A DNA stretch of 64,000 nt from Limimonas halophila. GTDB taxonomy: Bacteria; Pseudomonadota; Alphaproteobacteria; Kiloniellales; Rhodovibrionaceae. The stretch is from contig NZ_FNCE01000001.1 of NCBI RefSeq assembly GCF_900100655.1, positions 186,001 through 250,000 on the forward strand. Reading direction: 5' to 3'. Numbering within the stretch: position 1 is the stretch's first letter; the number at the start of each line of letters is the position of its first letter. Shown in pieces: positions 1 to 64,000 of this stretch. The position numbers and the translations under genes are program-made. Under the pieces are notes generated by a model. That model was not told where the DNA came from and did not search any database. It saw only the letters and a program-made list of their open reading frames with translations.

Positions 1-128
1 GCATTTGCGAGGGATGTGGGTGGCGGCCTCCGGGGCGGGTTGCAGGTGCCGCTGTTCGGGACGATGTCTCCCGATAGAAGAAAACGGGCAACCGCGTCGA
101 ACCTGAACCGAAACGGGGAGGGAGCGCC

Positions 129-707
129 ATGGCCGAGACCGATGCGCTTCAGATCCCGCTCGACGTGGCTTTTCAGGGGATGGAGGCGACGCCGCACATC
201 GACCATCAGGTGCGGCGGCAGGTGAAGAAGCTGGAGCGGTTCCGCCAGCACATCACCAACGTCCGCGCCGTCGTGGAGGCGCAGCACAAGAGCGCGCACA
301 AGGCGCAACTTCACATCAAGCTGGAAATCAGCGTCCCCGGCAAGCTGATCGTGGCCGAGCGCGAGGGCCGGCCGCACGACGCCGTCGAGCGCGCCGACGT
401 CTACGGCGTCATTCGCGAGGCCGTCGACGTCGCCATCCGCCAGCTCGACGCCTACATCAGCAAGCATTTCCACCCGGAGAAGCCGCAGGCGAGCGAGCGC
501 AAGCGCGCGACGATCACCTATCTGGACCGCGAGCGCCGCGTCGGGCAGCTGGAAACCGACGCGGGCGAAACCTACGACTTCGACGCCGAGGCGTTGCCCG
601 AAGGGGCGTTCGACTCCCTTCACGAGGGCTCGGCCGTGACCTTCGAGGCCGTGCGCGTCAGCGTCACCGAGGCCACGCGCGTCCATCCGGTCGGCGAGGG
701 CGCGTGA
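129..707 (+). CDS. HPF/RaiA-family ribosome hibernation factor with C-terminal cold-shock-like domain
   Basis: 192 residues. Residues ~8-105 resemble the HPF/RaiA (sigma-54 modulation) fold, which binds the 30S subunit in the decoding region to inactivate or protect ribosomes in stationary phase. Residues ~125-180 look like a cold-shock/OB domain (pattern ATITYLDRERRVGQLET, then a YDFDAEAL and FDSLHEGSAVTFEAV stretch), but the usual aromatic RNA-binding positions of the KGFGFI motif are changed. The ATG at 129 follows a purine-rich GGGAGGGAG site. The gene stands alone and converges with the helix-hairpin-helix gene. Family assignment is fairly secure; the role of the extra domain is inferred. 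Confidence 0.85.
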   Translation: MAETDALQIPLDVAFQGMEATPHIDHQVRRQVKKLERFRQHITNVRAVVEAQHKSAHKAQLHIKLEISVPGKLIVAEREGRPHDAVERADVYGVIREAVDVAIRQLDAYISKHFHPEKPQASERKRATITYLDRERRVGQLETDAGETYDFDAEALPEGAFDSLHEGSAVTFEAVRVSVTEATRVHPVGEGA

Positions 708-716
708 CGGTGCGCG

Positions 717-1061
717 TCAGGACCCTTCGCCGCCGGCAAGCCCCTGTTTGAGCGTGATCGCGGCGCGGCGGCCTACGCCCTCGATGGCGGCCAGATCGTC
801 CTCGTCGGCCGCGCGCACGGCGTCGACCGTGGTGTAGCCGCCGTCGTGGAGGTGCTGGACGGTTTTCGGCCCGATGCCGTTGATCTCCAGCAGCGGCGCC
901 AGAGCTTGCGGTACGCCACGCTCGTCCGCGCCGCGTTCGGTCGGCGCTTCGCCGCCGGGCGCGGCTTCACCCGGCGCCTCCGGGCCGCCGGCCAGGGATT
1001 TGGCTTTCTCGACCGCCCGGCACGGGCAGAGCTGTTTCACCAACCATGCGAACATCGCCAC
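717..1061 (-). CDS. small helix-hairpin-helix protein
   Basis: 114 residues. The N-terminus is short and Cys-containing (MAMFAWLVKQLCPCRAVEKA), followed by an acidic Gly/Ala-rich linker. The C-terminal ~55 residues carry two helix-hairpin-helix motifs (INGIGPKTVQHLHDGGYTTV, then IEGVGRRAAITLKQGL) like those in RuvA, NADH dehydrogenase-associated and ComEA-type non-specific DNA-binding proteins. No catalytic domain is attached. It lies downstream of clpX on the same strand but beyond a strong hairpin, so it is probably separately transcribed. Its role in the cell is unknown. Confidence 0.6.
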   Translation of the reverse strand: MAMFAWLVKQLCPCRAVEKAKSLAGGPEAPGEAAPGGEAPTERGADERGVPQALAPLLEINGIGPKTVQHLHDGGYTTVDAVRAADEDDLAAIEGVGRRAAITLKQGLAGGEGS

Positions 1062-1114
1062 CTCCCCATGCTCCTCGTGCGGCGGTGGCGCGGTTCGCCG
1101 CGATCACACCGCCC

Positions 1115-1155
1115 GCACACAAACGGCCCGGCCGCGGAACGGCCGGGCCGTGTGC
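1115..1155 (-). terminator. Rho-independent-type terminator of clpX
   Basis: A strong inverted repeat: ACGGCCCGGCC at 1123-1133 pairs with GGCCGGGCCGT at 1141-1151 across a 7-nt loop, and the flanking GCACAC/GTGTGC extend the stem. On the minus strand the hairpin is followed by TTTGTGTG, a weak U-rich tract. It lies about 35 nt past the clpX stop codon. Confidence 0.6.
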
Positions 1156-1188
1156 AGAACCACCGCCACGGCGGTGACCCCCTGGGGA

Positions 1189-2445
1189 TCACCCGCCCTG
1201 GCTGGCGGTCTTTTGCTGGTAGGCGTAGACGGGCTCGGCCCCGTCGTCCACGACCTCGCGCGTGATCGTGATCTGCTCGATCTCTTCGGTGCCGGGCAGC
1301 TGGTACATCGGGTCCAGCAGGATGTTCTCCATGATGGAGCGCAACCCGCGCGCCCCGGCCCCGCGGGCGATCGCCTTCTCGGCGATGGCCTCCAGCGCGC
1401 CGTCGGTGAACTCCAGCTCCACGTTCTCCATCTCGAACAGACGCTGGTATTGCTTGACGAGCGCGTTCTTGGGCCGGGTGAGAATGTCGACCAGCGCGTC
1501 CTTGTCCAGGTCGTGCAGCGTCGCGATGACCGGAACACGGCCGACAAACTCGGGGATCAGCCCGAACTTGAGCAGATCCTCGGGCTCCAGCTCCTGGAGG
1601 ATGTCCCCGGTCTGGCGCTCCTCGGGGGCGCGCACGTCGGCGCCGAAGCCGATGGAGGAGGATTTGCCGCGATCGGCGACGATCTTCTCCAGCCCGGCGA
1701 ACGCACCGCCGCAGACGAAGAGGATGTTCGTCGTGTCGACGTGCAGGTACTCCTGCTGCGGGTGCTTGCGCCCGCCCTGCGGCGGCACCGAGGCCACGGT
1801 GCCCTCCATGATCTTCAGCAGGGCCTGCTGGACACCCTCGCCGGACACGTCGCGCGTCGTCGACGGGTTGTCCGACTTGCGGGTGATCTTGTCGATCTCG
1901 TCGACGTAGATGATTCCCTTCTGCGCCCGCTCGACGTTGTAGTCCGCCGCCTGCAGGAGCTTCTGGATGATCGACTCGACATCGTCGCCGACGTAGCCGG
2001 ATTCCGTCAGCGTCGTGGCGTCGGCGATGGCGAAGGGAACATCCAGGATGCGCGCCATCGTCTGCGCGAGCAGCGTCTTGCCCGAGCCGGTCGGCCCGAT
2101 GAGCACGATGTTCGACTTTGCCAGCTCCACGTCGTTCTCGCTGGACGCGTGGGCGAGGCGCTTGTAGTGGTTGTGCACCGCCACCGAGAGCACGCGTTTG
2201 GCGTGGTCCTGGCCGATCACGTACTCGTCCAGCACCTGCGCGATCTCTCGCGGGCTCGGCACGCCGCCGTCCGCCTTGGAAATGCTCTGCTTGGTTTCGT
2301 CGTGGATGATCTCCGCGCAGAGTTCCACGCACTCGTTACAGACAAAGACGGCCGGCCCGGCGATGAGCTTCTTCACTTCGTGCTGGCTCTTGCCGCAGAA
2401 GGAGCAGTACAGTGTCTGTTGCTGACCGTCGCCGGACTTGCTCAT
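1189..2445 (-). CDS. clpX: ATP-dependent Clp protease ATP-binding subunit ClpX
   Basis: 418 residues, the normal ClpX length. It has an N-terminal C4 zinc-binding domain (Cys14, Cys17, Cys36, Cys39), Walker A GPTGSGKT at 117-124, pore loop GYVGDD at 150-155, Walker B IIYVDEID at 178-185, an IGF ClpP-docking loop (SSSIGFGAD) and a sensor-2 region ([10 protein letters not shown]). ClpX unfolds tagged substrates and feeds them to ClpP; in alphaproteobacteria it is central to regulated proteolysis of cell-cycle proteins. clpP is often directly upstream but here is not: the upstream neighbour is the divergent hisI. Confidence 0.98.
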
Positions 2446-2544
2446 GGCTCCTCGAAGTCGTTGCTTGAACCCCGTCTAGCCTGCCCGCGAAGGTGAACCG
2501 GCACAACCCCTTGGACAGCGCTCGCGTGTCCGTTGGTGGCCCCC

Positions 2545-2574
2545 TTCCGACTGGCTTCCTTTACGCTGTATATC
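2545..2574 (+). promoter_or_regulatory. candidate hisI promoter
   Basis: TTCCGA at 2545-2550 and TATATC at 2569-2574 are separated by 18 nt in the clpX/hisI divergent region. The sequence around the -10 (GCTGTATATCGC) recurs upstream of petA at 20509-20520. By eye only. Confidence 0.3.
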
Positions 2575-2679
2575 GCCCCGCCGCCCCCGCGCGCCAAGGG
2601 GGCGGCGTCCATCGCCGCTCCCCGGCCGCGTCCGCACCCGCGCAGATCCCCGCACGCGCGCAGATCCGAGGACGAAACC

Positions 2680-3075
2680 ATGCCCGAGCCGTCCCCCGAC
2701 CTGTCCGATCAGGCAGCCGCCGCCCTGGCCGACGCCGTGGCCTTCGACGCCAACGGCCTGGTGCCCGCCGTCGCCCAGCAGCACGACACCGGCGAGGTGC
2801 TGATGCTCGCCTGGATGAACCGCGCGGCCGTGATCGCCACGCTCACGAGCGGTCGCGCGACCTACTATTCGCGCTCGCGGGCCAAGCTGTGGCGCAAGGG
2901 CGACACCTCCGGCAACGTTCAGCACGTGCGCGAGGTGCGCCTGGACTGCGACGGCGACACCCTGCTGCTGCTGATCGACCAGATCGGCCCCGCCTGCCAC
3001 ACGGGCCGACCGGTGTGCTTCTTCCGCACCGCCGCCGCCGAGGGCTGGCGCGAGATCGACGGCGGCCCGGCCTGA
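2680..3075 (+). CDS. hisI: phosphoribosyl-AMP cyclohydrolase HisI
   Basis: 131 residues, standard for stand-alone HisI (no fused HisE). It opens the purine ring of phosphoribosyl-AMP, the third step of histidine synthesis. Family signatures are present: SRSRxxLWxKGxTSGNxQ at 64-81, the LDCDGD metal site (Cys90, Asp91, Asp93), and zinc ligands Cys106 and Cys113. The ATG at 2680 was chosen because it follows GAGGA and gives the family length; a longer frame from 2533 would add a proline/arginine-rich tail with no homology. No other his genes are nearby. Confidence 0.96.
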
Positions 3076-3096
3076 CGCCACGGCGGCGGAAAAGTA

Positions 3097-3119
3097 CACA
3101 ATTAATTGTGGGAATTGTG
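3097..3119 (+). promoter_or_regulatory. palindromic operator-like site upstream of cysH
   Basis: CACAATTAATTGTG at 3097-3110 is a perfect 14-bp palindrome. A further half-site, AATTGTG, follows at 3113-3119. It stands out as an AT-rich island in G+C-rich DNA and sits just upstream of a candidate cysH promoter. Size and composition fit a dimeric repressor or activator site, for example of the Rrf2 class; the regulator is not in this window. Confidence 0.55.
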
Positions 3120-3123
3120 CGGG

Positions 3124-3152
3124 TTGTCTACGCTGCGGGTGTGAAATATATT
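3124..3152 (+). promoter_or_regulatory. candidate cysH promoter
   Basis: TTGTCT at 3124-3129 and TATATT at 3147-3152 are separated by 17 nt, immediately downstream of the palindrome. Predicted by eye; it would leave a leader of roughly 110 nt before the cysH ATG. Confidence 0.45.
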
Positions 3153-3267
3153 CCCGGCAGCATCCGGCCCCGGTCCGCCCCCGCGGCGGCCGCGGGCCGT
3201 CACCCATGCGGCGGCGGATCGCCCCGGCGGCCGGCGCCCAAACCCGCGCCAAGGACGCACGTCCGTC

Positions 3268-4011
3268 ATGGAGGGAGCCCTGCGGCTGACGGCCGAGGAC
3301 CGCGCGGCCCAGCTGGACGCGCGCGCCGGCCACCTCTCGGGAAGCGAACTGATCGCCGCGGCGGCCGACGAGTTTCCGGGCAGCCTCGCCTGTGTGTCCG
3401 CCTTCGGCGCGGAGAGCGCGGGCCTGCTCTACCTGGTCGCCCAGGTGGACCCGTCGATCCCGATCATCTTTCTGGAAACGCGCAAGCACTTCCCGGAAAC
3501 CCTGATGTACCGGGATCGCATCGCGGCAAAGCTCGGGCTGACCGACGTGCGCTCGGTCAAACCCGAGCCCGCCGACCTGGAACAGCCCGATCCGGACGGC
3601 CGCCTGTGGGCGCGCAATCCCGACAAGTGCTGCCACCTGCGCAAGGTGCTGCCGCTGGAACGCGCGCTCTCCGGCTTCGACGCCTGGATCACCGGGCGCA
3701 AGCGCTTCCAGAGCACCACGCGCGCCGAGCTGCCCCCCGTCGAGGCCGCCGACGGCCGCGTCAAGATCAACCCCCTGTGCGATTGGGGCAAGGACGACGT
3801 CGACCGCCTCTTCGCCGACACCGGGCTGCCCCGCCACCCCCTCGTCCACGAGGGCTACCCCTCGATCGGCTGCCTGCCGTGCACGCGCAAGCCCGCCGAG
3901 GACGAGGACGAGCGCGGCGGCCGCTGGGCCGGCAGCAACAAGACCGAGTGCGGCATCCACAAGGTCTGGTGGCTCCAGCAGCAGGGCGGCGACGCGGGCG
4001 ACGCCATCTAG
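3268..4011 (+). CDS. cysH: iron-sulfur APS/PAPS reductase CysH
   Basis: 247 residues. It reduces adenylyl sulfate (APS) or PAPS to sulfite in assimilatory sulfate reduction. The [4Fe-4S] ligand pattern of the APS-reductase class is complete: Cys121-Cys122 (KCCHLRKVLPL) and Cys202/Cys205 (SIGCLPCTRK). The catalytic ECGIH motif has Cys228 near the C-terminus. The cluster-binding cysteines favour APS over PAPS as substrate (family knowledge). It stands alone, without cysI/cysDN or the DUF934 gene often found with it, behind a palindromic operator-like site. Confidence 0.93.
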   Translation: MEGALRLTAEDRAAQLDARAGHLSGSELIAAAADEFPGSLACVSAFGAESAGLLYLVAQVDPSIPIIFLETRKHFPETLMYRDRIAAKLGLTDVRSVKPEPADLEQPDPDGRLWARNPDKCCHLRKVLPLERALSGFDAWITGRKRFQSTTRAELPPVEAADGRVKINPLCDWGKDDVDRLFADTGLPRHPLVHEGYPSIGCLPCTRKPAEDEDERGGRWAGSNKTECGIHKVWWLQQQGGDAGDAI

Positions 4012-4164
4012 GGCATGATGAGGTCGGACCGGAACGGTCCGGGCTCTGGACAGCCGGCGCAAGCCGGCTCGCGCGCCGGAGGCGTGCAATCATGCCCGCA
4101 CACGAACGACATAGAGCGCGATGAGGCTCGTCGGTGGATACCGCGTCGTCTCATCGCGCTCTAG
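4012..4164. other. non-coding stretch between cysH and the repeat array
   Basis: Contains short inverted repeats (for example GGACCGGAACGGTCC near 4026, and a GAGCGCGATGAG / CTCATCGCGCTC pair around 4116-4161) and no supportable ORF. The second pair could form the transcription end of cysH. Confidence 0.4.
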
Positions 4165-4440
4165 CCAAAGATGATCCTTGGAACCCTGTGTCATTCGACA
4201 CCGGCGTCACATCGCGATGTTCAGGTCGCTCACGACCAAAGATGATCCTTCCAAAGATAATCTTTGGAAATGTCTGTCATTTGACACCGGCATCACGTCG
4301 CGATGTGAGCGGCTCTCACGACCAAGGATGATCCTTGGAACCGTCTGTCGTTCGACACCGGCGTCGCGCCGCGATGTTCGCGTCACTCACGACCAAAGGT
4401 GATCTTTCCAAAATGATCTTTGGAAAGGTCTGATATTGCC
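4165..4440. repeat. tandem 71-bp palindromic repeat array, locus 1
   Basis: Three complete 71-nt units (4165-4235, 4251-4321, 4322-4392) and a truncated fourth (4393-~4440). Each unit opens with a perfect interrupted palindrome of type CCAAGGAT-N-ATCCTTGG, followed by a TGTC..TCGACA palindrome, an ATCGCGAT core and a closing CTCACGA. Between units 1 and 2 a 15-nt partial start is duplicated (4236-4250). The array fills the gap between the convergent cysH and CDF transporter genes. The same 71-nt period occurs upstream of argG. There are no unique spacers, so this is not a CRISPR. Confidence 0.85.
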
Positions 4441-4473
4441 GCGGGGCGCACCGCCCGGTCGCCCGGCAAGGCG

Positions 4474-5409
4474 TCAGGCGGCGTGCCCGGCGTGGCCGGT
4501 CGCGGGTGCTTCGTCGATGCACGCATCGCCGTACTCGATCTGCACCGTGGCGTGATCCACGCCGAAGCGCTCGCGAAGCACCGCCTTCACGCGCGCGGCG
4601 AGGGCATCGTGCTCGGCGTCCCCGGCCGCGGTGACGTGCAGGCTCATCATCGGGCGTTCCGGCGACAGCGCCCAGGCGTGGACGTGGTGCACGTCGCGCA
4701 CGCCCGCCACGGTTTCGCCCAGCACGCGCTCGACCTCGCGGGGATCGATCTCGCCGGGCGCGCCTTCCAGCAGCACGTGGCCCGCCTGACGCAGCAGGTA
4801 CCAAGCGCTGCGCAGCACCAGCAGTGCCACCAGAAGCGACAGGATGGGGTCGATGGGCGTCCAGCCGGTGACGAGGATCACCCCGGCCGCCCCCAGCGCC
4901 GCCACCGAGCCCAGCAGATCGCCTAGCACGTGCAGCACGGCGCCGCGCATGTTCAGGTTCTCGCGGCTGCCGCCGTGGAGAATGGCGAAAACCGCGACGT
5001 TGACCACCAGCCCCGCCGCCGCGATCGCCGCCATCGCCGGCCCCATCACCGGGGTGGGCGCCAGCAGCCGGTGGACCGCCTCCACCGCGATCCAGCCCAC
5101 GATCGCCAGCAGCGCCAGCCCGTTCACGAACGCCGCCAGCACGGGGAAGCGGTGGTAGCCGTAGGTCCGCCGCCGGTCGGCGGGGCGGTCGGTGACGCGG
5201 AAGGCGATCAGCGCGAGGCCCAGCGAGGCCGCGTCCGTCAGCATGTGCGCCGCGTCGGCGAGCAGGGCGAGCGATCCCGAGACGATGCCGCCCACGACCT
5301 CCACCCCCATGAAGGCCGCCGTCAGCCCCGCCGCGAGCGCCAGCCGGCGCCGATCGCCGCCCCCGTTGCCGTGCGCGTGCGCGTGCGCGTGGTCGTGATC
5401 GTGCCCCAT
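4474..5409 (-). CDS. cation diffusion facilitator (CDF) zinc/cobalt exporter, CzcD/ZitB type
   Basis: About 311 residues from the ATG at 5409; this start was chosen because it yields the typical His-rich N-terminus (MGHDHDHAHAHAHG), although an in-frame ATG exists at 5448. Six membrane segments follow. The CDF metal site is present as HxxxD in TM2 (HMLTD) and HVLGD in TM5, and the C-terminal cytoplasmic domain has the usual ferredoxin-like fold region, ending in a His/Asp-rich tail. It exports Zn2+ (or Co/Cd) in exchange for protons at the inner membrane. It is a single gene converging on cysH, with no metal-responsive regulator adjacent. Confidence 0.9.
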   Translation of the reverse strand: MGHDHDHAHAHAHGNGGGDRRRLALAAGLTAAFMGVEVVGGIVSGSLALLADAAHMLTDAASLGLALIAFRVTDRPADRRRTYGYHRFPVLAAFVNGLALLAIVGWIAVEAVHRLLAPTPVMGPAMAAIAAAGLVVNVAVFAILHGGSRENLNMRGAVLHVLGDLLGSVAALGAAGVILVTGWTPIDPILSLLVALLVLRSAWYLLRQAGHVLLEGAPGEIDPREVERVLGETVAGVRDVHHVHAWALSPERPMMSLHVTAAGDAEHDALAARVKAVLRERFGVDHATVQIEYGDACIDEAPATGHAGHAA

Positions 5410-5470
5410 GACGGCCCCGAAGATGGCGTGCCGCGCGGGCTGCGCCAAGCGGGGCCGCTTCAGGGTCCGA

Positions 5471-6430
5471 TCAAGCCGCCGACAGCCGGTCGCGGCCGTG
5501 CGGTTCGTCGAAGTCGATCACCGGGCCCTTGGGCACGATCTGGGTCGGGTTCACCGAGGCGTGCGAGACGTAGTAGTGGTTCTTGATGTGGTCGAAGCGC
5601 ACCGTCTCGCGCACGCCGGGAATCTGGTAGATTTCCCGCGTGTAGGCCCAGAGGTTGGGGTAGTCCACGAGCCGGTATTTGTTGCACTTGAAGTGGCCGA
5701 CGTAGACGGGGTCGAAGCGCACCAGCGTGGTGAAGAGGCGCACGTCAGCTTCCGTGAAGCGCTCTCCCGCCACGTAGCGCTGGCCGCTAAGGCGGTCCTC
5801 CAGCCAATCCAGCGTGTCGAACAGCGCGTCGACGGCTTCGTCGTACGCCGCTTGGCTCTTGGCGAAGCCGGCCTTGTAGACGCCGTTGTTGACGGTATCG
5901 TAGACGCGCGCGTTCACTGCCTCGATCTCCTCGCGCAGCTCCGCCGGGTAGAGGTCCAGGTCCGGCCGCTGGGCCACCGCGTCGAATTCGCTGTTGAGGA
6001 TGCGCACGAGGTCGGCGGACTCGTTGTTCACGATCGTTTCCGTCTTGCGGTCCCACAGCGTCGGCACGGTCACGCGCCCGGTGAAGTGGGGATCGGCCTT
6101 GAGGTAGACCTCGTGCAGGTAGCGGGCGCCGTTGACCGTGTCCGGGCAGTCGTCCGTGAACGGCCAGCCGCCCCAGGCCATGTGCCAGTGCACGGGGTCC
6201 ACCGAGATCGCGTTCTCCAGCCCCTTCAGCTTGCGCACGATGAGCGCGCGGTGCGCCCAAGGGCAGGCGTAGGCGACGTAGAGGTGGTAGCGCCCGGCCT
6301 CGGCCGGGAAGCCGCTGCTCCCGTCCGCCGTGACGCGGTCGCGGAAGGCGCTGTCCCAGCGCACGAAGCGGCCCCGGTCGTCGTGTTTGTAGGTGTGCTC
6401 CTGCCACACGCCGTCGATCAGCTTGCCCAT
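5471..6430 (-). CDS. glutathionyl-hydroquinone reductase (Xi-class GST, YqjG/Ecm4 family)
   Basis: 319 residues. The N-terminal thioredoxin-like domain holds the catalytic Cys56 in AYACPWAHR, diagnostic for Xi-class enzymes, which reduce glutathionyl-hydroquinones back to hydroquinones. The all-helical C-terminal domain contains the conserved NNESADLVRI and GERFTEADVRLFTTLVRFDPVY patterns. The ATG at 6430 gives the usual MGKLIDGxW start. It lies 31 nt downstream of wrbA on the same strand, so the two probably form a quinone-detoxification operon controlled by the divergent LysR gene. Confidence 0.93.
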   Translation of the reverse strand: MGKLIDGVWQEHTYKHDDRGRFVRWDSAFRDRVTADGSSGFPAEAGRYHLYVAYACPWAHRALIVRKLKGLENAISVDPVHWHMAWGGWPFTDDCPDTVNGARYLHEVYLKADPHFTGRVTVPTLWDRKTETIVNNESADLVRILNSEFDAVAQRPDLDLYPAELREEIEAVNARVYDTVNNGVYKAGFAKSQAAYDEAVDALFDTLDWLEDRLSGQRYVAGERFTEADVRLFTTLVRFDPVYVGHFKCNKYRLVDYPNLWAYTREIYQIPGVRETVRFDHIKNHYYVSHASVNPTQIVPKGPVIDFDEPHGRDRLSAA

Positions 6431-6461
6431 GGCGGTGTTCCTTCTCGTTTCGTCCGGGGCG

Positions 6462-7067
6462 TCAGCCGTGCAGCTTCCGCGCGATTTCGGCGACGTGCGC
6501 GCCCTGGAAGCGCGCGATCTCCAACTCGTTGTCGGAGGGCTGGCGGCTGCCGTCGCCACCCGCGAGCGTGGTCGCGCCGTAGGGTGTGCCGCCCGTGATC
6601 TCGTCCATGCGCGAGAGGCCGGGGCAGCTGTAGGGCACGCCCACGACCACCATGCCGTGGTGCATCAGCGTGGTGTGGATCGAGGTCAGCGTCGTCTCCT
6701 GCCCGCCGTGCTGCGAGCCGGTGGAGATGAAGGCGCTGCCGACCTTGCCGATGAGCTTGCCGTTGAACCACAGCCCACCCGTCTGGTCCCAGACGTTGCG
6801 CATCTGGCTCGCCATGTTGCCGAAGCGCGTGGGCGTGCCGACGACGATGGCATCGTAGTCGGCCAACTCGTTGGGATCGGTGAGCACGGGCGCGGCCTGG
6901 TCCGTCTTGAATCCCGCCTTCGCCTGCGTTTCTTCGGGCACCAGCTCCGGCACCCGCTTGATCGTCGCCTGGGCGCCGTCGACGCGCGCCACGCCCTCGG
7001 CGACCGCCCCGGCCATCGTCTCCACGTGGCCGTAGCTGGAGTAGTAGAGGATCAGAACCTTCGCCAT
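6462..7067 (-). CDS. wrbA: NAD(P)H:quinone oxidoreductase WrbA
   Basis: 201 residues, type IV flavodoxin-like quinone reductase. The FMN phosphate-binding loop [12 protein letters not shown], the [20 protein letters not shown] segment and the [13 protein letters not shown] motif are all present. It performs two-electron reduction of quinones, avoiding semiquinone radicals. The start at 7067 has an ideal AGGAGG site. First gene of the wrbA-GST operon, divergent from the LysR gene with ~119 nt between. Confidence 0.96.
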
Positions 7068-7125
7068 TGCCGCCTCCTGATGTCCGGGCTTCGGTGTCCT
7101 GCTTCGCATATGACGATAGGCGGTT

Positions 7126-7149
7126 TTCCCAGAAGCGATAATATGGGAA
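7126..7149. promoter_or_regulatory. LysR-type operator candidate in the wrbA/lysR divergent promoter
   Basis: Inverted repeat TTCCCA (7126-7131) - 12 nt - TGGGAA (7144-7149), with a -10-like GATAAT (7137-7142) between the arms. Position and symmetry fit binding of the adjacent LysR regulator, which could control both directions. Confidence 0.45.
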
Positions 7150-7186
7150 TTTCGCACCACGTTGTTTCTGATTGGAAACGGTTGCC

Positions 7187-8107
7187 ATGCATCTGGATCA
7201 TCTGGCCGCCATGGCGGTGTTCGCCCGCGTGGTGGAGGTGGGCAGCTTCTCCGGCGCGGCCGAAAGCCTGGGGCTGTCGAAATCGGCCGTGTCCAAGCAT
7301 GTCGGGCGGCTGGAGGAGCGCCTGGCCGTGCGCCTGCTCAACCGCACCACGCGCCGCCTGTCGCTGACGGAAGCCGGGACGGCCTTCTACGAGCCGTGCC
7401 GCCAGCTCGTCGCCGATGCCGACGCGGCGGAAGCGGCTGTGAGCCACCTCGCCAGCGCGCCGCGCGGCACGCTGCGCATCAACGTGCCCATGTCCTTCGG
7501 CCAGCGGCACGTGGCCCCGGCGCTGCCGGATTTCATGGCGCGCTATCCGGAATTGAGCGTGGATCTGCAGCTCAACGACCGGACTGTGGACCTCGTGGAA
7601 GAGGGCTACGACATGGCCGTGCGCATCGGCGAGCTGCCGGATTCCAGCCTGCTCGCGCGCCGGCTGGCGCCGTTGAACCGCGTCGTCGCCGCCGCGCCCG
7701 GCTACCTGGACCGCGCCGGTCGCCCGGCACACCCGCGCGAGCTGCGCGAGCACACCTGCCTGCTCTACAGCTACCTCTCGTCGGGGCGCGAGTGGCGCTT
7801 CCGCGGGCCGGACGGGGAGGTGCGCGTGCCGGTCGGCGGGCCGCTCGAAGCCAACAACGGCGACGCGCTGCTGGCGGCGGCGCGCGAGGGCGCCGGGCTG
7901 GTCATGCTGCCGACCTTCCTGGCCGGCGACGACGTGCGCGCGGGCACGCTGGAGGCGGTGCTCACGGATTGGACGCGCAAACCCGGCGGGGCGATTTCCG
8001 CCGTGTTTCCGCCGGGGCGCAAGCTTTCGCCCAAGGTGCGGGTCTTCGTCGATTTCCTGGCCGAGCGCTTCGGGCCGAACCCCGCGTGGGACCGCGATCT
8101 GCCGTGA
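7187..8107 (+). CDS. LysR-family transcriptional regulator
   Basis: 306 residues from the ATG at 7187 ([20 protein letters not shown]); an in-frame ATG at 7172 is less typical. It has an N-terminal winged HTH ([23 protein letters not shown]) and a C-terminal periplasmic-binding-like effector domain, in the CrgA/DmlR/PA-type subgroup. Divergence from wrbA-GST suggests it senses quinones or electrophiles and regulates those genes. That link is positional inference. Confidence 0.9.
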
Positions 8108-8177
8108 GCGGGCTGGCGTTGGCGGTGCGTATTCCTTAAGTGGGCTGGAAATCCGCGGCCGAGGTAACGGGGGCGAG

Positions 8178-8678
8178 GTGACGAACGGGACGATCGTGCG
8201 GGAACGGCCCGAGGATGGGCCGGTGATCGACGAGCTGGTGGCGCGGAGCTTCGGGCCGGAGCGCACGCGCAAGACGGTCTACCGCCTGCGCGAGGGCGTC
8301 CCCCCGGTGCCCGAGTTGTGCTTCGTCGTCGTCGGGGAAGATGACGCGGTGCATGCGGCCATCCGCTACTGGCCGGTGTTGATCGAGGCAACGCCCGCCA
8401 TCCTGCTCGGCCCGCTGGCCGTCCAGCCGGAGATGCGCGGGCAGGGCATGGGCCGCCGACTCGTCCAACACAGCCTGGACGCGGCGCGCGGCCACGGGCA
8501 CCGCATCTGCCTCGTCGTCGGCGATCCGCGCTACTATCGCCCCTACGGTTTCCAGCTCGCCAACCCGCTCGGCCTCATCTTGCCCGGGCCCGTCGACCCG
8601 CGCCGCTTCCAGGCGGCGGCCCTGGTCCCCGGCGCGCTGCAAGGCGTGCGCGGCTGGGTGAAGCGAGCGGCCGCTTAA
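8178..8678 (+). CDS. GNAT N-acetyltransferase (YhbS-like)
   Basis: 166 residues with a GTG start after GGGGGCGAG. The acetyl-CoA binding motif A is clear (LGPLAVQPEMRGQGMGRRLV: V-x-P-x-x-R-G-x-G-x-G), followed by GHGHRICLVVGDPRYYRPYGF, which typifies the YhbS/COG3153 subgroup. Substrate unknown. No operon partner; it follows lysR on the same strand after 70 nt. Confidence 0.88.
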   Translation: MTNGTIVRERPEDGPVIDELVARSFGPERTRKTVYRLREGVPPVPELCFVVVGEDDAVHAAIRYWPVLIEATPAILLGPLAVQPEMRGQGMGRRLVQHSLDAARGHGHRICLVVGDPRYYRPYGFQLANPLGLILPGPVDPRRFQAAALVPGALQGVRGWVKRAAA

Positions 8679-8830
8679 CCCCATCAATTGGCCATAAATG
8701 GGGGCACCCCCCGGCGCCAGGCCCTTCTCGCCGGCACAGGGGGGCGTCGAACGCGTCAGCGGTCTATACGCGCGCTCAGTGCGCGGCACCGACGGGCAGC
8801 TCCGATTTATCGGCAGCGTCTTGTTCGGGT

Positions 8831-8867
8831 TCTTTCTCCCCAGGGGAGAAAGACAGAATGAGGCCAT
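8831..8867 (-). repeat. intergenic hairpin repeat, type TTCTTTCTCC (copy a)
   Basis: TCTTTCTCCCC (8831-8841) and GGGGAGAAAGA (8843-8853) form a perfect 11-bp stem around a single base, followed by the asymmetric tail CAGAATGAGGCCAT. The same hairpin plus tail recurs at 26051, 28415 and 58254; copies a and d share one orientation and b and c the other. Confidence 0.8.
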
Positions 8868-8892
8868 GCCTGCCGCGGTTTGAGCCAAGGCG

Positions 8893-9405
8893 TTACGCCG
8901 CCAACTGAACGATCCCGCCGTTGAGCGTGGCGGCGTAGAGCACCCAGAGCTGGTAGGGCACCAGCAGCCACGCCGCCGTGCGCGAAACGCGCGAGAACGC
9001 GACGATCGTGGCCGCGATCGCCAGGGCCAGCGCCAGGATCACGACGAACCCGCCCGCGATCCAGCCGAAACCGAAGAAGACGTAGGACCACGCCGCGTTC
9101 AGCGCCAGCTGGACGCCGAAGATCGCCAGCGGCCAGTGCGACAGGCGCGGCGCCGCCCGCCAGGCCAGCCACGCCGCGACCGCCATGAGCACGTAGAGGA
9201 TCGTCCACACGATCGGAAAGGCGATGTCCGGCGGCGTCCACGCCGGCTTCGGCAGGGCCTGGTACCAGCCCTCGACGGCCGGGCGCGTCACCACGCTGGC
9301 CGACCACTCCACGCCCACGCAGATCGCCAGGAAGAGCAGCAGCACCCCGGCCTGCACGGCCGCGCCGGGGCGCGCGGGGGCGGTTTGCGTCGCGGTCGCG
9401 GTCAT
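8893..9405 (-). CDS. tspO: TspO/MBR family tryptophan-rich sensory protein
   Basis: 170 residues, five predicted membrane helices. TspO hallmarks: WYQALPKPAWTPP in the first loop, LNAAWSYVFFGFGW in TM3, and LVPYQLWVLYAATLNG in TM5. TspO proteins bind porphyrins and sterol-like ligands; in Rhodobacter TspO modulates tetrapyrrole and photosynthesis gene expression. The ATG overlaps the stop of the upstream amidotransferase-like gene (ATGA), so it is translationally coupled to the MoxR-DUF58-DUF4159 operon. Confidence 0.93.
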   Translation of the reverse strand: MTATATQTAPARPGAAVQAGVLLLFLAICVGVEWSASVVTRPAVEGWYQALPKPAWTPPDIAFPIVWTILYVLMAVAAWLAWRAAPRLSHWPLAIFGVQLALNAAWSYVFFGFGWIAGGFVVILALALAIAATIVAFSRVSRTAAWLLVPYQLWVLYAATLNGGIVQLAA

Positions 9406-11483
9406 CGTCCCTCCCGGTACCAGGCGGCCAGCATCAGCGCCGCCAGCAGGATCAGCGCGGCGGCGGCCGGAAGCAAGGGCACCTGGCTGGCGCCCGTCAC
9501 GCGGTGGGCGCCGTTCGCCAGCACGCCCAGCCAGCCCGGCCCGCTGCGCGAGCGATCGGGGTCGACCTTGCGCACACGCGGCACGCCGTCATCCGCCAGA
9601 ACCGCCACGCCGCCGCCGGTCACCTCGATGAGGGGGCGCAAGGGCTCGGCGCTCGGGCGCACGTCGCGGTATTCCAGCGGGCTCGGTGCGCCCACGGCGG
9701 CCATGGCGGTGTGCTCGCCCGCTTCGGCCTCGTGGATGCCGACCTCGTCGATGGGCACGCGCGCGCCGTAGCGGCCGGGGCGTGTGCGGTCCAGCGCCAC
9801 CGAGCGCGTCTCGCCGCCGGGCGTGCGCAGCGTGACGGTCGGGCTTTCCAGGCGCTCCAGCGTGCGCCGAGTCACCGCGAGCGCGTCGCCGTCCCGGCGC
9901 ACACGCAGATCCTCGGCTTCCAGCGCGGGTTCGTTCATCAGCCAGTGCGCCACCCGCCGCATCAGCGGCTGCTGCGGCCCGCCGCCGTCGTAGCCGCGCG
10001 CCCACAGCCAGATCTGGTCGGACAGCAGCTGTGCAACGCGCCCTTCGCCCTGATCTTTCAGGACGAGCAACGGCTGGCCGTCGGGGCGCTGCATGAGGGT
10101 GTTGCCGCTGGCCGTTCGGGTGGGGATGGAGCGGAACCAGCGCCCCCACGTCTTGGCGCCGTCGGTGCCGCTGCCGGGCAGGTCCGCCGTCACCGGGTGG
10201 CGCGCGCCGGTGTCGGTCACCGCCGGCACGAAGGCCGACTCCTGCACCTGCCCGCTGGGCTCGGCCGGCAGCACGGCCCGCAGGGGCGTGCGGTAGAGCG
10301 AGCCGTTGCCGGCGAAGCTCGCCCCGCTCGCCACCAGCAGCGCGCCGCCCTGGCGCACGTAGTCGGCCACGTTGCGCAGGTAGAGGCTCGGCAGCACGCC
10401 GCGCCACGTGTAGCGGTCGAAGACGATGAGATCGAATTCCTCGATCTTCTCCTGGAACAGTTCGCGCGTGGGGAAGGCGATCAGCGACAGCTCGTTGATG
10501 GGCGTCGCGCGCTGCTTGCTCGGCGGGCGCAGAATGGTGAAGTGCACCAGATCCACCGAGGGATCGGCCTTAAGCAGCCGGCGCCAGGCGCGCTCGCCCG
10601 CATGCGGCATGCCGGAGACGAGCAGCACGCGCAGGCGGTCGCGCACGCCGTTGACCGTGACCGCGGCGCGGTTGTTCATGCGCGTCAGCTCGGCGGGGCC
10701 GTCGGCCACCTGCATGGCGACGACGATGCGCCCGCGCCGGTGCACCGGAACCTTCACCCGCGCGTCCTGGCCGACGGGGATCTGCACCGTCTGCTCCGAG
10801 CCGTCGCCGCGCCGGAAGGTGAGGCGCGCGCGCTGCGGCCCGTTTTCGACGCCCAGGTCCTCGACGCGCACCGTCATCTCCACGGATTCCCCGACGATGC
10901 CGTAGCTCGGCGCGTCCTTCACCAGCAGGCGCCGGTCGCCGGCCGCCGGATCGCCCGTCTGCACGAGGTGGACGGGCGCATCCACACCCAGGGCCTCGAC
11001 GCGCTGGGGCACGTCGTGAACCCGGCCGTCCCCGACCACGAAGATCCCGCCCAGGCGGCTGCGCGGCACCGTCCGCAGCGCGCGTTCGATGTCGGCGATG
11101 AGCGTCGTGCCGTCGGTGGGCGGGCCGGTCTCGGGCGCCCCGCCGCGCACCACCTGGGTCTCGGTGTTGTCCAGCCCGTCCAGCCGCGTCTTGAGGGCGT
11201 CGACGGTCTCGCGCGTCCGCGCCCGCCGGTCGCCGACGCCCTGGCTCGCGCTCTCGTCCACGGCGATCAGGGCAATGTCGGCCAGCGGATCGCGCTCTTC
11301 CTGCACCAGGGTCGGGTTCGCCAGCACGCCCAGGCCCCCGACCACCGCCAGCGCACGCCAGCCCCAGCCGCGCGCCCGCCGCCAGGCCGCCAGCGCCAGG
11401 ATCAGCGCCGCCGCGACCGCGAGCGCGATCAGCACCCACGCGGGGACGAGCGGCGACCAGGTGACGGCGACGGTCGCGTTCAT
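9402..11483 (-). CDS. membrane-anchored glutamine-amidotransferase-like protein of the MoxR/DUF58/DUF4159 operon
   Basis: 693 residues. Two N-terminal membrane segments flank a short basic loop (residues ~10-60), then a vWA-like region opening with IALIAVDESASQGVGDR, a beta-rich domain, and a class I amidotransferase-like domain around residues 340-460 (FDLIVFDRYTWRGVLPSLYL, ADYVRQGGALLVASG). There is a C-terminal membrane helix near 665-685. The catalytic Cys of true amidotransferases is not evident. It overlaps the DUF4159 gene upstream by 4 nt and tspO downstream by 4 nt. Probably acts with the MoxR ATPase in envelope maintenance; function not established. Confidence 0.75.
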   Translation of the reverse strand: MNATVAVTWSPLVPAWVLIALAVAAALILALAAWRRARGWGWRALAVVGGLGVLANPTLVQEERDPLADIALIAVDESASQGVGDRRARTRETVDALKTRLDGLDNTETQVVRGGAPETGPPTDGTTLIADIERALRTVPRSRLGGIFVVGDGRVHDVPQRVEALGVDAPVHLVQTGDPAAGDRRLLVKDAPSYGIVGESVEMTVRVEDLGVENGPQRARLTFRRGDGSEQTVQIPVGQDARVKVPVHRRGRIVVAMQVADGPAELTRMNNRAAVTVNGVRDRLRVLLVSGMPHAGERAWRRLLKADPSVDLVHFTILRPPSKQRATPINELSLIAFPTRELFQEKIEEFDLIVFDRYTWRGVLPSLYLRNVADYVRQGGALLVASGASFAGNGSLYRTPLRAVLPAEPSGQVQESAFVPAVTDTGARHPVTADLPGSGTDGAKTWGRWFRSIPTRTASGNTLMQRPDGQPLLVLKDQGEGRVAQLLSDQIWLWARGYDGGGPQQPLMRRVAHWLMNEPALEAEDLRVRRDGDALAVTRRTLERLESPTVTLRTPGGETRSVALDRTRPGRYGARVPIDEVGIHEAEAGEHTAMAAVGAPSPLEYRDVRPSAEPLRPLIEVTGGGVAVLADDGVPRVRKVDPDRSRSGPGWLGVLANGAHRVTGASQVPLLPAAAALILLAALMLAAWYREGR

Positions 11484-14230
11484 TGGCCCAGCCGCTCCAG
11501 GATCGCGGGGACGTGCACCTGATCCGCCTTGTAGGTGCCGGTGAGCGCGTACATCACGAGGTTCACCCCCACGCGGTAGGCCATTTCGCGCTGGCGCGCA
11601 CCGCCGGGTGCGACGGCGTGCAGGTGGTTGCCCTGCTCATCCACGGCCCAGGCGCCGGCCCAGTCGTTGGCGCCGATGATGACCGAGGCGACCTCGTCGC
11701 CCGTTCGGCCCGTGTCCTCCACCCAGACCTCGCCGCCGGTCGTGCGGCCGGGGAAGGTTTCCAGCAGGTAGAAGGTCTTGGTCAGCACGTGATCCGCGCC
11801 CACGGGCTGGAGCGGCGGGATGGGCACCTCGGCCGTCAGGCGCTGAAGCGCCCGGCTGGCAGGCGAGCCGTCGCCGAAGGCCTCGCCGGCGCCCGGCGCG
11901 CGCAGGTCGATGACGAGCGTGCCGCCGCTGCGCAGGAATCGCGTCAGGTTTTCCGCGGCGCGGGCGGACAGCGCCGGCTGGTCCGGCGTGATCGCCCAGT
12001 ACAGCATGGGGAAGACCTCGAGCGGGTCGCTCGCCGGGTCGGCGGCCATGGGATCGGCGGGCTCCACCGAGGTGCGGCGCGTGAGTACCCCGGAGAGCGC
12101 CGCCAGCCCCGCGCGGGTCGTGCGATCGACGCTGGTGACTCCGGTTTCGAGATAGGCCAGCCGCGTCGACAGTGCCGCCTTGCGCGCGAAGGCTTCACTG
12201 CCGTCGGTCTGCGCCCGCACCTCCGGGGCCAGCGCCAGGGCCGGGAGCACGACCGCGAGCGCGACCACGGCCGTGGCCATACGCCGTCCGCGCAAGAGCC
12301 CGCGCAGCGCCAGGGCGATCAGCACGTCGACGAGCCACAGCCCCAGCGCCGCCGCCAACAGCCACGGCCCGATGCGGGTCTCCGGCCGGCCGTCCGGCCC
12401 CTGCACGACCACGCCGCGCGGCAACTCGGTCAGCCGCGTCAGCTCCGCGACCCGCGGGCCCAGGTTGTGCGCGCGCCGCTCGCCGCCGCGTCCGTACAGG
12501 CCCGGCGGATGCGCGGGGCTGATCGGCGGGCTTGCGTCCGGATCGGCGGGCAGGGCGCGCGCGGCGCCGCCGGCCGGGACGAGTTCGCCGAAGCCGTCGA
12601 GCAGCTGTGCTGGGGGCAGCGGCCGCTCGGCCGTGCTTCCCAGGCCGGCGCCGAGCTGTGTCAGCCGCCGCAGGATGCGCACGTAGGTTCCCGACAGCGG
12701 CAGATCGGACCACGACGCGTCGGCCGTGGTATGGACCAGCACCACCCAGCCGTCCCCGCGCCGCGCGCCCGTGACCAGCGGCGTGCCGTCCCCGAGCCGC
12801 GCCCAGGTGCGCGCGTCCAGCTCCGGCCCCGGCTGGGCGAGCACCTGCTTGTGCACGCGCACCTCCCCGGGCACCGGCAGGCCCGCCAGCGGGCCGGCGT
12901 CCGGGAAGGCGCCGATGCGTGCCGGTTCCTCCCAGCTCATGGCGCCGCCCAGGGCGCGCCCGCCGCGCCGCAGCGCCACCGGCAGCAGCGGCGATCCCGC
13001 CTCGCGCATGGCCTGGCCCTCGGCGAGCGCCGCCGCCATGCGTGGCCCGGCGAAGCGCACCAGCACGCCGCCGCCGCGCACCCAGTTTTCCAGCGTGCCG
13101 CGCCGCGCCTGCGGGATGCGGCCGCGGTCCGGCAGCATCAGCACGCTGAGCTCGCGGTCCATGAGATCGCCCACGGGCCCGCGCGCGATTTCGGCGAAGG
13201 GGCTCACGGCGCGGGCGAGGTAGTAGCCGGGCGACAGCAGCGGGCGGCCCTCCTCCCCGGTCTGGGCAAGCCCCACGCGCCGGCGCGTCCAGCGCCCGTC
13301 GAGCAGCGCCACGGCCCCGGGGTGCGACGCCTCGGCGATGCGGACACGGGCCACCCGGTTGCGCAGCGTCAGGGGCATGTCGAAGGCGGCCGAGGTTGCC
13401 ATCTCGCCCTCGGCGAAGGTGGCCGTCGCGGTGCCGATGACGCGGCCCTCAGCGTCGGCGGCGTGGACGGTGCGCGTTTGCGCCGGCCCGGCGTCGGCGC
13501 GGCGCAGGCGAACCGTCAGCTCGGGCGTCGCGGGGTCGGGCGGCAGCACGACCTGCGCCGTGTTCCGCGCCGCCGGCTGCACCACGGTCAGCCGGCCCAG
13601 GCGTTGCAGGCGGCGGGCCAGCGGCTCGGCCCCCGACGCGGCGAGGCCGTCGTTGAACCACACCGCGGCGGCGGAGCCGTTGACGTCCATGCCGTCCACG
13701 GCTTCGGCGGCCGCCTCCAGATCGCGCGGCCAGGGCTGCGGGGTCAGGGCGTTCACGCGCTCGCGCGCGGCGTCCACGGTGAGCGGGCGCGTCGGTTCGG
13801 GGCCGCCGTTCGGGCGGTCCGGGGCGGTGGTCATCAGGACCACGCGCTTGTCGGCCCGCGCGGCGCGGTCCAGCCACGCCTGCATGCTGCGCTGCGTCTG
13901 TGTCCAGGTGGCCCCGGCGGCCCAGCCGTCGTCCACGACCATCACCAGGGGGCCGCTGCCGGGGATCGTCGCGGCCGGATGAACGACCGGCCCCGCCAGC
14001 CCGGTGATGAGCAGCGCGGCGATCAGCAGGCGCAGCGCCAGCAGCCACCAGGGCGTGCGCGCCGCCGTTTCCTCGCGCGGCGTCAGCCCCAGAAGCAGGC
14101 GCACGGCGGGAAAGCGCACGCGCTGCGCGGCGGGCGGCGTGGCGCGCAGCAGCCACCACAGCGCGGGCAGGACGGCCAGCGCCACGAGCACCCAGGGATT
14201 GGCGAAGGCGAATGCGCCCAGGCTCCACAT
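11480..14230 (-). CDS. BatA-like / DUF4159 membrane protein
   Basis: 916 residues. The N-terminal aerotolerance-regulator-type region has two membrane helices (FANPWVLVALAVLPALWWLL and the TPWWLLALRLLIAALLITGLAG segment), then a vWA-like domain (VMVVDDGWAAG). The middle is a long beta-rich region. Membrane helices sit at ~640-690, and the C-terminal ~210 residues match the DUF4159 pattern (FPMLYWAITPDQPALSARAAENLTRFLRSGG, then RVGVNLVMYALTGTYKADQVHVP). Part of the MoxR-DUF58-DUF4159 operon common in alphaproteobacteria; overlaps the downstream gene by 4 nt. Confidence 0.85.
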   Translation of the reverse strand: MWSLGAFAFANPWVLVALAVLPALWWLLRATPPAAQRVRFPAVRLLLGLTPREETAARTPWWLLALRLLIAALLITGLAGPVVHPAATIPGSGPLVMVVDDGWAAGATWTQTQRSMQAWLDRAARADKRVVLMTTAPDRPNGGPEPTRPLTVDAARERVNALTPQPWPRDLEAAAEAVDGMDVNGSAAAVWFNDGLAASGAEPLARRLQRLGRLTVVQPAARNTAQVVLPPDPATPELTVRLRRADAGPAQTRTVHAADAEGRVIGTATATFAEGEMATSAAFDMPLTLRNRVARVRIAEASHPGAVALLDGRWTRRRVGLAQTGEEGRPLLSPGYYLARAVSPFAEIARGPVGDLMDRELSVLMLPDRGRIPQARRGTLENWVRGGGVLVRFAGPRMAAALAEGQAMREAGSPLLPVALRRGGRALGGAMSWEEPARIGAFPDAGPLAGLPVPGEVRVHKQVLAQPGPELDARTWARLGDGTPLVTGARRGDGWVVLVHTTADASWSDLPLSGTYVRILRRLTQLGAGLGSTAERPLPPAQLLDGFGELVPAGGAARALPADPDASPPISPAHPPGLYGRGGERRAHNLGPRVAELTRLTELPRGVVVQGPDGRPETRIGPWLLAAALGLWLVDVLIALALRGLLRGRRMATAVVALAVVLPALALAPEVRAQTDGSEAFARKAALSTRLAYLETGVTSVDRTTRAGLAALSGVLTRRTSVEPADPMAADPASDPLEVFPMLYWAITPDQPALSARAAENLTRFLRSGGTLVIDLRAPGAGEAFGDGSPASRALQRLTAEVPIPPLQPVGADHVLTKTFYLLETFPGRTTGGEVWVEDTGRTGDEVASVIIGANDWAGAWAVDEQGNHLHAVAPGGARQREMAYRVGVNLVMYALTGTYKADQVHVPAILERLGQ

Positions 14231-14236
14231 GCCGCT

Positions 14237-15121
14237 CTACCGTCCCGGTCGCGCCTGCAGCGCGGTGTGCAGCGCCAGCAGGGCGGTTTCGGGCGGGCGG
14301 TCGGTGCGGTGGCGCGTGAACTGCCAGCCCACGCGCTGGGCCGCCGCCGTCAGCCCGTCGCGGTGCGCCGCCATACGCGTGTCGTAGGCCGCCCGCAGCG
14401 TCTCCGCGCGCGGGGCGAGCCAGCTGCCCTCGCCCTCCAGCCCCTGGAAGCGCACGCGCCCCCGGTAGGGCAGGTCCTCCTCCGCCGGGTCCAGCACCTG
14501 CACGAGGTGGCCGCCCACCGCGCGCCCGGCGAAGGCGCGCACGCGCTCCAGCACCGCTTCGGGCTCGGCCAGGAAGTCGCCCACCAGGACCACCTGGCCG
14601 TAGCGGGGCACGCCGCCCGGCTCCGGCAGGTCGTCCGTGGCGCCGCCGCGCTCCAGCATCAGCGCCATGCGCGCCAGCGTGCCCTGGTCGGCGCTGGGCG
14701 CCGCGCCCGTTCCCAGCAGGCTGACGCGTTCGCCGGCGCGGATCATCAGGCTCATCAGGGCGAGAACCAGCAGCTCGGCGCGCTCGCGTTTGGTCGGCAG
14801 GGTCTCGCGCGAGCGCCAGGCCATCGACGGCGAGCCGTCGCGCCACAGCCACACCGACTGCGCCGCCTCCCACTCCGTCTGGCGCACGAACAGCCGGTCG
14901 CTGCGCGCCGAGCGGCGCCAGTCGATGCTCGCCGCCGGGTCGCCGGCGGTGTATTCGCGGTACTGCCAGAAGGTTTCGCCCGGTCCCACACGGCGGCGGC
15001 CGTGCACGCCCTGCGCCACGGTCGCGGCCACGCGCTCGGCCGCCAGCAGCAGCGGCGGCAGGCCGGTTGCCGCGCGCTCGGCGCGCTGGCGCGGGGTTCG
15101 GGGCGGGCCGGCGTCCCTCAT
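14237..15121 (-). CDS. DUF58 domain-containing protein
   Basis: 294 residues. It carries the DUF58 signature (YTAGDPAASIDWRRSARSDR then LFVRQTEWE), followed by a vWA-like domain with a degenerate MIDAS start (WRDGSPSMAWRS). DUF58 proteins are usual partners of MoxR AAA+ ATPases. Soluble by sequence. Overlaps the moxR stop by 4 nt and precedes the DUF4159 gene by 6 nt. Confidence 0.9.
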   Translation of the reverse strand: MRDAGPPRTPRQRAERAATGLPPLLLAAERVAATVAQGVHGRRRVGPGETFWQYREYTAGDPAASIDWRRSARSDRLFVRQTEWEAAQSVWLWRDGSPSMAWRSRETLPTKRERAELLVLALMSLMIRAGERVSLLGTGAAPSADQGTLARMALMLERGGATDDLPEPGGVPRYGQVVLVGDFLAEPEAVLERVRAFAGRAVGGHLVQVLDPAEEDLPYRGRVRFQGLEGEGSWLAPRAETLRAAYDTRMAAHRDGLTAAAQRVGWQFTRHRTDRPPETALLALHTALQARPGR

Positions 15122-16125
15122 TGCAGCGGCTGGGTCAGCGCCGCGATGACGTCGTCCACGCTGCCGCCCTCGGCGCGCGCGGCGAAGGTGAGCGCCATGC
15201 GGTGCCGCAGCACGGGCGGCGCCAGCGCCACCACGTCGTCGATCGAGGGCGCGGCACGTCCCTCCATCAGCGCCCGGGCGCGCACCCCCAGCATGAGCGC
15301 CTGGCTGGCGCGCGGGCCGGGGCCCCAGGCGACCTGCTCACGCACGATCTCCAGTTCGGTGGTTTCCGGCCGCCCCGCGCGCACGAGGTCGAGGATCGCC
15401 CGCACCACCTGATCGCCCACGGGCACGCGGCGCACCAGCCGCTGCGCCTGGATGAGCTGCGTGGGCGTCATCACCGGTTCGGGCGCCTCCTCGTCCGGCC
15501 CGGTGGTGGCGAGCAGCATGCGCCGCTCGGCCTCGCGGTCCGGGTAGCCGACGTCGATCTCCATGAAGAAGCGGTCGAGCTGCGCCTCGGGCAGCGGGTA
15601 GGTGCCCTCCTGTTCCAGCGGGTTCTGCGTGGCGAGCACGTGGAAAGGCTCGGGCAGCGGATGGGCGTGCCCGCCCACGGTGACGCTGTGCTCCTGCATG
15701 GCCTGCAGCAGGGCCGACTGCGTGCGCGGGCTGGCGCGGTTGATCTCGTCCGCCATGAGGAGCTGCGCGAACACCGGCCCCGGCACGAAGCGGAAGGAGC
15801 GGTGGCCGTGCTCGTCCTCCTCCAGCACCTCGGAGCCCAGGATGTCGGCCGGCATGAGGTCGGGTGTGCACTGCACACGCCGGTCGTCCATGTCGAAGAC
15901 CGTGCCAAGCGTGTGCACGAGCCGGGTTTTCGCCAGCCCCGGCACGCCGATGAAAAGCCCGTGTCCGCTGCACAGCAGCGTGATCAGGGTTTGATCCACG
16001 ACGGCTTCCTGCCCGAAAATCACCCGGGCAACGGCCTGACGCGCGGCCTTGAGGCGCTCGCCCAGCGCCTCAACTTCCCGGGTGAAGGCGGCGGTGTCTG
16101 CGGGAGCATCCGGCGGGGAAGCCAC
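15118..16125 (-). CDS. MoxR-family AAA+ ATPase
   Basis: 335 residues from the GTG at 16125, chosen because an AAGGAG site sits 9 nt upstream and because longer frames (up to 16710) run antisense through the DUF1285 gene. Walker A is GVPGLAKT, Walker B is LLMADEINRASP, and there are a sensor-1 LATQNPLEQEGTYPLPEAQLDRF block and C-terminal lid helices. MoxR ATPases act as chaperones assembling vWA/DUF58 partners. It heads the five-gene operon that ends in tspO and is divergent from the DUF1285 gene. Confidence 0.92.
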   Translation of the reverse strand: MASPPDAPADTAAFTREVEALGERLKAARQAVARVIFGQEAVVDQTLITLLCSGHGLFIGVPGLAKTRLVHTLGTVFDMDDRRVQCTPDLMPADILGSEVLEEDEHGHRSFRFVPGPVFAQLLMADEINRASPRTQSALLQAMQEHSVTVGGHAHPLPEPFHVLATQNPLEQEGTYPLPEAQLDRFFMEIDVGYPDREAERRMLLATTGPDEEAPEPVMTPTQLIQAQRLVRRVPVGDQVVRAILDLVRAGRPETTELEIVREQVAWGPGPRASQALMLGVRARALMEGRAAPSIDDVVALAPPVLRHRMALTFAARAEGGSVDDVIAALTQPLQ

Positions 16126-16197
16126 GGGCGCCGTCTCCTTGCTGGTCACGGAAGGCAGGAACGCATGCAGGTCCCTGGTCGAAGGCAGAGAATAAGC

Positions 16198-16740
16198 GTG
16201 CGCGCCCCGGCTGACGAGGGGGCTGCCGCGAGCAACCGCGAGGGGGTTCCGTCGCCCGCCAGCCTCATCGGGACGGGCGAAATCTACATCGCGCGCGACG
16301 GAACCTGGTACCATGAAGGCCGGCCGTTCAAACGAACGGACCTGGCGCGGCTCTTCTCGACGATCCTGCGCCGCGAGGCCGACGGCACCTACTGGCTGAA
16401 GACGCCGGTGGAGACGGTGCGCGTGCACGTGGAAGACGCGCCCTTCGTCGTGCAGGAGCTGCAGCGCGAAGACCGCGAGGGCACGCAGGTGCTGAGCTTC
16501 CGCACCAACTTCGGCGACTGGGTGGAGGCCGGACCCGATCACCCGCTGCGCATCGAGGTGGACGCGGAAACCGGCGAACCCGGTCCCTACCTGCGGGTGA
16601 AGGACGGGCTGGACGCGCTGCTGGCGCGCTCGGTCTTCTACCAGCTGGTGGAACTGGCGGAGCCGGCCACGGACGCGGCCGGCAACGAGGTGTACGGCGT
16701 ATGGAGCCACGGCGTGTTTTATCAGCTGGGAACGGCCTGA
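16198..16740 (+). CDS. DUF1285 domain-containing protein
   Basis: 180 residues from the GTG at 16198. The DUF1285 core begins with IGTGEIYIARDGTWYHEGRPF and includes the TYWLKTPVETVRVHVEDAPFVV stretch. A conserved alphaproteobacterial protein of unknown function. Its 3' end overlaps the Nudix gene by about 40 nt, so the two are probably co-translated; divergent from moxR with 72 nt between. Confidence 0.82.
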   Translation: MRAPADEGAAASNREGVPSPASLIGTGEIYIARDGTWYHEGRPFKRTDLARLFSTILRREADGTYWLKTPVETVRVHVEDAPFVVQELQREDREGTQVLSFRTNFGDWVEAGPDHPLRIEVDAETGEPGPYLRVKDGLDALLARSVFYQLVELAEPATDAAGNEVYGVWSHGVFYQLGTA

Positions 16741-17369
16741 CGGCCGCCAACGGCATCTCGCCGCAGGCCGTGGCCGCGTGCCTTCGCGCGCGCGGGCAGC
16801 TGAGCGCGCGCCGGCGCGGGGACGACGACCTGAACCCCGGCCTGCTGGACGGGCTCGCCGCGGCGCGGGACGCCGCCGTGCTGGTGCCGCTGATCTGCCG
16901 GCCGGTCGGACTCCACGTCCTGCTCACCCGGCGCACGGGCCACCTGACGGCGCACGCGGGCCAGATCGCGTTTCCCGGCGGGCGCGTGGACCCGGACGAC
17001 CGCGACTGCGTCACCACGGCCCTGCGCGAGGCCCGGGAGGAGGTGGCGCTCGACCCCGCGGCGGTGGAGGTCGCCGGCTTCCTCGACCCCTACATCACGC
17101 GCAGCGGCTACCGTGTGCGCCCGGTCGTGGGGCTGGTGCGCCCCGACGCCCATGTGCGCGCCAACCCGGACGAGGTGGCCGAGATCTTCGAGGTGCCGCT
17201 GGCGGTCTTCACCGAGCCCGGCACGCGGCGCACCATGGCGCACCCCGAGGCCGGTGCGCAGCGCCGCTACCACGAGTTCCCCTACGGCCCCCACCGCATC
17301 TGGGGCGCCACCGCGGGGATGCTGGTGAACCTGGCCGAGATCCTGGCCGCCGCCGACCCCGGCGCCTAA
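16701..17369 (+). CDS. Nudix CoA pyrophosphatase (YeaB/NudL type)
   Basis: 222 residues if started at the ATG at 16701, which overlaps the DUF1285 stop; a GTG further in (AVAACLRARG) is an alternative. The CoA-family motif LLTRRTGHLTAHAGQIAFPGG precedes the Nudix box GGRVDPDDRDCVTTALREAREEV, which keeps the REAREE catalytic core. It hydrolyses CoA to 4'-phosphopantetheine and 3',5'-ADP. Clustered with the CCA-adding enzyme gene, a common alphaproteobacterial order. Confidence 0.9.
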   Translation: MEPRRVLSAGNGLTAANGISPQAVAACLRARGQLSARRRGDDDLNPGLLDGLAAARDAAVLVPLICRPVGLHVLLTRRTGHLTAHAGQIAFPGGRVDPDDRDCVTTALREAREEVALDPAAVEVAGFLDPYITRSGYRVRPVVGLVRPDAHVRANPDEVAEIFEVPLAVFTEPGTRRTMAHPEAGAQRRYHEFPYGPHRIWGATAGMLVNLAEILAAADPGA

Positions 17370-17389
17370 CCCCGCGTTCGCGAGCCGTC

Positions 17390-17716
17390 ATGCTCCGCAA
17401 GTTCCTCACCATCGGCCTGCCGCTGGCGCTGCCCGTGCTGCTCTACATGCTGCACGTGTTCATCGCGCGCCGGCGCGGGCGCATGGCCCGGGCGCCGACG
17501 GTGCAGGAATCGCCGTGGCCGTGGTTGCTCGGCAGCGGCGTGGTCCTGATGGCGGCGGCGCTGATCGGCTGGCGACTCGTCTTCGGCGAGGGCGCGGACC
17601 CGGGCCAGGTGATCCGCTCGCCCCAGTACGAGGACGGCGAACTCAAGCCCGGCGGCATCGAGGAAGGCGAGACGGGCGGCAAGCCCGGCGGCGAGTCGGG
17701 GGCGCCGGTTCAGTGA
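17390..17716 (+). CDS. small membrane protein, DUF6111-like
   Basis: 108 residues: a membrane helix at 5-25 (FLTIGLPLALPVLLYMLHVFI), a basic loop (ARRRGRMAR), a second helix at ~45-65, then an acidic Gly-rich tail. The topology and its place between the CoA pyrophosphatase and CCA-adding genes match a small conserved family of unknown function in alphaproteobacteria. The stop overlaps the GTG start of the next gene (GTGA). Confidence 0.65.
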   Translation: MLRKFLTIGLPLALPVLLYMLHVFIARRRGRMARAPTVQESPWPWLLGSGVVLMAAALIGWRLVFGEGADPGQVIRSPQYEDGELKPGGIEEGETGGKPGGESGAPVQ

Positions 17717-18975
17717 GCGTGAGCGCGATCCCGCTTCAGCCCTGGATGACGGCCGCGGCCACGCGCGCGGTGCTGGATGCGCTGGAGGCGGACGGGCGGG
17801 CCGTGCGCTTCGTCGGCGGCTGCGTGCGCGACGCCGTCCTGGGTCGGCCCGTGAACGACGTCGACATCGCCACGCCGGACGCGCCCGAAACCGTCATGGA
17901 GCTGCTGCGGCGCGCGGGCATCAAGGTCGTGCCCACGGGCATCGACCACGGCACGGTGACGGCGGTGGTCGACGGCGCGCACTTCGAGATCACCACGCTG
18001 CGCCGCGACGTGGAAACCCACGGCCGCCGCGCCACGGTCGCCTTCACCGACGACTGGACCGCGGACGCCGCCCGGCGCGATTTCACGATCAACGCCATGT
18101 CGTGCGCGCCCGACGGGACGCTCTTCGATCCCTTCGGCGGCTACGACGACCTCATGGCCGGGCGCGTGGTCTTCGTCGGCAACCCCGACCGGCGCATCCG
18201 GGAAGACTACCTGCGCCTGTTGCGCTTCTTCCGCTTCCACGCGCGCTACGGCCGGGGTGCGCCCGACGCGCTCGGGCTGCACGCCGCGACAGTCTACGCG
18301 CGCCGGCTCGCCGATCTCTCCGGCGAGCGCATCCGCGACGAGCTGCTCAAGCTGCTGTTGACGCCTCGCGCCGCCGCGACCGTGACGGTCATGACGGCCC
18401 ACTGCATCCTCGACGCGGTGCTGCCCGAGGCGACGCGCGCGGACCGCCTGCGGGCGCTGATCGCGCGGGAAGGGGCGAGCGGTGTTTCTGGGGGCCGCCT
18501 GCGGCGGCTGGCCGCCCTGCTGGCGACGGATGCGGCCGGTGCCGAAACGGCGGCGGAGCGCCTGCGTCTGTCGCGCCGCGAGCGCAAGCGGCTGACCGAA
18601 CTGGTCGAGCCGCCCGTGCCCGCCGCCGCCGACATGCCGGGCCGCGAGCTGCGTGCGGCGCTCTACCGGCGCGGGGCGGACGAGGTGCGCGATCTCGTGC
18701 TGCTGGACGCAGCGGATCGTGACGTGGCCAGTACTGGCCCGGCGCAGGCCGCCCTGCGCGATGCCCTGGCCGCGATCGATGCCTGGGAACCGCGCAAGCT
18801 GCCGGTCACGGGCGCGGACGCGAAGGCGGCGGGGGTGCCGCCCGGCCCGCGTGTGGGCGAGGTGATGCGCTGGGTCGAGGCGTGGTGGCTCGACCACGAC
18901 ATGACGCCCGACCGCGATGCCTGCCTGGCGAAGCTGCAGGAGGTGGCGGCCACGGACCGGGCGGCTGAACAGTAG
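17713..18975 (+). CDS. cca: CCA tRNA nucleotidyltransferase
   Basis: 420 residues from the GTG at 17713 (a second in-frame GTG is at 17719). Class II nucleotidyltransferase: GGCVRDAVLG, the catalytic DVDIAT pair, RRDFTINAM and the EDYLRLLRFFRFHARYG neck region, plus the template-binding region just downstream. It adds or repairs the 3' CCA of tRNAs. The C-terminal ~150 residues are helical and variable, as usual. Translationally coupled to the small membrane protein gene. Confidence 0.95.
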   Translation: MSVSAIPLQPWMTAAATRAVLDALEADGRAVRFVGGCVRDAVLGRPVNDVDIATPDAPETVMELLRRAGIKVVPTGIDHGTVTAVVDGAHFEITTLRRDVETHGRRATVAFTDDWTADAARRDFTINAMSCAPDGTLFDPFGGYDDLMAGRVVFVGNPDRRIREDYLRLLRFFRFHARYGRGAPDALGLHAATVYARRLADLSGERIRDELLKLLLTPRAAATVTVMTAHCILDAVLPEATRADRLRALIAREGASGVSGGRLRRLAALLATDAAGAETAAERLRLSRRERKRLTELVEPPVPAAADMPGRELRAALYRRGADEVRDLVLLDAADRDVASTGPAQAALRDALAAIDAWEPRKLPVTGADAKAAGVPPGPRVGEVMRWVEAWWLDHDMTPDRDACLAKLQEVAATDRAAEQ

Positions 18976-18990
18976 GCGCGCGACGGCGGG

Positions 18991-19890
18991 TCAGGGCCAA
19001 CTCGCCAGCGGGGGCAGGGACATGAGCACGGCGTCGGGGTTGCCGCCGGTCTGCAGGCCGAAGCGCGTGCCCCGGTCGTAGACGAGGTTGAACTCCGTGT
19101 AGCGCCCGCGCCGGAAGAGCTGATACGCGCGCTCCTTCTCGGTCCAGGGCGTGAACATGTGCCGGCGCACGAGGCGCGGGAAGATGTCCAGAAACGTCAG
19201 GCCGACGTCCCGGGTGAAGGCGAAGTCGGCTTCCCAGTCGCCGCTGTCCAGGTAATCGTAGAAGATGCCGCCGATGCCGCGCGGCTCACCGCGGTGCTTG
19301 TTGTAGAAGTAGTCGTCGGCCCAGGCGGCGTAGCGGTCGTAATAGTCGTCGCCGTGCGTGTCGCAGGTTTCCTTGAGCGCGGCGTGGAAGTCGCGCGTGT
19401 CGGGCTCGTGCGCGACGATGGGGTTGAGGTCCGCGCCCCCGCCGAACCAGTGCTTGCCGGTGACGATGTGGCGCGTGTTCATGTGCGCGGGCGGGACGTG
19501 GGGCGAGCGCGGGTGCGCCACCAGCGACAGCCCGCACGCCCAGAAACCGCTGGTCGCCTCGGTGCCCGGGATCTCCTGGGCGAAATTCTCGCTGAAGTGG
19601 CCGGCGACCGTGGAGACGTTGACGCCCACTTTTTCGAAGACGCGGCCGTGCATCACCGCCATCAGCCCGCCGCCCGGATCCGCGACGCTGGAATCGTCGC
19701 GCTGCCAGGGCGTGTACTGGAAGCGGCCCGCGGGCGTGTAGGCGAGGCGGGCGGCGTTGATGCCCACCAGCTCGTCCTCGATGCGCTCGAATTCCCCGCA
19801 CAGGCGGTCGCGCAGCTCGGTGAACCAGGCCTCGGCGCGCTGCTTGCGCTGCTCGACGACGGAGTCGGGGGCGGGCGACTCGCTGCTCAC
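18991..19890 (-). CDS. hemF: oxygen-dependent coproporphyrinogen III oxidase
   Basis: 299 residues, the expected length. It converts coproporphyrinogen III to protoporphyrinogen IX using O2. Conserved blocks: [19 protein letters not shown], the [12 protein letters not shown] active-site region and the C-terminal [19 protein letters not shown]. Overlaps the end of trmL by 4 nt (ATGA), making a trmL-hemF operon. Confidence 0.97.
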
Positions 19891-20360
19891 GGGGCCTCCG
19901 GTGTCGATGGGGCGGCAGGAAAGGCGTCGGTCTGGCGCAGGGCCTCACCCGCGACCATCGCCGCGGCCACGGCCACGTTCAAGGACCGCATGCCGGCGGC
20001 GATGGGAATCCGCACCCCGGCGTCGGCGGCGTGGCGCACGGACTCGGGCAGGCCCGTGCTTTCCGGGCCCAGCAGCAGGGTGTCGCCGGGCTGGAAGGCG
20101 AAGGCCAGGTGGCTGGTGGCGGCGTGCGGGCTCACGGCGATCAGCCGCCCCGTGCGCGCGGTTTGAAAAGCCGTCCACGAGGCGTGCGTGGTCAGGCTCG
20201 CGCGCGCCGCGTAATCCAGCCCCGCGCGGCGCAGGCGCGCGTCGGACAGCGCGAAGCCGCACGGCTCGACGATGTCCACGCCCAGGCTCAGGCACGCTCC
20301 CAGGCGCAGGATGGTGCCGGCGTTCTGGGGAATGTCGGGCTGGTAGAGGGCGAGGCGCAT
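19887..20360 (-). CDS. trmL: tRNA (cytidine(34)-2'-O)-methyltransferase TrmL
   Basis: 157 residues, a minimal SPOUT methyltransferase. It methylates the wobble ribose of tRNA-Leu. SPOUT motifs: [15 protein letters not shown] near the N-terminus, [12 protein letters not shown], and [18 protein letters not shown] forming the knot. The ATG at 20360 gives the standard [13 protein letters not shown] start. Divergent from petABC. Confidence 0.95.
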
Positions 20361-20399
20361 TGTGCGATCGGCCGCGCTGAGATACCGGAGTCCGGCGCT

Positions 20400-20428
20400 T
20401 TGCGTCCCCGCGCAATTTCTTCTATACC
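20400..20428 (+). promoter_or_regulatory. candidate petABC promoter
   Basis: TTGCGT (20400-20405) and TATACC (20423-20428) with 17-nt spacing. The -10 context CTTCTATACCC is identical to that of the candidate lgt promoter at 36758-36787. Confidence 0.45.
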
Positions 20429-20558
20429 CTTGCGCCAACGCAAACCGGGCGGACCTGCGCGCTGGTGTCGCATGGCCGCGGCCGGTTTTGAAACAGACGT
20501 TACGGATGCGGCTGTATATCGCAGCGGCACGCGATCGACGGGGCAGGAGAGGAACACC

Positions 20559-21119
20559 ATGGCTGACGCGGCGAACGCCGGCGGTGGCGGCAGCGGCGAA
20601 GGCGGCGGTCAGAGCCGGCGCGATTTCTTGTATCTCGCTTCGGGTGCGATGGGCGCCGTTGGCGTCGCCACCGTGGCCTGGCCCTTTATCGATTACATGA
20701 ATCCGTCCGACGCGGTGATGGCGCTGGCCTCCATCGAGGTCGACATCTCCGGCGTTCAGGAGGGGATGGCCATCAAGGTGATGTGGCGCGGCAAGCCCGT
20801 CTTCATCCGTCACCGCACCCAGGAATCGATCGAGGCCGCGCGAGAGGTCGATCCCGAGGCGCTGCCCGACCCGGCGAGCGACGAGTCCCGCGTGAACAAG
20901 CCGGAATGGCTGGTCGTCGTGGGCGTGTGCACGCACCTGGGCTGCATTCCGCTGGGCAACTCGCCCGGCGAACCGCGCGGTGAGTACGGTGGCTGGTTCT
21001 GCCCCTGCCACGGGTCGCACTACGACACCGCGGGCCGCATCCGGAAGGGACCGGCGCCCGAGAACCTGCCCGTGCCGCCGCACTCCTTCGTCAACGATAC
21101 AACAATCAAGATCGGGTGA
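20559..21119 (+). CDS. petA: ubiquinol-cytochrome c reductase Rieske iron-sulfur subunit
   Basis: 186 residues. A Tat-type signal anchor ([23 protein letters not shown], residues 19-41) leads to a periplasmic Rieske domain with cluster ligands Cys124/His126 (CTHLGC) and Cys148/His151 (CPCHG); Cys129 and Cys150 form the disulfide. Start chosen at 20559 behind GGCAGGAGAGGAA. First gene of the petABC operon for cytochrome bc1 in the inner membrane. Confidence 0.98.
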
Positions 21120-21130
21120 GGGGCGCCCCG

Positions 21131-22396
21131 ATGAGCAGCGACAGCACGTTTCACACCGACAGCCGCCTGATCGCGTGGGTCGATCACCGGCTGCCGATTT
21201 TCTCGTTCGTGCACGAGCACCTGCGCGCGTACCCGGCGCCGCGCAACCTCAACTACATGTGGAACTTCGGGTCCCTGGCCGGGATCTCGCTGGTGATCAT
21301 GATCGTCACCGGCATCTTCCTCGCCATGCACTATACCGCCTCGGCGGAGGAAGCGTTCAGTTCCGTCGAGCGGATCATGCGCGACGTCCAGTACGGCTGG
21401 TTGATCCGCTACATCCACATGAACATGGCCTCGTTCTTCTTCATCGTGGTCTACATCCACATCTTCCGCGGGCTGTACTACGGCTCCTACAAGCCTCCGC
21501 GCGAGGTGCTGTGGCTGCTGGGCATCGTCATCCTGCTGCTGATGATGGCCACGGCCTTCATGGGCTACACGCTGCCCTGGGGCCAGATGAGCTACTGGGG
21601 CGCGACGGTCATCACGAACCTGTTTTCCGCCATCCCGCTGGTGGGCGACGAGATCGTGGTGTGGCTGCGCGGCGGCTTTTCCGTGGGCGAGCCCACGCTG
21701 AACCGCTTCTTCGCGCTGCACTACCTGCTGCCCTTCCTGATCGTGGGTGTGGTCGTCCTGCACATCTGGGCGCTGCACCGCTTCGGCTCGAACAACCCGC
21801 TTGGCATCGACGCCAAGGGGCCGCAGGACAAGATCCCGTTCCACCCCTACTACACCATCAAGGACATGTTCGGGCTGGGCGTGTTCCTGTCCATCTTCGC
21901 GATGGTGGTGTTCTTCGCGCCCAACTACCTGGGGCACCCGGACAACTACATCCCGGCCGATCCGCTGGCGACGCCGAGCCACATCGTGCCGGAGTGGTAC
22001 TTCCTGCCGTTCTACGCCATCCTGCGCTCCATCCCGGACAAGCTCATGGGCGTGGTGGCGATGTTCGGCTCCATTCTGGTGCTGGCGGCGCTGCCGTGGC
22101 TGGACCGCTCGCCCGTGCGCAGCGCGCGCTTCCGGCCGATCTACAAGCAGTTCTTCGTGCTGCTGGTGATCGACGTGCTGGTGCTGGGCTGGGTCGGCGC
22201 CAAGCCGGCGGAAGGCATCTACGTGGTGATCGCCCGCATCGCGACGGTCTACTACTTCCTGCACTTCCTCGTGATCCTGCCGCTGCTGGGCAAGTTCGAG
22301 ACACCCAAGGCGCGGCCGCAGAGCATCTCGGAACCGGTCCTCAAGGGCGGCGGTCACGCCGCGACGGCCACGGCGAAGCCCATGGAGAAGGCGTAA
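21131..22396 (+). CDS. petB: cytochrome b of the bc1 complex
   Basis: 421 residues from the ATG at 21131 (a GTG at 21116 overlaps petA). Eight membrane helices. Haem-ligand histidines lie in the second helix ([20 protein letters not shown]) and fourth helix ([24 protein letters not shown]), and the Qo-site PEWY motif ([17 protein letters not shown]) is intact. Carries quinol oxidation and reduction sites. Spacing from petA is 11 nt. Confidence 0.98.
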
Positions 22397-22398
22397 CC

Positions 22399-23157
22399 AT
22401 GAAGAAGCTCCTGTCCGCCGCGAGTGTCGCGCTCCTCGCGCTGGCCGCCGGCGTCCCGGCGCAGGCGGCCGGTGAGGGCAAGATCGCCGACCACGAGTTC
22501 GGGTTCGAGGGCATCTTCGGCACGATCGACCGTGCCGCCGCCCAGCGCGGGCTGCAGGTCTACAACGAGGTCTGCGCGCAGTGTCACTCGCTCAAGCGGG
22601 TGGCCTTCCGCAGCCTGAAGGATCTGGGCTACACCGAGGAGCAGGTCGAGGGCATCGCCGCGCAGTACAAGGTCACGGACGGGCCGAACGACCAGGGTGA
22701 GATGTACGAGCGCACGGCCGAGCCCAAGGACTTCTTCCCCGAGCCCTTCAAGAACGACAAGGCGGCGGCGGCCGTCTACGGTGTCGCACCGCCGGACCTG
22801 TCGCTGATGACGCAGGCGCGCCCGGACGGCGCCAACTACCTCTACGCCCTGCTGACGGGCTACGAGGAGGCGCCCGAGGACTTCGATCTGCCGCAGGGCG
22901 CCTACTATAACACCGCGTTCCCCGGCCACGCCATCAAGATGCCGGCCCCGCTGTCCGACGGGCAGGTGAACTACCAGGACGGCACCGAGGCCACGGTGGC
23001 GCAGATGGCCCACGACGTGACCGTCTTCCTCCACTGGGCCGCCGAGCCGCACATGGAGGAGCGCAAGCGCATGGGGATCGGCGTGGTGCTCTTCCTCCTG
23101 GTGTTCACGGGCGTCCTCTACGCCACCAAGCGCAAGATCTGGCGCGACCTTCACTGA
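22399..23157 (+). CDS. petC: cytochrome c1
   Basis: 252 residues. Signal peptide MKKLLSAASVALLALAAGVPAQA, haem c motif CAQCH at 59-63, distal Met in AIKMPAPL, and a C-terminal membrane anchor (~225-243) ending in the basic tail KRKIWRDLH. Passes electrons from the Rieske protein to soluble cytochrome c in the periplasm. Starts 2 nt after the petB stop. Confidence 0.98.
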   Translation: MKKLLSAASVALLALAAGVPAQAAGEGKIADHEFGFEGIFGTIDRAAAQRGLQVYNEVCAQCHSLKRVAFRSLKDLGYTEEQVEGIAAQYKVTDGPNDQGEMYERTAEPKDFFPEPFKNDKAAAAVYGVAPPDLSLMTQARPDGANYLYALLTGYEEAPEDFDLPQGAYYNTAFPGHAIKMPAPLSDGQVNYQDGTEATVAQMAHDVTVFLHWAAEPHMEERKRMGIGVVLFLLVFTGVLYATKRKIWRDLH

Positions 23158-23186
23158 GTCGGGTGTCCGAGGTCGTCGGCCACGGC

Positions 23187-23218
23187 GCGGGCCGGTTCCC
23201 GAACGGGGGCCGGCCCGC
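23187..23218 (+). terminator. petABC terminator hairpin
   Basis: GCGGGCCGG (23187-23195) pairs perfectly with CCGGCCCGC (23210-23218); the loop can itself pair CCC with GGG. Followed by CGTCGTTTC, so the U-tract is weak. About 30 nt after the petC stop. Confidence 0.5.
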
Positions 23219-23257
23219 CGTCGTTTCGGCGATGCCAACGCGAACGGGAGCGAAGCC

Positions 23258-24139
<882 letters not shown>

Positions 24140-24172
24140 GCTCGCGCCCGGAGCAAACGCGCGGAGGCGGCC

Positions 24173-25276
24173 ATGCGCGTGGACGGCACGGCCTATCGCA
24201 CCATCTGGCCCGCCGCTGACGGGCCGGCGGTCGAGATCATCGACCAGACGAAGCTGCCGCACAGCTTCGAAACACTGCGGCTGACCGGCCTGGACGACGC
24301 GGCGCACGCCATCACGGCGATGCAGGTGCGCGGCGCGCCGCTGATCGGCGCCACGGCGGCGTACGGGCTGTGGCTGGCGCTGCGTGTGGACCCGTCCGAC
24401 GTCAGCCTGAACCGCGCGTGCGAGACGCTCATCGCCACGCGGCCGACGGCCGTGAACCTGTGCTGGGCGGTCGAGGCCGTGCGCGCCGCCGTCGCCGGGT
24501 TGCCGCCGGGCGAGCGTGCCGACGCCGCCTTCGCCAAGGCCGGCGAGATCTGCGACGCCGACGTGGCCATGAACCGCGCCATCGGCGAACACGGCCTGGC
24601 GCTTTTCCGCGAGCTGCACGCGGCCAAGGGCGGCGGCCCGCTCAACGTGCTCACCCACTGCAACGCGGGCTGGCTGGCAACGGTCGACTGGGGCACGGCG
24701 CTGGCGCCGATCTACATGGCGCACGACGCCGGGCTGCCGGTCCACGTGTGGGTGGACGAAACGCGCCCGCGCAACCAGGGCGCGGCGCTCACGGCCTGGG
24801 AGCTGGGCCGCCACGGCGTGCCCCACACCGTCATTGCCGACAACGCGGGCGGGCTGTTGATGCGCCAGGGGCGGGTGGACCTCTGCATCACCGGCACGGA
24901 CCGCGTCACCGCGCGCGGCGATGTGGCGAACAAGATCGGCACCTACCTGAAGGCGCTGGCGGCGCGGGCCAACGGCGTGCCCTTCCACGTGGCCCTGCCG
25001 GGGCCGACGATCGACTGGTCGCTGAGCGACGGCGACGCCATTCCGATCGAAGAGCGTGCCGGGCGCGAGGTCAGCCACATCCCCGGCCGGACGGACGACG
25101 GCGAGATTCGGGATGTGCGCATCACCCCGCCCGACAGCCCCGTGGCGAACCCCGCCTTCGACGTCACGCCGGCCGAGTTGGTGGATGGCTTCGTGACCGA
25201 GCGCGGGCGCTGTTCGGCGAGCGCCGAGGGGCTGGCGGCCCTCTACCCCGAGCACGCGAGCGCGGCGGCGGAATGA
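24173..25276 (+). CDS. mtnA: methylthioribose-1-phosphate isomerase
   Basis: 367 residues, eIF2B-alpha-like fold. It converts methylthioribose-1-P to methylthioribulose-1-P. Conserved AMQVRGAPLIGATAAYG, the active-site cysteine in THCNAGWLAT and the catalytic aspartate in ITGTDRVTARGDVANKIGTY. The genes usually needed for the rest of the classical salvage pathway (mtnB/C/D) are not adjacent; a class II aldolase follows instead. Confidence 0.96.
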   Translation: MRVDGTAYRTIWPAADGPAVEIIDQTKLPHSFETLRLTGLDDAAHAITAMQVRGAPLIGATAAYGLWLALRVDPSDVSLNRACETLIATRPTAVNLCWAVEAVRAAVAGLPPGERADAAFAKAGEICDADVAMNRAIGEHGLALFRELHAAKGGGPLNVLTHCNAGWLATVDWGTALAPIYMAHDAGLPVHVWVDETRPRNQGAALTAWELGRHGVPHTVIADNAGGLLMRQGRVDLCITGTDRVTARGDVANKIGTYLKALAARANGVPFHVALPGPTIDWSLSDGDAIPIEERAGREVSHIPGRTDDGEIRDVRITPPDSPVANPAFDVTPAELVDGFVTERGRCSASAEGLAALYPEHASAAAE

Positions 25277-25315
25277 TGCCGGTGGAAGGCAAGCTCGCGG
25301 CACGGCGGGTTGGTC

Positions 25316-25338
25316 CTCTCCCCGCTTTGCGGGGAGAG
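25316..25338. repeat. intergenic hairpin between mtnA and the aldolase gene
   Basis: CTCTCCCCGC (25316-25325), loop TTT, GCGGGGAGAG (25329-25338): a perfect 10-bp stem followed by ACAGAGAGGGG. It resembles the TTCTTTCTCC hairpin family in design but not in exact sequence, and lies inside a likely operon. Confidence 0.6.
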
Positions 25339-25388
25339 ACAGAGAGGGGCCGTGCGCGGCTGGATCGCCGTGCCGGTGTGAGGCTGTG

Positions 25389-26045
25389 ATGCGCGACGCC
25401 GCGCTGCGCCAGCAGGTCTGCAACACCGCGCGCCAGCTCAACGCCCAGGGGCTGAACCAGGGCACCTCGGGCAACGTCAGCGCGCGCGGTTCGGGCGACA
25501 GCCTCTACGTCACGCCCTCCGCGCTGCCCTACGACCGGCTGACCGCCGCCGACGTCGTGGAAATGGATGTCCACGGGCGCTGGCACTGTCCCAACTCGCC
25601 GCGCAAGCCGACGACGGAATGGCGCATCCACCGCGACGTGCTGGCGGCGCGCCCGGAGACGCACGCGGTCGTGCACGCGCATTCGCCGTGGGCGACGGCG
25701 CTGTCGTGCCTGCGCCGCGACATCCCGCCGTTTCACTACATGGTCGCCGTCGCCGGCGGGCGCGACATCCGCTGCGCCGGCTACGCCACCTTCGGCACGC
25801 AGGCGCTGTCCGACGCCGCGATGGCCGCGCTGGACGGGCGCGACGCCTGCCTGCTGGCGAACCACGGCATCCTGGCGCTGGGCAAAACGCTGCCCAAGGC
25901 GCTCGCGCTGGCGGTGGAGGTGGAAACCCTCGCCGCGCAGTACATGCGCGCGCTCCAGGTCGGCGAGCCCGTGCTGCTCTCCGACGCCGAGATGGCCGAG
26001 GTGTTCGAGCAGTTCCGCGACTACGGCTCGGTGGCGGCGACGTAA
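25389..26045 (+). CDS. class II aldolase, probable 5-methylthioribulose-1-phosphate aldolase
   Basis: 218 residues (ATG 25389; a GTG directly before it at 25386 is possible). Class II aldolase/adducin fold with zinc ligands His96 and His98 (VVHAHSPWA) and His159 (LLANHGI), and a catalytic Glu77 (TEWRIH). The family includes fuculose-phosphate and ribulose-phosphate aldolases and the Ald2 enzymes of the DHAP shunt, which split methylthioribulose-1-P into DHAP and methylthioacetaldehyde. That role is inferred from position after mtnP-mtnA. A methylthioribulose-1-P dehydratase (MtnB) is the alternative, as it shares the fold. Confidence 0.82.
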   Translation: MRDAALRQQVCNTARQLNAQGLNQGTSGNVSARGSGDSLYVTPSALPYDRLTAADVVEMDVHGRWHCPNSPRKPTTEWRIHRDVLAARPETHAVVHAHSPWATALSCLRRDIPPFHYMVAVAGGRDIRCAGYATFGTQALSDAAMAALDGRDACLLANHGILALGKTLPKALALAVEVETLAAQYMRALQVGEPVLLSDAEMAEVFEQFRDYGSVAAT

Positions 26046-26050
26046 GGGAT

Positions 26051-26085
26051 GGCCTCATTCTGTCTTTCTCCTGAAGGAGAAAGGA
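26051..26085 (+). repeat. intergenic hairpin repeat, type TTCTTTCTCC (copy b)
   Basis: GGCCTCATTCTG followed by TCTTTCTCC (26063-26071) and GGAGAAAGG around a TGAA loop. Tail on the left, opposite in orientation to copies a and d. Starts 6 nt after the aldolase stop. Confidence 0.8.
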
Positions 26086-26159
26086 CCCTGCCGAGATTCC
26101 GCTGATACCTGCCCAATTCGCCGTCAGTGATGCTCACCGAGCAACGCGTATGAGAGGCC

Positions 26160-26501
26160 ATGACCGAGCGCTCCGGCAACATCTACGCGAACATCCCGGC
26201 AGCGGCGACGGACGAGGTGTTCGAAGACCTCGTCCGCACCGAGGGCGCGCGCTTCGAGCGCATCGTCTCCACGGGGCAGGCGACGCCCGAGGGCGAATGG
26301 TACGATCAGGGCTGGGACGAGTTCGTCATCCTCCTGGCCGGGGAGGCCGGCTTGGCGTTCGAGGCGACGGGCCAAACCCACACGCTCACGCCCGGCGCCT
26401 GGCACGTCATCCCCGCCCACTGCCGCCACCGCGTGGCCTGGACCAGCCACAACTCGCCGGCCGTGTGGCTGGCGGTGCATCTCGGTCCCGCGACCGGGTA
26501 G
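26160..26501 (+). CDS. small single-domain cupin protein
   Basis: 113 residues forming one cupin barrel: motif 1 is degenerate (EWYDQGWDEFVILLAGEAGLAFE) and motif 2 is PGAWHVIPAHCRHRVAW, with likely metal ligands among the His residues. The N-terminal pattern FEDLVRTEGARFERIVSTGQATPEGEWYDQ is typical of a widespread bacterial cupin group without a defined reaction. It follows the mtnP-mtnA-aldolase set, but a role there is not supported by the sequence. Confidence 0.8.
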   Translation: MTERSGNIYANIPAAATDEVFEDLVRTEGARFERIVSTGQATPEGEWYDQGWDEFVILLAGEAGLAFEATGQTHTLTPGAWHVIPAHCRHRVAWTSHNSPAVWLAVHLGPATG

Positions 26502-26585
26502 GGTGGCTAGGCCACAGGCCCGTCTTCGGTGCCGCGCCGCAACGGCAAACCGGAATATTCATAATTTGATCGTATATATAATATC

Positions 26586-27371
26586 TTAACTTCGCCAATT
26601 GCTACGAAGTGCAAGCTTATCAAGCTTTATATCTATGTAGTTTTGGAAATTCGGTGACGGTAGTTTTTGCGGAAAGCAGTCTATATCAGCACAAAATTCA
26701 CGTGAGCTTACGGTATTTTGTTCTGTTAGCATTGCATTGGGATCGTCATCTAGGCTGATTCTGTGTATTCGTTCCACGTAATTTCGGTCGATCCAGAGTT
26801 GGCCGTTTTGGTTTTTCCTAACGCTTTGGGAGTTTGGAACAAAGCGATAGGTATAAGCCCGATCCGGCGCCTGTTCTAAATTGTAATTGTAGTCTATTGC
26901 TCTAACTCGCCTAGGGAATTCAGTCTGTATAAGCAATAAAAATGGAATTTTAGACGGGTTGAGGTCCTTCAGATACCAAAAATTTCTTTCTTGTGCCACA
27001 CGGATTATCTGGTCAAAATCATTTAAGTTAAAATACGGAACGAAAGTGTAGAAAACAGATAGATATTCAATTCTGCTGTTTTTGAATTGCTCTAAGTTGC
27101 GTTGCGCCTCTTCATCATTCGCATGGTCTGATTCTAATGGGATATAGGGTCGTTCATGTTGCTCTTTCAGTGGGCAGTATGCGGAATTCCTCTTGTGAGC
27201 GAAATGCCCGCGCCGTTCAGTGCCAACAGCGCGAACGTCTAGTGGTTGCTTACATACCACACACACTGGCGCATGACCGGAGAAACCACTATCGGTGCTC
27301 CCTGGTCCGAATAACTCATGATACTCTTCAGGGGTGACAGTCTTGCCGGTTTCAAGAATTGCTTCTCTCAT
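26586..27371 (-). CDS. AT-rich gene with CoiA-like zinc-finger N-terminus, islet A
   Basis: 261 residues from the ATG at 27371, which follows TTGAGGT (a longer start at 27419 adds 16 hydrophobic residues). Residues 37-66 have a C-x2-C ... HFAH ... C arrangement (Cys37, Cys40, His56-His59, Cys66), resembling the N-terminal zinc-binding element of CoiA-like competence proteins. The remainder is not recognised; it contains aromatic-rich stretches (YFNLNDFDQIIRV, NFWYLKDLNPSKIPFLLLIQ). Base composition is plainly AT-rich against G+C-rich neighbours on both sides, so it was probably acquired. The N-terminal link to CoiA is weak. Confidence 0.6.
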   Translation of the reverse strand: MREAILETGKTVTPEEYHELFGPGSTDSGFSGHAPVCVVCKQPLDVRAVGTERRGHFAHKRNSAYCPLKEQHERPYIPLESDHANDEEAQRNLEQFKNSRIEYLSVFYTFVPYFNLNDFDQIIRVAQERNFWYLKDLNPSKIPFLLLIQTEFPRRVRAIDYNYNLEQAPDRAYTYRFVPNSQSVRKNQNGQLWIDRNYVERIHRISLDDDPNAMLTEQNTVSSREFCADIDCFPQKLPSPNFQNYIDIKLDKLALRSNWRS

Positions 27372-27498
27372 AATATAAGACCTCAATAGTATTACATCGG
27401 AGAGGTACAGATACACCATATGTTTCTCGTGTCAAGAGCGTCTTGACGTGACCGCACGTAGTGCAGCGTCGTGGTGGGCAGACAAATCACCGGTTGGC

Positions 27499-27552
27499 GC
27501 TACGGCACATTGCCTGCCGGCGAGTGCGCCCTGCGGCGCAAGGGCGTTATCG
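27499..27552 (-). repeat. degenerate copy of the TAACGCCGTAGGGCG repeat, islet A
   Basis: Read on the minus strand, GATAACGCCC at the start and the following GCAGGGCGCACTCGCCGGC then GGCAATGTGCC match the first half of the islet B repeats (ATAACGCCGTAGGGCGCATTCG, then GTCAGGCATTGCGC) with several mismatches. It lies between the AT-rich gene and the HTH/helical pair, the same relative place as in islet B. Confidence 0.5.
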
Positions 27553-27560
27553 TGCCGTGC

Positions 27561-27800
27561 TCACGATGACGACTGGTTCGATTTCGGCAGCCGCACGCCG
27601 GGCGCGTCGCCGTTTGTGAATTCCACGCCGTGCGCCTCGAATGCCTGTTGGATCACGGTCAGTGTACTTGGGTGTGCCTCCTGGCGACCGCTCTCGAAAT
27701 GGCGGACGGTGTCTTTGGAGACACGTGCCATGCGAGCGAGTTGGGGTTGCGTCCATTTCAGGAGCCCGCGGGCGGCGCGGCACTGTTCCGGCGTGATCAT
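27561..27800 (-). CDS. XRE-type single-domain HTH protein, islet A
   Basis: 79 residues. N-terminal HTH (EQCRAARGLLKWTQPQLARMARVSKDTVRHFE) and a conserved C-terminal segment, FTNGDAPGVRL. A common single-domain alphaproteobacterial regulator type. Divergent from the helical-protein gene with 124 nt between, where a TTGACA hexamer lies at 27866-27871. Closely related copies are at 46197 and 61297, and a broken one at 60991. Expected to bind its own divergent promoter; this is inferred. Confidence 0.85.
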   Translation of the reverse strand: MITPEQCRAARGLLKWTQPQLARMARVSKDTVRHFESGRQEAHPSTLTVIQQAFEAHGVEFTNGDAPGVRLPKSNQSSS

Positions 27801-27924
27801 GCATTGGGCGATAGGCCGGGAGCGTCACGGCGTCAACGGAGCACGCCCCCGAACTCTCGTTGGGTTTGACATAGAGCTATGCGGCCGTTGGGGTGCGGTC
27901 ACGCAATGCGTGCGAGGAGGTAAT

Positions 27925-28377
27925 ATGCGTGACCAAGATGTGCGGCTGTTGCTGAAGCTGGCGTCGCAGGCCCTCGCGGCCGGCGCGGCGGCGTTGGGCC
28001 GGGAGCCGAATCGCGCGGGCCGGAATCCGAACGACGAGCGGCTGTTCGCGCTGGAGCACACGCACGCGCAGTATCAGACCGAGCTGGACGCGTGGTTCGC
28101 CGAGCACGGCACCGCCACGGAGGCGATGGAAAGCCTGTTGCACCGGCAGTTCGCCGTGCTGGAGGCCATGCAGGCCATCCCCGCCGACACGCTCGCCGGC
28201 GCCGCCGCCAAGGCCCGCGTCACCACCATCCACCGCAAGGATCTCCTGCGCGACAACGACGCACCAAGCGACCTGCAAGCCGACGCGCTGGATGCGCTGG
28301 TCGAGGCGTACGGCGCGTCGGAAGCCGCTGTGGACGCGGGTGTGCAGGGGATCGAGGCAGGACGCGATCCGTCCTGA
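27925..28377 (+). CDS. small helical protein of unknown function, islet A
   Basis: 150 residues behind a strong GAGGAGG site. Predicted all-helical: an Ala-rich N-terminus, then NPNDERLFALEHTHAQYQ, a Glu/His-rich helix, RQFAVLEAMQAIPADTLAG and DLQADALDALVEAY. Residues ~31-133 are nearly identical to the islet B protein (45670-46074) and distantly similar to the islet C protein. No catalytic motif is visible. Always divergent to an XRE-type HTH gene in this window. I cannot assign a function. Confidence 0.75.
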   Translation: MRDQDVRLLLKLASQALAAGAAALGREPNRAGRNPNDERLFALEHTHAQYQTELDAWFAEHGTATEAMESLLHRQFAVLEAMQAIPADTLAGAAAKARVTTIHRKDLLRDNDAPSDLQADALDALVEAYGASEAAVDAGVQGIEAGRDPS

Positions 28378-29073
28378 TACCAGCGGCTGTAGAGGTGTAT
28401 TGATTCTGGTATATGGCCTCATTCTGTCTTTCTCCTAAAAGGAGAAAGGACCAACCCGCCTATTCCGCAGCTTCCTACGGATATGAAGCGGCTCAAACTC
28501 CGTACTCATCATTTTATCTCCATGTCCACTGGTAATAGATCGCGGGGCGGTCGCACTGGGCGGGATCACCGCGTCGGGGCGCGGTGATGACGTGTGGATG
28601 GGTGTATCGCCGTGAATGGGCAACACGCCTCCCGAGCCGTCATTGCCCGCTGACCACCGGATCGGGGTCCGGTGGCATGAGCGGGCAATCTCGCCCGGCC
28701 CGGGTCTTCCCCGGAAAATTCGGGGCGCTCGCACTGGGTGAAGTCACCGGCTCGGTGGCCGGTGACGACGAGGCAGGGTATATCGTGGCGAGTGCGGCGG
28801 CAGCCTTGAAAACCGTCTCCATCCACCGCAACCATTCCCAAGCCTGTGGAAAACTCTGGGGAAAAGCCGTGTAGCTTGTGGATGAGCGCGGGTTTCACGC
28901 GGTCGCCCTACCACCTTCGGTCGCGGTGGAACGGCGGATCGGTTCACGGGCCGGCGCACCTCTCGATGGGTGTGGGGCGGTCGTGAACGCGGCGCGCTGG
29001 ATGCCCGGATCGGGGTCCGGGCATGACGCCGGGGCATGATTTGGCGTTCGCGGGCGGCCGCGTGTCGGCCGGT
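28378..29073. other. ~700-nt non-coding region rich in hairpins
   Basis: No supportable gene. Holds the hairpin repeat above and four further stem-loops: ATCACCGCG/CGCGGTGAT (28565-28588), ATTGCCCGCT/AGCGGGCAAT with an inner stem (28642-28689), GTCACCGG/CCGGTGAC (28743-28766) and ATGCCCGGA/TCCGGGCAT (29001-29024). The first and third sit in an imperfect direct duplication (28547-28608 and 28725-28785). Short ORFs here overlap each other and show no conserved features. Confidence 0.6.
28415..28450 (+). repeat. intergenic hairpin repeat, type TTCTTTCTCC (copy c)
   Basis: GGCCTCATTCTG followed by TCTTTCTCC and GGAGAAAGG around a TAAAA loop, in the same orientation as copy b. Lies 37 nt after the islet A helical-protein gene. 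Confidence 0.8.
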
Positions 29074-29766
29074 CTAAACGCCGTCCTTGCCGAGGGTTCG
29101 AGCCTCCCGCCGCGCGGCGGTGCGTTGTTCATCGGACAGCGTTTTCGCCACGCGCCGGGCCGCCTGGGCCGCGCCGGGCACGCCCGTGTCGGCGGCGTGC
29201 AGGAGCATCGCCAGGCCGGTCACGCGGTCCTGTGGCACCCCGGCGCCGCGCACGTGGAGCAGGCCCAGGCTCATCCAGCCGGCGGCGACGCCCCGCTCGG
29301 CGGCCTTGCGGTACAGCTCGGCGGCGCGCGCGGGATCGGCTTCGCCGGCGATGCCGCGCTCGACCAGGACACCCAGGTTATAGGTCGCTTTCGGCAGCTC
29401 CTGGTCGGCCGCCGCGTCGTACCAGCGCGCCGCCTTGGCCAGGTCCACCGCGCCCAGCGTGCCGCCCTGATAAAGCTGCCCCAGGCGGAATTGCGCGCGG
29501 GCATGCCCCGCCTTCGCCGCGCGCCGGTACCACTCGGCCGCTCGCGCGGGATCGCGCTCGACCACCTCGCCGGTCTGGTACAGCCGGCCCAGGCGGTACA
29601 TCGCGCGCGGCTCGTCGTGCTCGGCCAGGGCGCGGTACCAGCTCAGCCCCATGCGCTGGTCCCAGGGCAGATTGTCCCAGAGGGGATTGCGGGCGTGGGT
29701 GCCCCCCGCCACCACGCATGCGGCGAGCGCGAGACCCACGGCCCAAAACGGCATCGTCCGGCCCAT
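29074..29766 (-). CDS. exported Sel1-repeat (TPR-like) protein
   Basis: 230 residues. Signal peptide (PFWAVGLALAACVVAGGTHA), then about four Sel1-like repeats, for example AMYRLGRLYQTGEVVERDPA, AQFRLGQLYQGGT and MSLGLLHVRGAGVPQD. Sel1 proteins act as periplasmic or surface adaptor scaffolds; the partner is unknown. Followed after 4 nt upstream by the lipoprotein gene, suggesting an operon lipoprotein-Sel1. Confidence 0.85.
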   Translation of the reverse strand: MGRTMPFWAVGLALAACVVAGGTHARNPLWDNLPWDQRMGLSWYRALAEHDEPRAMYRLGRLYQTGEVVERDPARAAEWYRRAAKAGHARAQFRLGQLYQGGTLGAVDLAKAARWYDAAADQELPKATYNLGVLVERGIAGEADPARAAELYRKAAERGVAAGWMSLGLLHVRGAGVPQDRVTGLAMLLHAADTGVPGAAQAARRVAKTLSDEQRTAARREARTLGKDGV

Positions 29767-29770
29767 GGCG

Positions 29771-30061
29771 TCAGCGCGCCGGCTGGCCGTGGTAAAGCGA
29801 GCCCATGAGGCGGTTGTCGTGCTCGGGGCCGAGCGGCGCCCGGTAGCAGGTGCGCGTCCCCGCCGGGCCGTAGCCGTAGCTGCTGTAGCAATAGACGTTC
29901 AGCACGTCGCGCTGGTCGACGCGTTCGGGCTGTGGCACGCCCACCGCCTTTTCGATGCCGGTTTCCATTTCCTTGGCGACGTGGTCGCAGCTCGTCAGCA
30001 ACCCCGCCATGAGCACGGCGGCGACGGCGCGTCCTGCCGCCGCTCGCGTGGGGTGTCGCAT
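29771..30061 (-). CDS. small lipoprotein of unknown function
   Basis: 96 residues from the ATG at 30061, which follows AAGGAGG (a longer start at 30130 lacks a site). Lipoprotein signal AVAAVLMAGLLTSC with the lipobox Cys at ~25. The mature part has a Cys/Tyr-rich patch (NVYCYSSYGYGPAGTRTCYR). Ends 4 nt before the Sel1 gene begins on the same strand. Confidence 0.7.
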   Translation of the reverse strand: MRHPTRAAAGRAVAAVLMAGLLTSCDHVAKEMETGIEKAVGVPQPERVDQRDVLNVYCYSSYGYGPAGTRTCYRAPLGPEHDNRLMGSLYHGQPAR

Positions 30062-30163
30062 CGGCGCCTCCTTGCGGCCGTGGGGCCCGAGCAGGCTCGC
30101 AAGAAACGTGCCGCCCGGTTGCGTGTGCACAATACCCGCCGCGCCGCCATCGCGAACAGGGGG

Positions 30164-31156
30164 TCAGCGCGTCGGGTCGATGACGGTGCGCCCGCGCACC
30201 TGGCCCTGGAGGATGCGGCCGGCTTCCTCGGGCACTTCGCTGAGGCCGATCTCGTGGCTCAGCTCGTCCAGCGTGCGCATGGACATCTCGTGGCTCAGGC
30301 GCTTCCACGCCGTTACGCGGCGGGCGTAGGGGCACATCACGGAATCGATGCCCAGCAGGTTCACGCCACGCAGCAGGAAGGGCATGACCGTGGTGTTCAG
30401 CTCGGCGCCGCCAGCCAGGCCCACCGAGGCCACGCTGCCGCCGTAGACGAGCTGCGACAGCACGCGCGCCAGGATGGAGCCGCCGACGGCGTCCACGCAG
30501 GCGCCCCAGCGCTGGGTCTCCAGCGGCTTGGCCTTGCCCTCGGCCAGTTCCGAGCGGTCGACGATCTGGCTGGCGCCCAGCCCGCGCAGGTAGTCGTGCA
30601 CCTCGGCGCGGCCGGTGAGCGCCGCCACCTCGTAGCCCAGGCCCGACAACACGCTGGTGGCGATCGAGCCCACACCGCCGGCGGCGCCCGTCACCAGCAC
30701 CGGCTCGGCCTGGTCGGGGTGCATGCCGTGGTCTTCCAGCTTCATGACCGCCAGCATGGCCGTCAGCCCGGCGGTGCCGAGCGCCATGGCGCGCCAGGGC
30801 GTCAGGTTCTCCGGCAGCGGCACCAGCCAGTCGCCCTTCACCCGCGCGGTGTCGGCGAAGCCGCCCCAATAGCGCTCGCCCACGCCCCAGCCGGTGCAGA
30901 TCACGCGGTCGCCGGGGCTGTAGCCGGGGTGTTGGCTGTCCACGACCTCGCCGGCGAAGTCGATGCCGGGCACGTGGGGGTACTGCTTCACCAGCTTGCC
31001 CAGGCCCTTCACGACCATGCCGTCCTTGTAGTTCAGCGTGGAGGCCTCCACCCGGACCGTCACCTCGCCGTCGGGCAGACGATCCTTCAGGTCGTCCTCG
31101 CTCAGCTCCGCGAAACGCGGCTGATCGCCGTCGTCCAGCACCAGGGCGCGAACCAT
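30164..31156 (-). CDS. acrylyl-CoA reductase-like MDR oxidoreductase (AcuI/YhdH family)
   Basis: 330 residues. Medium-chain dehydrogenase/reductase without structural zinc: STLNYKDGMVVKGLGK, PHVPGIDFAGEVVDS and the NADPH-binding loop VLVTGAAGGVGSIATSVLSGLGY. The pattern matches the AcuI/YhdH subgroup, which reduces acryloyl-CoA to propionyl-CoA and protects against acrylate (for example from DMSP breakdown). Single gene. Confidence 0.9.
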   Translation of the reverse strand: MVRALVLDDGDQPRFAELSEDDLKDRLPDGEVTVRVEASTLNYKDGMVVKGLGKLVKQYPHVPGIDFAGEVVDSQHPGYSPGDRVICTGWGVGERYWGGFADTARVKGDWLVPLPENLTPWRAMALGTAGLTAMLAVMKLEDHGMHPDQAEPVLVTGAAGGVGSIATSVLSGLGYEVAALTGRAEVHDYLRGLGASQIVDRSELAEGKAKPLETQRWGACVDAVGGSILARVLSQLVYGGSVASVGLAGGAELNTTVMPFLLRGVNLLGIDSVMCPYARRVTAWKRLSHEMSMRTLDELSHEIGLSEVPEEAGRILQGQVRGRTVIDPTR

Positions 31157-31201
31157 CGTGGGCCTCCTCGCTCGTCGTCGTTGGTGTGCGCTGCCACCCT
31201 A

Positions 31202-32503
31202 TCAGGCTGGCGCCGTCTGTGCCCGTTCCGTCAGCATGTCCTCCAGGCTGCGCGCGGTCTGGGGCGCGCTGGCGCCGGTCAGCTCCGCCATGGCAACCGA
31301 CACCTCGGTGGGCCAGCCGCCGCCCGGCTCCAGGGTGACGTCCAGCGCGGCCATCAGGTCCGCCAGCGTCACCGTGGCCAGATCGCGGCCCAGCACCCAG
31401 CGTCCGGTCTGCGTGCGCGCCACACAGCCCGCCTGGCGCAACGGCTTGAGGACGCCGTCCACTTCCGCAGGGGTGGCGGGCAGGCCGCGCACCAGCTCGC
31501 GGCGGCGCAGGTGGTGGCCGTCCGTCATGCCCGCGCGCAGCCGGCTGAGCAGGGCGAGGCCGAGCGCCAGCCGCGCTCCGGCGGAAACGCGCGTGCGCCC
31601 GCGCGCCCGGGCGGCGCGCCACTCCGGCAGCGCGGCCGCGACCTCCGCGCCCAGCAGCACGGCGCACCACGACAGGAAGAGCCACACCAGGAAGATCGGC
31701 AGCGTGGAGAAGGCGCCGTAGATCGCCTCGTAGGACGGGAAGTTCGCCAGATAGACGCCGAAGCCGAAGGTCGCCAACTCGAACAGCCCCGAGCCCACGA
31801 GCCCGCCGACGGCTGCGTGCAGGGGGTGAACCCCGCGGTTGGGCACGACGAAGTAGATCACGCCCAGCCCGACCGCGAGCAGCAGGGTGGACAGCGCCCG
31901 CGCCAGGGCCGCCGAGCCGCCGAAGGCCTCGCCGCCGCCAAGCGCGCCGAAGGCCGCGCTGGACAGCGAGAGCGACGCGCCCAGGAGCAGCGGGCCCAGG
32001 GTCAGCAGCGCCCAGTACACCAACAGGCGCATCGCCCACGGGCGCGCTTCCGACACGCGCCAGATGGCGTTGAACGCCCCGTTGATGTTGGACAGCAGCA
32101 GGATCGCCGTCACCGCCAGCCCGAGCACGCCGGGCCCGGTCATCTTGCCGGCGCGGTCGATGAAATCGGCCATCCACTCGGCGATCCGGTCGCCCGTGCC
32201 GGGCAGGGTTTCTCGGAACAACGTGTCCAGCGCGGTCTCGCGCACGCCCTCGAAGGCGGGGAAGGCGGACACCATCGCCAGCGCGATCGCCAGCAAGGGC
32301 ACCAGCGCCAGCAGCGAGGCGTAGGTGAGCCCGGAGGCGAGGCGGAAACCGTCGTCCCGGTGAAAGCGCAGCGCGGTGTAGGTCGCGAAGCTGCTCACGC
32401 GCAGCGCCACCACGGTCGCGCGCCGGCGCACGTGCAGCCGGCGCCACAGCTCGCGCGGGCCGCCGGACCAAGCGCGCTTCGCGGGGGCTTGATGACCCGT
32501 CAT
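31202..32503 (-). CDS. YihY/BrkB family inner-membrane protein
   Basis: 433 residues. Residues ~40-310 hold six membrane helices typical of YihY (earlier mis-named RNase BN), beginning GLTYASLLALVPLLAIALAMVSAFPAF, with VFLVWLFLSW late in the block. The C-terminal ~120 residues form a soluble winged-helix-like extension (RAGMTDGHHLRRRELVRGLPATP), as in long alphaproteobacterial forms. Function uncertain. Divergent from fabI. Confidence 0.9.
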   Translation of the reverse strand: MTGHQAPAKRAWSGGPRELWRRLHVRRRATVVALRVSSFATYTALRFHRDDGFRLASGLTYASLLALVPLLAIALAMVSAFPAFEGVRETALDTLFRETLPGTGDRIAEWMADFIDRAGKMTGPGVLGLAVTAILLLSNINGAFNAIWRVSEARPWAMRLLVYWALLTLGPLLLGASLSLSSAAFGALGGGEAFGGSAALARALSTLLLAVGLGVIYFVVPNRGVHPLHAAVGGLVGSGLFELATFGFGVYLANFPSYEAIYGAFSTLPIFLVWLFLSWCAVLLGAEVAAALPEWRAARARGRTRVSAGARLALGLALLSRLRAGMTDGHHLRRRELVRGLPATPAEVDGVLKPLRQAGCVARTQTGRWVLGRDLATVTLADLMAALDVTLEPGGGWPTEVSVAMAELTGASAPQTARSLEDMLTERAQTAPA

Positions 32504-32581
32504 GCCACCCGTGCTACACGCCGCGCGCGGCCGGGCGCAACGGCGCCGGCGCGCTGTGTCGGACCGGGGGGGGCGCGGCGT

Positions 32582-32609
32582 TTGATGCCGCCACCGCGTC
32601 GTGTAGGAT
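32582..32609 (+). promoter_or_regulatory. candidate fabI-aroC promoter
   Basis: TTGATG (32582-32587) and TAGGAT (32604-32609) with 16-nt spacing, about 45 nt upstream of the fabI ATG. By eye only. Confidence 0.35.
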
Positions 32610-32651
32610 GCCGCGACCCGCGCGGGGCGGGCTGATACGAGTGAGGTATGG

Positions 32652-33497
32652 ATGTCGCAGCAGGCTCAACTGATGCAGGGAAAGCGCGGCCTCGTCATGG
32701 GGGTCGCCAACGATCGCTCGATCGCCTGGGGGATCGCCAAGCGCCTGCACGAACAGGGCGCGCGGATCGGCCTGACCTACCAGGGCGATGCCATGCTCAA
32801 GCGTGTGCGCCCGCTGGCGGAGAAGGTGGACGCCGAGATCCTCCAGCCCTGCGACGTGGCCGATGACGACTCGCTCGACGCCGCCTTCGAGGCCGTGCGC
32901 GAGCAGTGGGGCAGCATCGACTTCCTCGTCCATGCCATCGCCTACGCCGACCGCGACGAGCTGAAGGACGAGTACGTCCACACCTCCCGCGAGGGCTTCC
33001 TGCGCAGCCTGGAGATCTCCTGCTACTCCTTCACCGCCGCCGCGCAGCGCGCCGTGCCGCTGATGAACGAGGGCGGCAGCATGCTGACGCTGACCTACTA
33101 CGGCGCCGAGCGCGTCATGCCCCACTACAACGTGATGGGCGTGGCCAAGGCGGCGCTGGAATCCTCCGTGCGCTACATGGCGCAGGACCTGGGCGATCAG
33201 GGCATCCGCGTGAACGCCGTCTCCGCCGGCCCCATCCGCACGCTCGCCGCCAGCGGCATCGGCGACTTCCGCTACATCCTCAAGTGGAACGAGCTGAACT
33301 CGCCGCTTCGGCGCAACGTCACCCAGGACCAGGTGGGCAATTCCGCCGTCTACTTGCTCAGCGACCTGTCCAGCGCCGTGACGGGCGAGGTGCACCACGT
33401 CGATTCCGGCTATCACACCGTGGGCATGATGGCCGTCGATGCGGCGCCGCAGCTCGCCGAGCTGCTGGAAAACCTCAAGAGCGAGCCCAATCCCTGA
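32652..33497 (+). CDS. fabI: enoyl-[acyl-carrier-protein] reductase (NADH) FabI
   Basis: 281 residues. Short-chain dehydrogenase fold with the atypical FabI nucleotide loop ([18 protein letters not shown]), catalytic Tyr159 and Lys166 in YNVMGVAK, and the second conserved Tyr149 (TLTYYGAER). Reduces enoyl-ACP in the last step of fatty acid elongation; the triclosan target family. Followed after 1 nt by aroC. Confidence 0.96.
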
Positions 33498-33498
33498 C

Positions 33499-34593
33499 AT
33501 GCCCGGCAACGCCTTCGGTCAGGCCTTCACCTTCACGACCTGGGGCGAAAGCCACGGGCCGGCGATCGGCTGCGTTGTCGACGGCGTGCCGCCGCGCATC
33601 CCGCTGACGCAAGCGGACATCCAGCAGCATCTGGACCGGCGCAAGCCCGGACAGTCGCGCCACACCACGCAAAGGCGCGAGGCCGACGCGGTCCGTATTC
33701 TGTCCGGCGTGTTCGAGGGCTACACGACGGGCACGCCCATCGCGCTGATGATCGAGAACGCCGACCAGCGCGGCAAGGACTACACGGCCATCAAGGACAA
33801 GTTCCGCCCGGGCCACGCCGATTACACCTACTGGGCTAAGTACGGCATCCGCGACCACCGGGGCGGCGGCCGCGCCTCCGCGCGCGAGACGGCGATGCGC
33901 GTCGCCGCCGGCGCGGTGGCGCGCAAGGTGCTGGCCCATGTGCTCGGCCATGAGCCCGCGATCCGGGCGGCCGTCGTCCAGCTCGGCCCCAACGGCGTCG
34001 ACCGCGCGGCGTGGGACTGGGAGCAGGTGGATCGAAACCCCTTCTTCTGTCCCGATCCGAACGCGGTGTCGGCCTGGGAATCCTTCCTCGACGGCGTGCG
34101 CAAGCAGGGCAGCTCCGCGGGCGCGGTGATCGAGGTCGTGGGCGAGGGCATCCCCGCCGGGCTGGGCGAGCCCGTCTACGACAAGATCGACGCCGACCTC
34201 GCCAAGGCGATGATGAGCATCAACGCCGTGAAGGGCGTGGAGATCGGCAACGGCTTCGCCGCCGCCGGCACGCCGGGGGAGGACAACGCCGACGCCATGC
34301 GCATGGACGGCGACACCCCCGTCTTCCAGGGCAACAACAACGGCGGGACGCTGGGCGGCCTGACGTCCGGCCAGCCGCTCGTGGCGCGCTTCGCCGTGAA
34401 GCCCACGTCCTCGATCCGCATCCCGCGCGAGAGCGTCGACACCCACGGCGAGGAGGTCGAGGTCGCCACGCACGGCCGCCACGACCCCTGCGTGGGCATC
34501 CGCGCCGTGCCGGTGGGCGAGGCCATGATGGCGCTGGTCCTGGCCGACCACCTGCTGCGCCACCGGGCGCAGACGGGTGCTTCCCCCGCCTGA
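33499..34593 (+). CDS. aroC: chorismate synthase
   Basis: 364 residues. FMN-dependent 1,4-elimination of phosphate from EPSP, the last step of the shikimate pathway. Signature blocks: [38 protein letters not shown] and [21 protein letters not shown]. The start at 33499, 1 nt after fabI, gives the normal length; upstream in-frame ATGs lie inside fabI. fabI-aroC adjacency is common in alphaproteobacteria. Confidence 0.97.
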
Positions 34594-34669
34594 TCGGCGC
34601 GGCCTTCTTGCAAGGGTTGTCTCCCCGCCGCGAAAACTTCAATTTCGGTTGAGTTGCACGCCAGCCGGG

Positions 34670-35410
34670 ATGGGAATCGTGAAAAGGCTGCTTGCCGGTC
34701 TTCTTGTGGCTGTGGCCGTGGCTCACGCCGCGCCCGCGGGCGCCGGTCCACCGAGAATAACGGTCTATGCCGGCGATTTCGCGCCTTACGTGTCCCGCGG
34801 CGAGCCCGGCCCGCGCGGCGTGATGGTGGATCTGCTGCGCGCGATCGCCGCGCGGGCGGAGGTTCGCTTCGACATCCGGATCGTTCCGTGGTCGCGGGCG
34901 CAGCATCTCGTCGGCAACGCCGGCGAGAAGGCCATGATCATCCCGCTGACGCGCAGCGAGGCGCGGGAAGACACCTACGACTGGGTTGTGCCGCTGCTCT
35001 CCGATCCGCTGGCGCTCGTCGGCCGCGACCCGCAGATCGCCGGCATGGACCTGGCCGATGCCCGCGACCTCTTCGTCGCCGTTCAGGCGAACAGCCCCAA
35101 TGCCATGATCCTGCTGAAAGAGGGGTTCCGGAATTTCCAGACGGTCACACAGGAAAGCTCGGCTGCCCGCCTGCTCAAGCTGAACCGCGTGGATGCCTGG
35201 TTCGCCCGGCCGATGGTCGCACGCGCGGAATACGCCGGGGTGGGCGGCGATCCGGACACGCTCGTGGTCGGGCCGGCCCGCGAAACGCCGCCCATGTACC
35301 TCGGGGCGGCAAAGGACACCTTTCCACGGGACATTTTGAACCGCATTCGCGACGCCTTCGCGGTGCTGCGCGAGTCCGGGCGGCACGCCGAGATCATCAA
35401 GGGCTATTGA
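34670..35410 (+). CDS. periplasmic amino-acid-type substrate-binding protein (SBP family 3)
   Basis: 246 residues with a signal peptide (GIVKRLLAGLLVAVAVAHAAPAGA). The mature protein fits family 3 binding proteins: ITVYAGDFAPYVSRGE near the start, then MVDLLRAIAARAEVRF and PWSRAQHLVGNAGEKAMIIPLTRSEAREDTYDWV. No ABC permease or ATPase gene is adjacent, so it may be an orphan solute sensor. Follows aroC by 76 nt. Confidence 0.82.
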   Translation: MGIVKRLLAGLLVAVAVAHAAPAGAGPPRITVYAGDFAPYVSRGEPGPRGVMVDLLRAIAARAEVRFDIRIVPWSRAQHLVGNAGEKAMIIPLTRSEAREDTYDWVVPLLSDPLALVGRDPQIAGMDLADARDLFVAVQANSPNAMILLKEGFRNFQTVTQESSAARLLKLNRVDAWFARPMVARAEYAGVGGDPDTLVVGPARETPPMYLGAAKDTFPRDILNRIRDAFAVLRESGRHAEIIKGY

Positions 35411-35456
35411 ACCGCCTCTTGCAGCCGTGTTCGCCGCATGCAACGCTTCCGTCATC

Positions 35457-36293
35457 ATGGATGACGTCGCGCGCTCAGTTGCCAGCCACTACAGCCGCCA
35501 CGACGACCTGCCGGGCCGCATCCTGGCGGCGCTGCCGCACACCGGGGGCGACCCCGATCATCCAACCTATGAAGCCGTCCACCATCTCGACCAGTTCCAC
35601 CTCGGCGGGCCGCCGGCCAGCCGGGTGCTGGCGGATCTCGGCGAGCTGCACGGCGAGGCGGTGCTGGATGTCGGCTGCGGCATCGGCGGCCCGGCGCGGC
35701 TGCTGTCGCAGGAGCGCGGCTGCACCGTAACCGGCGTCGACCTCACACAGCGGTATGTAACCAGCGCGCGCACGATCAGCGGCTGGCTGGGGCTGGGTGA
35801 CGCCACGCAGTTCGTCTGCGCCAGCGCGCTCCAGCTGCCGGTGCGCGACGGCGCCTTCTCCGTGGCGTGGTCGCAGCACGCGGCCATGAACATCCCGGAC
35901 AAGGACCGCCTGTACGCCGAAATCGCGCGTGTGCTGCGGCCCGGCGGGCGCTTTTTGATGCACGACATCGTCGCCGGGCCGCTGCGCGACCCCTACTACC
36001 CGGTCCCCTGGGCGCACACGCCCACGGAATCGTTCCTGCTGCCGGCGAACGAGGTGCACGCCCGGCTGCGCGCGGCCGGGCTGGAAGAAGTGGTGTGGCA
36101 GGACGCCAGCGCCGAGGCCATTGGCCGCATCCGCGCCGCGCGCGAGCGCGCCGCCGCCGGCGAGCCGGAGAAGCCGGGGCCGGACCTCATCATGGGGCCG
36201 GAGTTCGCGACGATGCGCGAGAACCTCTCGCGCTCGCTGGAAGAGGCGCGCGTCAGCGTGGTGCGCTCCGTCTGGAAAAAGCCCGGCCGCTGA
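35457..36293 (+). CDS. SAM-dependent methyltransferase (type 11/25)
   Basis: 278 residues from the ATG at 35457 (GTG at 35427 possible). Class I Rossmann methyltransferase: motif I VLDVGCGIGGPAR, post-I GVDLTQ, and motif IV SVAWSQHAAMNIPDK. The GCGIGGPAR pattern resembles glycine/sarcosine and tocopherol methyltransferases, but the substrate cannot be deduced. Converges on ubiK. Confidence 0.85.
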   Translation: MDDVARSVASHYSRHDDLPGRILAALPHTGGDPDHPTYEAVHHLDQFHLGGPPASRVLADLGELHGEAVLDVGCGIGGPARLLSQERGCTVTGVDLTQRYVTSARTISGWLGLGDATQFVCASALQLPVRDGAFSVAWSQHAAMNIPDKDRLYAEIARVLRPGGRFLMHDIVAGPLRDPYYPVPWAHTPTESFLLPANEVHARLRAAGLEEVVWQDASAEAIGRIRAARERAAAGEPEKPGPDLIMGPEFATMRENLSRSLEEARVSVVRSVWKKPGR

Positions 36294-36305
36294 CGCGGGT
36301 TCGTC

Positions 36306-36671
36306 TCAGCCGCCGCGCTCTGAACTGCTGCCTGAGGCTTTCGACCCGGCGCTCTTGCCGCTGTTCTTGGACCGCTGGCCGCCGGATTTGCCGCCGCCCT
36401 TGGCGCTGGTTTGCTTGCTCTCCAGCTCCGCCAGGCGCGCTTCCAGCTGGTCAACGCGCGTTTGCAGGGCTTCCTGGTCCTCGCGCGCCTGCTGCGCCAT
36501 GGCGTGCACGGCCTCGTACTGGTCGCGCGTTACCAGATCCATCTGCTCCACGACGCGTTCCACGAGCTCGCGGACGCGCGTCTCCGCTTCGCTGCGCAGG
36601 TTTCCCGCGACCCCGGCGGCGCCGCCGGCGAGGCGCGCGAGATCGTCCAGCAGCCGGCTCTGGCTCTGCAT
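36306..36671 (-). CDS. ubiK: ubiquinone biosynthesis accessory factor UbiK (BMFP domain)
   Basis: 121 residues. N-terminal amphipathic helix (RLLDDLARLAGGAAGV), then a coiled coil (residues ~60-90, EDQEALQTRVDQLEARLAEL) and a Lys/Ser/Gly-rich disordered tail. It matches the BMFP/UbiK family, which helps the Ubi complex in aerobic ubiquinone synthesis. Divergent from lgt, as usual in alphaproteobacteria. Confidence 0.85.
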   Translation of the reverse strand: MQSQSRLLDDLARLAGGAAGVAGNLRSEAETRVRELVERVVEQMDLVTRDQYEAVHAMAQQAREDQEALQTRVDQLEARLAELESKQTSAKGGGKSGGQRSKNSGKSAGSKASGSSSERGG

Positions 36672-36757
36672 GCCTGCCCCCTCCGAGACTGGAACGGCCG
36701 CCGGCCGCGACCGTTTAATCGGAGTATGGGCGCGGCACACCGCCCCTTCAAGCGCGC

Positions 36758-36787
36758 TTGCCGCGCCGTCCGGCAGGCTTCTATACC
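36758..36787 (+). promoter_or_regulatory. candidate lgt operon promoter
   Basis: TTGCCG (36758-36763) and TATACC (36782-36787) with 18-nt spacing, about 40 nt before the lgt ATG. Shares the CTTCTATACCC -10 context with the petABC promoter. Confidence 0.45.
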
Positions 36788-36827
36788 CACGCGAACCAAT
36801 GTCCACGCGCCGTGCCGGAGCGCCGCG

Positions 36828-37634
36828 ATGCTGCTGACCCTGCCGTACCCCGCGATCGATCCCGTCGCCATCGAACTGGGGCCGCTGGCTCTGCGGTGGT
36901 ACGGCCTCGCCTACATCGCGGGGCTGGTGCTCGGTTGGCAGTACTGCAAGGCGCTGACCGCGCGCACGCCGGATGCGGCGCTCACCCGCGTCGCCTTCGA
37001 CGACTTCCTGCTGTGGGCGACGATCGGGGTGCTGGCCGGCGGGCGGCTGGGCTACGTGCTCTTCTACCAGCCGGGGTATTTCCTGGAGAATCCGGAACAG
37101 GCGGCGATGCTCTGGCAGGGCGGCATGAGCTTCCACGGCGGCCTGCTGGGGGTCGTCGCCGCCATCGTCCTGTTCGCGCGCAAGCGCGGACTGAAGCTGC
37201 TCGCCTTCGCCGACGTCATCGCCTGTGCCGCGCCCATCGGGCTGTTCTTCGGCCGCGTCGCCAACTTCATCAACGGCGAGCTGTGGGGACGACCCGCGCC
37301 GGACGTGCCCTGGGCGATGGCCTTTCCGACCGGCGGGCCTGTGCCGCGCCATCCCAGTCAGCTCTACGAGGCGCTGCTGGAGGGCGTGTTGCTGTTCGCC
37401 GTGCTCTTTGTCCTGCAGCGGCGCGGCTGGCTGGCGCGGCCGGGCGTGGCGACCGGCACCTTCGTCGCCGGCTACGGCGTGGCACGCTTCGTCGCCGAGT
37501 TCTTCCGCGCCCCCGACCCCTTCCTGGGCTACCTGGCGCTGGGCACGACGATGGGGCAGCTGCTGTCGCTTCCCATGATCCTGGCGGGCGCGGGCCTGAT
37601 CGCCTGGTCCGTGCGGCGGAGCCAGCCCGCATGA
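36828..37634 (+). CDS. lgt: prolipoprotein diacylglyceryl transferase
   Basis: 268 residues, seven membrane helices. Transfers diacylglycerol to the lipobox cysteine of prolipoproteins. Lgt signature FFGRVANFINGELWGRPAP plus the HPSQLYEALLEG and YGVARFVAEFFRAPD blocks. The ATG at 36828 gives the canonical MLLTLPYPAIDPVAIELGP start. Stop overlaps the next ATG (ATGA). Confidence 0.97.
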   Translation: MLLTLPYPAIDPVAIELGPLALRWYGLAYIAGLVLGWQYCKALTARTPDAALTRVAFDDFLLWATIGVLAGGRLGYVLFYQPGYFLENPEQAAMLWQGGMSFHGGLLGVVAAIVLFARKRGLKLLAFADVIACAAPIGLFFGRVANFINGELWGRPAPDVPWAMAFPTGGPVPRHPSQLYEALLEGVLLFAVLFVLQRRGWLARPGVATGTFVAGYGVARFVAEFFRAPDPFLGYLALGTTMGQLLSLPMILAGAGLIAWSVRRSQPA

Positions 37635-38740
37635 CCGCGCTGGAGGACCGCATCAAGCGCCGCATCGCCGTCGAGGGGCCGATCTCCCTCGGCGCCTACA
37701 TGGCTGAGGTCTTGGCCGCGCCGGGCGCCGGCTACTACGCGGGCGAGCACGATCCCCTGGGCGCGGCGGGTGACTTCACCACCGCGCCCGAGATCAGCCA
37801 GATGTTCGGCGAATTGCTCGGGCTGTGGTGCGCCGACACCTGGCAGCGCCTGCTCGGCTCGCCGTCCCCCGTTCATCTCGTCGAGCTGGGGCCGGGGCGG
37901 GGCACGCTCATGGCTGACGCGCTGCGCGCGGCGCGCATGATGCCCGGCTTCCGCGAGGCGCTGGACGTGCACCTCGTGGAGATCAGCCCGGCGCTGCGCG
38001 CCAAGCAGGAAGAAACCCTGCGCGATGCCGGGGTCGCCGTGCACTGGCACCGCGAGACGGCGACCATCCCCGACGGGCCGCTGCTCGTGCTCGCCAACGA
38101 GTTCTTCGACGCGCTGCCCGTGCGGCAGATGGAGCGCACCGCCGACGGCTGGTGCGAGCGGCTGGTCGCCGTCGATCCCGAGCGCGACGCCCTGGCGCTG
38201 GCGCGCGGCGCGCCCACCCGCAAGGCCGCCCACTACGTCCCCGAGGAGCTGCGCGACGCCCCCGAGGGCACCGTGGTCGAGGTCTCGCCGGCCATGCTGG
38301 CGCAGACCCAGGAGCTGGCCGAGCGCATCGCGCAGGTGGGCGGCGCCGGGCTGATCGTGGACTTCGGCCCGGACAGCGTCATGTCCGGCGCGACGCTCCA
38401 GGCCGTGCGCCGTCACCGCCCGGCCGAGATCCTGGAAGCGCCCGGCGAAACCGACCTCACCGCGCACGTGCCCTTCCCGCTGCTGGCGCGCGCGGCGCGG
38501 GAAGCGGGGGCGGCCGCGCACGGCCCCGTGCAGCAGGGCACCTTCCTGCGCGCGCTCGGGATCGAGGCGCGGGCGCAGACCCTGACGGCCAACGCCGCGC
38601 CGCAGCAGGCCCGCGCGATCGCCAGCGCGCTCCACCGCCTGACGGCGCCCGAGGAGATGGGCGAGCTGTTCAAGGCCCTGGCGATCACCCCCCGTGGCGC
38701 CGGAACCCCCGCCGGGTTCCCCGAGACGGCGGAGGCGTGA
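37631..38740 (+). CDS. MidA/NDUFAF7-like SAM-dependent methyltransferase
   Basis: 369 residues. PF02636-type: GDFTTAPEISQMFGELLGLWCADTW, motif I HLVELGPGRGTLM, and LLVLANEFFDALPVRQM. The mitochondrial homologue methylates an arginine of complex I subunit NDUFS2; a similar role in bacterial NADH dehydrogenase assembly is plausible but unproven. Middle gene of the lgt-midA-pgeF operon. Confidence 0.92.
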   Translation: MTALEDRIKRRIAVEGPISLGAYMAEVLAAPGAGYYAGEHDPLGAAGDFTTAPEISQMFGELLGLWCADTWQRLLGSPSPVHLVELGPGRGTLMADALRAARMMPGFREALDVHLVEISPALRAKQEETLRDAGVAVHWHRETATIPDGPLLVLANEFFDALPVRQMERTADGWCERLVAVDPERDALALARGAPTRKAAHYVPEELRDAPEGTVVEVSPAMLAQTQELAERIAQVGGAGLIVDFGPDSVMSGATLQAVRRHRPAEILEAPGETDLTAHVPFPLLARAAREAGAAAHGPVQQGTFLRALGIEARAQTLTANAAPQQARAIASALHRLTAPEEMGELFKALAITPRGAGTPAGFPETAEA

Positions 38741-38790
38741 CCCCCGTCCGCGCCCTTAACAGGGGCGCCGGTGCGGCCTACAAAGCCCGT

Positions 38791-39579
38791 ATGAGCGATC
38801 AACCGCCGGCCCCGTTGCGCGATCCCGGCCTGAACGCCCTGCCGGGCGTTCGCCACGGCTTCTTCACGCGCCGGAGCGGCGTCAGCGCGGGCATCTACGA
38901 GTCGCTGAACTGCGGGCCCGGCTCGAACGACGACCCGGAAACGGTGGCGGAAAACCGCCGGCGCGCGCTGGCCGCGCTCGATCTCCCCGAGGGCGCGCTC
39001 GCGACGCTGCATCAGGTGCACTCGCCCGATGCGGTGGTTGCGACCGCGCCGTTCCCGCGCGAGGAACGGCCGCGTGCCGACGCCGTGGTGACGCGCACGC
39101 CCGGGCTGGCGGTGGGGGTGCTCACGGCCGATTGCGCGCCCGTGCTGCTGGCGGATGCGCACGCCGGGGTGGTCGGCGCCGCGCACGCGGGCTGGCGCGG
39201 GGCGCTGGGCGGGGTGCTGGACGCCTGCCTCGCGCGCATGGAAGGCGAGGGCGCGGACCGGCGCTGCATCACGGCCGCCGTGGGGCCGTGCATCGGGGCG
39301 CGCTCCTACGCCGTGAGCCTCGACTTCATCGAGCCGTTCACCGACGCGGACCCGGCGAACGCGCGCTTCTTCCGGGCGCTGCCGGCCGGGGACGGCTACC
39401 TGTTCGACCTCGCCGGCTACACCGTGGCGGTGCTGGAGGCGGCCGGGGTGGGCACGGTCGCGGCGCTGGGCCGTGACACCTACGCCGACGCGGCCCACTT
39501 CTTCAGCCACCGCCGCGCGCGCCACCGCGGTGAGCCGGACTACGGGCGGCTGCTCGCGGCCATCGCGCTCGCGGGCTGA
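38791..39579 (+). CDS. pgeF: peptidoglycan editing factor PgeF (multicopper polyphenol oxidase/laccase-domain, YfiH family)
   Basis: 262 residues from the ATG at 38791; a GTG at 38737 overlapping the previous stop is an alternative coupled start. Conserved HGFFTRRSGVSAG, LHQVHSPDAV, VLTADCAPVLLAD, HAGWRGALGGVL and GPCIGARSYAV blocks with zinc-binding His/Cys. Family members hydrolyse mis-incorporated L-Ser from UDP-MurNAc-peptide and also act on adenosine. Last gene of the lgt operon. Confidence 0.94.
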   Translation: MSDQPPAPLRDPGLNALPGVRHGFFTRRSGVSAGIYESLNCGPGSNDDPETVAENRRRALAALDLPEGALATLHQVHSPDAVVATAPFPREERPRADAVVTRTPGLAVGVLTADCAPVLLADAHAGVVGAAHAGWRGALGGVLDACLARMEGEGADRRCITAAVGPCIGARSYAVSLDFIEPFTDADPANARFFRALPAGDGYLFDLAGYTVAVLEAAGVGTVAALGRDTYADAAHFFSHRRARHRGEPDYGRLLAAIALAG

Positions 39580-39613
39580 TAGCGGACCCGCCGCGAGAAG
39601 GCACGGACCGGGA

Positions 39614-40549
39614 ATGACGGGCGATGCCGCACATGCTGATCTTCTTCGCCTTCCTGCTGCTGGGGCTGCTGGGAAGCTGCGTGCTCGTGGTCGCCAGCTG
39701 ATCGCCGTCCTTGCGGCCGCGTTCGTCCTTGCCGGCTGCGGCGATCTGCCGCGCCCCTTCCAGGGGGCGGAGAAGGCCGGCAACCCCGTTCTCTCCCTGC
39801 CCGACAGCAGCGGCATCGCCGTGCTTCCCGTCACGGGCCTGACCCCGCGCGGCGACGCGCGCATGGCGACGGCCATGGCGAAGGCGCTGCGTGCCCAGAA
39901 CGTGCCCGCCCGCGTCAGCTCCGGCAGCAACGACACGCGCTGGCTCATGGGCCACGCCGAGGCGGCGGGCACCGAGGGCATCCGCCTGACCTGGGAGCTG
40001 TACGGCGAGGGCGGCGGGCTGACCGGCGTGCACGAGCACGTTGTGCCCATCACGCGCACGGCCTGGCGCGCGGGCGCCTCCGACCGCCTGGCGCGCGTGG
40101 CCCGCCGGGCCGCGCCCCAGATCGCCGGGCTGGTGCAGGATCGGCCGGAACAGAAGCGCAGTGGCTTGCGCGGTTTTCCGGAGGGGACGCGCGTGGTCGT
40201 CGAGCCCGCCACGGGCAAGCCCACCGAGGGCGCGCGGGAACTCGCCCCCGCCATGGCGTCGGCACTGCGGCGGCGGGGCCTGCCGCTGGCGGACACGGCG
40301 CAGCCCGGCGACATCGTCATCAGCGGTACGCTCGGCGGCAAGGCGTTGTCGGGCGGCGGGCGGCGCCTGCGCATCACCTGGGTGGTGGAGCGCGAGGGGC
40401 GCGCGCAGCCCCTCGGCGACCTGAACCAGTCCAACGCCGTGCCCGAAGGCGTGCTGGAGCAGGGGTGGCCGGCACTCAGCCGCCGCATCGCGCGAGCAGC
40501 GGTGCCCGGCATTCTGCGCGTGCTGCGCGCCGCAGCGTCCCAGGGCTGA
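39614..40549 (+). CDS. lipoprotein of unknown function
   Basis: 311 residues from the ATG at 39614, the only normal start in frame, although this gives an unusually long n-region before the signal core QLIAVLAAAFVLAGC (lipobox LAGC). The true start may be a CTG near 39698. The mature protein shows two similar segments, SGIAVLPVTGLTPRGDARMATAMAKAL and TRVVVEPATGKPTEGARELAPAMASAL, suggesting an internal duplication. Function unknown; probably outer-membrane anchored. Confidence 0.65.
   Translation: MTGDAAHADLLRLPAAGAAGKLRARGRQLIAVLAAAFVLAGCGDLPRPFQGAEKAGNPVLSLPDSSGIAVLPVTGLTPRGDARMATAMAKALRAQNVPARVSSGSNDTRWLMGHAEAAGTEGIRLTWELYGEGGGLTGVHEHVVPITRTAWRAGASDRLARVARRAAPQIAGLVQDRPEQKRSGLRGFPEGTRVVVEPATGKPTEGARELAPAMASALRRRGLPLADTAQPGDIVISGTLGGKALSGGGRRLRITWVVEREGRAQPLGDLNQSNAVPEGVLEQGWPALSRRIARAAVPGILRVLRAAASQG
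39624..39701 (+). CDS. possible 25-residue membrane peptide overlapping the lipoprotein 5' end
   Basis: Reads MPHMLIFFAFLLLGLLGSC then VLVVAS and stops at 39701, in a different frame from the lipoprotein. Almost entirely hydrophobic, preceded by GACGGGCG. It could be a real leader or small membrane protein coupled to the lipoprotein, or chance. Low confidence. Confidence 0.25.
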   Translation: MPHMLIFFAFLLLGLLGSCVLVVAS

Positions 40550-40762
40550 TCGCGGCCGGGCGATCACGTTTACAGGGTATGACGGCCTTGCTACATTCCG
40601 CGCGCCGTCGGCCGGGGACGCGCTGGCCGGCGTCGGTTGCGTTGGTCCGGCACCGCCGCGCCGCGGCCGGACCCATCGGCGCAGCCACTGGCATCGACGC
40701 GCAACCGCCGGATCGACCGCAATCGACAGCGTTTCACCAACCGCGCCGCTCCCGGATCGCTC

Positions 40763-41713
<951 letters not shown>

Positions 41714-41769
41714 TCCGGCCGCGCGGCCTCGATCCCGCCCGCGGCACCCCTGGAGGCCGTGGGCGAAAA

Positions 41770-41833
41770 CCGGCACCGCGACGTGCCGGCACACGCCGAA
41801 ACCAGCCGGCACCGGCGACGGTGCCGGCGTTTT
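41770..41833 (+). promoter_or_regulatory. double hairpin with terminator in the prs-rplY intergenic region
   Basis: Hairpin 1: CCGGCAC, loop CGCGA, CGTGCCGG (41770-41790). Hairpin 2: GCCGGCACCG (41805-41814), loop GCGA, CGGTGCCGGC (41819-41828), followed by GTTTT: a good intrinsic terminator. The arms of the two hairpins share CCGGCAC/GTGCCGG and can exchange, as in attenuators. The rplY Shine-Dalgarno site begins only ~12 nt further on. Confidence 0.6.
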
Positions 41834-41859
41834 CCGTCGCCGAAAGGAGTTGGACCCAA

Positions 41860-42498
41860 ATGACCGAGACCCACCGTCTGGACGCCCAGCTGCGCACGCA
41901 GGCAGGCAAGGGGGCCGCCAAGCGTGATCGCAAGGCCGGCCGCGTCCCCGCCGTCGTCTACGGCGCGAACAAGCAGCCCACGATGATCACCGTGGAGCCG
42001 GGCGACCTCGACCGCGAGCTGAACACGCCGGGCTTCTTCACGCGCCTCTACGACATCCGCGTGGACGGCAAGAAGGCCAAGGAAATGGCCGTGGTGCGCG
42101 ACATGCAGCGCGACCCCGTCACCGACCGCCCGATCCACCTGGACTTCCTGCGCGTCGCGCCGAGCACGCAGGTCACCATCGAGGTGCCGGTGCACTTCTC
42201 CGGCCACGAGCAGTCCCCCGGCCTGGAGCGCGGCGGCGTCCTCGACGTGGTGCGCCACGAGGTCGAGATGCTCTCGCGCGCGGACTCCATCCCCTCGCAC
42301 CTGGACATCGACCTCAGCAAGTTCGACGTCGGGGACTCCATCCACATCTCCCACGTCGACCTGCCCGAGGGCAGCCAGCCGTCGATCCAGGACCGCGACT
42401 TCACCATCGCCACCATCAGTGCCCCGCGCGGCATGAAGAAGGCGACCACCGAGGAAGGTGAAGGCGAGGAAGAGGCCGAAGGCGGCGAGGAAACCTGA
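41860..42498 (+). CDS. rplY: 50S ribosomal protein L25/general stress protein Ctc
   Basis: 212 residues, the long (TL5/CTC) form. N-terminal 5S rRNA-binding domain (RTQAGKGAAKRDRKAGRVPAVVYG), a C-terminal CTC beta domain, and an acidic Glu-rich tail. Strong AAGGAG site before the ATG at 41860. Probably expressed both from prs read-through and under the control of the leader hairpins. Confidence 0.97.
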   Translation: MTETHRLDAQLRTQAGKGAAKRDRKAGRVPAVVYGANKQPTMITVEPGDLDRELNTPGFFTRLYDIRVDGKKAKEMAVVRDMQRDPVTDRPIHLDFLRVAPSTQVTIEVPVHFSGHEQSPGLERGGVLDVVRHEVEMLSRADSIPSHLDIDLSKFDVGDSIHISHVDLPEGSQPSIQDRDFTIATISAPRGMKKATTEEGEGEEEAEGGEET

Positions 42499-42542
42499 TC
42501 GCGCCTGCTTTCGCGATGGCATCGGCCCCGACCCCCTCTATG

Positions 42543-42578
42543 ATCTCCCCCTTCCCCATCCATGGGGAAGGGGGAGAT
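42543..42578. repeat. 17-bp perfect inverted repeat between rplY and pth
   Basis: ATCTCCCCCTTCCCCAT (42543-42559) pairs perfectly with ATGGGGAAGGGGGAGAT (42562-42578) around CC. No U-tract follows, so it is more likely a REP-like hairpin or transcript-stabilising element than a classical terminator. Confidence 0.75.
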
Positions 42579-42633
42579 GGCTGGCGCGCTGAACGCGACA
42601 GCCAGAGGGGGATGGGGGCATCGGTTTGACGCC

Positions 42634-43242
42634 ATGATCCGCCTGTTTCGCCGACGGAGCGCCCCAGTGCTGCTGCTGGTCGGACTCGGCAACCCCGGCC
42701 GCCGCTACGCGGACACGCGCCACAACATCGGGTTCCTGGCGCTGGACGAGATCGTCCGGCGCCAGAGCCTGCGCGCGGGCCGCTCGCGCTTTCACGCCGA
42801 AACGGCGGAAGGCCCCATCGGCGGCGACAAGGTGCTTGCCCTCAAGCCGCAGACCTACATGAACCGCTCGGGGGATTCCGTCGCCGCGGCCGCGCGCTTC
42901 TTCAAGCTCGGCCCCGAGCGCGTCATCGTCTTCCACGACGAGCTGGACCTCGAACCGGGCAAGCTGCGCGTGAAGACGGGCGGCGGCAACGCCGGCCACA
43001 ACGGCCTCAAGTCCATCGACCAGCACATCGGCAACGGCTTCATCCGGGTGCGCCTCGGCATCGGCCACCCCGGTGACAAAAGCCAGGTCACCAACTATGT
43101 GCTAAGTCCCTTCGCCAAGGCCGAGCGCCAGTGGGTCGAACCGCTGTGCGAGGCCGTGGGCGAGGAAATCCCGCACCTCGTGGCGGGCGACGCCGAGGGC
43201 TTCATGAGCCGCGTCGCCCAACGCACCGGCACCAACCGCTGA
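42634..43242 (+). CDS. pth: peptidyl-tRNA hydrolase
   Basis: 202 residues. Recycles peptidyl-tRNAs. Catalytic His in [18 protein letters not shown], the [10 protein letters not shown] block, [19 protein letters not shown] and GHNGLKSI. Follows rplY and precedes ychF by 10 nt; rplY-pth-ychF is a conserved alphaproteobacterial cluster. Confidence 0.97.
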
Positions 43243-43252
43243 CAGCGAGACC

Positions 43253-44350
43253 ATGGGCTTCAACTGCGGCATCGTCGGGCTGCCGAACGTCGGCAAGTCC
43301 ACGCTCTTCAACGCGCTGACCGAGGCCGCGCAGGCCGAAGCGGCCAACTATCCCTTCTGCACGATCGAGCCCAACGTGGGCCGCGTGCCCGTGCCGGACC
43401 CGCGCCTGCACCAGCTGGCCGAGGTGGCGCAGTCGCGCGACGTCATCCCGACGCAGCTGGAGTTCGTGGACATCGCCGGGCTGGTGCGCGGCGCCTCCAA
43501 GGGCGAGGGCCTGGGCAACCAGTTCCTCGGCAACATCCGCGAGGTGGACGCCATCGTCCACCTGCTGCGCTGCTTCGAGGGCGAGACCTCCCACGTCGAC
43601 GGCGGCGTCGACCCCATCCGCGACGCCGAGGCCGTCGAGACCGAATTGCTGATCGCCGACCTGGAATCCCTGGAGCGCCAGCATCAGCAGGTGGTCAAGA
43701 AGGCGCGCGGCGGCGACAAGGAGGCCGTGGCCAAGAAGCCGCTGCTGGAGCGTCTGATCGCCGCCTTGCAGGAGGGCACGCCCGCGCGCGACGTCGAGAT
43801 CGCGCCGGAAGAGCAGGGCTTCCTCAAGGAGATGCACCTGCTCACGCGCAAGCCCGTGCTCTACGTCGCCAACGTCGGCGACGACGAGGTCGCCACCGGC
43901 AACGAACATTCCGAGCGCGTGGCCGAGCACGCCCGCCAGCACGGCGCCGGCTGTGTCACCATCGCCGCCGCCATCGAGGCGGAAGTGGCCGCGCTGCCCT
44001 CCGCCGAGGAAAAGCGCGCCTTCCTCGACGACCTGGGGCTCAGCGAAAGCGGCCTCGACCGCGTGATCAAGGCGGGCTACACGCTGCTCGACCTCATCAC
44101 CTTCTTCACCGCCGGCCCAAAGGAAACGCGCGCCTGGACCACGGTGCGCGGCGCCACGGCGCCAGAGGCCGCGGGCGTCATCCACTCCGACATGCAGCGC
44201 GGCTTCATCCGCGCCGAAACCATCCACTGGCAGGACTTCGTCGAACTCGGCGGCGAAGCCGCCGCCAAGGACGCCGGCAAGATGCGCGTGGAAGGCCGCG
44301 ACTACGTCGTCCAGGACGGCGACGTGATGCACTTCAGGTTTAATGTCTAA
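43253..44350 (+). CDS. ychF: redox-regulated ATPase YchF
   Basis: 365 residues. OBG-family P-loop protein binding ATP rather than GTP: Walker [16 protein letters not shown], then [21 protein letters not shown], and a YVANVGDDE segment in place of NKxD. The C-terminal TGS domain ends [15 protein letters not shown]. Acts on ribosomes/translation and oxidative-stress control. Last gene before islet B. Confidence 0.97.
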
Positions 44351-44368
44351 GAAACACAGCGTGTTTCA

Positions 44369-44552
44369 TCGCGCCAGTCAGTCGAATGGACGCCGTCCAA
44401 ACGACATGGGGGCGGCTGTCTTGGGGGGACAGTCGCAGTCCGTAAACAAGGCTTGTTTAATCGCGCCAGTCAGTCCGGCGGACGCCCGGAAAACGCGATG
44501 TGGGTGGCCGTCTTGGGGACAGTCGCAGTCCGCACCGTCACTCCGGCGGGCG
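44369..44552. repeat. 92-bp tandem duplication with hairpins after ychF
   Basis: Two imperfect copies of a 92-nt unit, both beginning TCGCGCCAGTCAGT (44369 and 44461) and ending around GGACAGTCGCAGTCCG. A palindrome of type AAACA..TGTTT precedes each copy (44353-44366 and 44444-44457). Fills the space between ychF and the first islet B repeat; no gene is seen here. Confidence 0.75.
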
Positions 44553-44558
44553 GACACC

Positions 44559-44645
44559 ATAACGCCGTAGGGCGCATTCGCCGTCAGGCATTGCGCAGCT
44601 GCCGGTGAACGGGCGGTTTGCTGCGAGGCAGCGAAACCGCCCGCA
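44559..44645 (+). repeat. islet B structured repeat, copy 1
   Basis: Starts ATAACGCCGTAGGGCGCAT, contains CCGTCAGGCATTGCG and the hairpin GGCGGTTTGCTGC-GAG-GCAGCGAAACCGCC. Same orientation as the copies at 45588 and 46557. Together with copy 2 it brackets the AT-rich membrane-protein gene. Confidence 0.85.
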
Positions 44646-44652
44646 CGCGGCG

Positions 44653-45468
44653 CTATCCTTTGTCGCAATTTTCGATAGTGTCAACTCGTACCAATGTAGT
44701 TTGCTCGAAGCTTTTGATGGTAGGCGCATTTTCTTCCACATTGTAAAATATTCCTTTACCTTTGTACGTGTCCAAAAACACATGACATTTGTTTTCGCTT
44801 GAAACGGTCGGGTTCAAGCCAAGAAATTTCAGCTCAAGCGCGCTTTGGGCACTTGAAAATTGCAGAATGTATAAGCCTACTGTAAAGACTATCAGGATAC
44901 CTAAAACCTTCAGGTACGTTTTACCTAGCGTTGGATCTTCTCCAACCGAACGTTTCACTAGTGCGGGAGATAAGAAGCTTATAAGTCCGACAAAAACTAT
45001 TAAAATAAGAATCGTGCGAACTGGATTTTGCACCATCCAATTACGCGCAATATCGATCGTTAATGCAAACGCAAGCAGAGAAATTATTAAAAATACAGAG
45101 AATACAAGTGAAGCAAACCAGAAGGTTGGACTTTTTATATGCGAATAAAAGCGACAGCCTGACGTTACAAGGAGAAACCAAGAAACGAGAGCAATGAATA
45201 TTAAAGTGTGTGAAGCGAAAGATACAATTTCCGTGAATGAAATGTTAACAAATTCCGACGGCACCCCGGCTTCGTGAAAAAACCAATACTCGTCCCAATA
45301 TGCTAAAAAATAAAGCAAAAGGGTTGCAATCGGTATTATAACTGCAATGGCAGTACTCAGATACCCAATTCCACTGCTGATTTGATCCCATGTTAGTAAA
45401 TCATTATCATGTGACAGATTAGATTGATTTTCGCCATCTCCCTGGTAGCCGCCGTTGTTATCCGTCAT
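44653..45468 (-). CDS. AT-rich membrane protein of unknown function, islet B
   Basis: 271 residues. Soluble Asn/Asp-rich N-terminus (~30 residues), about four to five membrane helices (~33-56, 85-105, 117-140, 150-172, 190-207), then a ~65-residue soluble C-terminal domain with two Cys. Between helices 1 and 2 is GVPSEFVNISFTEIVSFA, a motif resembling one in the islet C membrane protein. Strikingly AT-rich against its surroundings and bracketed by direct repeats, so probably acquired. Not recognised further. Confidence 0.75.
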   Translation of the reverse strand: MTDNNGGYQGDGENQSNLSHDNDLLTWDQISSGIGYLSTAIAVIIPIATLLLYFLAYWDEYWFFHEAGVPSEFVNISFTEIVSFASHTLIFIALVSWFLLVTSGCRFYSHIKSPTFWFASLVFSVFLIISLLAFALTIDIARNWMVQNPVRTILILIVFVGLISFLSPALVKRSVGEDPTLGKTYLKVLGILIVFTVGLYILQFSSAQSALELKFLGLNPTVSSENKCHVFLDTYKGKGIFYNVEENAPTIKSFEQTTLVRVDTIENCDKG

Positions 45469-45587
45469 AGCTTCTCGGCCCGATATCCTATCGTTATAGT
45501 AGTGTGCTCATATCGTTAATTCAACATAAAAAGATCGTCAATGTTGCAGTATGCGATAAACCCCGTTTTTTGTTTTATATTTTATAG

Positions 45588-45672
45588 TAACGCCGTAGGG
45601 CGCAATTGCCGTCAGGCATTGCGCCGCTGCCGGTGAACGGGCGGTTTGCTGTGAGGCAGCGTAACTGCCCTA
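45588..45672 (+). repeat. islet B structured repeat, copy 2
   Basis: TAACGCCGTAGGGCGCAAT ... GTCAGGCATTGCGCC ... GGGCGGTTTGCTG then TGAGGCAGCGTAACTGCCCTAC. Lies between the membrane-protein gene and the helical-protein gene, whose stop codon region touches its right end. Confidence 0.85.
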
Positions 45673-46074
45673 CGACTGTCTCTGGCCGTACGCCTCGACC
45701 AGGGCGTCCAGGGCGTCGGCTTGCAGGTCGCTTGGTGCATCGTTGTCGCGCAGGAGATCCTTGCGGTGGATGGTGGTCACGCGGGCCTTGGCGGCGGCGC
45801 CCGCGAGGGTGTCGGCGGGGATGGCCTGCATCGCCTCCAGCACGGCGAACTGCCGGTGCAACAGGCTTTCCATCGTCTCCGTGGCGGTGCCGTGCTCGGC
45901 GAACCACGCGTCCAGCTCGGCCTGATACTGCGCGTGCGTGTGCTCCAGCGCGAACAGCCGCTCGTCGTTCGGATTCCAGCCCACGCGATTCGTATAGGCT
46001 GTCACGGTGCGCGCGCCGGCGACCAGGGCGTTGGCTGCGGCTTCGAGGGCAAGCACTGCCGTTCGGTTTTCCAT
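45670..46074 (-). CDS. small helical protein of unknown function, islet B
   Basis: 134 residues from the ATG at 46074 behind AAGGAG (frame open to 46158). From NPNDERLFALEHTHAQYQ to DLQADALDALVEAY it is nearly identical to the islet A protein at 27925-28377, while the first ~30 residues differ (MENRTAVLALEAAANALVAG). Divergent from an XRE-type HTH gene 122 nt away. A TTGACA hexamer on this gene's strand lies at 46129-46134. Function unknown. Confidence 0.75.
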   Translation of the reverse strand: MENRTAVLALEAAANALVAGARTVTAYTNRVGWNPNDERLFALEHTHAQYQAELDAWFAEHGTATETMESLLHRQFAVLEAMQAIPADTLAGAAAKARVTTIHRKDLLRDNDAPSDLQADALDALVEAYGQRQS

Positions 46075-46196
46075 ATCACGACTCCTTGTGTTTTTCACAA
46101 GAACGAGCACACCGAACCGCTCCCGTGATGTCAAACGCCGTGTCTGCGGCGGCGGCAACGTTGACCCCGGAGCCGTGACGCCCTATCGCCCGCGCC

Positions 46197-46421
46197 ATGA
46201 TCACGCCCGAGCAATGCCGCGCCGCGCGCGGCCTTCTGAAATGGAGCCAGAAAGACCTCGCCGACGCGTCAGGGGTCTCCAACCAGAGTGTGCGGGATTT
46301 CGAGCTTGGTCATAAAAACCCGCAGCAAAGCACCCTGGCGGTCATTCAGCGGGCGTTCGAGGAGGCCGGGGTCGAGTTCACCAACGGCGACACGCCGGGC
46401 CTGCGCCTGCACAAATCCTGA
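46197..46421 (+). CDS. XRE-type single-domain HTH protein, islet B
   Basis: 74 residues. Begins MITPEQCRAARGLLKW exactly like the islet A copy; HTH SQKDLADASGVSNQSVRDFE; C-terminus VEFTNGDTPGLRL. Single-domain DNA-binding protein expected to regulate the divergent helical-protein gene. No Shine-Dalgarno site is obvious. Confidence 0.85.
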   Translation: MITPEQCRAARGLLKWSQKDLADASGVSNQSVRDFELGHKNPQQSTLAVIQRAFEEAGVEFTNGDTPGLRLHKS

Positions 46422-46556
46422 CGCAGCCGGCCAAGGTGCCTTTTGTTGCTCCCCGACGTTCTATGCGCACGGCCGGCTGCGAGTGAGGCAAGCTGGCGCG
46501 TGGCGCTGACGCGGGGACGTCACGACGCGGCTGTGCTTTCAAGGACGACAGACGCG

Positions 46557-46651
46557 ATAACGCCGTAGGGCGCAATCGCCGTCAGGCATTGCGCCGCTCC
46601 CGGTGAATTGGCGGTTTGCTGCGAGGCAGCGAAACCGCCCTACCGCGTTAT
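46557..46651 (+). repeat. islet B structured repeat, copy 3, with terminal inverted repeats
   Basis: The most complete copy: it opens ATAACGCCGTAGGGCG and closes CGCCCTACCGCGTTAT, which are inverted complements with one mismatch. Two internal hairpins: one around GGCGCAAT...ATTGCGCC and one GGCGGTTTGCTGC/GCAGCGAAACCGCC. MITE- or REPIN-like in design. Confidence 0.85.
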
Positions 46652-46689
46652 GCAAACTTGATTTCTGTTTGCGCAATCACGAGCGCGCG

Positions 46690-46989
46690 TCAGCGGTCGG
46701 CATCCGCCACGGGGCGTTTCGGCAGGCGTTCCAGCTCCGACCCGATTTCCGCGCGCGCCAGGTCCAGCTCGTAGGTTTTCTGGAGGTTCATCCACAGCTC
46801 GGGCGAGGTGTTGAAATACCAGCCCAGCCGAAGCGCGGTGTCGGCGCTGATGGCCCGCTTGCCGCCCAGGATCTGGCTGATGCGGTTGGCGGGAACGTCG
46901 ATCAGCCGCGCCAGCTCCGCCGCGCTGAGATCGAGGTCGTCCAGTTCGTCCGCCAGGACCTCGCCGGGATGGATGGCCGTCCGCGTCAT
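46690..46989 (-). CDS. higA: HigA-family antitoxin-like HTH protein, orphan
   Basis: 99 residues. HigA/VapI group: starts TAIHPGEVLADELDDLDLS, with an HTH of ELARLIDVPANRISQILGGKRAISADTALRL and the group's YFNTSPELWMNLQKTYEL. HigA normally neutralises the HigB RNase, whose gene lies directly upstream; here the upstream neighbour is ccrM, 42 nt away, and no higB is seen. Possibly an orphan regulator or remnant. Confidence 0.85.
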   Translation of the reverse strand: MTRTAIHPGEVLADELDDLDLSAAELARLIDVPANRISQILGGKRAISADTALRLGWYFNTSPELWMNLQKTYELDLARAEIGSELERLPKRPVADADR

Positions 46990-47031
46990 CGCCCGATCCG
47001 TTGGTTGCGTCGCCGGGGCGCCGCTGGTTCC

Positions 47032-48265
<1,234 letters not shown>

Positions 48266-48422
48266 GGCACCGGGTCCGGCCGCGTGCATGCCTGCCGTTC
48301 AATGCCGCCGGATGTCGCGCCTTGCCGGGAGGTGATGGCGTCCCACTTTAGGCCGTTAACGGCACGCAACCAGTTTCGGATACCGTTTCGGCGCTCTAAA
48401 CCCACCGACAAGGACGAACGGC

Positions 48423-50117
48423 ATGCTCAAAACGCTCAGCATCCGTGCCCGCATTTTCATCGGCTTCGGCGCGATCGGGCTTTTGCTCGTGGTCCTGGCC
48501 GGTGTCGGCATCCAGCGGGTGGATCAAATCAACAGCGGCCTGACCGAGATCAACGACGTGAACACCGTCAAGCAGCGCCACGCCATCAACTTCCGCGGCA
48601 GCGTCCACGACCGCGCGATCGAGGTTCGCGATCTGGCGCTCTTCCAGCGCGAGGACCGGATCGCCGACGCGCTCGCCCTGATCGACGAGCTGGAGCAGAA
48701 GTACATCCGCAACGCCCGCGCGCTCGACGAGATGATGGCCAGCGCGTCGACGACCGCGCGCGAACGCGAGCTGTTGCAGCGGATCAAGGACATCCGGCAG
48801 AAGACGCGGCCGATGATCGCCGAGATCATCGAGCTGAAGCAGGCCGGCGAGTTCGAGGAAGCCCGCGCGCTGATCCTGAACGACGCGCGGCCGGCCTTCA
48901 TCACCTGGCTGAACCGAATCAACGCCTTCATCGACTACCAGGAAGCCCAGAACGACACCCTGACCACGACCACGCGTGAGATCGGTCAGAACTTCATCTG
49001 GATCATGGTGGGCCTGACGCTGGTGTGCCTGGCCCTGGGCGGAAGTTTCGCGTGGTTCACCGTGGCGGGCATCCGGCCGCTGCGCACGCTGTCGGAGCGG
49101 GTGCGCGCGCTTGCCGACGGCCATCTCGACGTCAGCGTCCCCGAGATCCCGACGCGCGACGAGGTCGGCCAGATTGCGGGCGCGGTCGCCGTGCTCAAGG
49201 ACAGCGTATTGGAAGCCGACCGCTTGAAGCGGGAGCAGGCGGAAACCGAGCGCCGCGCGCAGGAGCAGCAGCGGCAGGCCATGAACGAGCTGGCCGAGCG
49301 CTTCGAGCGCGAGGTGGGCGAGATCGTCCAGCAGGTCAGCAGCTCGGCACAGCAGCTTCAGGGCACCGCGGAGACGATGTCCCGGGCCGCTTCGGACACG
49401 AGCGAGCGCGTGCAGACCGTCGGCTCCTCCGCCGAGCAGGCCGCGAGCAACGTGCAGACCGTGGCCTCGGCGGCGCAGCAGCTCACGAACTCCATCGACG
49501 AGGTCGGCTCGCGCATCAACCAGACCTCGGAAACCGCGCGCTCGGCGCGGGAGCGCGCGGACGGCGCCCGCCAGCAGATCCAGTCCCTGGCCCAGGCGGC
49601 GCACCAGATCGGCGACGTCATCCAGCAGATCCAGGACATCGCCGAGAAGACGAATTTGTTGGCCCTGAACGCCACGATCGAGGCGGCCCGCGCCGGGGAA
49701 GCCGGCAAGGGCTTCGCCGTCGTCGCCGACGAGGTGAAGTCGCTCGCCAACCAGACGCAAAAGGCGACCGAAGACATCACCCAGCGCATCAACACGGTTC
49801 AGGGCGAAACCGACGAGGCCGTGAGCGTGATCGAGGCGGTTGCCGACAACATGCGCGAGATCGACGAGGCCGCGTCCTCGATCGCCTCGGCGGTGGAAGA
49901 GCAGATCTCGTCCACGCGCGAAATCTCCCGCAACGTCGAGGAAGCCTCGACGGGCGTGCAGGACGTCTCCTCGCAGATGGGGGAGATGGGCAACGCGGCC
50001 GGTCAGGCCGGCACGGCGTCCAACGAGGTGCTTTCCGCGGCGAGCACACTGTCCCAGCAGGCCGACACGCTCTCGACCAAGGTGGACGGCTTCCTGCGCG
50101 AGGTGCGCTCAGGCTGA
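48423..50117 (+). CDS. methyl-accepting chemotaxis protein
   Basis: 564 residues. TM1 (residues ~11-31), a periplasmic four-helix-bundle sensor (~32-188), TM2 (~190-212), HAMP (~213-270) and a cytoplasmic signalling domain with the hairpin tip [19 protein letters not shown] followed by [15 protein letters not shown]. Lacks a C-terminal CheR-docking pentapeptide. Senses an unknown ligand. It is transcribed opposite to the flanking rnhB and ccrM, and its 3' end overlaps rnhB by 9 nt. Confidence 0.95.
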
Positions 50118-50717
50118 TCCGGCCTGGGCCGCCCCGCCGCGCAGCGCCGTCTGCACGGGCTTGAACGAGCGGCGGTGGTGGGAAGTGGCGCCCAGGGTCA
50201 TGAGCGCCTCGCGGTGCTCGCGCGTGCCGTAGCCGCGGTTGCGCTCCCAGCCGTAGCCGGGGTGTTCGGCCGCGAGCGCGTCCATGCGGGCGTCGCGGTC
50301 CACCTTGGCGAGGATGGAGGCGGCGGCGATCTCGGCCACGCTGGCGTCGCCGCCCACCACGCACTCGACGGGGCACGGCAGCTCGGGCGCGCGGTTGCCG
50401 TCCACCAGCGCCTTTTCGGGCGTCACGCCGCACCCCGTCAGCGCGCGGGCCATCGCCATGTGGCTGGCGGCCAGGATGTTCCAGGTGTCGATCTCCGCCA
50501 CCTCGGCCAGCCCGACGCCGTGGGGGCAGACCTCGCGGATGCGGGCGGCCAGCCGCTCGCGCTGGTTGGCGCTCAGCTTCTTGGAGTCCGTCACGGCCGC
50601 GCGCAACTCGGCGGCATCGGCCGGGATCGCCACGGCCGCCGCCACCACGGGCCCGGCCAACGGCCCGCGCCCGGCTTCGTCGAGGCCGACGGTTTGGATG
50701 GAACCTGATGGGGTCAC
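50109..50717 (-). CDS. rnhB: ribonuclease HII
   Basis: 202 residues. Removes ribonucleotides from DNA and RNA primers. Active-site acids Asp13/Glu14 ([19 protein letters not shown]), the Asp in [10 protein letters not shown], and the [21 protein letters not shown] block. Converges with the chemoreceptor gene. Confidence 0.96.
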
Positions 50718-50744
50718 GGCGCGCCCGAATGTTCGCAGCTTGGA

Positions 50745-51245
50745 TCAGGCACCGTCGGTATCGCGGCCGAGGGCGCGGTGCAAGCGGGTGCGGGCTTCCT
50801 CAATGTCGAAGTCCGCCCGCAGCAATTCATCGAGCGTAAACGGGCATTCCGCGTGACGCGGCAGGCTCGCTTCGCTGTGGTCCGCGAATTTGGCGTTGGC
50901 GAGCTGATAAGCACGGCGCCAGATGCGCGCCATGTCCAGATGTTGCCGCATGCCCGGGGTGAAGCTGTCCTGCGCTGCCTGCTGATGCGCAACGATCTCG
51001 CGTCGCCAGTGCGTGTGTGGGTCCGGCGCGTCGATCCATGCGTGTTCCAACAAGTGGGCAACAACCTGAACCAGATTGCGCTCGACCGCCGTTCTCTCAC
51101 TGCGCCCCAAGGCTTCGACCTCTTCGGCAAGGTTCTCGGCATCCAGATCGTTGTCGCGCGCCATGGCGCGCAGGCGCGCCGCCTGGTCCTGCGTCCACAG
51201 GTAAAAATCACGCTCGTACAGCGGAGAGTCGGATGTTGGGGGCAT
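50745..51245 (-). CDS. DUF29 family protein
   Basis: 166 residues. DUF29 pattern: LYERDFYLWTQDQAARLRA, the Asp-rich DLDAENLAEEVEALGRSER, and NLVQVVAHLLEHAWID. Widespread in cyanobacteria and proteobacteria, all-helical, function unknown; frequent in variable regions. Lies 27 nt upstream of rnhB on the same strand. Confidence 0.88.
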   Translation of the reverse strand: MPPTSDSPLYERDFYLWTQDQAARLRAMARDNDLDAENLAEEVEALGRSERTAVERNLVQVVAHLLEHAWIDAPDPHTHWRREIVAHQQAAQDSFTPGMRQHLDMARIWRRAYQLANAKFADHSEASLPRHAECPFTLDELLRADFDIEEARTRLHRALGRDTDGA

Positions 51246-51302
51246 TGGTGCCTCCGCGTGAACTGAGAATATTCTTAGTATGTGTGCGCAGCGCGAACAC
51301 CG

Positions 51303-52388
51303 TCAAAACATCGACATCTGCCGCCCGTCCCTCGCCGGTGGGGCGAAGAGGTCGGTGCGCTGCGTGGTGCCCAGGCGGTTGAGCCCGTGCTTCGTGCAGG
51401 CCAGCTTGAAGCGGCGTTCCAGCAGGTCGGCGTATTCGCCTTCGCCGCGCAGGCGCGTGCCCCACTGGCTCTCGTTCAGCTTGCCGCCGCGCATGGCCTG
51501 CACGCGGTTGAGCACGCGGTCCTTGCGGTCGGGGAAATGCGTCTCCAGCCACTCGGCGAAGAGGTCCTTGATCTCGTGGGGCAGGCGCAGGAGAACGTAG
51601 CCCGCACTGTCCGCGCCCGCCTCGGCCGCCGATGCGAGCAGGCCTTCCAGCTCGTGGTCGTTGATGGCCGGGATCATCGGCGCGGTCAGCACGCCGGCGG
51701 GCACCCCGGCCGCGCGAAGCTCACGGAGCGCCGCGAAGCGCCGGGCCGGTGTGGTCGCGCGCGGCTCCAGCGAGCGCGCCAGCTCGCGGTCCTGCGTCGT
51801 GATCGACAGCATGACGCGGGCGATGCCCTTGGCGCCCATCTTGGCCAGGATGTCGGCGTCGCGCGCCACCAGCGCGTTCTTGGTGACGATGCAGACGGGG
51901 TGGTTCGCTTCCGCAAGCACGTCCAGCACCGAGCGCGTGATGCGCTTCTCGCGCTCGACCGGCTGGTAGGGGTCGGTGTTGGCGCCGAGCGTGATTGTCG
52001 CCGGGGTGTAGGAGGGTTTCGCCAGCTCCGCGCGCAGCAACTCCGCCGCGTTCTCCTTGGCGAAGATCCGCGTCTCGAAGTCCAGGCCGGGCGAGAGGTC
52101 CAGGTAGGCGTGCGTCGGCCGCGCGAAGCAGTAGATGCAGCCGTGCTCGCAGCCCTTGTACGGGTTGATCGAGCGGTCGAAGGGAACGTCCGGCGATTGG
52201 TTGTAGGTGATCGCGCTGCGGCTTGCGTCGCGGCCCACGACCGTGCGGGTGGGCGCGTCCAGGTCTTCTTCGGCCGAGCCCCAGCCGTCGTCCACCAGCG
52301 CGCGGTCCTGCTGGGGAAAGCGCGCACTGGCGGCGTTGGAGACCGCGCCGCGTCCCTTGCGGGCCTGATCCGGCAGCTCGTCGCTCAT
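51303..52388 (-). CDS. PA0069-family radical SAM protein
   Basis: 361 residues from the ATG at 52388. SplB-like radical SAM domain with the [4Fe-4S] motif Cys80-x3-Cys84-x2-Cys87 (CEHGCIYC) in SINPYKGCEHGCIYCFARP, then ITLGANTDPYQPVER. Reaction unknown. The family is often found near rnhB and ccrM in alphaproteobacteria. Confidence 0.92.
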   Translation of the reverse strand: MSDELPDQARKGRGAVSNAASARFPQQDRALVDDGWGSAEEDLDAPTRTVVGRDASRSAITYNQSPDVPFDRSINPYKGCEHGCIYCFARPTHAYLDLSPGLDFETRIFAKENAAELLRAELAKPSYTPATITLGANTDPYQPVEREKRITRSVLDVLAEANHPVCIVTKNALVARDADILAKMGAKGIARVMLSITTQDRELARSLEPRATTPARRFAALRELRAAGVPAGVLTAPMIPAINDHELEGLLASAAEAGADSAGYVLLRLPHEIKDLFAEWLETHFPDRKDRVLNRVQAMRGGKLNESQWGTRLRGEGEYADLLERRFKLACTKHGLNRLGTTQRTDLFAPPARDGRQMSMF

Positions 52389-52426
52389 GGGCGGAGGGTA
52401 AAGCCCAAACAGGAACGAAACAAGAA

Positions 52427-52849
52427 CTATCGCGCCCCGTCGTCTTCCCGCACGGCCGCCAGCCGGATCACGCCCTTGATGGGCTGGTGCGGATCCACCG
52501 GGCGGCCCTTGCGCAGGATGCGCAGCCGTCCCTGGCGCGCGAGGCTCTTGGCCTGCTGGCGCACGCCGGGCAGGTAGCGTCGCCACGCCTCGCCGTCGTC
52601 GCCGGGCTTGCCGAAGGCCTGCTGGGCCGCCCGCGCGGCCTCGCTGACGCAGATGGACTTGCCCGGCCCGCGCTCGGCGACGAGGCCCAGGATGATGTCC
52701 GCGACGGGGTCGCTGTCGGGTGCGTTCGCGGCTGCCTCCGTCCCGGTTTCGCGGACTGGACGGGGCGTGTCCGCGTCCGCATGATCGCCGCGATGTTCGG
52801 GGTGCTCGATTCCGTCTTCGCGGCCGTCGTGGTCTTCGTCGCGGGACAT
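52427..52849 (-). CDS. DUF3253 domain protein
   Basis: 140 residues from the only in-frame ATG (52849); the conserved part is the C-terminal ~95 residues (DPVADIILGLVAERGPGKSI, AWRRYLPGVRQQAKSLARQG, ILRKGRPVDP), a winged-helix-like DUF3253. The first ~40 residues are His/Asp-rich and antisense to the nnrU 5' end, so a later non-ATG start is possible. Function unknown. Confidence 0.7.
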   Translation of the reverse strand: MSRDEDHDGREDGIEHPEHRGDHADADTPRPVRETGTEAAANAPDSDPVADIILGLVAERGPGKSICVSEAARAAQQAFGKPGDDGEAWRRYLPGVRQQAKSLARQGRLRILRKGRPVDPHQPIKGVIRLAAVREDDGAR

Positions 52850-53491
52850 TTCCTGCTCTCCAGCCAGGGCGTGCGCGATCCGCTCGTCAGGTGGTTGGGG
52901 ACGCAGCGCTTCACAAGCCTGTATTCGCTCGCCGCCGCCGTGGCGCTCGGCTGGCTCGCGTACGCGTATTCGCGCGCGCCCTTCGTGCCCGTGTGGACCC
53001 CGCCCGCCGGCATGGCGTGGCTCACCATCCTGGTGAACGTGCTCGCGTGTCTGCTGGTCGCCATCGGCGCGACCACGCCGGGGCCGACCAGCGTGGGCAG
53101 CGAACGCCGCGCCCTCTCGCCCGAGGACCCGGCGCCCGGCATTTACCGCGTGACCCGCCACCCCGTCATGTGGGGCGTGGCGCTGTGGGCGCTCGCGCAC
53201 CTGCTGGTCAACGGCGACGGCGCCAGCATGATGCTCTTCGGCGGGCTGATCGTGCTCGCCCTGGGCGGCATGGCGCACATCGATCAGAAGCGCGCCCGCC
53301 TGCTCGGCGCCGCGTGGGGGCCGGTCCAGCTCACCACTTCGGCGATTCCCTTCCGGGCCCTGCTGAGCGGGCGCACGCGCATGGACTGGGCCGGCATCGG
53401 CATCTGGCGCCCGCTCGGCGGTGTCGCGCTCTTCCTGGCGCTGACGGCGGCGCACCCGTGGCTGGCGGGCGTGACGGCGCTGCCCCAATGA
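52781..53491 (+). CDS. NnrU family membrane protein
   Basis: 236 residues (ATG 52781; 52793 possible). Six or seven membrane helices with the NnrU/isoprenylcysteine-methyltransferase-like features GHFLLSSQGVRDPLVRWLG, GIYRVTRHPVMWGVALWALAH and AHIDQKRARLLGAAWGPV. NnrU was named for nitrite/NO reduction clusters, but most homologues, as here, are not near denitrification genes. 5' end overlaps the DUF3253 gene antisense. Confidence 0.88.
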   Translation: MIAAMFGVLDSVFAAVVVFVAGHFLLSSQGVRDPLVRWLGTQRFTSLYSLAAAVALGWLAYAYSRAPFVPVWTPPAGMAWLTILVNVLACLLVAIGATTPGPTSVGSERRALSPEDPAPGIYRVTRHPVMWGVALWALAHLLVNGDGASMMLFGGLIVLALGGMAHIDQKRARLLGAAWGPVQLTTSAIPFRALLSGRTRMDWAGIGIWRPLGGVALFLALTAAHPWLAGVTALPQ

Positions 53492-53686
53492 GCCACGGCC
53501 CGCCTAGATAACCTGTGATTGCACTTGCGTGATCCTAACGTCGCTGTTGTTGACGAAACCTTGGCAGCCGGAAGATCATAATCGTGTGAGCAATCCGCGA
53601 GCGGTCGTGAACCGTACAGGGGTGTAGCAAGCGGTGGCGCCCATCGAACGCCCCCGCCGGATCACCCCGAACGACGGAGTTGGACG

Positions 53687-53905
53687 ATGCGCACACTGGC
53701 TGCCCTGGGCTTGCTGATCGCGCTTGGCGCCACGCTGATCGGGCCCTGTTACGTCTGCCTCGATGCCACCCTGCCCATGTGGACGGGGATGCTGCTGAGC
53801 GGCCTGACGCTGGCCTTCGTCTCCGGCCTGTATCTCGCCGCGCCGAACGGCACGGCGGCGCTGATCAGCCGCGGCCATCACGCCTTCAGCGTCTACGCCC
53901 GCTGA
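53687..53905 (+). CDS. small two-helix membrane protein
   Basis: 72 residues: helix 1 TLAALGLLIALGATLIGPC, a short Cys-containing loop (YVCLDATLP), helix 2 GMLLSGLTLAFVSGLYLAA, then a soluble C-terminus. The ATG follows a GGAGTTGGA site. Not recognised. Confidence 0.55.
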   Translation: MRTLAALGLLIALGATLIGPCYVCLDATLPMWTGMLLSGLTLAFVSGLYLAAPNGTAALISRGHHAFSVYAR

Positions 53906-53971
53906 CGCCACAACGCGGCGTTCCGTGCGTCGCGACGCGTGTGCGTGGCACGACGTGCGTGTACGCGCCGC

Positions 53972-54352
53972 TCACATCTCGTGCACGTCGGGCACGTACG
54001 GCAGGCTGTCCGCCACGCGACGCATGATGTTCTGGTAGTAGGGTTGCGGCGCCAGATACCGCGCGATGATGCGCCCGTCCGCCACCTTGATGATTGTGCC
54101 CTGGGTTGGCGCATCAATGTCGCCGTCGTCGGTGGGCAGCACGAAGGCGAAGTGGATGCGCTGGCCGTCCACAAAATCGCGGTTCAGTGCATCCACCAGG
54201 ACGTGCTTCCGGTCCAGTGCGATCAGCGGGTGCTCGCGGGAATCGATTCGCACCCGGCCCGTCGGGAGCTGTTTCTTCTTCGGGGGCTCGGCCGCGGCCT
54301 GCTCCCCGGCACCCGCCTCACTCCGCTTCTTTTTGCGGCTGAACAGCCCCAT
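53972..54352 (-). CDS. hypothetical protein, possibly PilZ-like
   Basis: 126 residues from MGLFSRKKKRSEAG (an upstream ATG at 54376 adds 8). A basic, Ala-rich N-terminus is followed by a beta-rich domain with DGQRIHFAFVLPTDDGDIDA and GTIIKVADGRIIARYLAPQP. The core looks like a PilZ-type barrel in spacing, but I do not see the RxxxR and D/NxSxxG c-di-GMP motifs. Between a small membrane protein and argG. Confidence 0.5.
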   Translation of the reverse strand: MGLFSRKKKRSEAGAGEQAAAEPPKKKQLPTGRVRIDSREHPLIALDRKHVLVDALNRDFVDGQRIHFAFVLPTDDGDIDAPTQGTIIKVADGRIIARYLAPQPYYQNIMRRVADSLPYVPDVHEM

Positions 54353-54439
54353 CGCGGGCCTCCTGGTCCGGCGCAATCGCGGCGAATGCTACGGATCGGA
54401 TGTTAACAGCTTCTTAGCCGTCCCAAGCAACCGCGGGCG

Positions 54440-55651
54440 TCAGCCCCGGTGGCTGTGCCACAGGCGCAGGCGCAGGGCGTTGAGCTTGATGAAGCCCTCG
54501 GCGTCGCGCTGGTCGTAGACCTCGTCGTCCTCGAAGGTGACGTGCGCCTCGGAGTACAGCGAGTAGGGCGAGCTGCGGCCCTCGACGATGACGTTGCCCT
54601 TGTACAGGCGGACGCGCACCGTCCCGGTTACGGTATGCTGGCTGTGGTCGATCGCGGCCTGCAGCATCTCGCGCTCGGGCGCCCACCAGAAGCCGTTGTA
54701 GATCAGCTCCGCGTAGCGCGGCATCAGCTCGTCCTTGGTGTGCGCCATGCCGCGGTCGAGTGTGATGGACTCCATCGCCCGGTGTGCGTGCCACAGGATC
54801 GTGCCGCCGGGCGTCTCGTACACCCCGCGCGACTTCATGCCGACGAAGCGGTTTTCCACGATGTCGATGCGGCCGATGCCGTTGCGCGCGCCGTGCTCGT
54901 TCAGCCGCTCCATCAGGGAAGCGGGCGACAGACGCTCGCCGCCCAGGCCGACGGGATCGCCGTCCTCGAAGTCGATCTCCAGCGTCGTCGGCTCGTCGGG
55001 CGCGTTCTCCGGCGACACCGTCCAGGTGTGGACGTACTCCGGCGCCGTCTCGGCCGGGTCCTCCAGCACTTTCCCCTCGGCGGAGATGTGCAGCAGGTTC
55101 GCGTCCACCGAGAACGGCGCCTCGCCCATGTTGTCCTTGGAAATCGGGATCTGGTGGCGCTCGGCGAAGTTCAGCAGCTTCGTGCGGCTTGTCAGGTCCC
55201 ACTCGCGCCAGGGCGCGATCACTTTGATCTCCGGCGCCAGGGCGTAGTAGGCCAGCTCGAAGCGGACCTGGTCGTTCCCCTTGCCGGTGGCGCCGTGGCA
55301 CACCGCGTCCGCGCCCGTCTCGCGCGCGATCTCGATCTGGCGCTTGGCGATGAGCGGCCGCGCGATCGAGGTGCCGAGCAGGTACGTCCCCTCGTACACC
55401 GCGTTCGCCCGGAACATCGGGAAGACGTACTCCCGCGCGAAGGTCTCGCGCAGGTCCTCGATGTAGATGTTCTCCGGCTTGATGCCGAGCATCTCCGCCT
55501 TGCGGCGGGCGTCCTCCAGCTCCTCGCCCTGGCCGAGGTCCGCGCAGAAGGCCACCACCTCCGCGCCGTACGTCTCCTGCAGCCAGCGCAGGATCACCGA
55601 GGTATCCAGGCCACCCGAATACGCCAGAACGACTTTGTTCACACCGCTCAT
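54440..55651 (-). CDS. argG: argininosuccinate synthase
   Basis: 403 residues. Joins citrulline and aspartate with ATP to form argininosuccinate. N-type ATP pyrophosphatase P-loop AYSGGLDTS at 9-17, the [16 protein letters not shown] block and the [20 protein letters not shown] block. The start codon lies 11 nt from the 71-bp repeat array, so the repeat hairpins are in its promoter/leader region. Confidence 0.98.
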
Positions 55652-55661
55652 CGAAACACCA

Positions 55662-55875
55662 CCAAAGATGATCTTTGGAAACCGGTGTCACTCGACACCG
55701 GCGTCACGTCGAGATGCATTGGTCTCTCACGACCAAGGATGATCCTTGGAACCCTGTGTCACTCAACACCGGCGTAAACATGAGGATGTTTAATCCCATC
55801 TGTCACTCGACACCAGCGTCGCGCCGAGATGCATGGGGCCCTCACGACCAAGGATCATCTTTGGAAACCACAGTC
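55662..55875. repeat. 71-bp palindromic repeat array upstream of argG, locus 2
   Basis: One complete 71-nt unit (55662-55732), a second unit (from 55733) that diverges after AACACCGGCGTAAAC, a third core (55799-55847) and a last partial start (55848-~55875). The first unit opens with CCAAAGAT-G-ATCTTTGG, a perfect interrupted palindrome. Same unit length and motifs as at 4165-4440. Confidence 0.85.
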
Positions 55876-55975
55876 AGGCGACGCACGGGACGCGTCTGTG
55901 GCGCCGGCTACGGTCTAGGGGAAGGGCGGGCGCGGATCAACGCTCGCGTGAGCCATCCGCCGTTGGACAGCACAA

Positions 55976-56005
55976 CGGGCGGTTCGTCCGGTGACGAACC
56001 GCCCG
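55976..56005 (-). terminator. htpG terminator hairpin
   Basis: CGGGCGGTTCGTC (55976-55988) pairs perfectly with GACGAACCGCCCG (55993-56005) around CGGT, 33 nt past the htpG stop. On the minus strand it is followed by TTGTGC. The hairpin also faces the repeat array upstream of argG. Confidence 0.6.
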
Positions 56006-56037
56006 CGTTTGCCGATGTCCGGCCGTCGGCCGGGGCG

Positions 56038-58002
56038 TTACGAGGCCGCCTCGGCCTCGTCGCCCGTGGACGCCGTCGCCGCCGTCGCCGTGCCTTGGAC
56101 CGGCCCCGTCTGCAGCCCCTTGGCGACCAGGTCGGACATGCGCCGGGCGAAGGCCGCCGGATCCTCCGGCGTCTCACCCTCGACGATGCGCGCCTGGTCG
56201 AGCAGGAGGTGCGCCGCCTCCTTGATCTCGGGGCTGGCGCCGCCGCCGTTGTCGCTGCCCGACACGCGCTCGGACAGCCGGGCGATCAGCGGATGCTTCG
56301 GGTTGACCTCAAGGATGCGCTGGCTGGACTGATCCATGCGCCCGTGCTGGCGCAGCAGACGCTCCAGGTGGATGTCCATGTCGCCCTCGTCGGCAACGAG
56401 GCAGCACGCGCTCTCCGTCAGCCGCTCGGTGGAGCGCACGTCCTTGATCTGCCCCTCCAGCGCCGTCTTGAGGTAGGCGACCAGCGTGCCGATGGCGGCG
56501 TCCGAGGTCTTTTCCTCGTCGCTGCGCTCCTGCTGCTCGTCGTCCTCGCCGCTCTTGATGGAGTCCAGCTCCGCGGCGCCCTGGGTGACGGGCTTGAGCG
56601 TGTAGCCCTGGTACTCGCCGATGGACGGCACCCAGAAGTCGTCGATGGGATCGGCCAGCAGCAGGACCTCGACGCCCTTGGCCTTGAAGCCCTCGAGCTG
56701 CGGGCTCTTGCGCAGGGCCTCGATGCTGTCGCCGGTGAGGACGTAGATGGCCTGCTGGCCTTCCTTCATGTTCTGGACGTAGTCGTCCAGGCTGATCCAG
56801 CCGTCGCGCTCGCTGGAGCGGAAGCGCGCCAGCTCCAGCAGGCTGTCCTTCTGCTGCGGGTCCTCGTAGAGGCCTTCCTTGAGGACGGGCCCGAAGGTCT
56901 CCCAGAAGGTCTGGTAACTTTCGGGCTCCTTGTTGGCCTTCTTCTTCAGCTCGTTGAGGACGCGGTTCACCGTGGTCTGGTGGATCTTCTGGACCATCGG
57001 ATTGTGCTGCAGCATCTCGCGCGAGATGTTCAGCGGCAGGTCCTCGCTGTCCACAACGCCGCGCAGGAAGCGCAGATAGGCCGGCAGCAGCTCGGCGCAG
57101 TCGTCGGTGACGAAGACGCGGCGCACGTAGAGGTTCACACCGTGCTTGCGCTGCGGGTCGAAGAGGTCGAACGGCTTGGTCGAGGGGATGAAGAGCAGGC
57201 AGGTGAACTCGACCTTGCCCTCGGCCTTGAAGTGCAGGCGCATCCACGGCTCGTCCATCTGGTGCGAGACGTGGCGGTAGAACTCGGTGTACTGCTCGTC
57301 GGTGATCTCGCTCTTGGGCCGCGTCCACAGCGCCGAGGCGGTGTTGATCTGCTCGGCGCCCTCGTCCTCGCCCAGGAAGATCGGGATCGCGATGTGGTCC
57401 GAGTGGCGCTTGACGACGTGCTTGATGCGCTCGCTTTCGGTGAACTCGTCCTCACCCTCCTTGAGGTGGAGCGTGACGCGCGTGCCGCGGGCGGGGGCGT
57501 CGTCCGTCTCCTCGACGGTGAAGGTGCCGCGCCCGTCGGACGCCCAGCGCCAGCCCTGGCTTTCGCCGGCCTTGCGCGAGCGCACCTCGATCCAGTCGGC
57601 GACGACGAAGGCGGCGTAGAAGCCCACGCCGAACTGGCCGATCAGGTTGACCTTCTCGTTTTCGTCCTGGGCCTGCTGGAGCTGATTCATCACGTCCAGC
57701 GTGCCCGAGCGCGCGATCGTGCCCAGGTTCTCCACCAGGTCGTCCCGGTTCATGCCGATGCCGTTGTCGGCGATCGTCAACTGGCGGTTCTCGGCGTCCG
57801 GGACGAGGGAAATGCGGTAATTGGGATCGTCGGCCACCAGCTCCGGCTGCGTGATCGCGGCGTAGCGCAGGCGGTCGCAGGCGTCGGAGCCGTTGGAAAC
57901 CAGTTCGCGGAGAAAGACCTCTTTGTTCGAGTAGAGCGAATTGGCAACAATATCCAGAAGTCGGCTGACTTCCGCCTGGAAGTTGAGGGTTTCTGTCGAC
58001 AT
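56038..58002 (-). CDS. htpG: molecular chaperone HtpG (Hsp90)
   Basis: 654 residues. N-terminal GHKL ATPase domain (VANSLYSNKEVFLRELVSNGSDA, then LTIADNGIGMNRDDL and GQFGVGFYAAFVVAD), middle domain (RVFVTDDCAELLPAYLRFLRGVVDSEDLPLN) and C-terminal dimerisation domain without an MEEVD tail. The ATG at 58002 gives the canonical start. The upstream sequence has a sigma32-like promoter. Confidence 0.97.
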   Translation of the reverse strand: MSTETLNFQAEVSRLLDIVANSLYSNKEVFLRELVSNGSDACDRLRYAAITQPELVADDPNYRISLVPDAENRQLTIADNGIGMNRDDLVENLGTIARSGTLDVMNQLQQAQDENEKVNLIGQFGVGFYAAFVVADWIEVRSRKAGESQGWRWASDGRGTFTVEETDDAPARGTRVTLHLKEGEDEFTESERIKHVVKRHSDHIAIPIFLGEDEGAEQINTASALWTRPKSEITDEQYTEFYRHVSHQMDEPWMRLHFKAEGKVEFTCLLFIPSTKPFDLFDPQRKHGVNLYVRRVFVTDDCAELLPAYLRFLRGVVDSEDLPLNISREMLQHNPMVQKIHQTTVNRVLNELKKKANKEPESYQTFWETFGPVLKEGLYEDPQQKDSLLELARFRSSERDGWISLDDYVQNMKEGQQAIYVLTGDSIEALRKSPQLEGFKAKGVEVLLLADPIDDFWVPSIGEYQGYTLKPVTQGAAELDSIKSGEDDEQQERSDEEKTSDAAIGTLVAYLKTALEGQIKDVRSTERLTESACCLVADEGDMDIHLERLLRQHGRMDQSSQRILEVNPKHPLIARLSERVSGSDNGGGASPEIKEAAHLLLDQARIVEGETPEDPAAFARRMSDLVAKGLQTGPVQGTATAATASTGDEAEAAS

Positions 58003-58073
58003 CGCCGTCCCGTCCGTTCCGTGATGCTTCGGTGAAACGTGCGCTGGCTTGCAAGGCGTGCGGTCATGGCCGC

Positions 58074-58102
58074 ATATGGAAAAGGGGATCGCCGCCTGCA
58101 AG
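58074..58102 (-). promoter_or_regulatory. sigma32-like heat-shock promoter of htpG
   Basis: On the minus strand CTTGCAG (58102-58096), 14 nt, TTCCATAT (58081-58074); compare CTTGAAA - 13-15 nt - CCCCATNT. It gives a leader of ~65 nt before the htpG ATG. htpG is a classical RpoH target (established knowledge). Confidence 0.6.
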
Positions 58103-58253
58103 GTGGCGGTGTTCAGCGGTTGGTCCGAACGTTCCTTCGAACCCTCGCTCTTTGCCGAAGAGGGGACGAACGCCAGTAAGCGTTGTCGAGTATATCCGCT
58201 GCGATGGTGTCCGACCCAAGGCCGAGGGTGTAGCTGCGGAATCGCGGATGGGG

Positions 58254-58288
58254 TTCTTTCTCCCTTGGGAGAAAGACAGAATGAGGCC
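58254..58288 (-). repeat. intergenic hairpin repeat, type TTCTTTCTCC (copy d)
   Basis: TCTTTCTCCC/GGGAGAAAGA stem around TT, then CAGAATGAGGCCAT. Upstream GCTGCGGAATCGCGGATGGGG also matches sequence near copies b and c, so the repeated unit is ~60 bp. Lies between the htpG promoter and pcm. Confidence 0.8.
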
Positions 58289-58325
58289 ATGACCCGCTGA
58301 TAGCCACCTTCGGACCGTCGGCGCG

Positions 58326-59018
58326 ATGACCGCACAAATCCCACCCGACGACGCGCGCACACAGCAGGCCCGCCGCGCCATGCTGCGCGTGATCGACGAC
58401 GAGGTGGCGGACACGGCCCGCTACACCGGGCGCACGCAGCTCTCGCCCGAGGTGCGCCGCGCGATGGGCACCGTGCCGCGCCACGCCTTCGTGCCGGAGC
58501 GCGAGCGCGAGCACGCCTACGACAACCGCCCGCTGCCCATCGGCCAGGGGCAGACGATCTCACAGCCCTACATCGTCGCCATCATGACGGAGCTGGCGGA
58601 CCTCACCGGCGACAGCCGCGTGCTGGAGGTTGGCACGGGCTGCGGCTATCAGGCCGCAGTGCTCGCCGCCATCGCGGGGGAGGTGCACAGCGTCGAGGCC
58701 GTGCCGGAGCTGGCGCAGACCGCCCGCGAACGGCTGCGCGCGCTGGGCATCACGAACGTCACGGTGCACGAGGCGGGCGGCACACCGGGCCTGCCCGACG
58801 AAGCCCCCTTCGACGCCATCCTCGCCACCGCCGCCGCCTCGCGCGAGCAGGCCGACCGCCTGACAGCCCAGCTCGCCCCCGGCGGGCGCATGATCCTCCC
58901 CATCGACACCGGCCGCAGCTTCTTCGGCGGCCAGTCCCTGACGCGCATCACCAAGGCCGCGGACGGGGAGGCGAGCGAAGAGTCCGTTCTCCCCGTCGCC
59001 TTCGTCCCGATGGTGTGA
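58326..59018 (+). CDS. pcm: protein-L-isoaspartate O-methyltransferase
   Basis: 230 residues. Repairs isoaspartyl residues. MGTVPRHAFVPE, YDNRPLPIGQGQTISQPYIV and the SAM loop VLEVGTGCGYQAAVLA are the PCMT family signatures; the C-terminus holds LAPGGRMILPI. Divergent from htpG. Confidence 0.93.
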   Translation: MTAQIPPDDARTQQARRAMLRVIDDEVADTARYTGRTQLSPEVRRAMGTVPRHAFVPEREREHAYDNRPLPIGQGQTISQPYIVAIMTELADLTGDSRVLEVGTGCGYQAAVLAAIAGEVHSVEAVPELAQTARERLRALGITNVTVHEAGGTPGLPDEAPFDAILATAAASREQADRLTAQLAPGGRMILPIDTGRSFFGGQSLTRITKAADGEASEESVLPVAFVPMV

Positions 59019-59050
59019 GGGTTTGGCACCCCCTGTTGCCCTCCGTCGTC

Positions 59051-59102
59051 ATTGCCCGGCTTGCTGGCCTGCGGCCAGCGACTGCGTGTACGACCGGGCA
59101 AT
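59051..59102. repeat. ATTGCCCGG/CCGGGCAAT hairpin
   Basis: Outer stem ATTGCCCGG (59051-59059) / CCGGGCAAT (59094-59102) with an inner GCTGGCC/GGCCAGC stem. The outer arms resemble the hairpin at 28642-28689, suggesting another repeat family. Confidence 0.6.
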
Positions 59103-59188
59103 CCTGGCACGGTTCGGATACCCCCGAGATGAAGGGGCCGGTCCCGCCAACAGCAATCGGACTCACTGCCCGGGATCGAGGAGGAAGA

Positions 59189-59305
59189 ATGACGGTCGTA
59201 ACCGCCGCCGCGATCGGGATGGGGCTGGTGGTCCTCTTCGGCGCGGGCGCGCTGGCGCTCGCGTATTACAGCGCCGCCCACGGCAAACACGCGAGGCGCA
59301 AATAG
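59189..59305 (+). CDS. 38-residue single-pass membrane protein
   Basis: MTVVTAAAIGMGLVVLFGAG then ALALAYYSAAHGKHARRK: one membrane helix and a basic tail. The ATG has an ideal AGGAGG site at the right spacing (GAGGAGGAAGA), the best reason to accept it. No known family. Confidence 0.5.
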   Translation: MTVVTAAAIGMGLVVLFGAGALALAYYSAAHGKHARRK

Positions 59306-59408
59306 CCGCGCGGGTAGGGCGGAAAGAAGCATATCCGCTCAGCACGCTGCTCGTTTACGGCGTCGCTCCGATCGTACATTGGCAGCAACCATTTGACGGA
59401 TGTCAGAG

Positions 59409-59732
59409 ATGGGAATGCCCATGCGTGCGACTATCGCGAAGTGGGTCGAGATCGTAGCGGTGCGCCTGCCGGATAGCGTCGCGAAGCAGATGGATGTCCA
59501 TGAAGACAGCGCCGTGGAACTCGCGGTCGAAGACCATCGGCTGACCGTTACCCCGGCGCGGCCTCGCTACACACTGGACGAGGTGCTTGCCGGCGCCACG
59601 CCGGCGAAGTCGATTGGGGTGACGCCGAGGCGGATCAGCGTAACAAGTAACTATCATCCACCTTTCCGGTATTCGAACCAAGACTTCCTAGGTTGCGCTG
59701 ATCAGAAGTATAAATATACATTTTATTTTTAA
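59409..59732 (+). CDS. orphan MazE-like antitoxin with altered C-terminus
   Basis: About 107 residues (ATGs at 59400, 59409 and 59421 are all in frame; the conserved part begins MRATIAKWVEIVAVRLPDSV). SpoVT/AbrB-type DNA-binding domain with SAVELAVEDHRLTVTPARPRYTLDEVLAG, typical of MazE. MazE usually ends shortly after this and is followed by mazF. Here the last ~35 residues run into AT-rich islet C sequence and no mazF follows. Likely a remnant of a toxin-antitoxin pair interrupted by the islet. Confidence 0.65.
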   Translation: MGMPMRATIAKWVEIVAVRLPDSVAKQMDVHEDSAVELAVEDHRLTVTPARPRYTLDEVLAGATPAKSIGVTPRRISVTSNYHPPFRYSNQDFLGCADQKYKYTFYF

Positions 59733-59733
59733 T

Positions 59734-60651
59734 TTATCGGCAATATATACCGGACCTTTTTATAGAAACGATATTTTCTTGTTTTATTATGTCAATGCTT
59801 TTGTTAATTATGTTTCTTTCCCAATCTTTTCTATTTTGAAATCGTTCTATGCCAGGAACTGAGCATACACGTTCGCCCGTTTTTTCAAACTCTTCCGTAT
59901 ATTCATATACAACGAGATAGTCTCCAAGTCGTCCTAAAAGCCAAAGTTCACTTTTCGGCTCATAGTTACCATCTTTCGTTTTTACCTCTATTCTGCAGGA
60001 ACAATCGTCAACTATTCGTAATCTTGAGTTTGTACTATCTGCTAAGCCAAACACAAACACAGATTTCCACATAACATATATAAGAAACATAATTACAACA
60101 AAACGAATAATATAAAAAATTTTTATAGTGTAACGCTCAAATAGAGTAATCCTAAATATTGTATAATCAATGATCGGAAACTTTAGAAAGAAAGATCGTA
60201 ATAATATTCGATATATAGAATGATTTTGCATATAATAAATTATAAAATCAAGAATTATAAAACCTATAATTATTAATAATAAATTTGGGAATAACGTTTC
60301 GTATACATCTGATTCTATGGAACTTATGCTCCTATCACCTCGATATATTAATTCCCCGAACGCGAAAAGAATGTTTTCTACACTTAAATAGTTAAATATA
60401 TTTATCCCATATGTGCTGTAATAGTAATATTTATATGTTGTTGCAACGAAAGATACCGAGACATAGAAAATGCTTAGCGCGGATAGCGGATAGCGAAATA
60501 TTATATTGACGAATCGGTACGTCCAAATGTTTGTTTCTGTCCTGAAAACCGCAGACGTATCTCGTTTAGGGGAGTATTGATCTAGTATAAAGATTATAAA
60601 ACGTCTAATAGTTTGTAGAAATTTGTTTATGTATATAATTGTCATTTGCAT
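59734..60651 (-). CDS. very AT-rich membrane protein of unknown function, islet C
   Basis: 305 residues (ATG at 60645 also possible). Rich in Ile, Phe and Tyr with four to five membrane helices: ~50-72, ~80-100, ~118-140, ~180-203. The C-terminal ~90 residues are soluble (DDCSCRIEVKTKDGNYEPKS, LWLLGRLGDYLVVYEYTEEF). After the first helix, YGINIFNYLSVENILFAFG resembles the GVPSEFVNISFTEIVSFA motif of the islet B protein. The base composition is far from that of the chromosome, a clear sign of transfer. Function unknown. Confidence 0.75.
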   Translation of the reverse strand: MQMTIIYINKFLQTIRRFIIFILDQYSPKRDTSAVFRTETNIWTYRFVNIIFRYPLSALSIFYVSVSFVATTYKYYYYSTYGINIFNYLSVENILFAFGELIYRGDRSISSIESDVYETLFPNLLLIIIGFIILDFIIYYMQNHSIYRILLRSFFLKFPIIDYTIFRITLFERYTIKIFYIIRFVVIMFLIYVMWKSVFVFGLADSTNSRLRIVDDCSCRIEVKTKDGNYEPKSELWLLGRLGDYLVVYEYTEEFEKTGERVCSVPGIERFQNRKDWERNIINKSIDIIKQENIVSIKRSGIYCR

Positions 60652-60990
60652 GTTAGTATACGCTGAAGTGAAGTTCCGTATTTGGTCGATGGACCGCGAA
60701 TCTATAGCTCAGTTTAATCTCTTTACGCTGCATGCCTACCTCATAAGAAAGTGTAGATCAACAAGATTTTACTTATTATACGATAATAATAAAAGAAACA
60801 TAATATAGAAATATTGCTTTGAAGGGAGTATAGCTTGATAAGGCTAAAATGCAATGTAGATTATGGCATAGTATTTTATTATAAGATAATATTTAAGGGA
60901 TCGTATCGTTGTATACGCCGAGAAACGGTTTGAAACGTTGTATTGTTAACACAGTATTTTTATTTTTATTAATATTATCAAATGCGATTT
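60652..60990. other. AT-rich non-coding part of islet C
   Basis: Continuous AT-rich sequence with runs such as ATTTTTATTTTTATTAATATT near 60955. A 61-codon frame at 60623-60808 shows no start site or domain. Likely holds the promoter of the membrane-protein gene and decayed acquired DNA. Confidence 0.5.
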
Positions 60991-61231
60991 TTATGACTCT
61001 TCCTTTTGATTATAAGTATAACGTAGCCTAAATCCAGGCTCATTTCCGCCCATGAACCATACGCCAGCTTCGTTCAAGGCGCTTTCCATTGCTTTCAGGC
61101 TGGCACGTCGTGCGGCGCTTTGCCGTTCTCGAAGCTGCGGACGGTCGTAACGCCCACTTCGGCAGCTTCGGCGAGATTGTCTTGCGTCGAGTCGAGGGGG
61201 CGCGGGCGCCTCGGCACTGGCGTAGCTCCAT
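60991..61231 (-). pseudogene. frameshifted XRE-type HTH gene, islet C
   Basis: From ATG at 61231 the first residues are MELRQCRGARA; a frame change then gives LDSTQDNLAEAAEVGVTTVR followed by SFENGKAPH, and another change gives RASLKAMESALNEAGVWFMG then GNEPGFRLRY to the stop. Joined, they reproduce the family layout (RAARxLLxWSQxxLAxxxxV ... SFExG ... AGVxFxxGxEPGxRL), so at least two indels have destroyed the gene. Confidence 0.75.
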
Positions 61232-61296
61232 GGGTTCAATCCGTGTGCGTGCTTGATCGCTGGAACCGTAGCTAGGTGACTGATCTGTTATGGGCG

Positions 61297-61533
61297 TCAC
61301 GAAACAATCTTCACCCCCGGCTCATCCCCATTCGTAAACCGAACGCCGCCGGCTTCGAGGGCGCGCTGGATGGCGTCCAGCGTGCTGGCCTGTGGATTGC
61401 GGGCACCCCGTTCGAAATCGATGACGGTGCGCTCGGCCACCTTGGCTTCTCGGGCGAGGCGGGGGCGTGACCAGCCGAGCATTGCCCGTGCGCCGCGACA
61501 CTGAACGCCGGTGATCGTCACGTTTTCTGACAT
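61297..61533 (-). CDS. XRE-type single-domain HTH protein, islet C
   Basis: 78 residues: TGVQCRGARAMLGWSRPRLA, HTH REAKVAERTVIDFERGARNP, and the family's RFTNGDEPGVKI ending. Divergent from the exported helical-protein gene. The 84-nt gap has TTGACG at 61549-61554 and two ATAT(CT)TGCAG-like boxes (61532-61540 and 61563-61573). Downstream on the same strand lies the broken copy at 60991-61231. Confidence 0.85.
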   Translation of the reverse strand: MSENVTITGVQCRGARAMLGWSRPRLAREAKVAERTVIDFERGARNPQASTLDAIQRALEAGGVRFTNGDEPGVKIVS

Positions 61534-61617
61534 ATTGCAGAATCCATGTTGACGTGTTCGTGTATATCTTGCAGTTTACGTGTGTATCCGTAAGCGGCAC
61601 AGACAGGCGAGGCAATC

Positions 61618-62052
61618 ATGCGCGTGCGCACACGCCGCGTGGTGGTCGTGTCCGGGGCATCGCTGGCCTTGGCGGGTCCGACGCTCGGCCGGGCGGGCGG
61701 CGATTCGGCGCCGAACGACGCGCGGCTGCATGCGCTGGTGGATGAGGCGGTGCGGCTGTGGGGCGAGTTGAACCGCATCGCGCGGGTCGCCAGCCGCCGC
61801 TGGGGCGACGACCCGGAGAACACCCCGCTCGCCGGGCGGGACGCGGCGACCCTGGCGCGCCAGGACGCCGTGCTGGACGCGATGGCGGCCACGCCGGCCG
61901 ACACGCCCGCCGGCATGGACCTGAAGTGGCGGCTGTACGGCTGGCTCAGCGTGCCGTGGCCGCAGCCCGGCGATGGCGGGCTCTACGCCGCACTGGTGCG
62001 TTCCGCCCACGCGGATGCCGCGCGGCTCGGCCTGTCGCGGCCACGCCCCTGA
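61618..62052 (+). CDS. helical protein of unknown function with Tat-like signal, islet C
   Basis: 144 residues. It begins MRVRTRRVVVVSGASLALAG, a twin-arginine-type signal, unlike its relatives in islets A and B. The rest is helical and distantly similar to them: NDARLHALVDEAVRLWGEL, then RQDAVLDAMAATPADTPAGM, which parallels RQFAVLEAMQAIPADTLAGA. Function unknown; export is predicted from sequence only. Confidence 0.65.
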   Translation: MRVRTRRVVVVSGASLALAGPTLGRAGGDSAPNDARLHALVDEAVRLWGELNRIARVASRRWGDDPENTPLAGRDAATLARQDAVLDAMAATPADTPAGMDLKWRLYGWLSVPWPQPGDGGLYAALVRSAHADAARLGLSRPRP

Positions 62053-62212
62053 CCGCGTGCGGCGCTCCGGCATCGGGTCCACCTTCACCGTGCGGTCGTA
62101 GGCCGAACGATGTGGCCGGACCCCAGAAGGGTAACGCGCCGTCCGTCGCCTTGGCCCCGCACCCGCTGCCGGGTTAGCCTGCTTCATGAGGCCGACACCG
62201 GAGAGTTGCGCG

Positions 62213-63457
62213 ATGGTTCTGGTCCGCCTTCTTCGCTCCCTTGTCCATACGGGCAGCCTGGCGATCGTCGACGCCACGGGCCGGCGCACGCTGGTCGGCG
62301 ACGGCTCGCCGCCGGAAGCCACGGTCCGCGTGCGGGGCTGGACGAGCGAGTTGGCGATCGCCGCGAACCCGGCGCTCAAGCTGGGCGAAGCCTATATGGA
62401 CGGCCGCCTCGTCGTGGAAGCGGGCAGCATCTACGACGTGCTGGACGTCGTCGCGCGCAACCTCGGCACCGTCCGCAACGGTCCCATCATGGCCGCCCTG
62501 GAAGGGCTGGGCGACCGGCTGGGCAAGGCCGGCCGCCTCAAGCGCGCGCGCCGGCAGGTGGCGCACCACTACGACCTCTCGGCACGGCTGTACGACCTGT
62601 TTTTGGACGACGACCGGCAGTACTCCTGCGCCTATTACCGCGCGCCCGACGAGGACCTGGACACGGCCCAGCACAACAAGAAGCGCCACATCGCCGCCAA
62701 GCTGAACCTGGACCGGCCGGGCCTGCGCGTGCTCGACATCGGCTCGGGCTGGGGCGGCCTGGGCGTTTATCTGGCCGAGACCTTCGGCGCCCACGTCACG
62801 GGCGTGACGCTGAGCACGGAGCAGCTCAGCTATTCCCAGGCGCGGGCGGCGGCCTCGCCGGCGGCCGATCGGCTCGATTTCCAGCTCAGGGATTACCGCG
62901 AGGTCGAGGGGCCGTTCGACCGCATCGTCTCCGTCGGCATGTTCGAGCACATCGGCAAGCGCAATTACGACTCCTTCTTCGCCAAGGTGCGCGATCTGCT
63001 CACGGACGACGGCGTCGCCCTCATCCACGCCATCGGGTTCGCCGATGCGCCCGGGCCCATTAACCCCTTCATGCGCAAGTACATCTTCCCGGGCGCGGAG
63101 TTGCCCTCGCTGTCGGAGGTGTTCGCGGCCGTCGAGCGCATCCGGCTGTGGGCGACGGACGCCGAGGTGCTGCGGCTCCACTACGCCATGACGCTGCGCG
63201 CCTGGCGCGAGCGCTTCATGGCGAACGCGGCGGACGCCGCGGCGCTCTACGACGAGCGCTTCGTGCGCATGTGGGAGTTCTACCTGGCCCTGTGCGAGAT
63301 CGGCTTCCGCCGCCGCACCAACATGGTCTGGCAGCTGCAGCTCACCCGCCGCGTCGACACCCTGCCCATCACGCGCGATTACATCGTGGACACGGAACGC
63401 CGGCTCATGGCGGCGGAGCGGGACGCGGCCCAGCAGCAACCGCACCACGCGGCGTGA
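62213..63457 (+). CDS. cfa: cyclopropane-fatty-acyl-phospholipid synthase
   Basis: 414 residues from the ATG at 62213, which has a GGAGAG site (ATG at 62186 also in frame). CFA synthase: helical N-terminal domain (ALKLGEAYMDGRLVVEAGSI), VAHHYDLSARLYDLFLDDD, YSCAYYRAPDEDLDTAQHNK, SAM loop VLDIGSGWGGLGVYLAE and SVGMFEHIGKRNY. Methylenates unsaturated lipid acyl chains for stress tolerance. Long spacing from islet C suggests an own promoter. Confidence 0.94.
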   Translation: MVLVRLLRSLVHTGSLAIVDATGRRTLVGDGSPPEATVRVRGWTSELAIAANPALKLGEAYMDGRLVVEAGSIYDVLDVVARNLGTVRNGPIMAALEGLGDRLGKAGRLKRARRQVAHHYDLSARLYDLFLDDDRQYSCAYYRAPDEDLDTAQHNKKRHIAAKLNLDRPGLRVLDIGSGWGGLGVYLAETFGAHVTGVTLSTEQLSYSQARAAASPAADRLDFQLRDYREVEGPFDRIVSVGMFEHIGKRNYDSFFAKVRDLLTDDGVALIHAIGFADAPGPINPFMRKYIFPGAELPSLSEVFAAVERIRLWATDAEVLRLHYAMTLRAWRERFMANAADAAALYDERFVRMWEFYLALCEIGFRRRTNMVWQLQLTRRVDTLPITRDYIVDTERRLMAAERDAAQQQPHHAA

Positions 63458-63527
63458 TCGCCCGCGCCGGCGCAGCGCCGACACGGCTCTTGCCACCTTC
63501 GCGTCCGTATCCGATGTTGGAGGGGCC

Positions 63528-64000
63528 ATGCAGGCCAGTATCCGCGACGCTTCGCCCAAGCGGGTCACGGCGGTCCTCGGCCCGACCAACACGGGCAAGA
63601 CCCACCTGGCCATCGAGCGCATGCTCGGCCACACCTCGGGCATGATCGGCTTTCCCCTGCGCTTGCTGGCGCGCGAGAACTACGAGCGCGTCATCAAGGT
63701 GAAGGGGCGCAACCAGGTCGCCCTGGTCACGGGCGAAGAAAAAATCATCCCCGACAACCCGCGCTACTTCCTGTGCACCGTGGAATCCATGCCGGTGGAA
63801 AAGCCGGTCGAGTTCCTGGCCGTGGACGAGATCCAGTTGTGCGCGGACCCGGAGCGCGGGCACCTCTTCACCGACCGCCTGCTGCACGCCCGCGGCATCT
63901 CGGAAACGATGTTCCTGGGCGCGGACACGATGCGCCCCATGATCCGCTCGCTGATCCCGAGCGCGGAGATCGTCTCGCGCCCGCGCTTTTCCACGCTGCG
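63528..64000 (+). CDS. SUV3-like DEAD/DEAH RNA helicase (5' part; cut by the window end)
   Basis: At least 157 residues, continuing beyond 64000. It opens MQASIRDASPKRVTAVLGPT, then Walker A GPTNTGKTHLAIERM, a conserved GMIGFPLRLLARENYERV block, LVTGEEKIIP and motif II VDEIQLCADPERGHLFTDRL. This matches the alphaproteobacterial relatives of mitochondrial SUV3 helicase, implicated in RNA turnover. Start supported by TTGGAGGGG. Confidence 0.9.
   Translation, partial: MQASIRDASPKRVTAVLGPTNTGKTHLAIERMLGHTSGMIGFPLRLLARENYERVIKVKGRNQVALVTGEEKIIPDNPRYFLCTVESMPVEKPVEFLAVDEIQLCADPERGHLFTDRLLHARGISETMFLGADTMRPMIRSLIPSAEIVSRPRFSTL

Follow-up and report, generated by a model that had tools for sequence, protein, structure and literature searches.

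The tandem array that follows cysH in the window, the 64,000-nucleotide stretch of Limimonas halophila DNA analysed here, belongs to a family of repeats (fam1) that is dispersed through the genome, keeps a strand polarity relative to the upstream gene, docks at stop codons and shows covariation between the stem, loop and tail of its hairpins. The window is C1:186001-250000 of a 3.04 Mb assembly of 26 contigs, whose completeness is rated 100%. We read the array as a tandem of non-autonomous REP-like mobile repeats that would be recognised as folded single-stranded DNA, an interpretation to which we give an even chance. Recognition in single-stranded form, mobility and transcription we infer from the patterns described below.

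The array behind cysH and its repeat units

The array lies at 4165-4430 on the plus strand and contains three units (Table 1). TRF reported arrays at 4165-4336 (score 237) and 4251-4404 (score 203), and there are three 91-nt direct copies. The sequence-only reading had described units with an exact 71-nt period after cysH. The array itself was confirmed, but it does not stand directly behind the gene: another dispersed repeat of 153 bp lies between them, which begins at the first base after the cysH stop and ends in a perfect 14-bp inverted repeat (4112-4125 / 4150-4163). Nor did the exact period hold across the three units, as the cores are spaced 86 and then 71 nt apart. An inserted 15-nt partial hairpin (4236-4250) accounts for the longer first period.

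Table 1. Features of the cysH array and related repeats in the window
Feature	Position	Strand	Basis or detail
cysH, gene upstream of the array	3268..4011	+	NF002537, 6.6e-82; stop TAG 4009-4011
Member of another dispersed repeat family, between cysH and the array	4012..4163	+	54 matches in genome; 14-bp arms
Head 1, alpha type, one A.C mismatch	4165..4181	+	head pattern, stem pairing
Unit 1 core	4189..4207	+	0 mismatches to TGTCATTCGACACCGGCGT
Unit 1 tail	4208..4235	+	75-copy alignment
Partial head copy, 15 nt, stretching the first period to 86	4236..4250	+	
Head 2, alpha type, perfect	4251..4267	+	
Unit 2 core	4275..4293	+	2 mismatches to TGTCATTCGACACCGGCGT
Head 3, alpha type, perfect, matched change relative to head 2	4322..4338	+	
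Unit 3 core	4346..4364	+	1 mismatch to TGTCATTCGACACCGGCGT
Terminal heads, degenerate	4393..4430	+	direct and inverted repeat listing
fam2, two beta heads (44351, 44443), different body	44351..44540	+	pattern match
Second fam1 array of the window	55662..55864	+	alpha heads 55662, 55733, 55848; beta head 55775

A fam1 unit starts with a head hairpin, continues with a conserved core of 19 nt and closes with a tail. Two types of head precede the same core. The alpha head (CCAARxy-TGA-y'x'YTTGG) has 42 exact CCAARRATGATYYTTGG matches in the genome, counting either strand, against 0 for the reversed-pattern control, which is more than chance would give. The earlier view that this is an unusual structured repeat was supported. 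The beta head reads NAAACxy-loop-y'x'GTTTN' and is followed by AYCSC. The corresponding pattern, AAACN{7,10}GTTTNAYCSC, was found 64 times in the genome and its control 0 times. In 97 other genomes of the order and class it yielded 0-9 matches each, with 0-8 for the reversed control. Sequences upstream of the 75 cores comprised 30 alpha heads, 37 beta heads and 8 that belong to neither class and are excluded from all head counts.

Beta heads also precede at least three other repeat bodies, fam2, fam3 and fam4, which were distinguished by eye. In the window, the two fam2 heads are 92 nt apart and directly follow the ychF stop at 44348-44350 (ychF identified by TIGR00092), and fam2 has 23 matches in the genome (E <=0.01). 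A fam4-like element (AACCCCATCAATTGGCCATAAATGGGGGC..CCAGGCCC) was seen at 8661-8760, where a small hairpin overlaps the stop of the ORF at 8178-8678.

Within an array, all cores lie on one strand and not in the inverted dimers of the REP/BIME kind, and a fam1 head and core can directly follow a core at GGCG^T, in which case the cores are 44-45 nt apart. The sequence on the 5' side of beta heads belongs to a gene or to a repeat and has no constant tag. On the 3' side, heads with perfect stems that were found through their core also read NAYCSC, except for one with ATCAC. At 3 nt behind the alpha heads, some copies have CGTC and the rest CATC, CCTG or others. All 5 intact beta heads with a 5-nt loop carry ACC and not ATC in the tail, versus 1 of the 55 others, a difference that may go back to lineage or to structure. 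As the sequence-only reading had stated, the array is not a CRISPR: the same conserved core and tail recur between the hairpins in 75 copies across sites, and there are no unique spacers. Integron attC sites were also set aside; the attC R box has the consensus GTTRRRY, and the 3' arm here is GTTTN in the 64 heads found by pattern, as the pattern dictates, and GTTT in most of the heads found through their core.

Dispersal and docking at stop codons

A search of the genome with the array returned further copies, with 56 BLAST matches at E <=1, the array itself included. Among the fetched loci, there were 75 core copies at about 36 sites, with 1 to 4 copies per site, after two chance matches in coding sequence on C3, a contig-end duplicate (the end of C7 equals C22) and a core at the very start of C11 had been dropped. 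In the second fam1 array of the window, the cores begin at 55686, 55757 and 55801, and the distance between the array start and the start codon of argG (identified by NF001770) is 10 nt. The repeat was found in none of 57 searched relatives (E <=0.001), of which 2 belong to the same family, 55 to the same order and none to the same genus. A search of 84,980 species genomes, a collection that may leave out records of this genome or of very near ones, found the exact 19-nt core TGTCAYTCGACACCGGCGT in 2 unrelated records; viral contigs gave 0.

The copies have diverged, and those inside an array are closer to each other: ungapped identity over 52 nt, for which 40 of the 75 copies were used, has a mean of 68% for copies at different sites and of 76% for copies in the same array. 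The 19-nt core has a mean identity of 85% over all 75 copies. This divergence gives no sign of recent movement. Contigs C5, C7, C11, C23, C25 and C26 start or end in or near these repeats. The repeats may thus have broken the assembly, and the copy numbers may be lower bounds.

The position of the repeats relative to genes was determined with gene calls from our own small codon-usage finder, which is validated only by the proteins scanned. On these calls, 33 of the 36 fam1 arrays with an upstream gene have the same strand as that gene, and for 27 of 36 the array begins no more than 25 bp from the stop of the gene. When head clusters before all bodies were considered, 56 of 59 had an upstream gene call, and 48 of these 56 lay on the strand of that gene (binomial p 5e-8). 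The same-strand sites are sharply positioned, with 38 of 48 starting between -20 and +5 nt from the stop and with peaks at 0 (16 sites), -3 (7) and -2 (6). The remaining 10 lie 9 to 153 nt behind the upstream gene; at 34, 42, 66 and 71 nt (polA among them), a degenerate or differently footed head that was missed by the strict patterns intervenes. Eight of the 56 sites are opposite in strand to the upstream gene. Three control repeats from the same loci, counted in five series, were at a stop in 0/9, 0/7, 0/10, 0/11 and 0/3 cases.

The upstream genes have native ends in several instances. We scanned 30 of the 44 upstream proteins listed; for 3 of them NCBIfam gave nothing at 1e-10, and the others include many products of core genes. 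In gyrB, polA, hslU, mutL, recG and ychF, the last residue corresponds to the last position of the profile, and the native ends of these genes therefore abut the heads. In purB, leuC and an acyl-CoA ligase gene, 5-9 residues extend beyond the profile match, and the ORF enters the head and stops inside it. Relative to AAAC, the first base of the stop falls at -4, -2, -1, +4, +9, +14 or +15 in the beta hairpins, with one at -13 (32 heads). The next gene begins tens to hundreds of bp past most heads.

Heads also occur at the start side of divergent genes, at -1 (C7:76174) and at 10 nt (argG in the window). Near position 1179 of locus L083, a head abuts the 3' CCA end of a tRNA (identified by Rfam), and near position 1245 of L092, a head abuts a stretch of the other strand that by eye resembles the 5' end of a tRNA.

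Stop-spanning hairpins are rare apart from these repeats but are not unique to them. Taking the longest perfect hairpin of at least 6 bp for each of the 55 genes in the window, 14 genes have one at -12 to +40 of the stop, and 3 of 55 have one at -3 to +2 (the ychF fam2 head, 29074 and the ORF 39821-40549). The last is a 7-bp palindrome (TGATCGC..GCGATCA, 40547-40566) over the stop, without AAAC feet or tail. Other intergenic palindromes, e.g., in L065, L073, L081 and at 26049-26150 of the window, read GGGCGGATTNGCCG..CGGCAATCCGCC, TTCTGTCTTTCTCC..GGAGAAAG and CGTCATTGCCCGG, the last of which resembles CGTC REPs by eye; their role here is that of distance controls.

Covariation of stem, loop and tail

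The sequence-only reading held that the palindromes of the array are kept by matched changes and that this implies selection on structure. In the array, heads 2 and 3 have no mismatch and are told apart by a matched change, in agreement with that reading, but head 1 has AAAGAT opposite ATCCTT and thus a single A.C mismatch. Genome-wide, paired changes were found in the head hairpin, so that both the further copies and the covariation expected by that reading are present. Only the head behaves in this way, and not all three palindromes as had been proposed. Of the 75 copies, 46 retain the TGTC/GACA palindrome of the core, in which no pair has changed on both sides, and 1 has the 6+6 palindrome seen in the tail of the window array. 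No structure emerged from the consensus folding of 69 aligned bodies, and a long-range CCCAT/ATGGG pairing in the body that had been seen by eye was therefore dropped.

For the beta heads, the inner pairs, the outer pair and the loop are free to vary in the search pattern, which prescribes only AAAC, GTTT and some of the tail. Of the 64 beta heads, 60 have Watson-Crick pairing at both inner positions. At the outer position 61 of 64 do, a count that averages 19.8 in shuffles and is reached in 0 of 20,000, and there is no G.U among the inner and outer pairs. In 59 of 60 intact heads, the last loop base complements the S base of the tail (shuffle mean 30.4; reached in 0 of 100,000). For five of the stem dinucleotides, both G/C and C/G were seen as the loop/tail combination, and the coupling therefore does not reflect one linked lineage. 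The three mismatches of the outer pair N0/N' are in the tandem copies 2 and 3 of L084 and in one nested copy. This favours a host-derived N0/N' letter, although an 8-bp palindrome belonging to the element explains the remaining outer pairs equally well.

Among 35 distinct heads of equal length, 96.5% of the cells are paired, compared with 75.9% in shuffles and at most 51.1% in slid alignments, with four of the stem pairs invariant by construction of the pattern. The covariation score of these heads is 0.489, versus 0.106 in shuffles and at most 0.078 when slid; two of the five measures (pairs changed on both sides and further pair types) were not above shuffles. The 37 beta heads found through their core include 27 perfect 7-bp stems, 3 with six pairs, 1 with five and 6 with four or fewer. 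In all 27 perfect stems the loop matches the tail (19 GG/CC, 7 GC/GC and 1 GT/AC). The 31 of 37 with at least five pairs have 217 stem cells, of which 212 hold Watson-Crick pairs, 3 hold GT and 2 something else; the six beta-type sequences with four pairs or fewer are outside this count. A looser search that allowed any feet and took the longest stem found 63 hairpins, 56 of them distinct, and loop and tail were complementary in 46 of the 56; among the 10 exceptions are stems that run on into the loop and hairpins that do not belong to the family.

The 30 alpha heads comprise 26 with a perfect stem and 4 with one A.C mismatch. For the 8 distinct arm pairs of this type, the observed pairing is reached in 9 of 5000 cross-shuffles. 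The loop of the alpha head is nearly constant, and the loop/tail rule rests on the beta heads.

Conserved pairing at the ends of genes could reflect a 3'-UTR RNA element, in which a hairpin formed by the head in the mRNA, right at the stop codon, would affect ribosome release, translation or 3'-end decay of the upstream gene, the pairs being kept by selection on the RNA. The shared strand and the stop-codon position of most sites agree with this, as does the RNA fold of the window array, which is far more stable than that of shuffled sequences (z -7.9). In E. coli, moreover, REPs within 15 nt of a stop codon are reported to stall ribosomes (PMC12306157). The stems themselves argue against it, with GT in only 3 of 217 cells and in none of the inner and outer pairs of the 64 heads. 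G.U pairs are the usual intermediates in RNA stems. The heads at the starts of divergent genes or at a tRNA end are also difficult to reconcile with an RNA role, and the 30 scanned upstream proteins share no evident function. A known RNA family was rejected, as Rfam 15 gave no match in the window at 3900-4700 (E <=1) and only a tRNA in 11 loci (E <=0.5). We therefore consider an RNA element a possible but rather unlikely source of the pattern.

Matched changes alone are no proof of structural selection, because template switching can homogenise the arms of a hairpin in one step. It can also create and mend perfect hairpins (PMC8794818), and copying of one quasi-palindrome arm, together with sites that tolerate insertion, would involve no selection at all. 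In line with such homogenisation, the inner stem letters agree at only 33% per position (30 heads) against the 85% identity of the core, and mismatched inner pairs are as few (4 of 64) as expected of single-step changes. Arm copying predicts neither the match between the loop and a tail that lies outside the hairpin nor the sharp docking at stop codons. In addition, the TGTC/GACA palindrome, though short, decays uncompensated instead of being mended. This makes homogenisation on its own a distinctly improbable account. The earlier claim of selection on structure is thus not proved by the matched changes alone, and a selected fold is better argued from the way in which loop and 3' tail are coupled.

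Candidate mechanism and comparison with known repeats

Each unit begins with a head hairpin of about 7 bp, and in the beta type G-S at the end of the loop complements the dinucleotide S'-C, which lies three nt past the stem. Under the REP-like reading, this hairpin would be recognised by an enzyme that works on single-stranded DNA in its folded form, and the loop dinucleotide would guide it to the S'C site, as an analogue of the guide tetranucleotide and cleavage dinucleotide in REP and IS200/IS605 systems. Such recognition would let the letters drift and still maintain both the pairing of the stem and the match between loop and tail. Units would have landed, or survived, exactly at the ends of ORFs, with the head supplying or keeping the stop codon, and would next have multiplied locally from head to tail in steps of 71 and 44 bp. 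Where stop and head adjoin without a gap, the arrays would lie in the 3' UTR of the upstream gene.

The drift of the stems, the covariation of loop and tail, the polarity and the scarcity of GT pairs fit single-strand recognition better than an RNA role, and RNA selection and template switching may act together with REP-like recognition. Several observations are unfavourable to the REP-like reading, namely the divergence of the copies, the 8 of 56 sites on the opposite strand, the 10 of 48 at 9-153 nt and the head-to-tail arrays. The proposed type of enzyme is also missing from an assembly rated 100% complete. The Y1 transposase domain PF01797 had 0 matches in the genome at E <=0.001 (the control was positive in 5 of 14 genomes), and the TnpB zinc-ribbon domain PF07282 had none at the same threshold. 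Mobilisation by a RAYT or TnpB of this assembly was rejected accordingly. A wider and tentative proposal, which we regard as doubtful, is a previously undescribed superfamily of mobile repeats docking at stops. Its members would share the head NAAACxy-loop-y'x'GTTTN'-AYCS'C and an unknown single-strand enzyme with a loop guide, would carry at least four bodies at dozens of gene ends, and would match their outer pair to the docking letter.

Intrinsic transcription terminators at the stop codon would account for hairpins directly behind or over stop codons, but the beta stem is not followed by a T run (judged from the pattern GTTTNAYCSC), and its tail is coupled to the loop instead, which makes them very improbable. 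Least credible of all is that the heads are host targets of a group II intron or other retroelement, with the bodies as debris of the inserted element. Class C introns typically lie behind terminator-like hairpins, and the genome does contain one group II intron with a reverse transcriptase, the sole RVT_1 match (L105; C9, about 26.2-29.8 kb), which is supported by TIGR04416 and by Rfam D1-D4 parts above thresholds, the domain V part being below threshold. The terminator-like hairpin in front of this single intron is, however, G+C-rich and followed by a T run, without the AAAC..GTTT feet and the AYCSC tail of the heads, and the repeat bodies searched had no match to intron families.

The heads work like REPs and are filed here as a variant of REP-type repeats outside the tagged GTAG and CGTC classes. 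The 64 beta and 42 alpha heads in 3.04 Mb are short, palindromic, mostly extragenic and multicopy and have a common motif, as in the wide-sense definition of REPs (quoted in PMC12306157). The GTAG tag is absent beside the stem, where the 3' side of beta heads reads NAYCSC (fixed by the search pattern), and the RAYT (Y1) of GTAG REPs was not found in this genome. CGTC REPs are defined by an unpaired CGTC (or TGTC, CCTC) end and by stems of 8-9 bp that open with A-T pairs (PMC3733652). The heads do not fit this definition: beta heads open with NAAAC and are followed by AYCSC, and alpha heads open with CCAA, with CGTC 3 nt behind only some of them.

The likenesses to GTAG and CGTC REPs are nonetheless extensive. 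According to PMC3733652, these are likewise short multicopy palindromes found mostly downstream of ORFs (in two genomes, mostly within 20 bp of the ORF 3' end), their subfamilies differ by alternative complementary stem letters, and the ends of GTAG REPs often supply the stop codon. The heads differ from them in the absence of a tag, in their direct head-to-tail arrays with a conserved body and in the coupling of the loop to the 3' tail. GT pairs, which are very few in the heads, are often seen in GTAG REPs, and most REP-bearing genomes have few HT dimers or none (PMC3733652), unlike the head-to-tail arrays of fam1. In the open-licence literature, nothing was found on loop/tail coupling in REPs or on this repeat family, which is not proof of absence.

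Tandem arrangement is known from mycobacterial interspersed repetitive units (MIRUs). Like the heads, MIRUs are repeats at gene boundaries that are seemingly mobile and do little harm to the neighbouring gene; they insert at start codons and carry an ORF coupled to that gene (PMC12548453), whereas most heads are at stop codons.

REP-type repeats are widespread, and the present family bears on how REPs spread without a RAYT, e.g., in the CGTC class, which is typical of alphaproteobacteria and has no known transposase (PMC3733652). The genome provides a clean data set in this regard, in which stem, loop and tail covary, and docking at stop codons may affect translation and 3' ends. In IS200/IS605 and TnpA-REP systems, a single strand is bound by the enzyme in folded form, the cleavage dinucleotide is chosen by complementarity to a few guide bases, and a change of the guide shifts the site predictably (PMC8266576). 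These systems resemble the heads in combining a hairpin with a short guide. They use a Y1 enzyme, of which none was found here, and the IS200/IS605 guide is a tetranucleotide 5' of the hairpin (PMC8266576), whereas the covarying bases of the heads are in the loop and in the 3' tail, which points to a concrete loop-guide model of recognition.
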